Translations under genes and position numbers: made by a program
Origin: Deltaproteobacteria bacterium
Lineage (GTDB): Bacteria; Bdellovibrionota_B; Oligoflexia; Oligoflexales; CAIYRB01
Reading direction: 5' to 3'
DNA length: 51,362 nt
Assembly: GCA_016874735.1 (NCBI GenBank)
Contig: VGTI01000025.1
Coordinates: forward strand, 1-51,362
The notes under the pieces: model-generated
Databases searched by the model: none
What the model was told of the DNA's origin: nothing
Seen by the model: the letters and a program-made list of their open reading frames with translations, nothing else
Part shown: piece after piece, positions 1 to 51,362 of the stretch
Layout: each line of letters opens with the position of its first letter
Position numbering within the stretch: position 1 is the first letter of the stretch

Positions 1-409
1 ACGGGAGGCAAATAAGGCGGTGTGCGCGGGTTATCTGGCTGGTTTTTTTGGTGAGCGAAATACCCATGAGTTACCGGGTGTTAGATTGGAGAGTGACCTA
101 CCCAACAGAAACGGCATGTAACTCGCCGTTTTGATCGTCAAAAAGGGATCAGCTGGTTGCACGGAGCACGTGTTTTTCCTGGGCGCACGGCAGTGACAAG
201 CTGTCAGTTGACCTCGGTTGGTGCCGTAGGACGCAAATCTGCATCACCGCTATGCGGATTTTTCCGCAATAGGCAAAAATTATTTACTACAAATCATAAT
301 AAAAACAGATTTTTACATATTTAATTAAAGTTGCGGAAAAAAATACCGATAAGAGATTTACAAGGTGCGCAGCAGATAGATAAAGCCAAATCCAAAACCT
401 GGAGAAATC
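1..409. other. Gene-free leading segment
   Basis: No open reading frame with a credible ribosome-binding site, no tRNA and no recognisable structured RNA was found in these 409 bases on either strand. The first two thirds are of mixed composition and contain two hairpins (109-131 and 235-268). From about 270 to 360 the sequence turns strongly A+T rich, which fits a promoter region for the small ORF that begins at 410. The 7-bp stem at 109-115/125-131 is followed by only a few T residues and could be the weak end of a transcript entering from outside the window. Confidence 0.5.
235..268 (+). promoter_or_regulatory. Two mutually exclusive hairpins
   Basis: Bases 235-244 pair with 252-261 (10 bp, one G-U), followed by T residues, which resembles a small intrinsic terminator. 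Bases 253-258 instead pair perfectly with 263-268 around a TTTT loop. The two stems share 253-258, so only one can form at a time. This is the geometry of an attenuator or of a terminator with a competing fold, upstream of the ORF at 410. The function is inferred only. Confidence 0.3.
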
Positions 410-538
410 ATGCGAAACAAACTGAAAACCGGCTTATTCGTCTACGAAGCAGCTGTCTTAGCAGCTTACATGGTGCTTCGCCCCTTGCGCCAGGAAGTCG
501 CAAATGTCGTTCGTCGCAATGCCAGCGCGTCAAACTGA
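410..538 (+). CDS. Small 42-residue ORF, possible membrane peptide
   Basis: This short ORF is not recognised as a family. It starts at ATG 410 behind GGAGAAATC, a good Shine-Dalgarno spacing, and ends at TGA 536-538. The peptide begins MRNKLKTGLFVYEAAVLAAY and continues into an arginine-rich tail. That gives a positively charged start, a roughly 15-residue hydrophobic stretch (residues 8-23) and a basic C-terminus, consistent with a small single-span membrane peptide. An A+T-rich promoter-like region lies upstream. A longer overlapping frame (331-606) has a TTG start, no ribosome-binding site and an odd basic, cysteine-containing composition, so I prefer this one. It may also be non-coding. 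Confidence 0.35.
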   Translation: MRNKLKTGLFVYEAAVLAAYMVLRPLRQEVANVVRRNASASN

Positions 539-668
539 TACAAGTCAAAACCAAAAGATACCCAGGGCATTTACGCTTGCTTTGTGAAAAACATTGCGAT
601 CAATGACTCTTGCCGCAGACTTCGTCTGATACTGTCATCACCTCGATCAGATTAAGGACTTAAGCCCG

Positions 669-2597
669 ATGGTTAGTCAGCTCGCAAACAAATCGACAGT
701 AATGATTATTTGTTTGTCTACACTCGGATGCGGGCTAGGCCAAAAGAAGACTCAGACCTCGCTGCAGGAAGCCCGCAAACCTTTGCAGCTCGTGTCGTTC
801 TATAAAGGCGTTGCAGGCCAAGAGGAATTTCTGAGCAGCTCGACTCTGGACGAGGCTTTTGAAGCTATAGAAACAGCAGAACCCGGTAGAGTCGGCAATC
901 TCAATTACGCGAGATTAGACGATATTGAGTCGGGATCTCCATGGGACAAATTAGCCAAGGTGCGCGCTCCCAGCTACGCGAGTGCGCTTGGCATGCTTCG
1001 GGACCATCAAGTCACCTGGCCTGTACTCATCTCGGTGAGCCTGATTGACGGCTATCTCAAAGTGCAAAACGACAAATGGTACGCCGCCTTGGAGCTGGCT
1101 CTTGATAAGAGGTTGCCTGACCCCCAACTCAACTTTGGACGCGGCAAGATTTCCGAACTTCTACTAGCCGACATGGCCAGTGCGCAGTTGGTTACGCCGC
1201 GGTTGACTCAGGAACTGAATAAACACCGTGACTCGGTGACTGCTTCGATGGCGAAGCTTAAGGGCCTATGGCAGCAAGAACCTTTTCAGTTTAAGCCTCT
1301 GTCGTTTTACTCAGATAATGAGCGACTGCAACGGATCTGGACTAGTGATCGCTACCTTCTTAATAACGTGATAATCGAATCCGGTGACGAGATTTTGCGC
1401 TTTAACAAGTGGTGGAAGGGCAGCAGCGGCCAAGGCAAGGCAGCACTTATCAGTATGCGGGCCATCTTCGCCAAGGTCACCAACCAGATTGATCCAGCAC
1501 TGTTCGGCGATGGTGGATTCGCCGAGATTGTGAATCAGAAGCGCCACGACTATCAGTGTGACGACCGCCCATGCGGCTATTTTTGGGCACCTTCGAGCCC
1601 AGGAGTGCTAGAGCGACTCCCTGCTGGCGAACGCGATCAGTACGACATCGTAGCTAAGTCGCAACCCCTGATTGACGATATCGTCAAACCGATCAAAGAC
1701 GGGCGACTTACACTCAAACCGACAGCCGAGGACGGGTTCTTCATCTACCAGCGCTACGCCCTTGAACCTCTACTTAGACGCGATGGCCTAGCTGAATCGA
1801 CCATTCTCACGGTTGACGAAAAAATGCAGGAAGTCTGGACTGAAGTCTACAAAGCGGGAACCGCCAAGGCTCTGGAGACACATCAGAAGGTGATCGATAC
1901 GGGCGGGGTTGTGATAGTGTCGGCGCCAGCAAAGCCGGAATACGAACACCTCATTCTGGAGCCCTTACCAACCGCCTACAAAAGGTACGCACAGGGCTAT
2001 AGTATGCTGCTTGGATACGTTAAAACTCTAACGGCTGCATTCGTCGCCGAGTGGACTCCCGGCGGTAGGCCCATCACCGAGGTCCTCGAAAAACTCGAAA
2101 GCCAGATGTTTGGGCTCTACCTGGTATCGATTCGACAACTTGGTCTCCAAGTTGACGCCGATGTGGCTACCCGCATCGCCGAACTCGGAGAAGCCAAACT
2201 ATTAGCTGTAGCACGCGCATTTCTTGCTAATCTTAAAAACGAGCCAGCAATGGCTGCTGATCAGAGATTCATGGCCGTACAGGGACGCCCCGGCGCACCC
2301 AAAGTTCGACAGTGCGGAAGAAAGGACGCCGTGTTCTGGACTACTCTTGGGATCGAGGCCATACCCGTACAGGTGAGCGGACAAATTACGCCACGCAGCG
2401 CCGGCTCTATAAAGAAATCGAACTGGCCCGGAAGTCCACACAGAAAGTTCACTAAAGACATGGTGGTGCTTGTCGACCACTTCGCCGAGATCGAAGCATG
2501 TGTTAACGCCCCGTTGACCCGTAGCGAGTGGCGTCAACTGCTGCAGAATTCCGATAATCTTATTGACGCAGTCAAGAACCTTAAACGCAATTATTGA
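669..2597 (+). CDS. Large lipoprotein of unknown function
   Basis: This 642-residue protein is not recognised. Its N-terminus is a type II signal peptide: a hydrophobic stretch leading to LSTLGC, with Cys at about residue 21, so the mature protein should be lipid-anchored in the envelope. The body looks mostly helical, with many polar and charged residues, and has one cysteine-rich loop (CDDRPCGYFW, near residue 297). No membrane spans are visible beyond the signal. AAGGA lies about ten bases before ATG 669. The start could move slightly to an internal ATG still within the signal region. The next gene, a small secreted protein, follows about 90 bases later on the same strand and may be cotranscribed. 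Confidence is high that it is a gene, low on its role. Confidence 0.75.
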   Translation: MVSQLANKSTVMIICLSTLGCGLGQKKTQTSLQEARKPLQLVSFYKGVAGQEEFLSSSTLDEAFEAIETAEPGRVGNLNYARLDDIESGSPWDKLAKVRAPSYASALGMLRDHQVTWPVLISVSLIDGYLKVQNDKWYAALELALDKRLPDPQLNFGRGKISELLLADMASAQLVTPRLTQELNKHRDSVTASMAKLKGLWQQEPFQFKPLSFYSDNERLQRIWTSDRYLLNNVIIESGDEILRFNKWWKGSSGQGKAALISMRAIFAKVTNQIDPALFGDGGFAEIVNQKRHDYQCDDRPCGYFWAPSSPGVLERLPAGERDQYDIVAKSQPLIDDIVKPIKDGRLTLKPTAEDGFFIYQRYALEPLLRRDGLAESTILTVDEKMQEVWTEVYKAGTAKALETHQKVIDTGGVVIVSAPAKPEYEHLILEPLPTAYKRYAQGYSMLLGYVKTLTAAFVAEWTPGGRPITEVLEKLESQMFGLYLVSIRQLGLQVDADVATRIAELGEAKLLAVARAFLANLKNEPAMAADQRFMAVQGRPGAPKVRQCGRKDAVFWTTLGIEAIPVQVSGQITPRSAGSIKKSNWPGSPHRKFTKDMVVLVDHFAEIEACVNAPLTRSEWRQLLQNSDNLIDAVKNLKRNY

Positions 2598-2687
2598 CCA
2601 GAAAAATCATACCGGAGCATGCTCTCCAGAGCGTATAAGTATTGGAAGGTAGTACTTCTTCAAGTAACTATTTACAGGGAGGTAACA

Positions 2688-3176
2688 GTGCATATGAAAC
2701 TACGTCAAATTGCAGCAGCCGCAGTCGCTTCTTTAACCCTTAGCTCAGCAGTCCTTGCTGACACCGAGAACGCTGAACACGCCGGCGCAAAGATTCGTAA
2801 AGTGGTCGTTGATGCGTGTCTAGCTCAGTTCCCAGATCACCCTTTTGGCAGTGACCAGGTCAACCCGCGACTATTAGCGCCCACCATCAACGTGATCAAT
2901 CGCACCAGTGTGTTGCTCGATGACACCAAGACCGATGCTCCAGAGCTAGTGATTATAGCTGGAACCATAAATATTTTTGGCACTGCTGAATTTAAATTAC
3001 TGAACCCCAACGCCTGGTACTGCATTCCAGCTAATTTAGCTATTTTTGGCACCACAACTATCGACATCCACCAAAACGCTCACCTAGCTCAAGTCAACGT
3101 ACCAGTTGGCTCGACGGTGACTGTGCGTAAGGTCGACGACGAAGGTAAGCCCGTGGGTCCCGGCGGAGAATTGTAA
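2688..3176 (+). CDS. Small secreted protein, unknown function
   Basis: This is an exported protein of about 163 residues. A Sec signal peptide (basic MKLRQ, hydrophobic alanine-rich core, AVLA cleavage motif before DTENA) gives a mature chain of roughly 135 residues. The mature part is rich in beta-branched residues and Asn/Thr, with repeated short hydrophobic strands, which suggests a beta-sandwich or beta-helix fold, and it contains two cysteines that could pair. I chose the GTG at 2688 because GGGAGG lies five bases upstream; the in-frame ATG at 2694 is the alternative and gives the same mature protein. A longer frame from 2619 adds residues before the signal peptide and is unlikely. No family is recognised. 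Confidence 0.7.
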   Translation: MHMKLRQIAAAAVASLTLSSAVLADTENAEHAGAKIRKVVVDACLAQFPDHPFGSDQVNPRLLAPTINVINRTSVLLDDTKTDAPELVIIAGTINIFGTAEFKLLNPNAWYCIPANLAIFGTTTIDIHQNAHLAQVNVPVGSTVTVRKVDDEGKPVGPGGEL

Positions 3177-3222
3177 TACAGCAGTTCGCACCTACCAGTA
3201 TCGTCACCGATGTGACACTCAT

Positions 3223-3249
3223 GCAGGCCTCACAAACGTGGAGGCCTGC
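3223..3249. terminator. Hairpin between convergent genes
   Basis: GCAGGCCTC (3223-3231) and GAGGCCTGC (3241-3249) form a perfect 9-bp stem with a 9-base loop between the plus-strand secreted protein and the minus-strand YjbQ gene. There is no strong T tract on either side, so it may be a bidirectional or Rho-assisted terminator. Confidence 0.4.
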
Positions 3250-3285
3250 TTCCACGCTACCGCATCCTGATGCAAACGCTCCCAG

Positions 3286-3708
3286 CTATTCCATACCGTA
3301 GAGAGTGCAGACAATTTCACGCCTATGGCTAGTAGCACGATGCTCGCAGAGGTAGATCCCCTGCCACGTGCCTAGGAGCAGTTGGCCGTTTGCGACTGGA
3401 ATCTGGAGCGATACGCCCATCAGCGAGGCCTTAACATGAGCCGGCATATCGTCGCTGCCCTCAGCATCATGCTCGTATGGCAGAGACTCTGGGACTACGT
3501 GATCCAAGGCCATGGTGAGATCGCGGCGCACATCAGGATCAGCATTCTCGTTGATCGTTAGCGAGGCCGAGGTATGGCGGAGAAAGAGATGCAGAAATCC
3601 AACTTTGATCCGACTGAGATCTGGGCATGCCTTCACTATCTGATCGGTGATCAGCATCGCTGAACTGGCTTTACTCGTGACCACTAACTGCGCCTGATAC
3701 ATCGACAT
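3286..3708 (-). CDS. YjbQ/UPF0047 family protein
   Basis: This is a 140-residue cytoplasmic protein of the UPF0047/YjbQ family. Some members have been reported to have weak thiamine-phosphate synthase activity; the true role is unsettled. The family signatures are clear: HTSASLTINENAD near residues 46-58, DDMPAHVKASLMG near 86-98, and LLLGTWQGIYLCEHR near 110-124, which contribute the conserved histidines and acidic residues of the presumed metal-binding pocket. Length is typical. GAGGA lies before ATG 3708. The gene stands alone on the minus strand, convergent with the secreted-protein gene and divergent from the beta-propeller gene. The family is certain, the reaction is not. Confidence 0.93.
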   Translation of the reverse strand: MSMYQAQLVVTSKASSAMLITDQIVKACPDLSRIKVGFLHLFLRHTSASLTINENADPDVRRDLTMALDHVVPESLPYEHDAEGSDDMPAHVKASLMGVSLQIPVANGQLLLGTWQGIYLCEHRATSHRREIVCTLYGME

Positions 3709-3872
3709 TCCACATTCCTCAGTGGTTTTGCGCTATTACCCACCAGACCGTTATAACACTCTGATTCTATGACTTAATGTAACCAAGCAAAGCTCTTGTA
3801 TACGCTTGAATACGGAATCTTGTCGCCAAGTATCCTGACGCGTGCCCTTTCTACCGACAAGTGATCATACCA

Positions 3873-3936
3873 CGCGGTGATATTTCAACGCGGTGATATT
3901 TCAACGCGGTGATATTTCAACGCGGTGACACTTCAA
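3873..3936. repeat. Four tandem 16-bp repeats
   Basis: The unit CGCGGTGATATTTCAA occurs three times without change (3873-3888, 3889-3904, 3905-3920) and a fourth time with two substitutions (3921-3936). The array ends 35 bases before the start codon of the beta-propeller lipoprotein. It is not CRISPR-like because there are no spacers. It could be an array of regulator sites or a slippage-prone phase-variable element in the promoter or leader. Confidence 0.9.
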
Positions 3937-3971
3937 CTCGGCCACCGCCCTAAAATTGGAGAGGTTTAGTC

Positions 3972-6107
3972 GTGAGGAAACAACAACCAAAAGTCAGGCA
4001 AAATGCGGGACTAGGACTACTTATAGGCGCCACGATGGTGCAGTCAGCATGTGGCGGATACAAAAAAGGCCCCAGCAAATCTGCCGAAGCCGAACCAACA
4101 CCAACCCTGGCGCTCTATGCTGACTGCAATGATATGCAGGCCGATATTCGTAGCTTATTAGAGATGCAAAGAATCAACGAAAAAGAACAAGAAGATTATT
4201 ACTACGGGCAAACTTACACAAGAAGAGTTAATGCGGCGCCTAAAGCAATGGCACCTACCGCCGCGTTTTCTGCCGACAATGGCGGCGCCGTCAGCACCTC
4301 AGTAAACAAAGACTCAGTTACGAACACCGAGTCCGCGGCAGGAGCAACTAATGTCCAAGAGCGCGGCGTCGATGAAAGTGACTACGTCAAAATTGGTGCT
4401 GCGCATATTTATGTGCATCGCGGTAGCGTCGTTAAAGTCACTGACCGAGCGACACTTAAGGAACTTGGTGAGATCTCGGTATCAGGTCTCACTCACATCA
4501 CGTTATACGCTGAGGACCATCGCCTGACGGTTATTGGTCTCAATCAGGCAAACCGCACGGTGGTGAGACTATACAATGGCGCGCCGGGAGCTGTACCGAC
4601 CGTCGCCAAAGAACATTCATTCCGCGGCGATTATCTAGACACCAGGCTACTAGAGGGCCAATTAATCACAGTATTCCGTAGCGACCTACCCATGCGCACT
4701 GAGGTGGCGTCGCGATCCTCGAACGCGCAGGATCAAGCTGAACTATCGCTGACCCCCGTGACCTTAGATGAGGGATCGCAATCAGTAGATGGTGTCGGGT
4801 GTTCCGCCATTGCCAAGCCCATCATTCGTGATGTGGACCTACGCATGTCTAGAGTGGCCACTATCAATACCCTCAACGTGGAAAAGGCCGTGCAACAAAT
4901 CGCTGCCGTGGGTGGCGGTGACATGATCTACATGACCACGAGGAACATCTATCTCGTCAAGCAAAACCGCGTTTGGTGGCCATGGATAGCCCCCGTTACA
5001 GCGCTTCCGTTCTCGCAGTCGCGTAAAAATAGCCTCGCCACCCTGTGGGAACAGCGTCGCAACAGTGAATTTCTCTACCTCACGAAAGTCTCTATCACCC
5101 GCGACGGCCAACTTGTCACCACGGCTACGGGACGTGTAGAGGGACGGGTCAAGGATCAGTGGGCATTTAAGGAGCTGGCGCAAGATAATCTCCTCTCCGT
5201 CGCCACCACAACTGGACAGATTGCGGCAGAAGGGGCCCAAAAGGCACTGAACCACCTTTATGTCCTTGAACAACAAGGCACCGAGCTTAAGGATGCCGCA
5301 CCTGTCCAACATTTCGCCCCGGGCGAGGACATCCGCTCGGTGAGACACGTGGGTGCCGTTGCATATATCGTTACCTTCAAAAAGACAGACCCACTCTTTG
5401 CCTTTGATCTTAGCCAACCGCGTAGCCCCAAAATCCTCGGCGAACTTAAGATCCCCGGCTTCTCGACCTACATGCACCCGCTTGCCGATGGTCGCCTCTT
5501 AGGCGTCGGCTTTGACGCTATTGACCAGGGCAATTTCGCCTTCTTTGACGGGATTCAAGTATCTCTCTTTGATACTAAAGACCCACGCAATATGGCGCGC
5601 CTTGATAATCATATCCTCGGCCAGCGCGGCTCTGGCTCCGACGTTACCGGCGATCATCACGCCTTCTATTACGATGCCGCAGCTAAGCTTATCGGTATTC
5701 CGGTGGTCACTGTTGGTGAGGAGGGCAATCAAGCCATACGTTTAGGAAGAGTCTCGGGTTCCAATGTCGACTTTGCTGGTGCCGTACTTTATCGCTTCGA
5801 AGGTGACAAAATTAATGAGGTCACGCGCATCTCGCACAACGACCTCATGCCGCAAAACTGCCGCACACTCCTCTCCGGTAATTCTTGGTGGCAGAACAAG
5901 TACCGCTCACTCGATATCAACCGCATGTTTACTCTCGATGGACGGCTCGTCTCCATATCACGCTTTGGGATCAAGGCCCATGACCTCAACGCTCCAGATA
6001 AAGTGACGACTTCTATGGTATTCTCGGGCAATAATACGCAGGCATGCGCAGATGAATTCGATCCAGACAACTTTGGCTCGGTATCACCCGGACGGCGATT
6101 TGATTAA
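3972..6107 (+). CDS. Beta-propeller domain lipoprotein (PF09826-like)
   Basis: This 711-residue exported protein resembles the family of secreted proteins with a C-terminal beta-propeller distantly related to WD40 repeats. The hallmark segment is present at about residues 127-142: NVQERGVDESDYVKIG, followed by an IYV strand. A conserved DHHAFYYD segment lies near 560. The N-terminus has a lipoprotein signal (VQSAC, Cys27), so the propeller should be anchored to a membrane and face the periplasm or exterior. I used GTG 3972 because GGAGAGG sits just upstream. Four 16-bp tandem repeats precede the gene and a strong intrinsic terminator follows it, so it is probably monocistronic. The molecular role of the family is unknown; a binding or scaffold function is likely. 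Confidence 0.88.
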   Translation: MRKQQPKVRQNAGLGLLIGATMVQSACGGYKKGPSKSAEAEPTPTLALYADCNDMQADIRSLLEMQRINEKEQEDYYYGQTYTRRVNAAPKAMAPTAAFSADNGGAVSTSVNKDSVTNTESAAGATNVQERGVDESDYVKIGAAHIYVHRGSVVKVTDRATLKELGEISVSGLTHITLYAEDHRLTVIGLNQANRTVVRLYNGAPGAVPTVAKEHSFRGDYLDTRLLEGQLITVFRSDLPMRTEVASRSSNAQDQAELSLTPVTLDEGSQSVDGVGCSAIAKPIIRDVDLRMSRVATINTLNVEKAVQQIAAVGGGDMIYMTTRNIYLVKQNRVWWPWIAPVTALPFSQSRKNSLATLWEQRRNSEFLYLTKVSITRDGQLVTTATGRVEGRVKDQWAFKELAQDNLLSVATTTGQIAAEGAQKALNHLYVLEQQGTELKDAAPVQHFAPGEDIRSVRHVGAVAYIVTFKKTDPLFAFDLSQPRSPKILGELKIPGFSTYMHPLADGRLLGVGFDAIDQGNFAFFDGIQVSLFDTKDPRNMARLDNHILGQRGSGSDVTGDHHAFYYDAAAKLIGIPVVTVGEEGNQAIRLGRVSGSNVDFAGAVLYRFEGDKINEVTRISHNDLMPQNCRTLLSGNSWWQNKYRSLDINRMFTLDGRLVSISRFGIKAHDLNAPDKVTTSMVFSGNNTQACADEFDPDNFGSVSPGRRFD

Positions 6108-6129
6108 GATTCACCGAAAATTCTGAATC

Positions 6130-6165
6130 TCACCCACCGGCATTCATTGCGGTGGGTGATTTTTT
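6130..6165. terminator. Intrinsic terminator
   Basis: TCACCCACCG (6130-6139) pairs perfectly with CGGTGGGTGA (6150-6159), followed by six T residues (6160-6165) on the plus strand. It ends the beta-propeller transcript and lies just before the stop codon of the convergent minus-strand lipoprotein. Confidence 0.9.
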
Positions 6166-6166
6166 G

Positions 6167-7018
6167 CTAGTTAAAAAAGACCACCGGTGCTACTAGGGCA
6201 TCCATCTTGATCAGATTGATATCACCTATGGGTTCACCGATGTAATGCTCTTGCAGGGTATTGCCACGCTCGATCTCAGGCAAAAGGTCTGGGGGAGCAT
6301 CCCAAAGGATCAACGGCCGTAGCGGCGATGGCGCGGCTGTACCTAATCGCCAGATACGGCCAAGTTTGGATGACCAAACGAGATTGCGTCGCTTAAACGA
6401 CTCATCTGAGGACAAAAACACACCGCTCGAGGCCATAAGCCTCTGTGCCTTAGTAACGATCACAGGAAATAAGTCCTGGAGGTATTCTCTAGCATGAAAT
6501 ACGATCAGAAGGTCTTCATGTTGATCATCTCTAACTAAATGACCGTGAAATAAATCGGTAGGGCTGAGCTGGATATCGCTAAAACGCACAACGATTTCAC
6601 CGAATAACTGCAGCAAAAACTGGTTCACGAGTACACTAGGAGCTCGTGGGCCAATGTTACCGCCAGATGCCCAATCCTTGAGACCCGGCGGAACCTCCAG
6701 TTCCCGCGTGTTTCTGATTAGGGCGTCTCGATAGCCGTAATAGCGCATGAACATTGTCGCTGTTAGTTCAGTAGGCAATGACGGCGCTGCTATCGTGTCC
6801 ACAAACTGACACACGCGTGTCTCCGACTTCTCCGACTTTGCGGTGGGGCCACAGCGTCTCAGTTCCTCGTACATGCGCGTAGCCTCGGAACCGTCGTCAC
6901 GAGTTCCATATGCGCGCGCCCGACTAAGTTGCCCGTCCCGACCACAGCCCAAAACCATTAGCAGCAACGACATTGCCAAGCTTACTTCGCACACGAAATT
7001 GCCTCGACCAAAGGCCAT
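6167..7018 (-). CDS. Lipoprotein of unknown function
   Basis: This is an exported lipoprotein of about 283 residues. I chose the ATG at 7018 because GGGGAGG lies five bases before it; upstream in-frame starts only add residues ahead of the signal peptide. The signal peptide ends in LMVLGC, giving a lipidated cysteine near residue 25. The mature protein shows no repeat, membrane span or catalytic motif that I recognise. It has two cysteines about 17 residues apart near the N-terminus (around RRCGPT and RVCQF). The gene is convergent with the beta-propeller gene, and its start region faces the divergent predicted outer-membrane protein gene. It is a likely gene of unknown function. Confidence 0.7.
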   Translation of the reverse strand: MAFGRGNFVCEVSLAMSLLLMVLGCGRDGQLSRARAYGTRDDGSEATRMYEELRRCGPTAKSEKSETRVCQFVDTIAAPSLPTELTATMFMRYYGYRDALIRNTRELEVPPGLKDWASGGNIGPRAPSVLVNQFLLQLFGEIVVRFSDIQLSPTDLFHGHLVRDDQHEDLLIVFHAREYLQDLFPVIVTKAQRLMASSGVFLSSDESFKRRNLVWSSKLGRIWRLGTAAPSPLRPLILWDAPPDLLPEIERGNTLQEHYIGEPIGDINLIKMDALVAPVVFFN

Positions 7019-7200
7019 CCAAACCTCCCCAGAACCCAACCTTCCGCCTCCATAGCACACAAATTACGAGTATTTCTCAACTTATTCCCAAAAGAACAAA
7101 ATACCTAAGGAGCTCAGGTTGTTGCTGCAACCTGCCGATCTCACTCCGGGGCCATGCAGGCTTTGCAGTCGTCAAAAACTTCAGGGATGAGTCAAGACTA

Positions 7201-8145
7201 GTGCCACTACCGTTGAGATCAAAACTAAACAATCCTCAACCGAGACCACTCCTCCGTGTCATCAACGGGCTCATACTTTTTTGCTATACCTTAAGCAACG
7301 CTCACACCTCACTTGCGCAGTCATCGCGTCAAGAAATGACCGATGCTTACGCCACGCAGCTCAAGACGGGCCGCAGTATTTTTTCCACCACGCCCATCTA
7401 TCATATTGTCCCCGAGGAAAACACAATCACCTTCGCCTCCGCCATCAACTACACTGATGTGCTGATCGCGCCCAAAGGTTACAACGCAGCCGACGGCGCT
7501 AGCAATCTCCCAACGTCACTCTCCTACGACGGCTGGTCAGGAGCACCCTACGTCGGATTCTCAGGAAATCATTTTGGGCTGGGATTTACGGCATCCAACG
7601 GCTACGTTACCTCTGAGTACCGTGCCGGATCATCGACAGATGAGAGCATCGCTAGATTTAGCGGCGTGGGTTTTTTCGGCTATTATTCGACGACCCTGAG
7701 TGTCCTCCCCAAATCCTTTGTCTTCTCTCTCTTTGCCGGTGGCACCACTCTCAGCGCCTTGCACGAGGAATCCAATGCATTCGTTAATATTAAATACCGT
7801 TATGGCGTCACTACATATACCAGCGGCCTCAACATCGGCATCCATCTCGCCAAACGTTTTACCTGGATTCCGTGGATCGATTACTCGACCAATAGGGTCG
7901 GAACCCCAGAATTTGACGGTAGAACATCAACATCGAGCAATGACGAACTAGAAGAGAGTATCGATCTCTACTGGCGCAGCACGCCAAGCCTCCGATACGG
8001 CATAGACTTTGCCGTCGAAGTGTGGGGTCTCGATATCCACTTTGGAGGAATTCTAGGAGCACTAGGTAACATCACCAATGTCACGAGACGCATCGAGGAC
8101 AATTCCAATCAAATGAGCTTCTCGATCAGCATGAAGGGTGGCTAA
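7201..8145 (+). CDS. Probable outer-membrane beta-barrel protein
   Basis: This is an exported protein of about 315 residues. A signal-peptide-like region (basic start, hydrophobic core around GLILFCYTL, cleavage near SLAQ) precedes a chain built of alternating hydrophobic and polar strands rich in Tyr, Gly, Ser and Thr, ending MSFSISMKGG. This fits an outer-membrane beta-barrel. The start is uncertain: the frame is open from 6973, but GTG 7201 has AGGGATGAG upstream and gives a normal signal length, while longer versions overlap the divergent lipoprotein. It is followed on the same strand by the serine protease lipoprotein. I do not recognise a named family. Confidence 0.65.
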   Translation: MPLPLRSKLNNPQPRPLLRVINGLILFCYTLSNAHTSLAQSSRQEMTDAYATQLKTGRSIFSTTPIYHIVPEENTITFASAINYTDVLIAPKGYNAADGASNLPTSLSYDGWSGAPYVGFSGNHFGLGFTASNGYVTSEYRAGSSTDESIARFSGVGFFGYYSTTLSVLPKSFVFSLFAGGTTLSALHEESNAFVNIKYRYGVTTYTSGLNIGIHLAKRFTWIPWIDYSTNRVGTPEFDGRTSTSSNDELEESIDLYWRSTPSLRYGIDFAVEVWGLDIHFGGILGALGNITNVTRRIEDNSNQMSFSISMKGG

Positions 8146-8318
8146 GTCTGCAAGTCCTCAAATGATCACTTCGCGAACACTGCAAAAAACCCGAGCAGAA
8201 ATCCCGATTCGCTAAACCAATGATTTTCGCTGGTTGGGTTGCAGATAAAACGGCATTTATCTTGCACAGCGGCCAAATGGCCCAGTACAACCACATACGA
8301 AACGAGAGAGACTTCACT

Positions 8319-9848
8319 ATGGCTCACCCAAGAATCATTGGGGCAATGTGTCTGGTTTCCGCATGCGGCTTAGGAACAAAATCAGGGGTTCTTTCAGAGG
8401 ACAGTAGCGGATACGAATTTGAAGACGTAGAAATTGCAATGACTGAACCCGTCACCGAGAGTCAATTAAATGCCTTGCGCGGAATCAGTGTAAGGCAGTT
8501 CTATGCAGATTTGCTGAAAAGCACCACCGATCATACCGTACAAATCGGCGATCAAAAATTCACTGGCATTCGTTCCGCGCTCGAGGCAGCTGAACCATAT
8601 TTTAATAAACTAGACCAGTCATACGAAAGCTGGGCTGCTTTTGCAGCGTCCAAATTTGATTTCAAGACAGCGCCTTCGCGCCAGGTGACACGCGACACGT
8701 TCTCGAATCTTGGGCGTAATTTTGCCAATCACACAGGATCATTTGCCAAACTAAAAAAGCCACCGTCCATAAAAACAAAAATCAACAAAGCCGCTGAGGA
8801 TCCTCAATTACAGCTCGCCGACGGGTCTACAGCCAATAAAAATCTTGCCGCATTGGCAGCTATATCGCTGGCGATGCGCCATGCCGGTGCTTCCGGCCTA
8901 GCGCTGTCAGCCAACAGGGAGTCGACCAACAGTATGAATGAGACAGAGTGCAAAAACGTCATGGACTTTTCGGCAGTTTCCCGGATTGACAGTCCAATCC
9001 CCGGCACTAATCGCCTCAATATTTGTTCTGGAACTTTTTATAAAGGCGATAAAAAATTTGATTATTTGGTCACTGCCGCTCACTGCACTGAGAACCCATT
9101 AAGCGAACATCTAATAAAGCACCCTAATGGCACCATGGTGAAAGGCATCGTCGTCAGAAATGCTCCTAAGCCTGGTAATGATCCCAAACCCGTTGACGCT
9201 CCCACGATGGAATCAACTGATATTTCGATCATTGCCTTTCCGGCTGGCACAGCACGCGGCTATATGAGGATTACTGAGGCAAGGGCTAATGTAGGTCAAA
9301 AGGTCACCGTGGCTGGATTTGGCTCAAAAACACAAAACTCCACCGTTCCGATCGATGGATCTTTCGGCTGCGGCAATAATACGGTTGCCGAAAATAGTGA
9401 GCAGCAAGGCGTCATTAAACTTTTTGGAGAACGAACTGCCATTAGCCCAAGCGCGCCCCGCGGTGAACAAAGCATTGCAGGCAAAGGTGACTCAGGTGGT
9501 CCCATTATTCGCATCAATGCAGATGGCATACCTGAGGTAGTAGGCATCACCTCAACTGGGACCCAACATGGAAGGCTGATGCCATCAAGCCCGGGTTATT
9601 CCAAACATACGGATGTCACCTCCAAATGGAGTGCTCCTTTTATACGTGGCCGATCTACCTTGGATATCTCAGATTTCCCTGTCTGCACCAACGGCTCCGA
9701 CCAAGGTAACGGATTTGGTGTGCAGCCCGGGATCGGCGGTATCGATAATAAGACCTGCCGTGTGCCCACCCCGTCTGGCGGACCGGCTAAACCCGATACC
9801 CAGGAAGTGCCATCCAAGCCGACCCAAGCGACTGTCGCGGGTGCGTAG
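8319..9848 (+). CDS. Trypsin-like serine protease lipoprotein
   Basis: This 509-residue envelope protease has a complete chymotrypsin-fold (S1) triad: His255 in LVTAAHC, Asp301 in STDISIIAF and Ser392 in GKGDSGGP. It should hydrolyse peptide bonds outside the cytoplasm. The N-terminus is a lipoprotein signal (CLVSAC, Cys16), followed by a long unassigned region of about 210 residues that could be a propeptide or a substrate-binding domain. The C-terminal 40 residues are proline-rich. ATG 8319 is preceded by GAGAGA and places the signal at the very N-terminus; an upstream start at 8220 would bury it. Its neighbours are a beta-barrel protein upstream and a convergent metalloprotease lipoprotein. 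The specificity cannot be read from sequence. Confidence 0.88.
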   Translation: MAHPRIIGAMCLVSACGLGTKSGVLSEDSSGYEFEDVEIAMTEPVTESQLNALRGISVRQFYADLLKSTTDHTVQIGDQKFTGIRSALEAAEPYFNKLDQSYESWAAFAASKFDFKTAPSRQVTRDTFSNLGRNFANHTGSFAKLKKPPSIKTKINKAAEDPQLQLADGSTANKNLAALAAISLAMRHAGASGLALSANRESTNSMNETECKNVMDFSAVSRIDSPIPGTNRLNICSGTFYKGDKKFDYLVTAAHCTENPLSEHLIKHPNGTMVKGIVVRNAPKPGNDPKPVDAPTMESTDISIIAFPAGTARGYMRITEARANVGQKVTVAGFGSKTQNSTVPIDGSFGCGNNTVAENSEQQGVIKLFGERTAISPSAPRGEQSIAGKGDSGGPIIRINADGIPEVVGITSTGTQHGRLMPSSPGYSKHTDVTSKWSAPFIRGRSTLDISDFPVCTNGSDQGNGFGVQPGIGGIDNKTCRVPTPSGGPAKPDTQEVPSKPTQATVAGA

Positions 9849-9871
9849 GCAGCACGCCGCACACTTAAATC

Positions 9872-11533
9872 CTAGGGACATTCTGTGCTATTCAGGCCGA
9901 CACCAATACCGTGATCAACAGCCGCCGCATGAATAGCGCAGACGTTATTCCCTTTATTTAACTTGCGGTCCACATTGATTAGCTCGCTATAAACGTCGTC
10001 AAAATTGGTGCCACGATCAAGATACTTCAGAGTAGCCATTACCAACTTAACCATTCCGGATCGTCCGAGCGATGTGCTCCGCGTCAGATCCCATAGCATA
10101 CCAGACAGCGCTTGAGATTTGCGGTGAGCAGGTTCTTTGCTTTTGCTTTCGTCGTTCACATATTTAATCTCACCTGACCGAAGACACGTATTTTCGACCG
10201 TACACTGCGTGCCACCTGAGTCGGTACAAATAGTCTCACCGAGGCAGGCGTCACCTGTTTTTGCGAACACAAAAAAGTCGGCAAGACCCTCGTGCACTGC
10301 TATGAGATCTCTCTCCGTTGCCTTGGGTATGGGTAAGTAACGCGTCACGATGTGATGAGAAAGCTCATGAGCAATCACATCAAAATCAGTAGTCAGATTC
10401 TCGAGTATTGGAGGTCCACCAGCGATTTGCAGCACGTCAGGCACTAGGATCACCGGACCACCGGCCCCACTGTTGCTGGACGGGTTCATATATACCGGGC
10501 CACTGGCACGCTGCGTGGCATCGAAAGTTCGCCGTAATTCCACTTGAGTTTGCGACCAATGAGCCGATTTATCGTAGCCAAGAAACCACTGCATCATGTC
10601 GTTGGCATGCACGAATAAGGTACTTTCGAAGAACCGATCGTCAGTTTTTGGAAACTGGAACACACCCTGGTTGCTGTAGGCTTTCTGTACCCCGTCCGTA
10701 TCAGCAATCAGGTAGTCGTTACAGAGGAAGCCAGACGGCTGCATACCCTCGACCACAATCTCTTCAATCGGTTGACGGGCATTTTGGCGGTAAGTGAAAA
10801 TCTTTGCCGACGCATGTAACATCTGAGCACCGAGCTCTAACACAGAGTCTCCCTGCACAAGCGCTTGATATGGTATCCCACCGACAGAAAAATTGACCTC
10901 TGCAGCAGGGTTCAGTTTGTTACCAACGGAGTACCAACATTGTTCCACCTGTCCAAGAGTGAGTTCGCCCGCGCCATTAACAGCGTTTGCCTTTAAGCCA
11001 GACATGATCTGAACCCTTAGCCTATTTTGGTCCAGATTAGGCATCGGAGCACTCGCGATTTGCGGTCCCTTTGGTATCCGACCCTTAATGCGCGTATCGC
11101 CATCGCCCCAGTGTATAGTCGCATGAAATTGCGAAGAACATAGAGGATAAGTGTCGCTGACAAACTCGATCGGGACATGGCCAGAATCAATCTCCGCTCG
11201 CGCCTGGTAGGAAGCAGCAACCCTCGTACTAATCCCCGGCGGTAGGCGTTCTTCCAATGTCTCAACAACGTCCCGTGGGACTAGGGTACCTAAGTGATCA
11301 GCAGCGTCTGTGAGTGCTAGCAGCGTCGAGGCGCGATAGGGGCGGACTTGGCAGGTTGTCTTGCCATTCAGACCTAGGACGCCACCTTGGTTCGGCGACT
11401 CCGAACTGCTTTTATTGAAGCTACCGCAGGACGCGGCCATAGCACTGACAAAGACCAGACTGACCACGGTGGAACGATGCCTAGTCCTGCCTGGTTTAGC
11501 GATATTCAGATGTAAAAAACGGCGTAAAACCAT
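9872..11533 (-). CDS. Gluzincin metalloprotease lipoprotein
   Basis: This is a 553-residue zinc metalloprotease anchored as a lipoprotein. The signal ends AMAASC (Cys near 36). The zinc site is HELSH (His389, Glu390, His393), with the third ligand likely Glu415 in HEGLADFF; this spacing and the later ALSGMLWDL segment resemble thermolysin/fungalysin-type (M4/M36) enzymes. The first 380 residues are unassigned and may act as a propeptide or targeting region. It carries several cysteines between the zinc site and the C-terminus, suggesting disulfides. No clear ribosome-binding site precedes ATG 11533. It is convergent with the serine protease, with only 23 bases between them. The protease class is secure, the substrate unknown. 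Confidence 0.85.
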   Translation of the reverse strand: MVLRRFLHLNIAKPGRTRHRSTVVSLVFVSAMAASCGSFNKSSSESPNQGGVLGLNGKTTCQVRPYRASTLLALTDAADHLGTLVPRDVVETLEERLPPGISTRVAASYQARAEIDSGHVPIEFVSDTYPLCSSQFHATIHWGDGDTRIKGRIPKGPQIASAPMPNLDQNRLRVQIMSGLKANAVNGAGELTLGQVEQCWYSVGNKLNPAAEVNFSVGGIPYQALVQGDSVLELGAQMLHASAKIFTYRQNARQPIEEIVVEGMQPSGFLCNDYLIADTDGVQKAYSNQGVFQFPKTDDRFFESTLFVHANDMMQWFLGYDKSAHWSQTQVELRRTFDATQRASGPVYMNPSSNSGAGGPVILVPDVLQIAGGPPILENLTTDFDVIAHELSHHIVTRYLPIPKATERDLIAVHEGLADFFVFAKTGDACLGETICTDSGGTQCTVENTCLRSGEIKYVNDESKSKEPAHRKSQALSGMLWDLTRSTSLGRSGMVKLVMATLKYLDRGTNFDDVYSELINVDRKLNKGNNVCAIHAAAVDHGIGVGLNSTECP

Positions 11534-11784
11534 GATATCGCTATCGGCAAAAAAACGAGAAAACTTTAGAGAAAATGAGCACTTCCCTCAAATTTATCTG
11601 TCCGTCACTGTTTCTGTTGACGGTTAGTCCATAGGTAACAGATGTTTAGGTGCGACGGTACCGACTGACGAGTTGAAACAAGCCCTTAGCCAACATTGAC
11701 TTGACAATCCTCCAAATAAAATAAGAAATACCGGCTGTTAAACCGGCGTCACAGTTAAACACCTGGCTTTTCAGGGACTCTCCC

Positions 11785-12408
11785 ATCGGTACTCTGCCTC
11801 CATTCAACATTTCCACTGCTAGGTGCACCAGCTGCCGCCTACTAAAACACCACTGTTTATGTACGGTGTCACCGAAATTAGAACTCACAACACGCGTTGA
11901 AGTCATCATGCATGCGGGGGAGTGGCCACGCAGCAGTAACACCGGACGTCTCGCGACGCTGACTCTTGCGAATGCCGGGATACGCCTTCAGGGTAGTCGC
12001 GACTACCCGCTCGAGACAGATGATTTACTGGCACGCCAAGGGTCTCTGCTCACGCTGTTTCCAGGATGCGGTGCTAAGCCTCTCACGCCGGCATTTATTG
12101 CCACGCTGCCGCGGCCCTTCACACTGATTGTTCCTGACGGCAACTGGGGACAGACCAAGAGCATGATGCGCCGGTTGTCATTTATGCGTCAGACTATCCC
12201 AGTGGAGTTGCCAGGTCCACGCCTATGCCTTAATCGCCCGCGACGTAATATTTTTGCCGATCGGATGAGCACTTTCGAGGCAATCGCCCAAGCCATTGGT
12301 TGTCTCGAAGATCCCGCTGCTGAGGATTATCTGCTCGACTTTTTCGCAGAATTTGTACGCCGCTTCCAACAGATGCGCGGCAAGAGTAGCGAGCTAAATC
12401 CTGCTTAG
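11785..12408 (+). CDS. DTW-domain tRNA aminocarboxypropyltransferase
   Basis: This belongs to the DTW family (TapT/TuaA), which transfers the aminocarboxypropyl group of S-adenosylmethionine to uridine in tRNA. The signatures are HAGEWPRSSNTGRLATL and DGNWGQTKSMMRR, the latter holding the D-x-W motif. The N-terminal cysteine cluster typical of the family (CTSC, then HHCLC) is encoded between about 11824 and 11862, upstream of the first standard start codon (GTG 11866). The frame is open back to 11725 but has no ATG, GTG or TTG there. I place the start at ATC 11785, seven bases after AGGGA; CTG 11794 and ATT 11809 are alternatives. The 3' end abuts the convergent lipoprotein gene with no space. 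Confidence 0.82.
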   Translation: MGTLPPFNISTARCTSCRLLKHHCLCTVSPKLELTTRVEVIMHAGEWPRSSNTGRLATLTLANAGIRLQGSRDYPLETDDLLARQGSLLTLFPGCGAKPLTPAFIATLPRPFTLIVPDGNWGQTKSMMRRLSFMRQTIPVELPGPRLCLNRPRRNIFADRMSTFEAIAQAIGCLEDPAAEDYLLDFFAEFVRRFQQMRGKSSELNPA

Positions 12409-12843
12409 TTACTTGCACCTAAATTTAACCCTGATCCGGTATTGCTCGCCGAGATAGGCATCACCAGATTGGCCAGCTACGGTTGCTATACCTGAAGCGG
12501 CACGTAAACCCTTTGAGGGCATGAATATCGCGCCAGCTGTACCGCCGACTTTAGCAGCATTAGCGAGGCGCTTTTGACGCAGATATTCCTTTTCGCCGCC
12601 CTCGCCAACAAATGCCGTTGATTCCGAAACGATGAACGGTAACTTATCGAACTCGTCGCAGTAACACTCGGCCTGTGCCCGAGCACTACGGTAGGCAACC
12701 TCGCGCTCTTCGCCTTTAGTCACCACGAGGTGAACGCCGGTGGTTGAAGGCCTTACGTCGTCGTGGTGGGCACATGCTCCGATGACCAAAAACATGAGGG
12801 CCAAGGCACTATGCGAGCCTAAATTAGACTTCTGTAGCCACAT
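12409..12843 (-). CDS. Small lipoprotein of unknown function
   Basis: This is a 144-residue exported lipoprotein. The signal ends VIGAC (Cys24). The mature chain has a YCDEF segment, a glycine-rich hydrophobic stretch (VGGTAGAIF, near residues 99-107) that resembles the glycine-zipper segments of envelope lipoproteins, and a C-terminal strand YRIRVKFRCK. ATG 12843 is preceded by GAGGAACCAGTC, a good ribosome-binding site. Its stop codon touches the stop codon of the DTW gene. No family is recognised with confidence. Confidence 0.75.
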   Translation of the reverse strand: MWLQKSNLGSHSALALMFLVIGACAHHDDVRPSTTGVHLVVTKGEEREVAYRSARAQAECYCDEFDKLPFIVSESTAFVGEGGEKEYLRQKRLANAAKVGGTAGAIFMPSKGLRAASGIATVAGQSGDAYLGEQYRIRVKFRCK

Positions 12844-12973
12844 GACTGGTTCCTCTTATAACTACATTCTTAAGGCGACCGATCTCTACGGCCGAGATCA
12901 AAAAGTCCGATTAACATGCGCTATCGGCATTTTTCGCCTAAAACTTGAGAATTTATTAAAAAAGGATTTAATC

Positions 12974-13012
12974 ATGACAACTTACCACGCCTTAACCTAC
13001 TCAGAACTGTAA
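12974..13012 (+). CDS. Very short ORF with strong RBS (12 residues)
   Basis: An ATG at 12974 follows AAAGGATTTAATC and an A+T-rich stretch, and encodes MTTYHALTYSEL before TAA. It lies between the divergent lipoprotein promoter region and the 3' end of the aldehyde dehydrogenase gene. With only 12 codons and no downstream gene on the same strand nearby, it may be a chance ORF. I list it because the ribosome-binding site is better than average. Confidence 0.15.
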   Translation: MTTYHALTYSEL

Positions 13013-13019
13013 CCCTGCC

Positions 13020-14393
13020 TCACCCCATCAGCATCCGCACCAGCTTAACCCTATCCTTATACGGTGGGTATTTTAGTGGGAGATCAAGCATGAACGGTGT
13101 TTTCACCATCGCTTTTTGATGAGAAAAAGTCAGAAAGCTGTGATGCCCATGGTAACGCCCCATCCCACTTGGGCCTTTACCACCAAACGGCAAATGAGCC
13201 GTACCCACGTGCACCAAGGTGTTATTAATGCAGCCACCACCAAAACTAAGTTCATTGACGACGCGGTCTTGAATTTCTTTACGATTGGAAAAAACATAAC
13301 ATGCAAGTGGATTAGGCCGCTGATTAACAATCGCAAACGCCTCATCCAAACTCTCGTATTCCATCACAGGTAGGACTGGACCAAAGATCTCATCCTCCAT
13401 CACTTTGTCGCTCAACTTCACACCGTCGATGATGGTCGGCGCGATGTAGAGCTGCTCACGGTTGTGGTCACCGCCAAGCACTACGTTACCCTCGATCAAA
13501 GCGACGAGACGATCGAAGTGGCGCTGATTGATGATCCGCCCATAATCAGGAGACGACTGCGGCGCCTCGCCATAAAACTGCCTAACTGCCGCTTTCATCT
13601 CAGATAGGAGTTCATTTTTAATCGCTTTAGGCACCAGCAGATAATCGGGTGCAACGCAGGTTTGGCCGCAGTTAAAGAACTTGCCCCACACAACGCGCTT
13701 CGCCGTAATCTTGATGTTAGTGTCGGCGTCGATGATGCAGGGGCTCTTACCGCCTAGTTCTAAGGTCACTGGAGTCAAATGCTCAGCGGCTGCGCGCATC
13801 ACTACCCTGCCAACAGGAATACTGCCGGTAAAGAAAATATGATCGAAGCGCTGCTCGAGCAGATGCGTTGTTTCCTCAACTCCGCCTTGGATCACAGCAC
13901 AGAATTCTGGACTATACGTCTTTTCGATCAGCCTCGTAATCACACTAGCAGTCTCGGTGGCAAGCTCAGACGGCTTCAGCACGCTGCAATTTCCTGCTGC
14001 TATGGCACCAATCAACGGCGCGAGCAGCAGTTGAAAGGGATAATTCCAAGGAGCAATGATGAGCACAACGCCCAATGGTTGAGGATATACGGTACTAAAT
14101 GAAGGTTGGTATACCAAAGGAGTCGGCACGCTCTGCGGCTGAACCCAGGTGGCAAGGTTCGCGCTGATGAGATCGATCTCTTCGTAGACAATACCAACCT
14201 CGCTGCTGTAAGCCTCAAACGGCCCCTTGCCCAAGTCTTTCTTAAGGGCAGCACAAATTTCGCCCTCCATCGATTTAATGGCAGTGCGCAGCTTTTTTAG
14301 TTGCTCGGTCCTGAAGTCGAGGCTGCGCGTCTTGCCGCTAGCAAAATAGTCACGCTGCGCTGCCATGGTGCCAGGAAGATCAAGTTTACTCAT
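13020..14393 (-). CDS. Class-3 type aldehyde dehydrogenase
   Basis: This is an NAD(P)-dependent aldehyde dehydrogenase of the ALDH3-like group, oxidising aliphatic or aromatic aldehydes to acids. Counting from the chosen start, the nucleophile is Cys246 in FNCGQTC and the general base Glu212 in LELGGKSP; IIAPWNYP, EIFGPVLPV and PFGGKGPSGMG are also intact. At 457 residues with the YPPY motif near the C-terminus, it matches the fatty-aldehyde/ALDH3 branch. ATG 14393 has AAGGA eight bases upstream; the ATG three codons earlier overlaps that site and is less likely. It stands alone. The A+T-rich 14470-14550 segment upstream is shared with the divergent von Willebrand A lipoprotein and probably holds both promoters. 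Confidence 0.93.
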   Translation of the reverse strand: MSKLDLPGTMAAQRDYFASGKTRSLDFRTEQLKKLRTAIKSMEGEICAALKKDLGKGPFEAYSSEVGIVYEEIDLISANLATWVQPQSVPTPLVYQPSFSTVYPQPLGVVLIIAPWNYPFQLLLAPLIGAIAAGNCSVLKPSELATETASVITRLIEKTYSPEFCAVIQGGVEETTHLLEQRFDHIFFTGSIPVGRVVMRAAAEHLTPVTLELGGKSPCIIDADTNIKITAKRVVWGKFFNCGQTCVAPDYLLVPKAIKNELLSEMKAAVRQFYGEAPQSSPDYGRIINQRHFDRLVALIEGNVVLGGDHNREQLYIAPTIIDGVKLSDKVMEDEIFGPVLPVMEYESLDEAFAIVNQRPNPLACYVFSNRKEIQDRVVNELSFGGGCINNTLVHVGTAHLPFGGKGPSGMGRYHGHHSFLTFSHQKAMVKTPFMLDLPLKYPPYKDRVKLVRMLMG

Positions 14394-14550
14394 TGGAGTC
14401 ATCCTTACGGCGTTTAACAGGAGGATACAGAGCTACTTTAAACACTGAGGGCCGCAGGGTGATTTGTCAACCAACTGAATATATTGATTTTTGTATAATA
14501 AATTATAAAATTATTGACATTTTAATAATATTCAATTAAAAGTATTAATG

Positions 14551-14560
14551 ATGACGTCAT
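14551..14560. promoter_or_regulatory. Perfect palindrome ATGACGTCAT
   Basis: A perfect 10-bp palindrome lies in the divergent promoter region between the aldehyde dehydrogenase and the von Willebrand A lipoprotein, next to A+T-rich promoter-like DNA. It could be an operator half-site pair, but a palindrome of this length can arise by chance. Confidence 0.2.
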
Positions 14561-14635
14561 GGTCATCCCGCCTCTTACCTCTCCTCGTCGCTCGTCCTAC
14601 TAACCCAGTCGCCCACTGAACCGGATGCTCACTCT

Positions 14636-15643
14636 ATGACCGTTGCCTCGTTCAAACCCTGGCTACTACTTTCCACAATCATCACCGGGTGCTCCTCGGC
14701 AAAATTCGCTGGCACCATGCCAGAGCGCGCCGCTGAGACACCTAAACTTCAGGTCGAGATGACCTCCCCCGCGCCCACATCGGGACTGCCCATAATGGGC
14801 ACGAACAACCAACCAAGCTGCAGCGATGGGCTAAAGCTAACCGGTGTACAGCTGGCCTTCATCGTCGATAACTCAGGATCGAACAGCAATACCGACTGTC
14901 CGCCACGTAGTGTCCAGGGCATCTTAGGTGCCGACATGTTTGCGTCCTGTGGTGGACCCACAGCGCGCGAAAAAGCCATATTAGACACCTATGACATGCT
15001 CGCTAAAGCCGGAGTTCAAGCAGCCAGTGATCCACTCGCTCAGTCCCGCATCGCCATAGCATCGTTTCCGACGCGTACCGATGAACGCGCTGGCTGGCAG
15101 ACCCAGCTCAACTGGCAACCCTTGACTGAGGCTGCAAAACCTGGCGTTACTAATACGGTTCGCTTTACTAGATCTCCCGTCGGCTACACACCATACGCCG
15201 CCGCTCTCACTGCTGCCACTAACGTGTTCAGCAGCGCAGCAAAAGATAATCGCGAAAAAGTTGCTGTGCTCATCTCTGACGGTCAGGCTACTGATGCCAA
15301 TCCAAGCTCTGTCGAAGCCCAAGCAGAAGCGCTACGGGCTGCAGGCGTCAAAGTTTACGTGGTCATCTACGGCGGCACGTTAGCCGAGATGGCTGATAGC
15401 CATGTCAAGCAAATGACCCGACTGCAGGAGCAAGCCAAAGCATCCGGCAGCAACTGGTACGCGAGTAACTTTACAAGCTTTGACGACTACCTAAAAGCCC
15501 TCGTTGGCAACAAAGGCGAAGGAGGCCTAGCGGCTAAAGTCGCCGGTGCTGGTCGTCTAATCGAGCTCAAAAGTGCTGACAACCTGGCCGTGACCATCCG
15601 CAATCTGGTTGCCACCCAAGCTATCAAGTGTTCCGCAAGGTAA
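14636..15643 (+). CDS. Von Willebrand factor A domain lipoprotein
   Basis: This is a 335-residue surface or periplasmic lipoprotein with a VWA domain, a fold used for metal-dependent protein-protein adhesion. The signal ends IITGC (Cys19). The MIDAS metal site is intact: DNSGSN supplies the D-x-S-x-S element near residue 78, a threonine in GYTPYAAAL fits the second loop, and LISDGQATD the third. The domain runs from about residue 70 to 320 and carries cysteine pairs in an insert after the first strand. No strong ribosome-binding site precedes ATG 14636. A strong intrinsic terminator 36 bases downstream isolates it from the cyclase genes. The ligand is unknown. Confidence 0.88.
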   Translation: MTVASFKPWLLLSTIITGCSSAKFAGTMPERAAETPKLQVEMTSPAPTSGLPIMGTNNQPSCSDGLKLTGVQLAFIVDNSGSNSNTDCPPRSVQGILGADMFASCGGPTAREKAILDTYDMLAKAGVQAASDPLAQSRIAIASFPTRTDERAGWQTQLNWQPLTEAAKPGVTNTVRFTRSPVGYTPYAAALTAATNVFSSAAKDNREKVAVLISDGQATDANPSSVEAQAEALRAAGVKVYVVIYGGTLAEMADSHVKQMTRLQEQAKASGSNWYASNFTSFDDYLKALVGNKGEGGLAAKVAGAGRLIELKSADNLAVTIRNLVATQAIKCSAR

Positions 15644-15678
15644 GTCCCTACCTTGCTAGTGTCGTCCCTTCGTCCCCG

Positions 15679-15717
15679 GGGAGGGGCAGGCCTTTGCCTG
15701 CCCCTCCCGCTTTTTTT
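15679..15717 (+). terminator. Strong intrinsic terminator
   Basis: A perfect 13-bp G+C-rich stem (15679-15691 with 15696-15708) with a CTTT loop is followed by GC and seven T residues (15711-15717). It ends the VWA lipoprotein transcript and separates it from the receptor cyclase pair. Confidence 0.95.
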
Positions 15718-15859
15718 GCAGTGTTTTGGGGTTGTGCTCCGCTCCTTTAAGTAGCCAACGAAACTCATAAAAAACCTTGATGCTGACTCAAACCTCAAGT
15801 TTTGGGAATGGTCTACCGATTAGCGAGCAGTGGTTCTTTCGATCCAGAGGGGCTTCATC

Positions 15860-18133
15860 TTGGCGCTTCGTCCGGGAAATATCGGGTTAATGATTCGCTC
15901 CTTGGTAGCTCTACCGCTACTGGTGATGCTTACAAACCTCGCACCAGACCTTGCCGAAAAGGACCTTGCGCGCTTTCCCATCGAACAACTCCACGAAAAC
16001 ATTCCCAGACGATCGATCAATGAGGTCATTGGGGCCGAAACAAAGGAATGGCAAGCGCCCAAATTGTACACGATATTCGATCTCACTGTGCACGATCACG
16101 AGATATGGAGACGTATACGGATACCCGCCACCCATACTGCGCGTTCCCAAACTTTCGTCGCCGATGGCGGCACCTTATTTTTTCCCGAAGTTGATTTTTA
16201 TTTAGTGAGAGACGGTCAAATAATCGACCGGAAGTTGACGGGGATGGATCGCCCAATTCAGCCGGGGGCGAAAAAACATGCACGTTCTACATTTCAATTC
16301 GAGCAGAAAACTGGCGAAAATCTTACCCTATATGTCCGTCATGCAAGCAACTTTTTTTACGTGCGACCGCTGGCATTGCATACGTTAGAGCGCGACCTGT
16401 ATCTTTCATGGCTCAAGAAAATAGCTATAGGTCTGGTTGTCGGCTTCCTCATCGGGTTTGTCATCAATAATGTCGCTATTGCCATACAAATGCGTCAAAA
16501 AATGTACGCTGACTATGCATTATTTCTGCTGACGACCTTACTTATGGCCATGTCGTTTAACGGAACTTTTGTGGAATTTTTTGACCACTTCGACTTCGAC
16601 ACATGGATGCGCACAACGCTGCTTCTCTGTTTCGTAATTATTGCTGCATACCTAAATTTCGTCGACTCATTCTTGAATGCGAAGCGAAATTTTCCACGTT
16701 TACACCGCATTCTGAGTCTAGTTCTAAAAACTTCGGCTCTCACGCTCCCAAGCGTGTTCCTCATAAAACCAGGCATTTCTTTCGTACTTCTTGTGTGCGT
16801 TGTCATTGGGATCGCTATCTTCACGATTGCTCTTTGTCTGCCGCGGATCCATATACCGGAGGTTTCTAGGTTTTTCATCGCCGTTTCGGGAGTCCTAATC
16901 GGAGCCATCGTGCAAATCGTGTCTGCACCACGGACCTATACAAGTTTACTCGGCATGGACGGCGTTTTCCTGATTGGAGCTGCCTGGGGTGCACTTTTTC
17001 TCTCGGCAGCGATGGCTAAGCAGGTAGATACCCAGACCACCAAAAGTCAAGTACTGCGTGAAGCCGTCACAAAGAATATTCCAGTAACGGAACTCAACGC
17101 TTACCGAGACGACACCTTTGCAGGACAATTCGCTCCGTCCAAAATGTACGTTACGATCATGTTCGTGGATACAGCTTCGTTTTCCCGAATTGCTGAAAGT
17201 GTCGATGCAAGGACCTTGTTTAACGAGCTTTCTATGAGGTTGGAAGAGATAACGCGCATCATCATCGACCACGGTGGCACCGTCGATCGATCCCTCGGCG
17301 ACGGAATTTTGTGCTTTTTTGGCTACGAATCCGGGCTCATTAACAGCCGTAACCATGTCGGCCAGGCCTTTGAGGCCGCCCTCAAAATCCAAGAAAACTA
17401 CGTCAACAGCATCTACGACACGCTTACGACAGAGACGCCTCGTATACCTTTGCCTATCCGTATAGGTATCCACACCGACAGCGTCACGATTGGGAACATG
17501 GGGTCCTCAATCCACATCGATTTCACCATGGTCGGCAATGGCGTCAATTTCGCCAACCGTTTGGAGACAGCATGCGCGCAGAATAGAATCATGGTCAGTC
17601 AAGATGTCTACCGTGAGCTCAAAGCGCAGAGATACGATGTTGCAGATTTCAACCAGACTCTCATCGCTATCAAACACCAGGTTGAGCTCGTGCCTGCGTA
17701 TGAAATCAACCCTCACAAGAATCGTATGGATAAGCTCGCCGTCGTGAATCGCCATTTCCTGGACCGTATGGGCGACCAGGTGCGTGACGTACGTCACGTT
17801 GTCAACACCGGTGTGCAGTTAACTGCCAGATCACTTTACGGCGACCTAATCATCAGCGACTTCTCGCGCCGCGGCTTTCTCCTGAGGGGGGCAAATTTTC
17901 TGGCTCAAAAATCTCATCTAACGATTGAGCTCAGATCATCCATAGACGCGATCAATCAAAAGTTGGCTGATAGAATGCTAACCACCATTGAAGTTGAGGT
18001 GCGCTGGAGCCGTCGCAGTGGTGACGGCTATGACCACGGCGTCCAGGTGGTTGGTGGACACCCGGATCAATGGGATTTCCTCTACCAAACGCTACGAAGT
18101 TTCACTGCCGCGACAGATGACATGGTGGCTTAG
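15860..18133 (+). CDS. 7TM receptor class III nucleotide cyclase with PilZ-like tail
   Basis: This is a 757-residue membrane receptor that should make a cyclic nucleotide. The order is: one N-terminal hydrophobic segment, an extracytoplasmic beta-rich domain (about 70-170) like 7TMR-DISMED2, seven membrane helices (about 186-385), a class III cyclase domain (about 430-590), and a C-terminal domain (about 640-740) with DFSRRG and VEVRW elements of a PilZ fold. Metal-binding Asp437 and Asp481 are 44 residues apart, as in the family, and Thr556, Asn563 and Arg567 are present. The usual purine-contacting Lys is Arg477. I chose TTG 15860: AGAGGGG precedes it, and the N-terminus then aligns with the downstream paralogue (MALRPGN against MAFNNKN). 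The frame opens earlier, at GTG 15830. Confidence 0.88.
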   Translation: MALRPGNIGLMIRSLVALPLLVMLTNLAPDLAEKDLARFPIEQLHENIPRRSINEVIGAETKEWQAPKLYTIFDLTVHDHEIWRRIRIPATHTARSQTFVADGGTLFFPEVDFYLVRDGQIIDRKLTGMDRPIQPGAKKHARSTFQFEQKTGENLTLYVRHASNFFYVRPLALHTLERDLYLSWLKKIAIGLVVGFLIGFVINNVAIAIQMRQKMYADYALFLLTTLLMAMSFNGTFVEFFDHFDFDTWMRTTLLLCFVIIAAYLNFVDSFLNAKRNFPRLHRILSLVLKTSALTLPSVFLIKPGISFVLLVCVVIGIAIFTIALCLPRIHIPEVSRFFIAVSGVLIGAIVQIVSAPRTYTSLLGMDGVFLIGAAWGALFLSAAMAKQVDTQTTKSQVLREAVTKNIPVTELNAYRDDTFAGQFAPSKMYVTIMFVDTASFSRIAESVDARTLFNELSMRLEEITRIIIDHGGTVDRSLGDGILCFFGYESGLINSRNHVGQAFEAALKIQENYVNSIYDTLTTETPRIPLPIRIGIHTDSVTIGNMGSSIHIDFTMVGNGVNFANRLETACAQNRIMVSQDVYRELKAQRYDVADFNQTLIAIKHQVELVPAYEINPHKNRMDKLAVVNRHFLDRMGDQVRDVRHVVNTGVQLTARSLYGDLIISDFSRRGFLLRGANFLAQKSHLTIELRSSIDAINQKLADRMLTTIEVEVRWSRRSGDGYDHGVQVVGGHPDQWDFLYQTLRSFTAATDDMVA

Positions 18134-20467
18134 ATGGCATTCAATAATAAAAATCCTGTCGTCAAAGCCATCATGACTAATGGCATAGGCTTCGTGATCG
18201 CCATCATCGCCCTGATCGTGCCTGATCTCGAAAATAAGCCGATCGATCCGGTATCCTACGAGTATTTCTACGATGAGTCCGGCTCCCTGAGTATTGCCGA
18301 TGTGATGCGCCTGCCAGCAACTTCGTGGCAAGCCGGAGCTACGAGATCCCTGCCCGAGACCTTGTCAAGACCAGCGGTGACGTGGACTAAAACTGTAATT
18401 AAAGACCTCCGTGCCACCACCGCAGATAGCTACGTCGCCAGCAACAACCACCCTATGCACCGATCTCTGGATTTTTATCTAGTAGAGCACGGCCTAATCG
18501 TCAAAGCATCAAACTTGCAAACCCAGCAATCTGAATCCTATCAAAGTGGGGTATTCGAATTCAATCAGCCTCAAGCCAACGATGCAAAACTATATCTACG
18601 CAGTGTGATTCTTGGCACCACGGCCCCCGCACCACGGATTCTATCGGCCTCAAGTTATGCCGATGAGCAGCGGCGCATCAGTATTTTCGTCGGTTTCGTC
18701 ATTGGGTCCGCCCTCGCCGTTGCCATGTTCAACCTCTTAACTGCGATGATGCTAAGGAAGTCCTCGCAAGCTATGTATGGACTTTACTATCTCGCAACAG
18801 CCTATGTGGCCATGAGTGCGTCCGGGTTCCTCGATCGCATTTACCCTGATTTTATGTACGATATAAACCGGTACTCGCTTTTTTCCTCGTGGGCAGTCAT
18901 CGTAGCAATTTTCGCTATCGAAGCGTTTCGAGCCAAATCAGAAGAATTTGTCGACCGTGACAAAAAAACCTCAAGGCACCTCAACAGTAAATACCTAGCC
19001 ATGACGGCGGTGTCCCTAGTACTTGTGTCCGCAATCAGCCCCAGCATGCGCCCACTTTTGCTAAGTTTTATCATGATCGGCTTTTTAATTTTTGTTCAGA
19101 TAACCCCCTACGCGGACCGAGATTCACGAATTCCCCAGCTACTCAGGATGGGGTTGAGTTGCGGATTTTTTGCAGTCACAGTCTCGATCTTGTCTTGGTA
19201 CCATGTGCTCCGACCATCGATAGTTAGAAATTTATTTTTCGAAGTTGGCTCCCTTCTAAGTTGCTTTTTCAATGCCTCTATACCTGCCCTTATGAGTATG
19301 GAGCTAGCTCGTGATGACGCCAAAATACTGAGACGCTTGCGCCAAAGAGCGATTTCCGGCACATCACCAGAGGCCAAAGACGATCCGGCGCGCGTAGTGG
19401 ATCAGGAAGAACATCAGATCGTTACGATGTTCATCGATATTGCGGCATTTTCGCAATTAGCGGCTCCGCTACCATCGGAGTCGGTCTTCGACGCCTTATC
19501 CGAGCGCCTCAACAACATTGCTGATATCGTCAGAGAGTTTGGCGGCAACATCGACCGATCACTAGGTGATGGACTCCTATGCTTTTTCGGATACCAATCC
19601 CAATTCAGCGCCGCATTCAACACACAGCGAGCCTTTCTGGCTGCGCGTAAGATTCAAGAATCCACAATCATGCAAGTCTTGAACGATCTCGATCAGGGTC
19701 AAAAAAAACTAATTATGCCAGTTCGTGTCGGTATCCATTCATCCAGCATGATTATTGGCAACCTCGGTGGAGCGACGAGGATTGACTTCACAATGATAGG
19801 AGCCGGTGTCAACTTTGCTAGTCGCCTGGAGACTGCGTGCACACCGTTTAAAGTCATGTTTAGCGATGTTTGCTTCGGCCATTTGGTCGAGCTTGGTTAT
19901 GCTGCAGATGAATTTGCACCCGTCGCTATCCATATTAAGCACAGGGCGGATTCTGTGACAGCTTACGAGTTCGATCCATTCAGACAACGCATCGAAGAAT
20001 TGCGACGCGCCGAGAGAGCTTACCTTGAACAGTTAGGCATCAAAGTCATCGATCAACGCTTGGCCGTGAGGGAGTTAGGGACAATCGTTTTGCGTAGCGG
20101 CAACGAGGAATTCGTGGTGCGCGATTTCTCTAGTTTTGGATTCCGAGGAGTGTCGGTCAGACAATTTGGTCGTCAGTCACGACTCATCGTCGAAGTCAGA
20201 GTCAACGATCAAGCATTGCACGAGGAGCTCCGCGCTAAATTCGTCGATAAATTAACTGTGGAAGTACGCTGGAGCCAAAGGAGCACCCCCCATAAGCAGC
20301 GCCTGGCCTCCGGTCAGTCGGAGGGGGCTACGCATGCATTCGAGCACGGCTTTAAAATCATCGGCATCAGCCCCGAGCAACGCCGCTTCCTTTTCGAGCG
20401 CTTATCCCGTCGCTTCGCTGTCGTTGGATCTGATGACGTCGATGGTGTCGCCAAAGAAGTGGCCTAG
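18134..20467 (+). CDS. Paralogous 7TM receptor class III cyclase with PilZ-like tail
   Basis: This 777-residue paralogue has the same architecture as the gene before it: N-terminal hydrophobic helix (about 13-30), extracytoplasmic domain (about 75-175), seven helices (about 183-390), cyclase domain (about 425-585) and PilZ-like tail (about 640-760). Catalytic residues are Asp435 and Asp479, Thr553, Asn560 and Arg564; the purine-contacting Lys is again Arg (Arg475). The PilZ-like part has both family motifs, RLAVR (642-646) and DFSSFG (664-669). Its ATG follows the upstream TAG with no gap and has no obvious ribosome-binding site, so translation is probably coupled. The two are an old tandem duplication, since identity outside the catalytic core is modest. 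Heterodimer formation is possible, because class III sites form at dimer interfaces. Confidence 0.88.
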   Translation: MAFNNKNPVVKAIMTNGIGFVIAIIALIVPDLENKPIDPVSYEYFYDESGSLSIADVMRLPATSWQAGATRSLPETLSRPAVTWTKTVIKDLRATTADSYVASNNHPMHRSLDFYLVEHGLIVKASNLQTQQSESYQSGVFEFNQPQANDAKLYLRSVILGTTAPAPRILSASSYADEQRRISIFVGFVIGSALAVAMFNLLTAMMLRKSSQAMYGLYYLATAYVAMSASGFLDRIYPDFMYDINRYSLFSSWAVIVAIFAIEAFRAKSEEFVDRDKKTSRHLNSKYLAMTAVSLVLVSAISPSMRPLLLSFIMIGFLIFVQITPYADRDSRIPQLLRMGLSCGFFAVTVSILSWYHVLRPSIVRNLFFEVGSLLSCFFNASIPALMSMELARDDAKILRRLRQRAISGTSPEAKDDPARVVDQEEHQIVTMFIDIAAFSQLAAPLPSESVFDALSERLNNIADIVREFGGNIDRSLGDGLLCFFGYQSQFSAAFNTQRAFLAARKIQESTIMQVLNDLDQGQKKLIMPVRVGIHSSSMIIGNLGGATRIDFTMIGAGVNFASRLETACTPFKVMFSDVCFGHLVELGYAADEFAPVAIHIKHRADSVTAYEFDPFRQRIEELRRAERAYLEQLGIKVIDQRLAVRELGTIVLRSGNEEFVVRDFSSFGFRGVSVRQFGRQSRLIVEVRVNDQALHEELRAKFVDKLTVEVRWSQRSTPHKQRLASGQSEGATHAFEHGFKIIGISPEQRRFLFERLSRRFAVVGSDDVDGVAKEVA

Positions 20468-20469
20468 AC

Positions 20470-20490
20470 CGGCAAGGTAACCTCGTGCCG
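20470..20490. terminator. Compact hairpin between convergent genes
   Basis: CGGCA (20470-20474) pairs with TGCCG (20486-20490), with an inner AGG/CCT stem. It fills the 24-base gap between the second cyclase gene and the convergent lipoprotein gene. It lacks a T tract, so a terminator role is only inferred. Confidence 0.3.
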
Positions 20491-20491
20491 C

Positions 20492-20962
20492 TTACTCAAG
20501 TTGCGTTATGAGCGTGTAAACCCCACCTGACTGCGGCATCACATCAACCGACACCACGGAGCTCTTCATGCAGGTGTCGATGGATGAGCCCTGGAAACCT
20601 ATCTCAAAACTGGTCGGGGAACCAAAGGCTCGTCGTTCGTTCTCAAGTGGTTGACACCCCGGCGCAGCACGCACGGCCCATTCCCACGATGCGGCTGCAC
20701 GGTTCAGATCGAGAACCTCTCCTGCGACGTCTACAACGAGGCAATGACTACCAATCATGCCGTCCGCCACCGGAGCCAGGCGACTACATTCTAGAGTCGC
20801 AAGTGAGCTGCCTGAGCTCTCGGCATAGCCTGTGAGCGGTAGTTGTGGCTCTCGGTAGTCCTCTGCTACGGACCAAGTCGTTACCCCCTCCGGAGCCGAA
20901 GCACCGACGGCACATGCCGGCAATAATAACACCAAACCTAAAGTGGAGACTCCTGATCCCAT
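20492..20962 (-). CDS. Small lipoprotein of unknown function
   Basis: This is a 156-residue exported lipoprotein. The signal ends LLLPAC (Cys near 17). The mature part contains four further cysteines (in LECSRL, SHCLV, PGCQPL and DTCMKS), which could form two disulfides in the periplasm, and ends in a strand-rich segment. ATG 20962 is preceded by a very purine-rich GGGGGGAGGGGG ribosome-binding site; the frame opens 18 bases earlier at a TTG that lies inside that site, so the ATG is preferred. It is convergent with the cyclase pair. No family is recognised. Confidence 0.72.
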   Translation of the reverse strand: MGSGVSTLGLVLLLPACAVGASAPEGVTTWSVAEDYREPQLPLTGYAESSGSSLATLECSRLAPVADGMIGSHCLVVDVAGEVLDLNRAAASWEWAVRAAPGCQPLENERRAFGSPTSFEIGFQGSSIDTCMKSSVVSVDVMPQSGGVYTLITQLE

Positions 20963-21116
20963 GGTGCCCCCTCCCCCCAAAGTTGATAGCTTCTAGCTCG
21001 TCACTTCCTGTGCAAATCTTTAATTTATTTTTCTTTTCCAATCATTTCGTGTAGGTAGACGAGACGGTGACACCACTGGTCCAAAGGCGCGTCACCTTTA
21101 TACACGAGATTGGGCA

Positions 21117-21824
21117 TTGGCAAGCGCACCCTCAAATTTGCAAGTAAACATTTGGGACAGTCAGTTCGGCAACTTACACACTGACTTTAGGTTCATCATC
21201 GAAGCATTTGAGCAACTGCCTCCGCTCCAAGACTTCCCTGATCAGCGTTGCCTAAGTCAGTGCGCCATGAGTCTTGGAATCAAGACGGCAACGGGGGTTC
21301 CCATTCAATTTATCCCCGCTAAGCCGCGGCCGCGAGGTGCTGCCAGACGCCGCCGCAAGGACGAGCACGATTATGAGCTGCGCATTTTCAACCATGGTGA
21401 AGTCTCAACACGCAGCCGTAACTGGCATGACTTTTTTAACGCCTTAGTTTGGATGACGTATCCAGCAACCAAGGCCGCACTTAATGCACGACAGATTGCG
21501 GCGCGCGTGCCTGGCATCGTCCGTACGCGGGAGCAGGATCGTCTGACGATGTTTGACGAGGGTGGTGTGATTACCGTAGTTGCTGAGGATGGTTCGGTCA
21601 TCACCCGTCATATCATCGGTCATGCTATTTTCGAGCTAATTTGTCAGAAGCAATTGCCAGTGCGAGGGATGCAACTCGTGGTCCCGACGAATGAGCTGCA
21701 GCCTGAAGGAGTTGCATCATGGCAGGGGCCGGCGCTCACTGCAGACCTCGATAGGATTGTCGCGACGAAAATTAGGAATCAGGTTTTTACGACTTCGCAT
21801 GCTAGTTGTCTCATCACCAACTAA
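21117..21824 (+). CDS. DUF3025 family protein
   Basis: This 235-residue cytoplasmic protein matches the DUF3025 family, whose function is unknown. The most diagnostic segment is HDFFNALVWMTYPATKAALN near residues 101-120; the acidic and aromatic pattern that follows (a TREQDRLTMFDEGG block) also fits. There is no signal peptide or membrane span. The frame begins with TTG 21117 and has no ATG or GTG upstream before a stop, and the ribosome-binding site is weak (GAGAT), so the start is uncertain. Its 3' end overlaps the 3' end of the convergent glycine-rich gene by 11 bases. Confidence 0.85.
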   Translation: MASAPSNLQVNIWDSQFGNLHTDFRFIIEAFEQLPPLQDFPDQRCLSQCAMSLGIKTATGVPIQFIPAKPRPRGAARRRRKDEHDYELRIFNHGEVSTRSRNWHDFFNALVWMTYPATKAALNARQIAARVPGIVRTREQDRLTMFDEGGVITVVAEDGSVITRHIIGHAIFELICQKQLPVRGMQLVVPTNELQPEGVASWQGPALTADLDRIVATKIRNQVFTTSHASCLITN

Positions 21825-22707
21825 TGATGATGCGCCCACTCGTCCCCTGCGCAGCACCAGCGCCCCCGTTGCCAGCACCGCTCCGGTCACTGTCGGCCGC
21901 ATTACCAGCACTAGTTCCAGAGCCGTTAGTCACCGTTGTCGCTAAACTCAGACCGCCGCCACCGCCGCCGCCGCCATGATCCGTGCCAGCGACGCCACCA
22001 CCAGTACCACCAGTCACACCGCCGCCGCCGCCGCCACCGCCGCCACCATTACCCGTGCCGTATGCGGTGCCTGCGGTGCCTGTGCTCGTCGTATTAGCTC
22101 CCGCCGTGCCTGCCACACCGCCAGCCGCAGTGCCATTAACACCGCCACTTCCACCAGCGCCACCGTTACTCCCTACACCGGCACCACCGCCACCGCCACC
22201 GCCAGCGGCAACTATGAGCATCGTCGTCGCTCGCAAGACGGCACTGTAACCACCACCACCGCCGCCGCTACCGGAACAGCAGGTCGTCCCACTAGTACCC
22301 CCCGCCGCACCGCCACCAAATCCGCCACTGCCGCCACCGGTCCCGCTGACGTTGCCGGAGCCATTGTTTCCCTTGCCACCGACGACCACGGTCAATGATT
22401 CTCCGGAGGCGACATTCAACTGGCTTGAGGCATAAGCCGCACCACCGCCCGCACCACCGCTGATGCCTGAATCCGTGCCCCCGCCACCACCGCCACCGCC
22501 CCACGCTTTAACCGTGATCTTGAGGCAGCCGGTAGGCACCTGAAAACTTTGATTGCTCCCTGTATAGCTAAACGTTTGCGTGCCACTCTCGCACCGACGA
22601 ATCAGAAAGCCCTGCAAATTATAATATCCAGCACCGACATTTGAGGCAGCTACAAGGACTAATAAAAGCCCCTTGCACATCAACATCAATGGCGACTTCC
22701 ACTTCAT
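21814..22707 (-). CDS. Secreted glycine-rich protein
   Basis: This is a 297-residue exported protein. After a Sec signal (hydrophobic LLLVLVAASNVGA) comes a short domain (FSYTGSNQSFQVPTGC), then about 230 residues dominated by glycine runs up to ten long with interspersed Ala, Ser, Thr and Asn, ending GRIIISW. The pattern KAWGGGGGGG, IVAAGGGGGGG and a closing GRIII strand matches the glycine-rich family (Gly_rich_2-like) seen in phage tail fibres and bacterial surface proteins; such tracts can form polyglycine-II bundles. The start ATG follows the stop codon of the fibre-like gene with no gap, so the two are translated from one message. The coding DNA is a G+C-rich, repeat-like tract. A role as tip or partner of the fibre protein is inferred. 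Confidence 0.82.
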   Translation of the reverse strand: MKWKSPLMLMCKGLLLVLVAASNVGAGYYNLQGFLIRRCESGTQTFSYTGSNQSFQVPTGCLKITVKAWGGGGGGGGTDSGISGGAGGGAAYASSQLNVASGESLTVVVGGKGNNGSGNVSGTGGGSGGFGGGAAGGTSGTTCCSGSGGGGGGYSAVLRATTMLIVAAGGGGGGGAGVGSNGGAGGSGGVNGTAAGGVAGTAGANTTSTGTAGTAYGTGNGGGGGGGGGGVTGGTGGGVAGTDHGGGGGGGGLSLATTVTNGSGTSAGNAADSDRSGAGNGGAGAAQGTSGRIIISW

Positions 22708-25700
22708 TTAAAGCCCCGTAATCCACGAGATATAACAGTGAGTCGCACTACTCTCGGTCGTCTTGATGATGGTGTAGATCGTGCGTGTGTTTACCGTGGT
22801 TGGGCCGTTAGTATATAGCCAATGAGGGTTCGTACAATTTGTAAATGTATAGGTTCGCGACGTCGGATCAGAGACTATGAGCGTATAAGCTCCGCCATCT
22901 TGCATATTGTTTAGCGTAATTGCAGTGCCTCCGACACTTTGCAGTACCTGCACATTGCCAGCAGCAAAGTCGGCAGTCGCGCCACTGGCCACGACCGTCT
23001 GACTCGAGACGATCTGGCCAGCGACCTGAAGCTTGGCAGTAGGTGTGCTTGTGCCCACGCCGATGTTACCCGCAGCGTCAATCACCATCCGCGTCCCATC
23101 AACACCACCAAAGCTGTATCCGGTTGAACCCGTTTGGTTACCGTAAAAACTCAAGGCTCCGGCGCTAGCGTCGCGACCGACGTCATAATTCTGACTTGCC
23201 TGGGTATTACCAATGCGCACTTGATAGCCATCGGATGACTCAATGTCTAAGGCTCGCGCTGGCAACGTCACACCTACCCCGACGCGACCACTTGCCAATG
23301 CCAGTTGATTATTACCTACCGTCAGGCCGTTCGATGGGATTGTCAGAGGTCCGGTCATCGTATCACCAGATAGACTAACTTTAGTAGAAGCGTCTGCAGT
23401 GGCGGCAATCGTAACGGTGCCACTGCTGTTAGTGACATTGATGCCGGTACCAGGGGTGAGCGTTGTGAGCGAATATCCCGCACCGTTGCCGATCAGCACC
23501 TGACCATTAGCCGGTGTAGTACCGAGCCCGGTTCCGCCCTGACTGATGGCTAATTGACCCGATGTGATGAGACTGGCGTTGTGGGCGGGAAGGTCGCTCG
23601 ATGCAAGAGTGTTCCACTGAGGGGCATTAGCTGCGGCGCCGCTACCCGTGCTGGAGAGGAAACGCTTAACGGTGGTGGTATTCCCTGCCAGTCGTGTGGC
23701 AGCTCCTGAGGTCCCACCATAAATCAGGTCACCGTTAGCTGCCATCGGCGACAGGGCATTGAAGCCCTCATTTGCGGTGCTGGCACCCGTACCACCATGA
23801 GCAACGGCAACCGCACCAACGCTCACTAGAGTGCCTGGGATCGGCGGCAGATCTGATGCCACTAACGTATCACCAAAGATGGCACGGCCTTTCGCATCGA
23901 CTGCTACTTTCGTGTAAGTTCCGGCTATCACGCCGCTGGCGGCTAATTGCGGTGCGGGAAACGACCCAGTTAAGTCACCAATTGCAGCACCTACAGGCGG
24001 CATACCAGCTGTCCATCCTAAGTTACCGGAGCCATCGGTGTTGAGTACATAACCTGATCCACCGTCAGCTGATGGCAAAGTAAATACGGCCGATGCAGTC
24101 AGGGTGTCTGGTGCTTTCAGCGAAATACTGTTGACGCTTCCCTTGTCCGTAAACGTAAGCTTGTTGGCGCTCGTGCCGTCACCATGAACCCGCGCCTCAC
24201 CTAGCACCGTCAGTGCTCCCGATGTCACCGTACCGGTCGTATCGATGACGGTGACACCGCTAATGGTTGAACTGCCATTTATGACGGCTGTTGTCAGCGT
24301 CTTTCCCGTAAGTGTCTCCGCAGCATCACGTGTCACTACTGTGCCACTACTCGGAAATACTGCGGCTCCGTTCACCCCAGTGCCACCGTGGGCCGTACCC
24401 AATACCCCTGAGACCGCAGCTGTCGATGCGAGATTAACAGCGCTAAACTCTGGGCCACTTGCTCCAACGATGAGGACGTTACCGCTGCTACCGGCAGCGG
24501 TCGATGACAGCATGCCACTCGAACCCACTACGACCCCACCGTTGGTGAAACCACTTACACCAGTACCACCCTGAGTGACACTTAACTGACCGCTCGTGAT
24601 CTTAGTCGCTGCCATTGGCGGCAAATCCGTAGGATCTAACGTAGTGGCACCACTAACTTGACCTTGAGCATTAGTGATGACCTTAGTGTAAGTGCCGCCG
24701 GTGCCTATCGGAAGTAAACTGATCATAGCTGTACCCGAGGTATTAGCGACCGCGATCCCTGTACCGGCGCTCACTGCATCTGGTTTAGCTTTAAGCGCGG
24801 TGTAATCTGCATTGGTTAGTAGTCCAGCCGTAACACCACTCGCTGTGGCCATCGGTAGATTGAGCGTATGCACATTGGCATTTGACGTGATTGCTGGACT
24901 GGTACCCGTGCTGACGACGGCGAAGGACTGGCCACTACCAGTCTGACCATTTAAACTTTGGACACCCGCACCCGAGACGCCAAGAGAGAGGGCCGTGCTA
25001 CCGTCCCAAAACTTAATTTGGTTCGTCGATTTATTGAACCACACACGCCCCTTATCCAGAGAAAGCGCCCCAGAAGCGTCAAGCAGCTGAATCATGGTCG
25101 GCTCGGAGTTGGCGTCAAATACGCCAAGGCCCAGGGTCTTGGCAGCTGCAAGAGTGACGTTACCGGCGTCCTTGACGTCGTTTGCACTTAGGTGAAGAGC
25201 GCCAGTGACGGTATCGCCAGCTTTGCTAAGTGGCGTGTAACCGAGCGCAGCGTTAATGTCTGTGGCCGTTAAGGCTCCGACGGTCACGGCTCCTCCTAAA
25301 GTGGCCTGCTTCAAGTACTGACCATTACCGCCGCTACTCGTGAGATCCGCACCCGTGCCACCGCGGGTGATGGGTAAAAGACCCGTGACTGCATGTGCCT
25401 GGCCGAGCTGGACGGCGCCAAAGAGCGGTGCACCATTGCCATCAACCGTCAGCACCTGGTGCTGATTACCCGCAGCCGTCGCAGAGAGTGGCATGGATCC
25501 CGCACCAATTAAAACGCCATTGTTTGTAAATGAACTGACACCCGTTCCACCAGATCCCACCGTCAGCGTACCACTGCTATTGCCGAGACTAGGTATCAAC
25601 GGTCGCCATTCCCCCCCGCTAAAGGTCATGACTTGACCAGAACTAGGTGTCGCCGTGGACAGCGTCTGCCCGGCCAGATTGGTCAGTGGTGGCGACTCCC

Positions 25701-26217
25701 ACGCAAGTTGCCCTGCCCCATTAACAGCCAGAAAATGCCCCGCACTTGGTCTAGATCCCACGTTGAGAGACAGGACACCGTTGGCATCGTAACCGATGGT
25801 CTTATCATCAACTGGCACCCTTAGGGCCATTGGCGCATAGCTGTAACGTTGACGTGGATAAGTTTTATCCGCTGTGCTCACTTCGACATACACACTACTG
25901 GTGCCGTCACCAAATATGGCATCAGCATCTGCAGCGCTGAGCGAAGGCGCCACTGTAAAGACACCCTGACTTAACGTGACTGCCAGGAATTCGAGAGTGG
26001 GTCCAAGCTGCGTTCCGTCTACTGCGGCGGACCAAAAACGCAACTTAATGTCGAGAGGTCCAGCCAGAGGCGCTCCAGACTCAGCGGTCAAGCGTCCCGA
26101 GTAGCTGAGTGCAAACGGTGCCGCCCAGACAGAGATTGGCGCGCCAAACAATACAGCTCCCACGAATAGCCCAAAGGCTATCGCAAGACTGCTCCACTTG
26201 TGTTTGCCGCACCGCAT
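22708..26217 (-). CDS. Large secreted tail-fibre-like repeat protein
   Basis: This 1169-residue exported protein has a signal peptide (core around LAIAFGLFVGAVLFG, cleavage near VWA-APFAL). An N-terminal domain (FALSYSGRL, then FRFW- and GVFTV-type strands, about residues 35-140) resembles those of secreted fibre-like proteins in predatory and delta-type bacteria. The body carries at least six GGTG modules, such as ISQGGTGLGTTPANGQVLIG, of the kind found in phage tail fibres and trimeric adhesins. Near the C-terminus are NIGVGTSTPTAKL-type strands typical of shaft-to-tip transitions, then a beta-rich end domain. I see no intramolecular chaperone domain. ATG 26217 follows AGGG; 41 extra codons upstream precede the signal and are unlikely. 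It is probably a cell-surface adhesin or fibre, cotranscribed with the glycine-rich gene. Confidence 0.82.
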   Translation of the reverse strand: MRCGKHKWSSLAIAFGLFVGAVLFGAPISVWAAPFALSYSGRLTAESGAPLAGPLDIKLRFWSAAVDGTQLGPTLEFLAVTLSQGVFTVAPSLSAADADAIFGDGTSSVYVEVSTADKTYPRQRYSYAPMALRVPVDDKTIGYDANGVLSLNVGSRPSAGHFLAVNGAGQLAWESPPLTNLAGQTLSTATPSSGQVMTFSGGEWRPLIPSLGNSSGTLTVGSGGTGVSSFTNNGVLIGAGSMPLSATAAGNQHQVLTVDGNGAPLFGAVQLGQAHAVTGLLPITRGGTGADLTSSGGNGQYLKQATLGGAVTVGALTATDINAALGYTPLSKAGDTVTGALHLSANDVKDAGNVTLAAAKTLGLGVFDANSEPTMIQLLDASGALSLDKGRVWFNKSTNQIKFWDGSTALSLGVSGAGVQSLNGQTGSGQSFAVVSTGTSPAITSNANVHTLNLPMATASGVTAGLLTNADYTALKAKPDAVSAGTGIAVANTSGTAMISLLPIGTGGTYTKVITNAQGQVSGATTLDPTDLPPMAATKITSGQLSVTQGGTGVSGFTNGGVVVGSSGMLSSTAAGSSGNVLIVGASGPEFSAVNLASTAAVSGVLGTAHGGTGVNGAAVFPSSGTVVTRDAAETLTGKTLTTAVINGSSTISGVTVIDTTGTVTSGALTVLGEARVHGDGTSANKLTFTDKGSVNSISLKAPDTLTASAVFTLPSADGGSGYVLNTDGSGNLGWTAGMPPVGAAIGDLTGSFPAPQLAASGVIAGTYTKVAVDAKGRAIFGDTLVASDLPPIPGTLVSVGAVAVAHGGTGASTANEGFNALSPMAANGDLIYGGTSGAATRLAGNTTTVKRFLSSTGSGAAANAPQWNTLASSDLPAHNASLITSGQLAISQGGTGLGTTPANGQVLIGNGAGYSLTTLTPGTGINVTNSSGTVTIAATADASTKVSLSGDTMTGPLTIPSNGLTVGNNQLALASGRVGVGVTLPARALDIESSDGYQVRIGNTQASQNYDVGRDASAGALSFYGNQTGSTGYSFGGVDGTRMVIDAAGNIGVGTSTPTAKLQVAGQIVSSQTVVASGATADFAAGNVQVLQSVGGTAITLNNMQDGGAYTLIVSDPTSRTYTFTNCTNPHWLYTNGPTTVNTRTIYTIIKTTESSATHCYISWITGL

Positions 26218-26332
26218 GGCAACCCTAACTGACGAGAGAGTCGGTACATGTAAACGCTCTCCCCCACTGGATTTTGTCGGCAAAACCGTGGAAAAACTTA
26301 GGATCGCAGGAGGGCGGACCGCCGGCGCACAC

Positions 26333-26360
26333 TTTATCAAATTATTTCAGGATGTTACAA
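26333..26360 (-). promoter_or_regulatory. Possible promoter of the fibre-like gene
   Basis: Reading the minus strand, TTGTAA (26360-26355) and GATAAA (26338-26333) are separated by 16 bases, a fair match to a sigma-70 promoter. It would give a leader of about 110 bases before ATG 26217 and place transcription just after trpA. Similar matches arise by chance in A+T-rich DNA. Confidence 0.3.
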
Positions 26361-26375
26361 CCAACGATGCAGCCT

Positions 26376-27146
26376 TCAAACCGCGGCTTTTAACTCCTGC
26401 CAAAGAGTCTTCACGCCAGAAATTCCCTTTTCCTGAAATGCCTGCAAGGAAGCCGTGCCGATCACTGCCAAATCGGCGATGCCTCTAAGCTGCCTGACAT
26501 CCTCGGCACCGCGGACGCCAAAGCCAACGGCGATGGGCACCTGCGTAAAGGCTCTGATGCGACGGACGAAATCGCCGACCGGCGTGAAATCCGACTTTGC
26601 TCCCGTCACGCCTGCCCGAGCCACGGCATAAATCAGACCACGCGCATCACGACAAATCTCAGGTAGTCGTCCCTCAGTCACATTAGGGGGAATGACCCGA
26701 ACGTTAGCGAAACCAGTCGCGGCACCAGCGAGCTCTAATGCAGCGGCATGCTCGACTGGTAAGTCTGGCACAATCACTCCGGTGGCGCCATGCTCCACCG
26801 CGTCGGTGACGAATTCCTGGTAGCCGCGTTGATAGATGACGTTGAGATACGACATAAACAAAAAACGCACATGTGGATATGCTGCGCTCATTTCGCGTAA
26901 AAGAGCTAGCGAGGCCTGATAATCCACCCCTTGAGCTATGGCCTTGTGGTTGGCCGCAAGAAAGAGAGCACCGTCGGCCATCGGCTCGGAAAAGGGAATC
27001 TGAATCTCAATCACCTTAACCCCAGCCTCAACCATCGTCTCAATCATACTGCGGGCGACTGCGGGCGACGGAAAATCAGCGATCACATGCCCCATCAGGC
27101 TGATGGATTCAGCTTTAGCCCGTAAATTCCAATCAAATTTAGGCAT
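26376..27146 (-). CDS. trpA: Tryptophan synthase alpha chain
   Basis: TrpA cleaves indole-3-glycerol phosphate to indole and glyceraldehyde 3-phosphate and passes indole through a tunnel to TrpB in the cytoplasmic alpha2-beta2 complex. The catalytic glutamate lies in IEIQIPFSEPMADG and the catalytic aspartate in the ADG of the same block; ARAGVTG and VGFGV phosphate-binding loops are present. The length of 256 residues is normal. The block reads SEP rather than the commoner SDP and lacks the usual proline after ADG, a divergent but plausible variant. Its ATG overlaps the trpB stop region by eight bases, indicating coupled translation. The rest of the trp pathway is not in this window. Confidence 0.96.
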   Translation of the reverse strand: MPKFDWNLRAKAESISLMGHVIADFPSPAVARSMIETMVEAGVKVIEIQIPFSEPMADGALFLAANHKAIAQGVDYQASLALLREMSAAYPHVRFLFMSYLNVIYQRGYQEFVTDAVEHGATGVIVPDLPVEHAAALELAGAATGFANVRVIPPNVTEGRLPEICRDARGLIYAVARAGVTGAKSDFTPVGDFVRRIRAFTQVPIAVGFGVRGAEDVRQLRGIADLAVIGTASLQAFQEKGISGVKTLWQELKAAV

Positions 27147-28446
27147 GGTCCTGCTCCATCATGCTGTCAGCCTTGTGCTTAAGAAACTTGGCCCATGAGG
27201 CGTCACCAAGGGCTGATGCAATCGTAAAGATATCTTTATCGCCACGACCAGAGAGGTTGACGAGCAGTGAGTCACTGGACTTTAGCCGCGGTGCCTCGCG
27301 GATGGCTACCGCCAAGCCGTGAGCTGACTCCAAAGCCGGAATGATACCCTCGTAGCGCATCAGGAGACGCACCGCTTCGACCACCTCCTGATCGAGTGCA
27401 ACTGCCATCGTCAAACGTTTAGCCTCAGATAAGGCCGCAATAAGGGGAGACACACCGACGTAATCAAGCCCGGCTGCAACTGAATGCGTATCGAGCATTT
27501 GCCCGTCACGCGTCTGCAAAAAGAGAGTCTCATAGCCCTGAGCAATCCCGCGGCGCCCTTGACCACCTGCGATCCGCGCCGCGTGCTCACCTGAGCCTGA
27601 TCCACGCCCCCCGGCTTCAGCACCCACAAGGGTGACTTCAGGCTCATCGAGAAATCCCTGAAAAATACCGAGAGCATTCGAACCACCACCGACACAGGCA
27701 TACACACGGCTAGGAAGCCGCCCTGTTAATTGCAGCATCTGCGCCCGCGCTTCCGTCCCAGCGACGCTCTGTAGCCAGGCCACAATGGCAGGGAAGGGAT
27801 GAGGCCCGCAAGCTGTACCAAGCAGATAGTGGGTAGTCGCAAAATTTGTCGACCAATCGCGCAAGGCCTCGTTGATGGCGTCTTTAAGTGTGCGAGCGCC
27901 AGCCTCGACGGCCACCACTTTGGCACCCATTTGTTCCATCCAAAAAACGTTGGGCCGCTGCCGCTCAACGTCTTCTGCCCCCATATAAATCACGGCCTCA
28001 AGGCCAAAGCGCGCCGCCATAGTCGCGGTCGCGATGCCGTGCTGGCCCGCACCGGTCTCGGCGATTACGCGCTTTTTACCTAGGCGGCGGGTAATCAGTC
28101 CCTGACCGATGACATTATTGACCTTGTGAGCTCCAGTCTGGCCCAGATCCTCGCGCTTAAGAAAGATTTGAGCGCCACCTAAATACCTACTCAGGTGCGG
28201 CAGGGGTGTCACTGGCGTAGGGCGTCCACTAAATGTCGCCAGCTCACGCCAATACTCAGCCCAAAACACGGGATCGTGCCTGACAGAGGCGAATACCTGC
28301 TCGAGTTCCTGGAGATTCGGGCGAAGGATCTCCGGCACATAGGCACCACCAAAGGCTCCAAAGTATCCACGGGCATCTGGCAATAAAGGCCGCTTAGGTG
28401 GCTGCGGCGGCGCCACAGTCGCAAGTAGATCCGTCGACGCCGTCAT
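27139..28446 (-). CDS. trpB: Tryptophan synthase beta chain
   Basis: TrpB condenses indole with serine to tryptophan using pyridoxal phosphate. The cofactor lysine is in GAHKVNNV, the phosphate-binding loop is CVGGGSNALG, and GRGDKD lies near the C-terminus. The 435-residue length is slightly long, from a proline-rich N-terminal extension of about 25 residues ahead of the conserved GYFGAFGGAYVPE. ATG 28446 has AGGAGG six bases upstream, an excellent start; the longer open frame runs back across the preceding lipoprotein gene and is not used. It sits 16 bases after that lipoprotein and overlaps trpA by eight bases. Confidence 0.97.
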   Translation of the reverse strand: MTASTDLLATVAPPQPPKRPLLPDARGYFGAFGGAYVPEILRPNLQELEQVFASVRHDPVFWAEYWRELATFSGRPTPVTPLPHLSRYLGGAQIFLKREDLGQTGAHKVNNVIGQGLITRRLGKKRVIAETGAGQHGIATATMAARFGLEAVIYMGAEDVERQRPNVFWMEQMGAKVVAVEAGARTLKDAINEALRDWSTNFATTHYLLGTACGPHPFPAIVAWLQSVAGTEARAQMLQLTGRLPSRVYACVGGGSNALGIFQGFLDEPEVTLVGAEAGGRGSGSGEHAARIAGGQGRRGIAQGYETLFLQTRDGQMLDTHSVAAGLDYVGVSPLIAALSEAKRLTMAVALDQEVVEAVRLLMRYEGIIPALESAHGLAVAIREAPRLKSSDSLLVNLSGRGDKDIFTIASALGDASWAKFLKHKADSMMEQDHA

Positions 28447-28462
28447 CAACCACCTCCTAGAT

Positions 28463-28855
28463 TTAGTACTCTGGCAGCGGGGCCGCGCCTGGTGCATGAC
28501 CGGCTGCAGGAGCCACGGGCGCAGCGGCACCTACGTGGCCACGCGTCGTGTCATCGGGAAAGCTAGAACTGAAAGAATAATTACCGACCGTGCCGTCGGG
28601 ATTCCAATAAAACTTGAGTTCCTTCTGATGACTGGCTCCGATCAGTCGGTATCTATAAAATCCATAGGTCCAAGTAGGCTTACCGCTGGAGCTACCAACC
28701 GAATAGGGATCTCTCAGGAGCAGCTTCACGTCTTGCATGCTCGTCTTATTGGGTTGAATCCAACTTATGTCGGAGCGGAAATCCCTCCCCTCCGTCACGC
28801 AGGCCGATACCAAGCCAAGTAAACCTGCTACAACTAATGAACGGTACTTTCGCAT
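28463..28855 (-). CDS. BamE/SmpA-like lipoprotein
   Basis: This is a 130-residue lipoprotein with signal LVSAC (Cys19). Residues about 28-90 resemble the SmpA/BamE fold: SDISWIQPNKTSMQDVKLLL matches the family pattern of a helix after a glycine or asparagine-Lys-Thr turn, followed by a DPYSVG loop and a WTYGFYRYRL strand. BamE proteins help assemble outer-membrane proteins, but many paralogues have other envelope roles. The C-terminal 30 residues are Ala/Pro-rich and probably disordered. GAGGAGATTTT precedes ATG 28855. It is immediately upstream of trpB on the same strand, which is likely cotranscription without functional linkage. The family assignment is moderate. Confidence 0.7.
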   Translation of the reverse strand: MRKYRSLVVAGLLGLVSACVTEGRDFRSDISWIQPNKTSMQDVKLLLRDPYSVGSSSGKPTWTYGFYRYRLIGASHQKELKFYWNPDGTVGNYSFSSSFPDDTTRGHVGAAAPVAPAAGHAPGAAPLPEY

Positions 28856-28951
28856 AAAATCTCCTCTCGCTTACTCCAAATCATAGCTTACTTAACCTTG
28901 GCGACAACATCGAATTCGCCAAGGCCTGACTGCCACGTCTACTCCTCAGAT

Positions 28952-29725
28952 CTACACAAACGCCTGAAATATCATGATAACGAGGGGCAAACCCAGTCCT
29001 ACGAGCTCACCTAGCGGCAGTATATCAGAGATCACCGCTACGCGATGCCTGGCGACCCCAAGCTGCTCGTCACTCCACTCATCGAGAAGACACCGTTTAT
29101 CAACCAGTAAACTCAATCCGCGACTTAATTCACGCTCAGTCAGCGCCTCGATCGCTGCCGACCAGGGTCCAGATGAACCAGCATCACCGTCAATGTGACA
29201 GGCCAACCAGGATGCGACCACCCCAAAGCCAGGACCCAACTGCGACGTCCAGGGAGGAATCTGCGCAAGCCGAAAGATCAAAGCACCAGCTATGAACACG
29301 CCAAATGCCAGACCTCCGCTGAGAATCTGTGCGGCTAGATGACTGTGCCGTAGCGTCCCACCCGGCTCCATAACGACGATACCTAGGGCCACCAGTCCTG
29401 CCAAACTGCCGCGACTCCAGTATAGACTCAAGAGTTCTCGTTGCTCGCGTAGGACTTTCTCCGCCGCAGTCAATTGACGTTCTAAACTACAGAGGCTTTC
29501 GTAAATCGATCTACCACCGAGCCAAGCGTGATCAATGACACGAACAAGCTCTGATGGTAACTCTGAGTCACTGCTCACAGGGCGCCAGTCCAAGTCACCG
29601 GACCGCACTTTGATGCGAATCAGACGGAGCTGCGCGCGCAGGTGCTTCAATGCCGCCACACTCTGGTCCCACATGCCTGGCCTGGTCAACCAACAGAGGA
29701 CTAAAAAAAATATCGCTCCCAGCAT
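28952..29725 (-). CDS. Membrane protein, faint type II secretion F resemblance
   Basis: This 257-residue protein has hydrophobic segments at about 3-14, 105-120, 131-152 and 236-256. Between the first and second lies a helical cytoplasmic stretch with LPSELVRVIDHAWLGGRSI, followed by a heptad-like segment rich in Leu, Glu and Arg. The layout (cytoplasmic helical domain, paired helices, second cytoplasmic helical region, final helix) faintly resembles TadB/GspF-type platform proteins, but I see no diagnostic motif and do not assign it. AAGGGG is placed before ATG 29725. It follows the RND gene by 118 bases on the same strand. Confidence 0.6.
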   Translation of the reverse strand: MLGAIFFLVLCWLTRPGMWDQSVAALKHLRAQLRLIRIKVRSGDLDWRPVSSDSELPSELVRVIDHAWLGGRSIYESLCSLERQLTAAEKVLREQRELLSLYWSRGSLAGLVALGIVVMEPGGTLRHSHLAAQILSGGLAFGVFIAGALIFRLAQIPPWTSQLGPGFGVVASWLACHIDGDAGSSGPWSAAIEALTERELSRGLSLLVDKRCLLDEWSDEQLGVARHRVAVISDILPLGELVGLGLPLVIMIFQAFV

Positions 29726-29843
29726 AGATTATGCCCCTTCGCTCAAGGGCACGAGATCTATCAGAGCTGCGACGCGAACGCCAACGACATGCGTCTCATC
29801 AATGGCAAAGACTATTTTGGCTACAGCTATCTAGCAGGGCGTA

Positions 29844-32800
29844 TCATCTAGCGGCATCCGCCGAAGCCTTATTCCCTTCACACCTTTTACCGTTACCGAT
29901 GATGTGTATCAGCTGCGAAGCTTTGTCGGACACCCAGTAGAAAAATGGCAGGATCGCTGGCACGACGATCAGACTTAAGATTGTCGAGCTTATCACCCCC
30001 CCGATAATGGCAACGCCCATACTAACGCGCTGCTTACTGGCTTCGTTTAGACCAACAGCAACCGGAATAGTCCCGGCGATGAGTGCCAACGACGTCATGA
30101 GGATCGGTCTTAGCCGCGTCTTCCCAGCCAACTGAATAGCCTCCTTGAGTGCCATACCCTCAGAGCGCTTTTGATTGGTGAAGTCGACGAGCAGTATGGA
30201 GTTTTTGCAGCATACCCCCATGAGCATCAACATACCCAGGCCGCTGAATAAATTGATCGACTCGTGCCGCATGAGCAGCGCCACAAAGGCACCACAAAGT
30301 GCCAATGGCAACGTGGCGATGATGGTCAGCGGTGTCACAAATGACTCGTAAAGACTTGAGAGCACCAGATAGATAAATGTAATCGCCAGGATCAACACAA
30401 GTCCCATGGAATCGGCCAGCTCGGCAAAATTCTCGCTCTCACCGATAAACGCGTAGTTAACACCTGCCGGCAACTTGAGATCACCCGACTTAAACTGTTT
30501 TTCAATATCGTTTACAAGATCGCCGATCCCGGCCCCGGCAGCAAGGTCAGCAGACAGCTGTATATAGCGGCTACGGTTTTGCCGATCGATCGACGCTTGG
30601 GCAACGGTTTCCTTGACATCAGCAACATCAGGCAGGCGGACTAAGCGATTGTTTAAATTCATCACGGAAATCTTGTTGAAATCACGCCGCAGATCCCGAT
30701 CACCGTCTTTCATCATGACACGTACTTCGTACTCATAGCCGGCCGTCCTGAATACGGTGGCTGGGATCCCCTGAACCTGCGCCCTGAGTTCCTGCCCGAG
30801 CAACGCTGTGTTCATGCCGTAAATCTCAGCCCGACCAGGTTTTAGCTCAAAACTAAACTCTTTCTTGCCGGTACGGTCGTTGGTATCCAAATCTTTCAGC
30901 CTTGGGTCCTTGCGTAGATGAGCCAGTAGCTTTGCGACATAAATACGGAGATTTTCGGTATCATCACTGAGAAGATTGAGCATGAATGGATGCCCCTTGG
31001 CGCCACCCGTGAAGTCAAAATCCTGAACCGTGGGCTTAGCGTAACTGAAGCTGCTGAGCTTTTCTCGTACGTCTTCTTTGATCGCACTGAGGGCTCTTTT
31101 ACGCTGAGTTGATGGCTTTAATCGCACGTAAAAGTCAGCCTTGTTTGGTTCCCCGTTACGACTCCCTACCGTCATCTGCACGGTGTCGATCTCGGCTAAT
31201 TGCGTTAGGACGTTCTCGACCTCGCGGGACACCTCATCCATCCGGTTGAGATTAGTTCCTTGCGGCAATTCCAGATTTACCGTGAATTCGCCGGCGTCCT
31301 GCGTTGGCAGAAACGTTTTAGTGATCGAACCAACTGTGGCAAAGCAGGCGAAACAGACAGCGAGGGTGACTAGCACGGTTGAGATCGGAAATCGCACTAC
31401 TACACGAATAAGCTTCTCATAGCCATTTTCAAGATTAGTCTGCAGTCGGTCAAAGCCCTTTAACAAGCCACCGATGGTATACCTGTAAAATACTGACTCT
31501 GTAACTCCACTACTGTGAGTTTTGCCAGCAAAATAGGCTGAAAGCATTGGCGCTATGGTCAATGCATCAAATAGACTAATAATCATGGCAAAGCAGATTG
31601 TCAGACCAAAATTAGCCAAGATTTTTCCGACCAATCCTGTAGTGAGTGCAATAGGACCAAACACCGACATTACGACTAAAGTGGTTGCAACGACTGCCAG
31701 CGTCACCTCAGAGGTACCTTTACTAGCAGCCTCACGCGGGCTCATCCCCTGCTCGATGTAGCGGAATATATTTTCACGCACGACGATCGCGTCGTCGATC
31801 AAGAGACCGACCACAAGACTAAGCGCCAGTAGCGTCACCACATTGATGCTGAGACCAAAGGCTTGCATCAAAATAAAAGATCCCAAAAGAGAGTTAGGCA
31901 AAGCTAGACCGGTAATTAAAGTTGAGCGAAAGTTACCAAGAAAAAGAAAAACCACGATAACCGTCAGCACAATCCCGAGAAATATACTCTCATTGACGTC
32001 AGAAATATTCAGATTGATTTCGCGACTCCCGTCACGCACCAACGTCAACTTAAGACTTGGATCTTGCGACTGCAAAAACTTCTCTAGCTTAGGCATGTCA
32101 TCGCGAACGCGTTTGGCCAGAGCCACAGTGTTGGTCTTTGATTGCTTAAAGACTTGGATGAGCACCGCCTTCTTGCCGTCGACGTAGACCCTATTTTTCT
32201 CATCCTCAAGCGCATCGACTACGACACCTACGTCGCGAATGCGGGTGGGATTATCGTTACCAAAGAGATTTAGGACGCTCGCTTCGATCTCCTTGAGAGA
32301 AGTAAATTCGCCCCGGCTGCGAAACACTTTTTCCTCAGCTCCGTCGTTTACCTTACCAGCTGGGATGTTGGCACCGGTGTCAGCGAGGCGCCCCGCGACG
32401 TATCGTGCCGACAGTCCTCTTTCGCGCAACTTGTCACGATCGAGTAGAACCTGTACTTCACGCTTACGACCACCAAGCACAGTTACGCTACCCACGTCAC
32501 GAATTTGCTGGAGACGTGGTTTAATCAGTTGATCCGCGAGGTCAAAAAGTTTGGCCGCTCCCATCTCACTCTGGACGCCAATCGTCACAATGGGTTGATC
32601 AGAGAAGTCAAAGGCCTGCACTATCGGCTCTTTGACACCGAGCGGAAAGCGCACCTTGGCCTGACTCACCTTGTCACGGATCCTTTGCTCCGACTGTTTA
32701 ATGTCCTGATCCATGTAAAACTCGGCCACGACCTGGCTCACACCCTCGAAGCTGGCCGAGGTCACGCGCTTCAGACCAGCGATAGTGCTGACGGCGTCCT

Positions 32801-33002
32801 CTATTGGTTTAGTGACTAGAGTTTCAAGCTCGCGCGGCCCGGTGCCCGGATAGGCTGTGATCACACTGATCACAGGTGGTGCGACGTCAGGAAACATTTC
32901 GACGCTCAACCGCTTCATCGAGACGTATCCCAGCACCAGCATAATAATGACTAGGCAGGAGACAAAGATCGGTCGACGGATGGAAAGATCAGCGATATTC
33001 AT
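29844..33002 (-). CDS. RND-family efflux transporter, inner-membrane subunit
   Basis: This 1052-residue protein is a proton-driven RND (HAE1/AcrB-type) exporter that moves drugs or other amphiphiles from periplasm or inner membrane into a TolC channel. The N-terminal LSIRRPIF and the first helix are typical; the proton-relay pair is intact in VGLLIDDAIVVRENI (helix 4) and the matching lysine in CCKNSILLVDF (helix 10). Two large periplasmic loops give the normal twelve-helix topology, and the length is normal. ATG 33002 has AGGGA eight bases upstream; an extension of 17 residues from 33053 overlaps tolC and is unlikely. It starts 4 bases after the TolC gene. No membrane-fusion (HlyD/AcrA) adaptor gene is beside it, which is unusual. 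Confidence 0.95.
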   Translation of the reverse strand: MNIADLSIRRPIFVSCLVIIMLVLGYVSMKRLSVEMFPDVAPPVISVITAYPGTGPRELETLVTKPIEDAVSTIAGLKRVTSASFEGVSQVVAEFYMDQDIKQSEQRIRDKVSQAKVRFPLGVKEPIVQAFDFSDQPIVTIGVQSEMGAAKLFDLADQLIKPRLQQIRDVGSVTVLGGRKREVQVLLDRDKLRERGLSARYVAGRLADTGANIPAGKVNDGAEEKVFRSRGEFTSLKEIEASVLNLFGNDNPTRIRDVGVVVDALEDEKNRVYVDGKKAVLIQVFKQSKTNTVALAKRVRDDMPKLEKFLQSQDPSLKLTLVRDGSREINLNISDVNESIFLGIVLTVIVVFLFLGNFRSTLITGLALPNSLLGSFILMQAFGLSINVVTLLALSLVVGLLIDDAIVVRENIFRYIEQGMSPREAASKGTSEVTLAVVATTLVVMSVFGPIALTTGLVGKILANFGLTICFAMIISLFDALTIAPMLSAYFAGKTHSSGVTESVFYRYTIGGLLKGFDRLQTNLENGYEKLIRVVVRFPISTVLVTLAVCFACFATVGSITKTFLPTQDAGEFTVNLELPQGTNLNRMDEVSREVENVLTQLAEIDTVQMTVGSRNGEPNKADFYVRLKPSTQRKRALSAIKEDVREKLSSFSYAKPTVQDFDFTGGAKGHPFMLNLLSDDTENLRIYVAKLLAHLRKDPRLKDLDTNDRTGKKEFSFELKPGRAEIYGMNTALLGQELRAQVQGIPATVFRTAGYEYEVRVMMKDGDRDLRRDFNKISVMNLNNRLVRLPDVADVKETVAQASIDRQNRSRYIQLSADLAAGAGIGDLVNDIEKQFKSGDLKLPAGVNYAFIGESENFAELADSMGLVLILAITFIYLVLSSLYESFVTPLTIIATLPLALCGAFVALLMRHESINLFSGLGMLMLMGVCCKNSILLVDFTNQKRSEGMALKEAIQLAGKTRLRPILMTSLALIAGTIPVAVGLNEASKQRVSMGVAIIGGVISSTILSLIVVPAILPFFYWVSDKASQLIHIIGNGKRCEGNKASADAAR

Positions 33003-33006
33003 GGCG

Positions 33007-34434
33007 CTATTCCCTAAACTGCCGCAGTTGGGCGTCGATGACATAGACTGCATAGGCTGCTTTCACACGCCCCAGCTCTGCCATAGCTAGGTCTTGCGAA
33101 AACATGAGCAACTGATAGGTGGTCGAGCGCCCGTTGCGATACTGACGTTGCTCGTTTTTTAATTTTTCGTCCTGCACCAGTTCCAGTGACTTTGCCATCG
33201 CATAAACCTTGATGGCTTCGCTGCGCTTGATGTTCAGATCAGTCACCGCACGACTTAGATTCCGCGTGGCATCCTCGAGTAAATTCTGCGCGGCGACACG
33301 CCGGTGTCGCGCCGCTTCCGTCGCAGCCTTCACCAGGTCACGATCGAGCGGCATATCAAGAGCGATGCCAACAGTCAGCATGGGGTTATACGGATCTATG
33401 GTGTTCCGCATGGTCTTGGCTAAATCATCGAATCGTGACTGAAGACCATAAGAGGCGAACGCATTAAGCGACGGTAGACTCTGCTCCTCAGCCACGGCCA
33501 TGGCCGAACTCGCTACGTCAATCTGGTTACGAATCATGGCTAGCTCAGGTTGTTTGTCGACACCCACTTTGGGGGAATCTTTGGCGACTTCCATCATGCG
33601 TAGCGATGAGATTCCTTCAGACACCTGATCCGACATCACCCCACGTCCGACATTAAACGCCAATGCAGCAGACCGCACCTCCGAGAGGGCTTCTTGCAGT
33701 TCTAGACGTCTCGACTCAACTAACGCCTGTGCCTGCAGAAGGTCACCCTTTTCGTAGAGATTTTGGCTTTGTTTGGATTTCACGAAGGCGAGAATTTTTT
33801 CAGCGGTGCTCAAAGTGGTCTCGCTTATCATCACCCTGTCTCGGGCAAATGCCAGGCGGTAATAAGCAAGTTCGGCGCCCAGTTTGACCTCTTTGGTCTT
33901 TATACGCAGGCTGCTAGATTGCGTGTCTTTCTGTGCTCCCATCAGTTCTTTTTGATTTTGAATCGATCGCCCCAAAGCTCCGCGCCACAGTGGTTGGCTC
34001 AGTTCAAAGGACGGCGCAAAGGTGTGGATCTCCTGATCGACACCTGGTGTCTGAGGCGACAGTCTAAAGTCATTGAAGTGAACACTCTGTAAATCGAAAG
34101 TCAGTTTAGCCATCGTGCCAGTACTGAACTGCTGGGCGACACTGGCCTGAATCATGTTGCCAGTCAGGGAGCTGTAACCCGGGGCCAGCGACAGCGGTGG
34201 TCTGCGGTCGTTAACGGCCGTAACCTTAGTCTGTAGTTGCGGCGCGGTTAAAAGCCCGACTTGGCGCTCGTCCGACTGAGCTGCCTCGAGCTGATTTTGC
34301 TGCGCCGCAAGCCCTGGCTGCGTCTTAAGAACTGCGTCAGTGTAGGCTTCGACGGAGTAATTGACGACGGCGGCGGCGGGATTTGCAGCTACAAAAAGCG
34401 CTGCCACCGCACATAGTTTTAACGCGCTCACCAT
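33007..34434 (-). CDS. TolC-family outer-membrane channel protein
   Basis: This 475-residue outer-membrane efflux protein has a Sec signal (LKLCAVAALFVAANPAAA) and then the internally repeated helical and strand pattern of the OEP family. Features include long amphipathic helices with heptads of Gln, Leu, Ala and Glu, an FELSQPLWRGALGR segment feeding the first barrel strands, and FASYGLQ- and ALDMPLDR-type strands in the second half. It should form a trimeric barrel with a periplasmic tunnel docking onto the RND subunit encoded next. GAGGTCGGGAC precedes ATG 34434. Being first in the unit, before RND, departs from the common adaptor-RND-channel order. The A+T-rich upstream region carries operator-like repeats shared with a divergent small gene. 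Confidence 0.92.
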   Translation of the reverse strand: MVSALKLCAVAALFVAANPAAAVVNYSVEAYTDAVLKTQPGLAAQQNQLEAAQSDERQVGLLTAPQLQTKVTAVNDRRPPLSLAPGYSSLTGNMIQASVAQQFSTGTMAKLTFDLQSVHFNDFRLSPQTPGVDQEIHTFAPSFELSQPLWRGALGRSIQNQKELMGAQKDTQSSSLRIKTKEVKLGAELAYYRLAFARDRVMISETTLSTAEKILAFVKSKQSQNLYEKGDLLQAQALVESRRLELQEALSEVRSAALAFNVGRGVMSDQVSEGISSLRMMEVAKDSPKVGVDKQPELAMIRNQIDVASSAMAVAEEQSLPSLNAFASYGLQSRFDDLAKTMRNTIDPYNPMLTVGIALDMPLDRDLVKAATEAARHRRVAAQNLLEDATRNLSRAVTDLNIKRSEAIKVYAMAKSLELVQDEKLKNEQRQYRNGRSTTYQLLMFSQDLAMAELGRVKAAYAVYVIDAQLRQFRE

Positions 34435-34588
34435 GTCCCGACCTCATCCACTAGGCCATGCATTGACTCCTGCAATAGAGGTATCGGACGAGACCGAAAA
34501 AACCTTAGGTTCCGGAGGCTCAGGGCCTCCCCGGGCACTGCCGCGCCTATAGCCGTAGCGGATCCTGAAAAAGGCAGGGATATTGAAA

Positions 34589-34639
34589 TATTAAAAATTT
34601 TAATAAAAATATTAAAATAGTATTGATTTTTATTAAAAT
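34589..34639. promoter_or_regulatory. Three TATTAAAA boxes at exact 21-bp spacing
   Basis: TATTAAAA starts at 34589, 34610 and 34631, each exactly 21 bases apart (two helical turns), with an inverted ATTTTAATA at 34597-34605 overlapping the first copy. They lie between the divergent tolC gene and the small RHH-like gene. Same-face spacing is expected for cooperative binding by a dimeric regulator, and the adjacent RHH-like protein is an obvious candidate. A TTGATT (34623-34628) and a TAAATT 17 bases on could form the plus-strand promoter within it. Confidence 0.45.
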
Positions 34640-34691
34640 ATCATTTAAATTCGACTTCTCATCGCAACCCACCGATCGCAAGGAGCCCTTC

Positions 34692-34937
34692 ATGAGTTCT
34701 TTGACTGACGCCTACGCTATCACTCTGAAACTCACCGCTGCCCAGCACGAATGGCTGGCCACCACGGCCAACGCACTGGCGGAAATCAGCGGTCATCCAG
34801 TTGCACACAGCGCCGTGATCATGCGCCTGATGGAACTCGGTGCGCCTCAGCTGGGGCAAAATATCGCCCTACAAAAGGCGAAGGCGGCCAGCAGCCGTAA
34901 GACTGCTACCCGCCTCAGAGTGATTCGCAACGACTAA
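34692..34937 (+). CDS. Small ribbon-helix-helix-like protein
   Basis: This 81-residue protein begins at ATG 34692, after AAGGAGCCCTTC. Residues 9-15 (AITLKLT) could be the DNA-contacting beta-strand, followed by a helix (AAQHEWLATTANALAEISG) and, after a loop, a second helix (SAVIMRLMELGAPQL), which is the beta-alpha-alpha layout of MetJ/Arc-type repressors. The C-terminal 25 residues are basic and probably flexible. The family assignment is by pattern only. It lies just downstream of three 21-bp spaced A+T boxes, so autoregulation is plausible, as is control of the divergent tolC-RND unit. It is convergent with the HTH gene, 56 bases apart. The frame is open upstream to 34623, without a ribosome-binding site. 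Confidence 0.65.
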   Translation: MSSLTDAYAITLKLTAAQHEWLATTANALAEISGHPVAHSAVIMRLMELGAPQLGQNIALQKAKAASSRKTATRLRVIRND

Positions 34938-34993
34938 AACCAAACTACCCGCTTAGTGCCTCACAACCTAGGACAACCTAGGATAGACTGGGC

Positions 34994-35884
34994 TCACAGT
35001 GCGGCTGACTCAGCTGCAGTGACTTGTTCGCCAGCGACCACGGTCACTCGCGGACGCTCGCCACTGCGAAGGATGTCAGCCATCTGGAAGCCAACTAGGG
35101 ACTTCGGTACCCAGAAGGTAGCGGCGAGTTCTGCCACCACGTTTTTGCGATTATCGAGCTTGGCCATCTCGGCGAGCAGCGGGCCTTTAGGCGCCAGCAG
35201 CGAAGCGGTGAAGATGGTCTCTTCGTAGTCGCGTAGACGCGTGTCGGCATCGCCGAGTTCTGGGAAGCGGGAACGTTCGCCTTGGAACACGATCCGCGCC
35301 AGGTCCTTAACGATTGCCATCCGCGTCGGAGCTTTGAGATCTCCCTTGCGATACTGGATCTGGTACTGGCCCGTTTTTACACGCAGGATACGGCTCAGGC
35401 GGTCCATCATGTCAGCAGGCTGCGTGGTGATGAACGAGAAGAATCGCATCACTTCAGGCAGATAGAGCGGAGGCGTGGAAAACTGCGCCTGAGTATGCAG
35501 CTCAGCCACGAAAGCCTCGACACGGCTCCGGGTGGCGGCAACAACTGCGGGATCGCATTCGTTCGCCTTAGCGACGACGGCGCGGAAGTTGTTGGACTCC
35601 TGCCACTCGTAGTAAGCCTCGTCCAAGCTGACAGCACCGCTCGCTACGTCGTGGACCAGCATCGGCTCCACCTGCAGCGTTTCGGAGAGCTTAGCGAGCG
35701 AGAACACGGAACGGACGTTTTTCTCGCCGCGTTTCCAGTGACTGCAATCGGATGGATTGAAGCTCAGGATAGAGCCCACATCCTGATCGTGCACCTTGCC
35801 CCCGCGCTGACTCATCAGCACTTTGTAGCAGAACTTAAACAACTGCACGGAATTTGGAAACTTGACGGCTCCCGAGCGTTTCAT
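34994..35884 (-). CDS. XRE-like HTH regulator with inactive ImmA/IrrE-like domain
   Basis: This is a 296-residue probable DNA-binding protein. Residues about 10-80 look like an XRE helix-turn-helix (VGSILSFNPSDCSHWKRGEK, then FSLAKLSETLQV). A helical linker follows. Residues about 135-275 resemble ImmA/IrrE proteases: QYQIQYRKGD, TRMAIVKDLARIVF, YEETIFTASLLAPKG and ATFWVPKSLVGFQM align with the strand, active-site helix, lineage-conserved E-x-x-A-x-x-L-x-x-P and C-terminal helix of that family. The catalytic HExxH is replaced by KDLAR (193-197), so the domain should not cut peptides but might sense or bind. GAGGAGGGGCG precedes ATG 35884, and a good promoter lies 70 bases upstream. It is convergent with the RHH-like gene. 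Confidence 0.75.
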   Translation of the reverse strand: MKRSGAVKFPNSVQLFKFCYKVLMSQRGGKVHDQDVGSILSFNPSDCSHWKRGEKNVRSVFSLAKLSETLQVEPMLVHDVASGAVSLDEAYYEWQESNNFRAVVAKANECDPAVVAATRSRVEAFVAELHTQAQFSTPPLYLPEVMRFFSFITTQPADMMDRLSRILRVKTGQYQIQYRKGDLKAPTRMAIVKDLARIVFQGERSRFPELGDADTRLRDYEETIFTASLLAPKGPLLAEMAKLDNRKNVVAELAATFWVPKSLVGFQMADILRSGERPRVTVVAGEQVTAAESAAL

Positions 35885-35956
35885 CGCCCCTCCTCAAACG
35901 TCAAAGCACTGACGCGGGTCGAAACTGACTAATAACGATGCATTGGCTTACTAAAA

Positions 35957-35986
35957 ACTATACATATCCCACTTTACCTGTGTCAA
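35957..35986 (-). promoter_or_regulatory. Sigma-70-like promoter for HTH gene
   Basis: On the minus strand TTGACA (35986-35981) and TATAGT (35962-35957) are separated by 18 bases. Transcription would start near 35950, leaving a leader of about 65 bases before the HTH start codon at 35884. The match to consensus is 6/6 and 5/6. Confidence 0.65.
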
Positions 35987-36006
35987 GATAGTGGCCCTTT
36001 TTAGAG

Positions 36007-36549
36007 CTAAAAGTTTTTTTGTTTAGCTCTCGCGGTACTAGGTACGATTTTGGTGGAAATACCAAGCAAACTCTCACCACACGTGGAACCAACCAATAAC
36101 TTAAAGAAAAGCATGTAAACAACACACACCGCATAAACCAGTCCAAGCGTTAAAAGCGGACTGGCTGAGGCTAGTAGCTGGACGGGACGTTGTTGCCATA
36201 GATCGCTAAGGTCACCCGATTGGGACGTGTTATAGACCGTGTACACGACGACACCCGCAAAGGCCACGGCCAGCGTCGTCACGACAAGAAAGAAATCCAT
36301 GACGTAGGCTTGCAGGCGTATACCCCAGGTTGGTGCCATTACGCGGGCGGTGACGGCCGCATTGACCCGAGGGGGCTGCTCCGGCGTCTTGGGTGCAGAG
36401 ATTCGCTGTGACGCGCCAGTCTTGCGCGTGGCCACTGGCGGATTCATCGGCGTGGCCTGCCGCGTGCCGCCACCGCCCCCGGGTCGCTTTGGACCCAAGC
36501 CAATACCAGGCGATAAGGCCTTGAACTCTTGCTTCTCGAATTGTTCCAT
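36007..36549 (-). CDS. RDD-family membrane protein
   Basis: This inner-membrane protein of about 180 residues has an RDD domain in the C-terminal half: TWGIRLQAYVMDFFLV carries the conserved Arg and Asp of the first helix, with further helices around AVAFAGVVVYTVY and LTLGLVYAVCVVYMLFF, and a GESLLGI motif before the end. RDD proteins are poorly characterised; some act as ion exchangers. The N-terminal 80 residues are Pro/Gly-rich and cytoplasmic, with a short ordered FKALSPGIGLGP motif near the start. I chose ATG 36549 because GAGGGCGCTC precedes it; an ATG eight codons upstream (36573) lacks a ribosome-binding site. It lies between cysS and the HTH gene on the same strand. Confidence 0.82.
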   Translation of the reverse strand: MEQFEKQEFKALSPGIGLGPKRPGGGGGTRQATPMNPPVATRKTGASQRISAPKTPEQPPRVNAAVTARVMAPTWGIRLQAYVMDFFLVVTTLAVAFAGVVVYTVYNTSQSGDLSDLWQQRPVQLLASASPLLTLGLVYAVCVVYMLFFKLLVGSTCGESLLGISTKIVPSTARAKQKNF

Positions 36550-36617
36550 GAGCGCCCTCGCCTTGTGGTTCATGCCGTAGGATCAGTATAAACCGGGCGG
36601 TAAGAGCGCTGCAAAAT

Positions 36618-38051
36618 TCACAGCCGTTTCTTCAGGTAGCTACCTTGGGGCGAATCGCAGATCTCATACCCGCGCGTATCGATCTCCCGCCGCAGCTCGT
36701 CAGCTCGTGCCCAATTTTTCGCAGCTCGAGCACTGTTACGCTCATCCAACATCTGTGTCAGTTCTGGAGGTATAGCGCCCACCGCTGGCATCGGTGTGAA
36801 GACGTCCAGTCCCAGCACTTGGTCCATTTCAGCGACAAGGGCTACGCGCTCTGCTGCCGTGAGCGCCGCATCCTCGAGCAGACTGTAGAGAGTCGCCACC
36901 GCCTGCGGCATATTAAGATCCTGCGCCAACGCTGCGCGAAACTGCTGGCGGTATTTTGCGGCCGTCGGCGATAGCGTGGCCGCGGGGACTTTGCCCCCAG
37001 CGTCAGCGAGGCAACGCAGAGCCAAATGCGATAGACGCTCGTAGCCGCGCTGCGCACCTGCCAAACTTTCATAACTAAACTTAAGCTGCTTACGGTAGTG
37101 ACACTGCAATGCCAATAAACGAAACGCCAATGGGTAATATCCGGCATCGGCTAAGGCCTGCACCGTCAGCACTTGACCACTTGATTTACTCATTTTTGCG
37201 GCGTCGTCGATGACGAGAAATTCGCCGTGCATCCAAAACTTTACGAAAGGGGCCTTACCCGTCGCTGCCTCACTCTGCGCGATCTCATTGGTGTGGTGAA
37301 TCGGAATGTGATCGACACCCCCGGTATGGATGTCGAATTGGCTGCCAAGGAACTTCATCGACATAGCACTACATTCGATATGCCAACCTGGGAAGCCACG
37401 CCCCCAGGGCGCATCCCACTCCATGCAGCGGTGATCCTCCGGCTTGGAAAACTTCCACAACGCAAAGTCCGTCTTATTGCGCTTGTCTCTCGAGTCCACG
37501 CGATGTCCGGACTGTAGACCTTCGACATCAAGCCGGCCAAAATCAGCATAGGTAGGGAATTTGTTGGTATCGAAGTAAACACCGTCCTCCGTTCGATAGG
37601 TGTATCCCCTCTCCTCCAGAGCCTTGATCATGCTAATTTGTTCCGCAATGTGGTCTGTAGCCTTGCACACCACCGTGGGATGCTTGATACCAAGCATCGC
37701 GGCATGGGCAAAAAAGGCGTCCGTATACTTGCGCGCAACGGCCCAAGCATCGATGCCCTCGCGCCGCGAACCAAGCTCGAGTTTATCCTCGCCCGCATCG
37801 GCATCGTCTGTCAGGTGACCGACGTCGGTAATGTTCATCACGTGATTAACTTGGTAACCGAAGTACTCTAAGGTGCGGCGCAACACATCGGCAAAAATAT
37901 AGCTGCGCATGTTGCCAATGTGGGCGTACGAATAGACCGTTGGTCCACAGCTATAGAGTCCAACCTGCCCAGCCTTCAGTGGCTCAAAGGTGGCAACGGA
38001 CCGCGTCAGGGTGTTGAATAGCTGAATCTGCTCAGGATTAACTGGTGGCAC
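36618..38051 (-). CDS. cysS: Cysteinyl-tRNA synthetase
   Basis: CysS attaches cysteine to tRNA-Cys with ATP in the cytoplasm. The class I signatures are clear: the HIGH-type motif YAHIGN, the zinc-ligand cysteine in [35 protein letters not shown], and KMSKS in AKMSKSSG. The 477-residue length is normal. I chose GTG 38051, which has GAGGAG five bases upstream and puts the conserved IQLFNTLTR near the N-terminus; the longer open frame to 38216 overlaps the next gene and adds a poor-quality extension. The DALR and C-terminal anticodon-binding parts follow normally to the stop. Confidence 0.96.
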
Positions 38052-38097
38052 GCACGCTCCTCGGTTACTGACTAGATATGGTGTATTACCAAATTTA

Positions 38098-38424
38098 TCA
38101 GGTCCGCGAAACCTTGGCCGCACCTTTGCTACTGCTGCTCGCTGGCATACGCACCGAGTCATACAGCGTTTTTGCTCGTTGCGGCGACTCGTTGCCAGGG
38201 GAGCGCTCGTCACCAACGTCGGTGACTACACGACGCAGCGTCCGCATGACCACTTCGAATTCGGCCTCTGGCAGTCGCATCAAGCTGTCGCGCAAGGCAA
38301 GTACCTCACCGGATCGGCGCGATGTGCCCGCGGAATCAAAACGGTCGCGAGCAACGCCATCAAAGTAGAAGCAGACATCTTCGATCGTGATGTGCGGAGC
38401 TCGTTTTTTAGGTGCGTCCATCAT
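38098..38424 (-). CDS. Hypothetical protein
   Basis: This is a small cytoplasmic protein of about 108 residues that I do not recognise. The sequence has a predicted helix-rich middle (EVLALRDSLMRLPEAEFEV, then MRTLRRVVTDV) and a low-complexity Ser/Lys tail (PASSSSKGAAK). An early VCFYFDGVARDRFD segment is the only part with a strand-like look. Start choice is unclear among GTG 38430, ATG 38424 and ATG 38421; none has a strong ribosome-binding site. It lies between greA and cysS on the same strand and could be cotranscribed. The coding bias and lack of stop codons across the frame support a real gene. Confidence 0.55.
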   Translation of the reverse strand: MMDAPKKRAPHITIEDVCFYFDGVARDRFDSAGTSRRSGEVLALRDSLMRLPEAEFEVVMRTLRRVVTDVGDERSPGNESPQRAKTLYDSVRMPASSSSKGAAKVSRT

Positions 38425-38527
38425 GAGCACTCTATCGGCCCAATGACGACCTGACTTTACCCGCGACGCTTTACGAATCGCAAAGCCCCACTACATAATT
38501 GAGTCGCATTAGGGCCTAAGGCCACAG

Positions 38528-39010
38528 TCAACGCGCCCTAATTTCCGTCACGCTGTACTCCACCGTCCCCTTGGGCACGCGGACTTCCACAAGGTCACCG
38601 ACCCTCTTACCGAGCAGGGCCCGAGCCAAGGGCGAGCTCATTGAGATCATCCCGTGCTCTAGATCAGCCTCAAGATCCCCAACGATACGGTAGGTCTTGT
38701 CCTCGCCCGAATCCTCATCCGTCACGGTGACAAACGAACCAAAACGCACGCGCTGGTCAGGCTCACCATCGTTCGGCTCGATCACTTGAGCTCGCGATAG
38801 CTTATCATCCAGATCGGCAATCCTGCCCTCGATAAATCCCTGCTTCTCTTTAGCAGCATGGTACTCAGCGTTTTCCGACAGATCCCCGTGTGACCGGGCA
38901 TCGGCGATCTCCCTGATAATCTTCGGGCGCTCGACCGTCTTCAGCTGTTCAAGCTCGAGTTTTAACTTTTGAAACCCTTCACGCGTGAAAGGGACTGTCT
39001 CTGTCGCCAT
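38528..39010 (-). CDS. greA: Transcription elongation factor GreA
   Basis: GreA enters the secondary channel of RNA polymerase and stimulates cleavage of backtracked transcripts. The 160-residue length is typical. The N-terminal coiled-coil carries the signature DARSHGDLSENAEYHAAKEK with the tip acidic residues that act in the RNA polymerase active site, followed by GRIADLDDKL. The C-terminal FKBP-like half shows FGSFVTV, YRIVGD, ISMSSPLARALLGK and VPKGTVEYSVTEI. ATG 39010 has GGAG in range upstream. It is one of a run of minus-strand genes from tyrS to the RDD gene. Confidence 0.97.
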   Translation of the reverse strand: MATETVPFTREGFQKLKLELEQLKTVERPKIIREIADARSHGDLSENAEYHAAKEKQGFIEGRIADLDDKLSRAQVIEPNDGEPDQRVRFGSFVTVTDEDSGEDKTYRIVGDLEADLEHGMISMSSPLARALLGKRVGDLVEVRVPKGTVEYSVTEIRAR

Positions 39011-39054
39011 AGTTCAAAACTCCGCTGCCGCTACTGCCGCCCCTCCGGGCCGGC

Positions 39055-40491
39055 TTACATGTTGTGGGTTGCCGAGAACGCAAACGTGTACTGGTTGGAT
39101 TTAACCTCCTGCACCGCGTCGTCACCGAGCTTTTGCGCCTTACCGTTGCCTGACTGCAGGGTTATCCCGGCCGCAATTTGGCTGTTCGGCTGCACCCAGG
39201 CAATAAACAGGCTTCCGCCGTAGTAGTCAACATGATCGGGCTGGGCACAATATTTTTTGTAGTAGTCAAGACTTTGGGAACAGGTCTGGCCGCTGGCCGC
39301 ATCGGCGGTCCCTTTTTTGACGTCCGGGCGCGCATCGTTATTTGTAAATATGCCAAATCGCACAGGAAATGTCGGTGTCACGTACCATTCGACCCCGGTC
39401 GCGAGGTTGACCACGGCCTCTTTAGCATAAGCCGCACGCACGGAATTTGGATCGGTCTTGACGTCGGCATCGGTGACTCCGTCGTGATAGCTGAGGTCCA
39501 GGGACCATACAAAAGAGGAACTAGCAAACCAGGCCACACCGACGCGGGCCTCTAGGGGCATATCACCAACGGGGTTTTTCGACTCGGTCACCTGCTTGGT
39601 GACCGTATTTTGAATGGGACTAGCAATGGTCAAGGCAGGACCGCTTACGGTGGCTGCGTTGTTTTGCGTGTCACTGACCAGAGTTTTGCTGATGTCACTA
39701 GCAGTTTCGAGACTCTGCGTGGCGACAAAGATTTTTTTGACCGTCAGCCCCGCCGTAAATCCTGATGGCAAAGCCACTTGGACGCCCAAAGTGGGTTGCA
39801 TCCCGTAGACAGCTAGGTGCTGGCGGATATTGCTGGCCAGAATACTCCAGCCGTCTACCGTGCTGCCGTCGCTCAGCTTGATGCGCAAGCTTTGCTTGGC
39901 GTACTGAAACTCTTGCACCAACTCGTCAGCATTAAAGTAAGAGAGACCAAAGCCAATACCCAGATTATTAAGCACGCGGTAACCTAGACCGGCGCCGGCA
40001 AAATAAGTGGCTGCGCGAGCGTTCGATGTTCTGTGGTAACGATCGATCACGGTGGTACCGATCTGGAAACGATCTATGGGCGTATCTTGATCTTTGAGAT
40101 CACCGTCGGTGTAGTAAACCCCAAAGGCTGCGACGAGTCCCTCGACATAGCGATCGAGCTTCTGGAGGCCGCCGAAGAACGGCGTCAGCGAACCCGAGCT
40201 CTCCTCAGAGAAGTCGGTTGAGCCCAGAGCCTTTTTGTATACCGTATTTTTACCGTAAAATGCGTTAGCTGAGCCTTGGATGTCATTCGATAACGCAAAT
40301 GCGAGGCCGCCAGGATTGTAGTATAGGCCTGAGGCATCGTCAGCTATGCCGGCGAAAGCACCGCCCATGCCCATCGCTCTCGTGCCCACAAGTACGTTAT
40401 TGTAGTGGAACTGATCCGCCCGAGTGGGCGTTGCCACTGTCGATAGACCTAGCCCAGCAGTGACACTGCAAAGCAACAAGCGACTGCGCAT
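39055..40491 (-). CDS. FadL/OMPP1-family outer-membrane transporter
   Basis: This 478-residue outer-membrane barrel belongs to the FadL/TodX/OMPP1 group, which takes up long-chain fatty acids or other hydrophobic compounds. A Sec signal (LLLCSVTAGLGLSTVATPTRA) precedes the diagnostic N-terminal hatch motif RAMGMGGAFAGIADDASGLYYNPGGLAF. The rest is alternating amphipathic strands, with a YYVTP-like segment (EWYVTPTFPVRFGIF) and a C-terminal strand ending in TFAFSATHNM, consistent with the barrel closing near the end. GGGGGGGGAATTAC gives a strong ribosome-binding site before ATG 40491. The aldehyde dehydrogenase elsewhere in the window could act on similar substrates, but nothing links them. 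Confidence 0.9.
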   Translation of the reverse strand: MRSRLLLCSVTAGLGLSTVATPTRADQFHYNNVLVGTRAMGMGGAFAGIADDASGLYYNPGGLAFALSNDIQGSANAFYGKNTVYKKALGSTDFSEESSGSLTPFFGGLQKLDRYVEGLVAAFGVYYTDGDLKDQDTPIDRFQIGTTVIDRYHRTSNARAATYFAGAGLGYRVLNNLGIGFGLSYFNADELVQEFQYAKQSLRIKLSDGSTVDGWSILASNIRQHLAVYGMQPTLGVQVALPSGFTAGLTVKKIFVATQSLETASDISKTLVSDTQNNAATVSGPALTIASPIQNTVTKQVTESKNPVGDMPLEARVGVAWFASSSFVWSLDLSYHDGVTDADVKTDPNSVRAAYAKEAVVNLATGVEWYVTPTFPVRFGIFTNNDARPDVKKGTADAASGQTCSQSLDYYKKYCAQPDHVDYYGGSLFIAWVQPNSQIAAGITLQSGNGKAQKLGDDAVQEVKSNQYTFAFSATHNM

Positions 40492-40542
40492 GTAATTCCC
40501 CCCCCTGTATACGACTCGGTCTATTTTGCTTCTCGGCTGCCA

Positions 40543-41520
40543 TCATCCAGCCTCTGGTACCGGAAAAATTGCCTTCACCTTTTTGAATCGCTCTTGTCCG
40601 TCCGCACCAATGATATCTTCAGCCTTGAGACTCAGCAGCACCTTAGCTAATTGATCACGGCGCTCTTTCATAGGTGGATGAGTCTTCTCAAGGTTCTTCA
40701 CTTTTTTGGCACTATGATCTTCAAGTCTCTTCAGGAAGGCCATCATGGCACGAGGCTCGTAGCCGGCTCTGATTGCGTATTTCACGCCTTCCTGATCGGC
40801 CTCGTATTCAAGATCTTTATCGAGTCCCTTTTCCGTTATCATTTGCATGCCAGCGGCAGCTGCCGCCATGATGGAAAGGCCAACACCTGCTTTCCCAGTC
40901 AGGTAGGTCGCCAGTCGTGAGCCAGCAGCGGAGGCGGAGTCGGTCTCTGGACGTTGACGCATTTTGAGGTAAGGATCTTTATCGATCGCGGCACGTTTTT
41001 TGGCGCTGGCCTCATCGATATCCTTTTGCTTCATTTTCTTGAGAGCATCGTACATGTGACGTTTGCCCACGTGCGCCACTTCGTGTCCCAAGACTGCGGC
41101 TAATTCGGCCTCGCTGTTCGCATTGCGCAGCGCCCCCATAGTGACTAGGATGTAGCCACCTGGACATGCAAAGGCGTTTACCGACTCATGTTTGAGGACG
41201 GCAAACATATAGCGGCGCTCGGGATAGTCACCATAGCTGGCCACATAAGATCCAATCTGATTGACGTAGCCGACCAGTTTAGGATCTTCGACCACACCGT
41301 AGTAACCGAGGAGGCGGCCAGCCATGTTGCGCCCAACTTCAACCTCCATGCGATAATCTTCAAATATCGCACGCTGCTCGGGTGTCATCGACTGCTCTGC
41401 CGCCTTTTCCGCCGAATCGGTTCCGTGCGTTTTCATCGTACAAGCCGCTGCGGCCATGAGGCTTGCCGTGCAAATGAGCATGTTACGCCGGCGCCGGACG
41501 TGCGAGTCCAGAATCATCAT
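40543..41520 (-). CDS. M48-family metalloprotease lipoprotein
   Basis: This zinc protease of about 325 residues is an M48-type (Ste24/HtpX/BepA-like) lipoprotein. The zinc motif is LGHEVAH (His146, Glu147, His150 from the chosen start), and the third ligand is in DLEYEADQEGVKYAI. The signal ends AAAAC, so it is anchored in the envelope, where such proteases degrade or chaperone outer-membrane proteins. An Ala-rich stretch after residue 200 gives a possible flexible or membrane-associated helix, as in soluble M48 proteins. ATG 41520 has GAGGG five bases upstream; GTG 41532 would include that site in the gene and is less likely. It follows the SH3 protein gene by 92 bases on the same strand. 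Confidence 0.9.
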   Translation of the reverse strand: MMILDSHVRRRRNMLICTASLMAAAACTMKTHGTDSAEKAAEQSMTPEQRAIFEDYRMEVEVGRNMAGRLLGYYGVVEDPKLVGYVNQIGSYVASYGDYPERRYMFAVLKHESVNAFACPGGYILVTMGALRNANSEAELAAVLGHEVAHVGKRHMYDALKKMKQKDIDEASAKKRAAIDKDPYLKMRQRPETDSASAAGSRLATYLTGKAGVGLSIMAAAAAGMQMITEKGLDKDLEYEADQEGVKYAIRAGYEPRAMMAFLKRLEDHSAKKVKNLEKTHPPMKERRDQLAKVLLSLKAEDIIGADGQERFKKVKAIFPVPEAG

Positions 41521-41612
41521 CGGGGCCCTCACAGCTGAAACTGTCTACGTGATAGTTCTTACTAGACTAGTAAAACCTTAGACGTAGAGCAACCTTCGCT
41601 GGGAAAATCCCG

Positions 41613-42167
41613 TTACTTACCCGGCGCAGGAGTCGGAGCGCTCGCTTTGCCAGCTATCTCCTTCAGTACGCTCTGCCCTAACTCGTCGATCTTCCTGTCC
41701 GCAACAGGTTTATCTTCCATTCTGTAAACTGCCCTGAGATTAGGACGCACGTTCGAGGCGTTCGCCATATTGTCGTCTTCAGCTAAGCCGCGCACACCCA
41801 TCACCGCCGATCGCGCGCGTGCGTCCGAACCGTCACCTTCTGGTCGCCCCTCTTTACTCGCAGCCTTGATAGCATTGGCTATAGTGCCGTCGCTATCGGG
41901 CTTGTGTTTGACGACGAGTACCGATACGTAGCCGTCCTTGCCGTCAGCCGTTTTGATAGCCCAGAACATCCCTTTGCGTTCCGTGGCGACCACCGCTTCG
42001 CCTGACTTCAGTGTGGTCAGCACCTGGCTCTTGTTGGTCGCATCGGCGTAAACCTCGACCCCATCCTTCTTGGCTTCGACATGTGCCGCGCGTGCTGAAC
42101 GGCTACCGATGGGCATTAGAATGGTCGCCGTGACGACTAAACAAAAAAACCTCAGCATCCCAGCCAT
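41613..42167 (-). CDS. Secreted SH3-domain protein
   Basis: This is an exported protein of about 184 residues with a Sec signal (LRFFCLVVTATILMPIGSRSA, cleavage near ARA-AHV). The next 65 residues are a bacterial SH3-like fold: VEVYADATNKSQVLTTLKSG, GEAVVATERKGMFWAIKT and DGKDGYVSVLVV match the pattern of SH3b domains that bind peptidoglycan or proteins. The C-terminal half is predicted helical and charged, ending in an Ala/Pro tail. ATG 42167 has AAGGGG upstream; the frame extends to 42218 but the extra residues precede the signal. It lies between tyrS and the M48 protease gene. The binding partner is unknown. Confidence 0.8.
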   Translation of the reverse strand: MAGMLRFFCLVVTATILMPIGSRSARAAHVEAKKDGVEVYADATNKSQVLTTLKSGEAVVATERKGMFWAIKTADGKDGYVSVLVVKHKPDSDGTIANAIKAASKEGRPEGDGSDARARSAVMGVRGLAEDDNMANASNVRPNLRAVYRMEDKPVADRKIDELGQSVLKEIAGKASAPTPAPGK

Positions 42168-42236
42168 AACGCTACCCCTTGGTGCGGGTTTGCAACCTTT
42201 GACCCCAGCTCGGCACAATGCGGCAAAAACTTTAGG

Positions 42237-43499
42237 CTAATCCGATAATCTCAAGCGAAAATAGTGCTTTTTACCCTTTTTCACCAGGCAGCCAGCATCG
42301 CCCTTGAATGCACTTTTGCCAATTTTGACATGGATATCATCCACCTTTTCGCCGTTGATGGCTAGCCCACCCTGCTCGACTAGACGTCGCGCCTCCGCTT
42401 TGGACGGCACTACTTTAGTTTTGACCAGGAGATCTAGGACTCCGAGCCCCTCACCAAGATCGGAGGCCGCTAGCAGTACCTCTGGTTCGTTGCCTCCAGC
42501 TGCAACGCCGCCGGCGAAAAGCTTCTCGGCGGCAAGGGCAGCCTGCTCGGCCGCCTCTTTGCCGTGCAGTAAGCGCGTAGCTTCGAAGGCCAGCACTTTT
42601 TTTGCTTCGTTGATACCTGCACCAGGAAGTGCTGCAAGACGACTAACTTCAGCCATGGGCAACTCGGTAAAGTAGGCCAAACAGTTGCCAACCACACTAT
42701 CCTCGACGTTACGCCAGTACTGGAAGTAATCATACGGACTGGTTAAGGTACCGTCGAGCCATACGGCACCCTTTTCCGTTTTACCCATCTTGCGCCCGTC
42801 ACTCGTGGTGAGAAGTGGCGTCGTGAGGCAAAACGCCTTGCCACCGGCTAGGCGCCGCACCAGTTCCATACCTGCAAGAATATTGCTCCACTGATCATCA
42901 CCGCCCATCTGCAGCGTGCACCGCTCTTGGCGGTACAAGTGGAGGAAGTCGTAGCTTTGCAGGAGCATGTAGTTGAATTCAAGAAATGACAGCCCCTTTT
43001 CGAGACGCTGCTTAAAACATTCAGCCGTCAGCATGCGATTGACGCTAAAATGAGGTCCGATCTCGCGCAAAAAATCTAAATAGTTTAGCGGTCCCAACCA
43101 GTCGTAGTTGTTTACCATGACCGCACGCGCGGGTGACGAGAAGTCGATAAAGTGGGCAAGTTGCTTCTTGATACCCACCATGTTGTTGGTGATCGTCTCG
43201 GCTGTGAGCATCTGGCGTAGCTCGGATTTACCAGTCGGATCTCCGACCATGACTGTGCCACCACCCACCACGACGACGACACGGCCTCCGGCTTGTTGCC
43301 ATCGTCTGAGAGTCATAATTTGAAGCAGGCTACCAACGTGGAGACTTGCCGCCGTGGGATCGAATCCGATGTAGGCAGTTCGCGGCGCCTCTTGTAAGTG
43401 CTCCCGCAGCTCGTCCTCGTGGGTAATTTGAGCGACTAGACCGCGCTCCCGCAGCGTTTCGATAAACCCCATGCCAGTGCTATCCTCATTTACAGGCAT
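42237..43499 (-). CDS. tyrS: Tyrosyl-tRNA synthetase
   Basis: TyrS charges tRNA-Tyr with tyrosine. The class I HIGH-type motif is FDPTAASLHVGSL, the tyrosine-binding block is NYMLLQSYDFLHLY with QMGGDDQWSNI, and the KMSKS-type motif is KMGKTEKGA. The C-terminal 60 residues form an S4 RNA-binding domain (SKAEARRLVEQGGLAING). The length of 420 residues is normal. I chose ATG 43499 because AGGAG lies seven bases upstream; ATG 43472, at the conserved MGFIETLRERG, is an alternative that removes nine residues. A CobU-like gene diverges from it with 65 bases between. Confidence 0.96.
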   Translation of the reverse strand: MPVNEDSTGMGFIETLRERGLVAQITHEDELREHLQEAPRTAYIGFDPTAASLHVGSLLQIMTLRRWQQAGGRVVVVVGGGTVMVGDPTGKSELRQMLTAETITNNMVGIKKQLAHFIDFSSPARAVMVNNYDWLGPLNYLDFLREIGPHFSVNRMLTAECFKQRLEKGLSFLEFNYMLLQSYDFLHLYRQERCTLQMGGDDQWSNILAGMELVRRLAGGKAFCLTTPLLTTSDGRKMGKTEKGAVWLDGTLTSPYDYFQYWRNVEDSVVGNCLAYFTELPMAEVSRLAALPGAGINEAKKVLAFEATRLLHGKEAAEQAALAAEKLFAGGVAAGGNEPEVLLAASDLGEGLGVLDLLVKTKVVPSKAEARRLVEQGGLAINGEKVDDIHVKIGKSAFKGDAGCLVKKGKKHYFRLRLSD

Positions 43500-43564
43500 C
43501 CATAGACTCCTGAGTGTTGAACCACACGTGCCTATGGACTGTTTCAAAGTACTAAAGGGACACC

Positions 43565-44152
43565 ATGAATAACTCGCAAGTACAGAGTCGTCCAGCCTGG
43601 ACGCAATCTAAATCCCCAATTCTCCTGCTAGGCAATGCACATAGCGGTAAATCAGAACTTGCCATCCAGTGCCTGAGACCGGACCTACCAGCCTTAGTCA
43701 TCGGTACAGCGCCACCGACCGAACCTGCCTTTCAAAGTAGGATAGCAGAACTCCAAGGACTGCGCCCAGCCACCTGGGACTGCATCTACGCTGGAACAGA
43801 TCTCGCGCTCGCGGTAAGCAGCGCCACCGCCGACGTAAAACAAGTCCTGATCGACTCGGTGAACCAGTGGCTGGCAACATTGCTGCTTGGCTACAGCGAC
43901 GATGCCGACGGTAGTGAACACGGGCGAACTGGGATGCTGAACTCGCGTATTGACGAACTTATTACGGTACTGAGGAGTCGTGCGGACACGCGTTTTGTCA
44001 TCGTGACGGCCGAGGTCGGCGGCGGCCCGGCACCGAGTCGCATGGCTGAGCGCCTCTTCCGCCAACATCTAGGCCTGGCCAATCAACGTTTGGCTCGTGT
44101 CGCCGCGAGCGTACTCGCCGTGCAGGCAGGGATTCCAACCATCTTAAAATGA
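43565..44152 (+). CDS. CobU-like nucleotidyltransferase/kinase
   Basis: This 195-residue cytoplasmic protein resembles CobU/CobP, which phosphorylates adenosylcobinamide and transfers GMP to it in cobalamin assembly. The P-loop is GNAHSGKS (usually GGARSGKS), and VTAEVGGGPAPSR with FRQHLGLANQRLARVA matches the conserved VTNEVG and R-x-x-G-x-x-NQ-x-x-A blocks. The P-loop and the TAEVG segment deviate from consensus, and no other cobalamin gene is in the window, so it may act in salvage or have another NTP-dependent role. GGGACACC precedes ATG 43565. It is divergent from tyrS. Family moderate to good, reaction uncertain. Confidence 0.8.
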   Translation: MNNSQVQSRPAWTQSKSPILLLGNAHSGKSELAIQCLRPDLPALVIGTAPPTEPAFQSRIAELQGLRPATWDCIYAGTDLALAVSSATADVKQVLIDSVNQWLATLLLGYSDDADGSEHGRTGMLNSRIDELITVLRSRADTRFVIVTAEVGGGPAPSRMAERLFRQHLGLANQRLARVAASVLAVQAGIPTILK

Positions 44153-44193
44153 TGACGAATGCCTAACTCTCGCATACAGTCTTAAGTAGCACA

Positions 44194-44239
44194 TTCATTG
44201 GATCTCTCATCGGATAGTTCATCGGATCTCTCATTGATT
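44194..44239. repeat. Near-identical 22-base direct repeats upstream of barrel gene
   Basis: The segments 44194-44215 and 44218-44239 are the same except for three bases, sharing the core GGATCTCTCAT, at a period of 24. A partial third copy (ATCGGAGGT) overlaps the ribosome-binding site of the gene at 44256. The array may be a regulatory site or simple slippage duplication. Confidence 0.7.
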
Positions 44240-44255
44240 ACATCGGAGGTAGCGC

Positions 44256-44903
44256 ATGTTGTCACGTTTTACACGAGTTCTAGCACTTCCCATTCTGATG
44301 GCTGCCACACTGCAAAGCACCGCTGCATTGGCTCTTATTGATGCCCAGGGCATGGTCGGTCGCCGTTGGTATAAACTCGGCACCGATCCTGCGACAAAAG
44401 TGAGCTCGCAAGAAATTGCGGTCGCTGCGCACTTGAGTCCTATCCCACTGGTTCCCGTCTCCTTTGGTGCTCGTGTTGCCGCCGGCACTTTGGACACCAC
44501 TCAGCTCAAGGGTATCTACGGGGCCTCGTCCATTGACGCGGGCGCTGTCATGGAAGCTGGGCTCGATGTCATGGCATGGATACCTCTCGTTCCGATCATC
44601 ACTCCTTACGTCCGCCTTAATATCCCCGTCTACGGGACCTGGCTGGTAAAAGGTAAGCTCATCGACACGTCTCTACTCAGCGTCCCCTTTGAGCGCGCAG
44701 CCAAAGTAAGCGGCACCCAACTAAGCGTTGGTGCCAAGTACTCTGTGCTCCCCCTGATCTCGGTCCTGTTCGAGGCCAACTACGGTAAAGAGAGCTGGAA
44801 ATCCACTTCCGTTAAGGTTAACAACGTCACCATTGACGACGACTCGAAAACCTACACCCTTGATTCACAAGCAGTGCTGCTCGGTGTTGAAGTCGGCCTC
44901 TAG
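44256..44903 (+). CDS. Small outer-membrane beta-barrel protein
   Basis: This 215-residue exported protein has a Sec signal (core LALPILMAATLQSTAA) and then a chain of alternating-residue strands, such as IPLVPVSFGARVA, GLDVMAWIPLVPIITPYVRL, TQLSVGAKYSVLPL and VLLGVEVGL at the C-terminus. This indicates a small, probably eight-stranded, outer-membrane barrel; I do not assign a named family. GGAGGTAGCGC precedes ATG 44256. It is followed by a long hairpin that probably ends its transcript. The direct repeats just upstream may control it. Confidence 0.72.
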   Translation: MLSRFTRVLALPILMAATLQSTAALALIDAQGMVGRRWYKLGTDPATKVSSQEIAVAAHLSPIPLVPVSFGARVAAGTLDTTQLKGIYGASSIDAGAVMEAGLDVMAWIPLVPIITPYVRLNIPVYGTWLVKGKLIDTSLLSVPFERAAKVSGTQLSVGAKYSVLPLISVLFEANYGKESWKSTSVKVNNVTIDDDSKTYTLDSQAVLLGVEVGL

Positions 44904-44931
44904 CCAAAAACCCGCAGCGCGGCAAATCACG

Positions 44932-44973
44932 AACCCACCTAATCAGCCGTTATGACGGCTAGTTAGGTGGGTT
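44932..44973. terminator. Long hairpin terminator
   Basis: AACCCACCTAA (44932-44942) pairs with TTAGGTGGGTT (44963-44973), and inside it AGCCGT (44945-44950) pairs with ACGGCT (44955-44960) around TATG. A short T run (TTTCT) follows. It separates the barrel gene from the CXXCH lipoprotein gene and would work in either direction. Confidence 0.8.
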
Positions 44974-45059
44974 TCTCACGTATTTGCCTAAAGTTTTTCG
45001 TCAAAATGCCGATAAGGGTGACACAGGAAAATGGAACTACACCCTTAGAGGCAATCACC

Positions 45060-45707
45060 ATGGGCAACCATTCCAACCTAAGTATTTTAGCTTTTGTAAG
45101 CCGAACTGCCACCACGCTGGTAACTACGTGCCTTTTACTTCTGGCTTGCAGTGTTCCGGCTGCCCCCCAGCAACCATTTGCGGGACGCAACCTTGGCGGC
45201 GGCGATGCCTGTAAGGCGACGGAGACTGAGGAAAAGAAGACTGATAAAAAGAAAGCGGCCGCCCTAGTCGATAAAAAATCAAGCGCCAAAGACGATGAGG
45301 AAGAAGAAGACGAGGAAGCTAACTGCGACGAGAAGCCAGCCACCGCCAAAGGTAGCGGCACCGCAGCGGCTATAGCTAACGGGATCGTCACACCGATAAC
45401 TGCGGCCCAGCCCCTTCCGCCTGCAGGTCAGCTTCCCTCGCAGCAGCTGCCTGGGACACAGCCCATGGCGCAGACTGTCACTTACTCAGGCGGCGTTAGC
45501 GCCTATCTAAGCCGAGCTTGCACCAGCTGCCACGGTGGTGGCTTTTTCGGTAAGTCACCAAATCTCAGCAACTACGAGGCAGCAAAGGCGGGCGCCGCGG
45601 CCTCCCTCGCCTCGATGAAAGCTGGAAGAATGCCAACGAGCGGCAAACCTGCCGATGCCGACATCAAACTCATAGAGTCGTGGATCCAAGGCGGTATGGC
45701 GCAGTAA
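45060..45707 (+). CDS. Lipoprotein with CXXCH heme-binding motif
   Basis: This is a 215-residue exported lipoprotein: the signal ends LLLAC, preceded by TTLVTTCL. After it comes a charged block of about 45 residues (KKTDKKKAAALVDKK, then DDEEEEDEE), an Ala/Pro/Gln-rich linker, and a small C-terminal domain with CTSCH followed by a glycine-rich loop and a KAGRMPTSGKPADADIKLIE block. CTSCH plus a downstream methionine (GRMPT) as a possible axial ligand is the pattern of a mono-heme c-type cytochrome, as in peroxidase- or oxidase-linked domains. I chose ATG 45060 because GAGGCAATCACC precedes it; the open frame starts at 44967 inside the terminator hairpin. It could be an electron-transfer lipoprotein. 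Confidence 0.78.
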   Translation: MGNHSNLSILAFVSRTATTLVTTCLLLLACSVPAAPQQPFAGRNLGGGDACKATETEEKKTDKKKAAALVDKKSSAKDDEEEEDEEANCDEKPATAKGSGTAAAIANGIVTPITAAQPLPPAGQLPSQQLPGTQPMAQTVTYSGGVSAYLSRACTSCHGGGFFGKSPNLSNYEAAKAGAAASLASMKAGRMPTSGKPADADIKLIESWIQGGMAQ

Positions 45708-45716
45708 TCACCAGCG

Positions 45717-46436
45717 TCACTGCTTGATAGCCTGCACCAGACGGCAAGCACCGAAAAGATAGGATTTCACGGAATCGACGATATATCCTCGCTCATAAAG
45801 AGCGGAGCGTAGCTCGTCCGGTGTATAAAACGATCCCACACTTTGGGGTAGATATTTGTAGGCGTCGCGGTCGCTTAAAATCCCACCTATGAAAGGCAAG
45901 ATGTGGTGGAAATAAAGTTGAAACACCGCACCCAGTAACCCGCGCTTAGGAATAAAGAACTCCAGGATCAGCAGTGTGCCGCCAATTTTGAGCACACGGT
46001 GGAACTCCTGCAAGGCCTTGCCCCGATCCACGACGTTGCGCAGGCCGAACGAAATACTGACGCAGTCAAATTTGGCATCAGGTAAGGCCAAGGCCTCGGC
46101 ACTCATACGAGTGAGACGCACCGCCTGCTTAAGGCCGCTCGTGTTCACCTTGGTTTGGCCGATGGCCAGCATCTCTGCGGAGATATCGGCCCCGATGAGC
46201 TCGCTGTATTCGGGGTGCTTGTGTCCCACAGTCAAGAGGACATCGGCAGTACCCGTCGCACAGTCGAGATAGGCACCTCCTGGGCGATATGGCACTAAAG
46301 CCGCCAAATGCCGCCGCCACCGCTGATCCTGACGAGCGCTAAGTAGCCGATTTAGAAGGTCATAGCGCGGCGCCACCCGGTCAAACATGGCGGCAATCTT
46401 GGCTTCGCTCTCGGGGCGCTGAATAGGATTAGTCAC
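45717..46436 (-). CDS. ubiE: UbiE/MenG C-methyltransferase
   Basis: This 239-residue SAM-dependent enzyme methylates demethylmenaquinone to menaquinone (and, in some organisms, the ubiquinone precursor) on the cytoplasmic face of the membrane. Motif I is YLDCATGTADV, motif II is CVSISFGLRNVVD, and GTLLILEFFIPK follows; the N-terminal VAPRYDLLNRLLSARQDQRWR is diagnostic. The start is GTG 46436, with GAGGTCCTGTC upstream. It is 78 bases after miaA on the same strand and ends only nine bases from the convergent CXXCH lipoprotein. Whether menaquinone or ubiquinone is the substrate cannot be read here. Confidence 0.95.
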   Translation of the reverse strand: MTNPIQRPESEAKIAAMFDRVAPRYDLLNRLLSARQDQRWRRHLAALVPYRPGGAYLDCATGTADVLLTVGHKHPEYSELIGADISAEMLAIGQTKVNTSGLKQAVRLTRMSAEALALPDAKFDCVSISFGLRNVVDRGKALQEFHRVLKIGGTLLILEFFIPKRGLLGAVFQLYFHHILPFIGGILSDRDAYKYLPQSVGSFYTPDELRSALYERGYIVDSVKSYLFGACRLVQAIKQ

Positions 46437-46514
46437 GACAGGACCTCATGCATAGATGAGCTCCCAGTATTAGCCGCGCCAGGAGGCGGCATCAAGCCTA
46501 AACCGGACCGACCT

Positions 46515-47447
46515 TCACCGAAGGCCCTCGCGCAAAGACGCAAGCACAGCATCGAAGGGTTCATCGCCACTAAGCCTAAGGTCGGCCGTTAAACGCCGAA
46601 ACCAGGTGCATTGGCGCTTGGCGTACTGCCTCGTCGCCGCAACGATCGCGTCTTCCAACTGGTCTTCCCGCAACTGACCCTGCAGGTAAGCGCACACTTG
46701 TTTATAGCCGATACTCTGCATGGGCTTCGCCGCAGGACTGATACCGCTGGCTAGCAGATCTTTAACCTCGTCAATCAATCCTTGAGCCAACATCGCTCTA
46801 GTGCGCCGTTCAATGCGTGCGTGCAGAACCGGGCGCAATGGTTCGATGACGATGACCAAAGCGGCAGGATCAGCGGGCTGCTCCGCGGTTAAGCCTGCAT
46901 CCGCCAGGGGACGCCCGAGCAAACGCACAAGCTCCAGGGACCTGAGTAAACGGACGCGGTCGTTTGGATGAAGCCCAGCCGCACGAACGGGATCGATGGC
47001 CCTTAGGTCCTCAAGCAGCTTGGTATTGGGAAGCGCCCTCAGTTCGTCACGCAAGCGCGCGTCCTGAGGTAAATCGCTATGCCATCCTTGCCCGAGGAAA
47101 GCCCTCAGGTAGAGCCCGGTCCCCCCAACGATGACGGGAAGCCGTCCACGGTCCCATATCTCTGTTTTGCACTGATGGGCGGTCGCTGCAAATAGGGCGG
47201 CATCGTAATTCTCATGCGCCTGCACGACATCCAAAAGATGATGCGGTACGCGCGATCGTTCGGCAGCCGTGGCCTTGGCAGCACCAATCATGAAACCACG
47301 GTAAACTTGCACGGAATCACAGTTGATGATTTCGCCATCAAGAGCTTCACTCAGGGCAAGGCCAAGAGCGGATTTACCAGACCCCGTGGGGCCAGCGATC
47401 ACCACATAGCTCTTTGCCTTGCTTTTGATGGATGCCTCCGTCGTCAC
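46515..47447 (-). CDS. miaA: tRNA dimethylallyltransferase
   Basis: MiaA transfers a dimethylallyl group to A37 of tRNAs that read UNN codons. The P-loop is AGPTGSGKS, with the DSVQVYRGFMIGAAK block, VGGTGLYLRAFL and, near the end, KQCTWFRR typical of the family. The 310-residue length is usual. I chose GTG 47447, which overlaps the mutL stop as GTGA and gives the N-terminus VTTEASIK; the open frame extends 13 codons upstream into mutL with no ribosome-binding site. It is translationally coupled to mutL. Confidence 0.96.
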   Translation of the reverse strand: MTTEASIKSKAKSYVVIAGPTGSGKSALGLALSEALDGEIINCDSVQVYRGFMIGAAKATAAERSRVPHHLLDVVQAHENYDAALFAATAHQCKTEIWDRGRLPVIVGGTGLYLRAFLGQGWHSDLPQDARLRDELRALPNTKLLEDLRAIDPVRAAGLHPNDRVRLLRSLELVRLLGRPLADAGLTAEQPADPAALVIVIEPLRPVLHARIERRTRAMLAQGLIDEVKDLLASGISPAAKPMQSIGYKQVCAYLQGQLREDQLEDAIVAATRQYAKRQCTWFRRLTADLRLSGDEPFDAVLASLREGLR

Positions 47448-49366
47448 CGATCGAACCACTGCGCAACTTGCGATTGATGCCACCACCTAAGGACACGTCT
47501 GCCATGCGGACAGTTGTGATAGAAATCCACGGTTGAAGCTTCTGCCAAAAGCTGCCGCACCTCGTTCGCCGGCAGGTCTTCGCCTGCACGCACAGCCGCA
47601 TGACAGGCCACGCTGGCCAGTAGGAGGCGCATCAGTTCAGCATTGGAATCGGCTGGTTCAGTGCCGCCTGGGCGCTCGCAGTAAATATCTTTCAAACCGT
47701 CGCCTAGATGTTCAAATAGTCCAATCACGTCGCGACCGGCAAGGAGGCTGGGCACGGCCTTAACAAGTACGGTAGTTGTACTCTCAACTCCGTACTCAAA
47801 ACCGCGACCCTTCAGGTCCTGACGACGTTCTCCTAGCAGTGCCACCGTGGCCGGCGACAACTCTACGGCCTCGGGCACGAGTAATCGCTGGCTTTGATGG
47901 AGCAACGACTCATCGTTTACCAGTCGCTCGTAGATAATCCGCTCGTGGAACGCGTGCTGATCCACGACCAACATCCGCTCCTGGTCCGTGAACAGCAGAT
48001 AACACTGAGCGAAAGCACCAAGAAAACGCAGCTCACCCCAGTTGATGGCCGGCACAGCAGTTGGGCGCTCGACGATGGTGGGAGTTTCCAGCAAGCGATC
48101 GATACTAGCCTTGTCGAATACGGGACCGCCCACGGGCGTACTGGGCATGCGCATGGACGTGGCTAGATCGCCGTCGGCCCGCGTGCTTAGCGTCATCCGC
48201 GGCGCTGCGAACGGCCGCGCACTGGCCATCGCTGGCAACGGGGAACGGGGACTGCTGGCGGCCTCGGCTGTGACCCCTACCCGATTCCCAAACATACTGC
48301 CAACCACACTCCCGGTCACATGATCTGTCCCAGTCCCTGCACCGGCCCAATTTGCGGCTCGCATCTTGTCGCGAATCCCGAGCGCAATGAGATTTTGCAC
48401 CTCGTCCGGGTACTGAAACCTGACCTCGGTCTTGGCTGGGTGTACGTTGACATCCACCAGCGATGGATCGGTGCGCAGATGCAATACAACGGCGGGGAAC
48501 TTACCCTTCATCAGATGACTGTGGTAACCGCGCAGGACACCGTAACGCAGCACTTTGTCTTTGACCATGCGCCCGTTAACGAAGGTGTAGAGACTCTTGC
48601 TCGTCGCCTTCTCTAGCCCCGGCGGTGACACCAGGGCCTCAACCTCACCAAAGCGACCGCTGGTGCGCACGTAGACCAGCTGATCGCCATCTTTGCCAAC
48701 TACGACCCGGCTGCGTTCGCGCAGGACCTGCTCGCCAAACCAGGGGGCGGCCTCGAGTACTAGAGGGCTCACGCGCAAGTGATCGCGCCCATTGTGGCGC
48801 ACTGAGAAACCAACCGTGGGCCGACAAAGAGCGAAGGACTGCATAAGTTCGAGGATGTGACTGAATTCGGTGGCAGGCGATTTGAGAAACTTAGCCCGCA
48901 CGGGGACATTGTAAAAAAGATTCTCCACCGCCACCGTGGTACCCTCGGGACCAGACCATGGCAGCGTTTGTGGCGCTTCCTCCCCAGTGACGGTAATTTT
49001 TGTACCAGTCCTCTGCCCCACCTCGCGCGTCGCCAGGGAAAACTGACTCACAGCGGCAATGGATGCCAAGGCCTCGCCGCGAAAACCCATGGAGCTGATG
49101 CTGAAGAGCTGATCAGCGTCGCGGATCTTGCTGGTCGCATGGCGCCGCAGGGCTAGGGCCGCGTCTTCACCGCTCATACCGCCGCCGTTGTCGGTGACGG
49201 CAATGCTCCGCAGCCCACCCATCTCAAGATTTACGTCAATTTGGGTGGCGCCGGCGTCGAGCGCATTTTCTACCAGTTCTTTGACCACACTAGCCGGTCG
49301 TTCAACGACTTCACCAGCAGCGATCTTGTTTATCACGTGGTCTTCGAGTAAGTGTATCTTTCCCAT
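47444..49366 (-). CDS. mutL: DNA mismatch repair protein MutL
   Basis: MutL couples mismatch recognition by MutS to strand removal. The 640-residue protein has the GHKL ATPase in the N-terminal third (NKIAAGEVVERPASVVKELV, DNGGGM, SMGFRGEALASI) and a linker of about 100 residues. The C-terminal dimerisation domain carries the endonuclease motif DQHAFHERIIYE (D-Q-H-A-x-x-E-x-x-x-x-E), plus ACHAAVRAG and CPHGRR. The intact motif indicates a nicking endonuclease rather than the MutH-dependent type; the usual CPHGRP reads CPHGRR. ATG 49366 has GGAGCG upstream. It is first in the mutL-miaA-ubiE run and divergent from engB. Confidence 0.97.
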   Translation of the reverse strand: MGKIHLLEDHVINKIAAGEVVERPASVVKELVENALDAGATQIDVNLEMGGLRSIAVTDNGGGMSGEDAALALRRHATSKIRDADQLFSISSMGFRGEALASIAAVSQFSLATREVGQRTGTKITVTGEEAPQTLPWSGPEGTTVAVENLFYNVPVRAKFLKSPATEFSHILELMQSFALCRPTVGFSVRHNGRDHLRVSPLVLEAAPWFGEQVLRERSRVVVGKDGDQLVYVRTSGRFGEVEALVSPPGLEKATSKSLYTFVNGRMVKDKVLRYGVLRGYHSHLMKGKFPAVVLHLRTDPSLVDVNVHPAKTEVRFQYPDEVQNLIALGIRDKMRAANWAGAGTGTDHVTGSVVGSMFGNRVGVTAEAASSPRSPLPAMASARPFAAPRMTLSTRADGDLATSMRMPSTPVGGPVFDKASIDRLLETPTIVERPTAVPAINWGELRFLGAFAQCYLLFTDQERMLVVDQHAFHERIIYERLVNDESLLHQSQRLLVPEAVELSPATVALLGERRQDLKGRGFEYGVESTTTVLVKAVPSLLAGRDVIGLFEHLGDGLKDIYCERPGGTEPADSNAELMRLLLASVACHAAVRAGEDLPANEVRQLLAEASTVDFYHNCPHGRRVLRWWHQSQVAQWFDR

Positions 49367-49434
49367 GGGACCGCTCCGAGTAAGAGCCGCTCAGTCCATG
49401 CGGCAAATTGAGAATTTTAACGGGGTCCTGATCT

Positions 49435-50025
49435 ATGCAATGCTCCTATATCACCAGCGCCCAAAGGGCGCACCAGCTTCCTGATTTAGGGGCTCCCGAG
49501 ATTGCCATGGTGGGGCGTTCCAACTGCGGCAAGTCGAGTTTGCTTAATGCCCTGACTGGACGTCGTAATTTGGCACGGGCCAGCAGTACTCCTGGACGCA
49601 CGCAGATGGTCAACTTCTTTGCCATTGACCGCGCCGACGGGCGCATCATCCTAGCCGATCTGCCGGGTTACGGCTTCAGCGCCAGCGGCCGCGAGGCACG
49701 GCGTCATTGGCAAGAACTCATCACCGCCTACCTGAAGCGCCCAGCATTGAAACAGGTCCTGTTCCTGCTCGACATCCGCCGCTCTGATCCCCCGGGGGAC
49801 GAGGACTTGGAGCTCCTGAGCTCACTTGTTGCCGGTCGCGCCGCCGTGCTGCCGGTCTTAACCAAGGCCGACAAGTTGTCTGGAGCCGCCGCCAAAGTGC
49901 AGATGCGCAAGTTTATAGGTCACTTAGAGGCCGTCGGACTGATGGTGCCGACGGTAGCGGTAACGTCGGTACTCAAGCAAACCGGTATAGCCGACCTGCG
50001 TCGCGACATCGGTCTTGTGGAGTGA
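49435..50025 (+). CDS. engB: GTP-binding ribosome biogenesis protein EngB (YsxC/YihA)
   Basis: EngB is a TrmE-Era-type GTPase needed for large ribosomal subunit assembly. The G1 motif is VGRSNCGKSSLLN, switch I and G2 region STPGRTQMVNFF, G3 DLPGYGFS, and G4 LTKADKL. The 196-residue length is typical. ATG 49435 is the only possible start in frame, since a TGA lies two codons upstream; GGGG before it serves as the ribosome-binding site. The gene is divergent from mutL and convergent with a small hypothetical gene 42 bases downstream. Confidence 0.95.
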   Translation: MQCSYITSAQRAHQLPDLGAPEIAMVGRSNCGKSSLLNALTGRRNLARASSTPGRTQMVNFFAIDRADGRIILADLPGYGFSASGREARRHWQELITAYLKRPALKQVLFLLDIRRSDPPGDEDLELLSSLVAGRAAVLPVLTKADKLSGAAAKVQMRKFIGHLEAVGLMVPTVAVTSVLKQTGIADLRRDIGLVE

Positions 50026-50067
50026 ACAAAGCCCAACGAACCTAACGAGCCCTGGGAATTGAGAGAC

Positions 50068-50313
50068 TCAGTCTATCGCCGCTTGCGCCTTGAGCACTTT
50101 TTCGCAGAAGTCCCAAAGCACCGACTTCTGGTCGACGTGACGCATCAGGGTCCCCAGGCGGTGCGCCAAGACACCAGCCATTTCCCGCGGGTCTATCTGA
50201 CCCTCGCGGAGATGGTTCACTATGACCGCATCAATTTCGTCGGCGACCTTGAGGAGGCGCTCAGCCTCGGCGTCTAGGCGCTTTTGCTCTGGAAACTTGA
50301 TGATCTTAGCCAT
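50068..50313 (-). CDS. Small hypothetical protein
   Basis: This 81-residue cytoplasmic protein is not recognised. It begins MAKIIKFPEQKRL, a start seen in several small conserved proteins of gamma- and delta-type bacteria, and continues as helix-forming, charged sequence (DAEAERLLKVADEIDAV, then HLREGQIDPREM and VLAHRLGTLMRHVD). It has a single cysteine near the C-terminus. GGAGGTTGCC precedes ATG 50313, which makes it a credible gene. It lies between engB and lpdA on the opposite strand. A helical adaptor or regulator is possible but unsupported. Confidence 0.65.
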   Translation of the reverse strand: MAKIIKFPEQKRLDAEAERLLKVADEIDAVIVNHLREGQIDPREMAGVLAHRLGTLMRHVDQKSVLWDFCEKVLKAQAAID

Positions 50314-50331
50314 GGCAACCTCCGCCTTATA

Positions 50332-50348
50332 TTTGCCTTATCGGCAAA
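50332..50348. promoter_or_regulatory. Small inverted repeat upstream of the 81-residue gene
   Basis: TTTGCC (50332-50337) and GGCAAA (50343-50348) form a 6-bp stem with a 5-base loop, 19 bases upstream of the minus-strand start codon at 50313. It could be an operator or leader hairpin; no factor is implied. Confidence 0.25.
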
Positions 50349-50549
50349 AATGGCCACCAACTTGATGGTAACAAATGCCTGACAAATCGTCAGCATAGAG
50401 CTAAAGGCCTTGAGCCCCAAGCGTTTGCGGCCAAGCCACCTGAGGCCGGCACAGCCACCTGGAGACCGCACGAGCAAAAAACCTTGCCTTTGCCTGGTGC
50501 CGCCTATAAACGCTAGTGACTAGCATTTCTTTTGGTCAGGAGTACAGGT

Positions 50550-51362
50550 ATGGCAACTGCGGCAGGGACTTACGATGTAGTGGTGATCGGCTCTGGTCCA
50601 GGCGGAGAGGTGGCAGCCATTCGCGCCGCTCAGCTCGGGCTTAAGACGGCTCTGGTCGAAAAGGCTCCCCACCTCGGCGGCACCTGTCTCAACTGGGGAT
50701 GTATTCCCACCAAAGCCCTACTGGAGTCGGCCAAGACTTACACTAAACTGCTACATGCTAACGATCTCGGCTTCTCCGTCGGCAACGTCGCCTACGACTG
50801 GGAGCGCATCATGCAGCGCAAGCAGGGTATCGTCGATGCACAGCGCAAGGGTCTGCGCTTTTTGATGAAGAAAAACAAGATCGACGTCTACGAGGGCCAC
50901 GGACGCCTAGCTGGTAAAGGCCAGGTTTCCGTCACCGCCGCCGATGGCAAAGTGACTAAAGTGGCAACGCGCTACGCTCTGGTCGCTACGGGATCGCGCG
51001 TGCGGACGCTGCCGTTTGCCAAGACTAATGGCAAAACGATCATTGATTCCGACGACATTTTGTCGCTGAAAAAAGTGCCAAAATCACTGTGCGTCATCGG
51101 AGGCGGTGTGGTTGGCACTGAGTTTGCCTCGCTCTATGGGCGCTTTGGTAGTGAAGTCAGCATTGTCGAAATGGCGCCTCAAATTTTGCCGAGCGAAGAC
51201 GCTGACAGCGTGAAAGAGCTGGTACGCCAACTCAAAAAGCAAAATGTTGCGGTTGAAGTTGGCACTAAACTTACTGGCGTTGAAGACAAAGGCGATTACG
51301 CGCTTGTCACCACTGAGGGTCAAAAGCCGCGCGCCTTTGAGGTCGTCCTGGTGGCGATTGGT
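50550..51362 (+). CDS. lpdA: Dihydrolipoyl dehydrogenase, 5' part
   Basis: This is the E3 flavoprotein that reoxidises dihydrolipoyl groups of pyruvate and 2-oxoglutarate dehydrogenase complexes. The gene runs off the window end after 271 codons; the intact enzyme would be about 470 residues. The FAD-binding VIGSGPGGEVAAIRAAQLG and the redox-active disulfide in LGGTCLNWGCIPTKAL are complete, ATGSRVR follows, and the NAD-binding VIGGGVVGTEFASLYGRFG is present before the cut. ATG 50550 has AGGAG seven bases upstream. Which complex it serves cannot be told here. Confidence 0.95.
   Translation, partial: MATAAGTYDVVVIGSGPGGEVAAIRAAQLGLKTALVEKAPHLGGTCLNWGCIPTKALLESAKTYTKLLHANDLGFSVGNVAYDWERIMQRKQGIVDAQRKGLRFLMKKNKIDVYEGHGRLAGKGQVSVTAADGKVTKVATRYALVATGSRVRTLPFAKTNGKTIIDSDDILSLKKVPKSLCVIGGGVVGTEFASLYGRFGSEVSIVEMAPQILPSEDADSVKELVRQLKKQNVAVEVGTKLTGVEDKGDYALVTTEGQKPRAFEVVLVAIG

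Follow-up and report, generated by a model that had tools for sequence, protein, structure and literature searches.

Class III nucleotide cyclases of bacteria are normally homodimers, in which two chains pair head to tail and each active site combines the metal-binding aspartates of one chain with the Asn/Arg of the other, and natural heterodimeric members of the class are known from eukaryotes, among animal and fungal cyclases. In the mammalian transmembrane adenylyl cyclases (C1/C2) and in soluble guanylate cyclase (sGC, alpha/beta), homologous class III domains carry complementary degenerate half-sites, with the metal Asp coming from one domain and the Asn/Arg from the other; C1/C2 are thought to derive from a duplicated bacterial homodimer (PMC9552081). 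The NeoR/RGC1 rhodopsin guanylyl cyclases of chytrid fungi are membrane receptor cyclases that work only as heterodimers, heterodimers complement missing residues, and the catalytic residues of RGC1/2 are complete (PMC8815786). Closest among bacterial proteins are the 7TMR-DISM receptor cyclases, with a DISMED2 sensor, a 7TM domain and a class III cyclase domain, the CHASE2-class III cyclase-PilZ proteins of Oligoflexia, and the PilZ c-di-GMP receptors YcgR, MrkH, BcsA and Alg44.

Here we describe two adjacent genes, W1 and W2, in a contig of 51,362 nucleotides (the window) from an uncultured Pseudobacteriovorax-related Oligoflexia genus, a lake bacterium with named relatives among uncultured lake MAGs and Pseudobacteriovorax/Oligoflexales records. 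Their sequences suggest that W1 and W2 are probably the A and B subunits of one heterodimeric 7TM receptor nucleotide cyclase. Such A/B pairs divide the metal Asp and Asn/Arg as C1/C2 and alpha/beta do, but are encoded by two adjacent bacterial genes, each with a DISMED2-7TM sensor and a PilZ tail, carry class IIIb residues, and in some cases still have both sites. W1/W2 resemble RGC1/2 in their complete catalytic residues, whereas NeoR/RGC1 are eukaryotic guanylyl cyclases with a rhodopsin sensor and no PilZ domain. Compared with the 7TMR-DISM receptor cyclases, exemplified in the same genome by L063 2038-3891 (G000:C69), which lacks a PilZ tail, W1/W2 add that tail and the pairing of subunits. 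The CHASE2 proteins (L101, L106, L056) contain a homologous cyclase-PilZ module but have a CHASE2 sensor and a single gene, mostly keep the substrate Lys (Arg in L106) and retain the canonical RxxxR motif, while the fold and DxSxxG loop that W1/W2 share with YcgR, MrkH, BcsA and Alg44 are combined with an incomplete RxxxR and fused behind a cyclase. The parts are thus already known; in the open-access literature we found no paper that brings together 7TMR-DISM, adenylate cyclase and PilZ, no description of a class III cyclase that is naturally heterodimeric in a bacterium, and nothing on 7TM receptor cyclases of bacteria that occur in pairs with complementary half-sites and carry PilZ tails.

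Both open reading frames are intact and directly adjacent, as the preliminary description had stated, and each encodes a DISMED2 sensor, a 7TMR-DISM domain, a class IIIb cyclase domain that has Asn, Arg and both metal Asp, and, at the C terminus, a PilZ fold (Table 1). Pfam searches, supplemented for the tail by models and homologues, upheld this order in both proteins, the DISMED2 match of W2 lying marginally below the cut-off. The best start of W1 is a TTG at 15860 with a Shine-Dalgarno sequence (SD), AGAGGGG, at 15846-15852, 7 nt upstream; GGTGG just 5′ of the W2 start is a possible SD. A zero gap between the genes recurs in some other A-B pairs, and the remaining pairs have overlaps or short gaps. 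Because a strong terminator separates W1 from the preceding VWA-protein gene and the next open reading frame 3′ of W2 (listed 20492-20980) lies on the opposite strand, W1-W2 is probably a two-gene unit.

Table 1. Features of the W1-W2 locus, in window coordinates.
Feature	Position	Strand	Evidence or remark
Intrinsic terminator of preceding VWA-protein gene	15679..15708	+	13-pair stem and T tract
W1, type A (upstream) subunit	15860..18133	+	ORF, SD, Pfam, tree; longest ORF from 15830
W1 extracytoplasmic 7TMR-DISMED2 sensor	16010..16378	+	Pfam PF07696, 6e-8
W1 seven-helix 7TMR-DISM domain	16424..17020	+	Pfam PF07695, 9e-16
W1 class IIIb cyclase domain	17144..17671	+	Pfam PF00211, 2e-18; aligned to Spirulina CyaC 1wc0
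W1 metal Asp 1 (MFVDTASF)	17168..17170	+	Alignment with 1wc0/3r5g
W1 RSLGD: Arg at substrate-Lys position (17288-17290), metal Asp 2 (17300-17302)	17288..17302	+	Alignment
W1 TMVGNGVNFANR: Thr 17525, transition-state Asn 17546, Arg 17558 (codon starts)	17525..17560	+	Alignment
W1 PilZ tail, RDVR (RxxR) and DFSxxG	17774..18130	+	AF2 pLDDT 91.7, Foldseek, motif table
W1/W2 junction, TAG then ATG	18131..18136	+	Sequence; 0 intergenic bases, same frame
W2, type B (downstream) subunit, same domain chain as W1	18134..20467	+	ORF, Pfam, tree
W2 DISMED2 sensor	18260..18601	+	Pfam 2e-4, 21.5 bits (cut-off 22, so just under)
W2 7TMR-DISM domain	18683..19276	+	Pfam 1e-10
W2 class IIIb cyclase domain, residues D,R,D,T,N,R	19400..19924	+	Pfam 1e-11
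W2 PilZ tail, RLAVR from 20057, DFSxxG intact	20039..20464	+	AF2 pLDDT 86.9, Foldseek, motif table

The PilZ assignment of the tails combines models with homologues. Neither the W1 nor the W2 tail itself gave a Pfam PilZ match, but 54/81 homologous tails singly matched PF07238 (PilZ) with no serious rival family, and a tail profile matched the PilZ domains of the same genome with 96.7% probability (E 4e-10, profile-profile). Against the PDB, the tail sequence profile found only polyubiquitin, which we discarded as an artefact of additive repeats, and a weak match to VCA0042, and a single CHASE2-type tail found nothing useful, so that the fold search decided instead. Almost all of the top 30-38 PDB matches of the two AF2 tail models were PilZ structures: for W1 the top 38 Foldseek matches were all PilZ-containing entries or relatives, and for W2 the best match was the YcgR PilZ domain (5y6g, E 2e-4). 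Both tails are thus predicted to adopt a PilZ fold, bearing out the earlier assignment; since this fold stands, we found neither the different fold nor the unrelated family on which a link to c-di-GMP would have foundered.

Catalytic positions were assigned by alignment to CyaC (1wc0) and CyaB (3r5g). W1 and W2 retain all catalytic residues, including the substrate Thr, except that the substrate Lys is Arg, leaving both half-sites of each protein intact; homodimers may therefore be possible for this pair itself. The substrate position is Lys in most single-copy relatives. Within the motif DRSLGDG, the substrate-recognising Lys is Arg in nearly all tandem copies, across the whole A/B clade.

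Cyclase-PilZ genes are numerous in this genus. A search of the class, and of the phylum over the same 58 genomes, found the module in 40/58 genomes, mostly in one to four copies each, whereas, of the six genomes from this genus, five have 8 to 18 copies and one has 6. The window's genome (G000; 4.65 Mb, 166 contigs) has 18 loci at E 1e-40, largely tandem, so the domain chain that the preliminary description called uncommon is rare in general but common here. At the end of contig C70 of G000, L060 6478-6933 is near-identical to the tail of L053 7531-9726 and is probably its broken continuation in the assembly. Among the relatives scanned with Pfam, the CHASE2-cyclase-PilZ order occurs in L101, L106 and the window genome's own L056. 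The simplest history, whose direction we infer, is that in this genus a DISMED2-7TM sensor was added to the cyclase-PilZ module, which multiplied afterwards.

The tandem arrangement extends well beyond this locus. From six draft genomes of the one genus, which supply all pair data, we collected 20 tandem A-B pairs; these come from 5 genomes and include one degenerate second pair. Wherever flanking sequence suffices to read, no A occurs without B and no B without A; apparent orphans of either type are explained by contig ends that cut them. At L068 1098-3397, a type A gene lies in two overlapping frames (a frameshift or assembly error) and is followed by an intact type B gene. A tree of 95 cyclase+PilZ proteins, built after deleting the six catalytic columns, united all members of pairs with a few solo relatives in one clade (support 100), and gene position changed between A and B only once; when type A was constrained to be a clade, the likelihood exceeded that of the free quick tree (p-AU 0.70). 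This single split indicates that the A/B pair is old and multiplied as a unit, making A and B two homologous, co-inherited subunits. The A and B distance matrices correlated with r 0.93 (0/20000 permutations), a value mostly carried by orthologues. Restricted to paralogous pairs within one genome, the correlation was r 0.66 in G002 (8/720 permutations) and only 0.25 in G000 (125/720 permutations), and owing to this weakness in G000 the within-genome correlation was not relied on as support for pairing.

Residue losses differ between the two types. The transition-state Arg is lost in 12/22 A copies (to Gln, Asn or Ser) and in 0/24 B copies, a difference with a Fisher value of 1.7e-5 when rows are counted and with at least three changes on the tree, and the catalytic Asn is lost in 3/22 A and 0/24 B. 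Conversely, metal Asp 2 is kept in all 21 A copies and lost in 3/24 B copies (Ala, Ala, Ser; one event on the tree), and all three of these B copies (L054, L069, L080) adjoin Arg-less A copies. Metal Asp 1 is lost in no A copy (n = 21) and no B copy of the ordinary pairs. Because the losses are complementary, the site formed by A metals and B Asn/Arg is kept in every complete pair except the second L051 pair, while the mirror site (B metals and A Asn/Arg) is often lost, although it is intact in W1/W2. The complementarity thus appears at the level of the family, the W1/W2 pair itself being complete in both members, and, judged from the alignment, it is the pattern that an obligate heterodimer with a single active site should show. 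All residues are kept in the three true solo relatives (L091, L093, L097), which fits homodimers, since these must keep them all. The heterodimer that the preliminary description had offered as a possibility is now backed by evolutionary evidence from the A/B split, the linkage and these losses.

Other degenerate copies were seen alongside. In L051 (G000:C58, minus strand), a second A/B pair (12162-14384 and 9876-12158) lies directly behind an intact pair. Hardly any catalytic residue is left in either gene (the six sites read ERNTVQ and DNNAKI), but the frames are open and the PilZ tails remain, which makes this a candidate pseudocyclase receptor pair. The neighbouring, divergent 7TM-cyclase-PilZ genes L096 2360-4648 and 4973-7231, with orthologues in L098, have Val for the catalytic Asn in both and Lys for Arg in one, possibly an asymmetric pair of separate origin. 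In G010, the degenerate cyclase-PilZ proteins L108, L110 and L121 (QQVVER, ERDAGR, ETETGK) have no visible partner in the stretches read; as unpaired degenerate cyclases of another lineage, they indicate that decay needs no partner.

Could W1 and W2 instead be products of a tandem duplication that work as independent homodimeric receptor cyclases and share no more than a transcript? Their full sets of catalytic residues, the existence of the solo relatives and the homodimeric habit of bacterial class III cyclases all speak for it, yet in sister pairs of the same arrangement one subunit cannot catalyse alone and the losses are complementary, and one ancient A/B split with unbroken linkage would be unexpected, leaving this explanation unlikely. 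It is more improbable still that many copies are pseudoenzymes and that the family consists mainly of receptors or scaffolds rather than cyclases. The second L051 pair and the universal Lys-to-Arg exchange of the A/B clade point that way, but in all other complete pairs at least one complementary site keeps both metal Asp together with Thr/Ser and Asn/Arg, and W1/W2 retain everything except the Lys.

Another proposal, compatible with the heterodimer, is that the W1/W2 tails bind c-di-GMP and that each protein thereby couples it to the synthesis of cAMP or cGMP. As had been reported, the strings DFS..G, VEVRW and RLAVR are present, but we rejected RLAVR as a c-di-GMP motif on register, its first Arg being the second Arg of canonical RxxxR: the near-invariant Arg of RHVV (W1), RLAV (W2) and RWPV (CHASE2 forms) aligns with that second Arg, and the Asp of DxSxxG follows 22 residues after it, as is also the case in L001. 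W2 has Val at the first RxxxR position (residue 4 before RLAVR), and W1 has a shortened RxxR (RDVR), so that neither protein carries canonical RxxxR before strand 1. Favouring the coupling are the PilZ fold of both tails, the D/NxSxxG loop (DFSRRG in W1 and DFSSFG in W2; retained in 25/25 B and 22/23 A), the occurrence of RxxxR in 26/28 mainly single-copy relatives, and five GGDEF proteins in the window's genome. Weighing against it, RxxxR occurs in only 7/25 B and 0/23 A tails, 22/23 A tails having RxxR instead, and the shifted RLAVR of W2 reads RLSVQ in its nearest orthologue, L065 (+4 Arg to Gln). PilZ domains without the binding residues can, moreover, be non-binding adaptors (PMC7288161). 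The ancestral cyclase-PilZ tail looks able to bind c-di-GMP, judging by its motifs, and binding by the W1/W2 tails is doubtful; of the earlier idea, the PilZ fold has stood, and the link to c-di-GMP is weakened by the out-of-register RLAVR and the shortened RxxR of W1, which makes the coupling, on present showing, rather unlikely.

Under the preferred heterodimer model, a signal would bind either or both of the extracytoplasmic DISMED2 sensors and pass through the 7TMR-DISM membrane helices to the two cyclase domains, the direction being presumed. The cyclase domains of A and B would pair head to tail in a physical heterodimer with active sites at the A-B interface, the one kept by evolution comprising the two metal Asp of A and the Asn/Arg of B; in W1/W2 the mirror site would likewise be intact. 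The activity of the asymmetric cyclase would then depend on both sensors together. The putative product is cAMP from ATP, given the class IIIb Thr, with Arg in place of the usual Lys. The PilZ tails may serve as fused secondary regulators: in the single-copy relatives, whose tails have the full c-di-GMP motif, they probably gate the cyclase by c-di-GMP, whereas in the pairs the diverged tails (RxxR in A, variable in B) may have another ligand or a role in pairing.

Taking these observations together, we lean, by a modest balance, towards the view that a single homodimeric cyclase-PilZ receptor gave rise in this genus to a whole set of 7TM receptor cyclases that are obligate heterodimers, in each of which two extracellular sensors and two divergent PilZ regulators act on one asymmetric enzyme. 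If true, the genus would offer a bacterial parallel to the C1/C2 division of labour of eukaryotes, with both intact (W1/W2) and half-dead pairs present in one genome. The genus retains a solo receptor, an intact pair, a pair with one dead half-site, a pair with complementary lesions and a fully dead pair, and because such intermediate steps survive together in one bacterial genus, the route to asymmetry is directly testable. With two different sensors, one enzyme could act as a coincidence detector, and through the cyclase-PilZ fusion found across the lineage a single chain could connect c-di-GMP with cAMP or cGMP.
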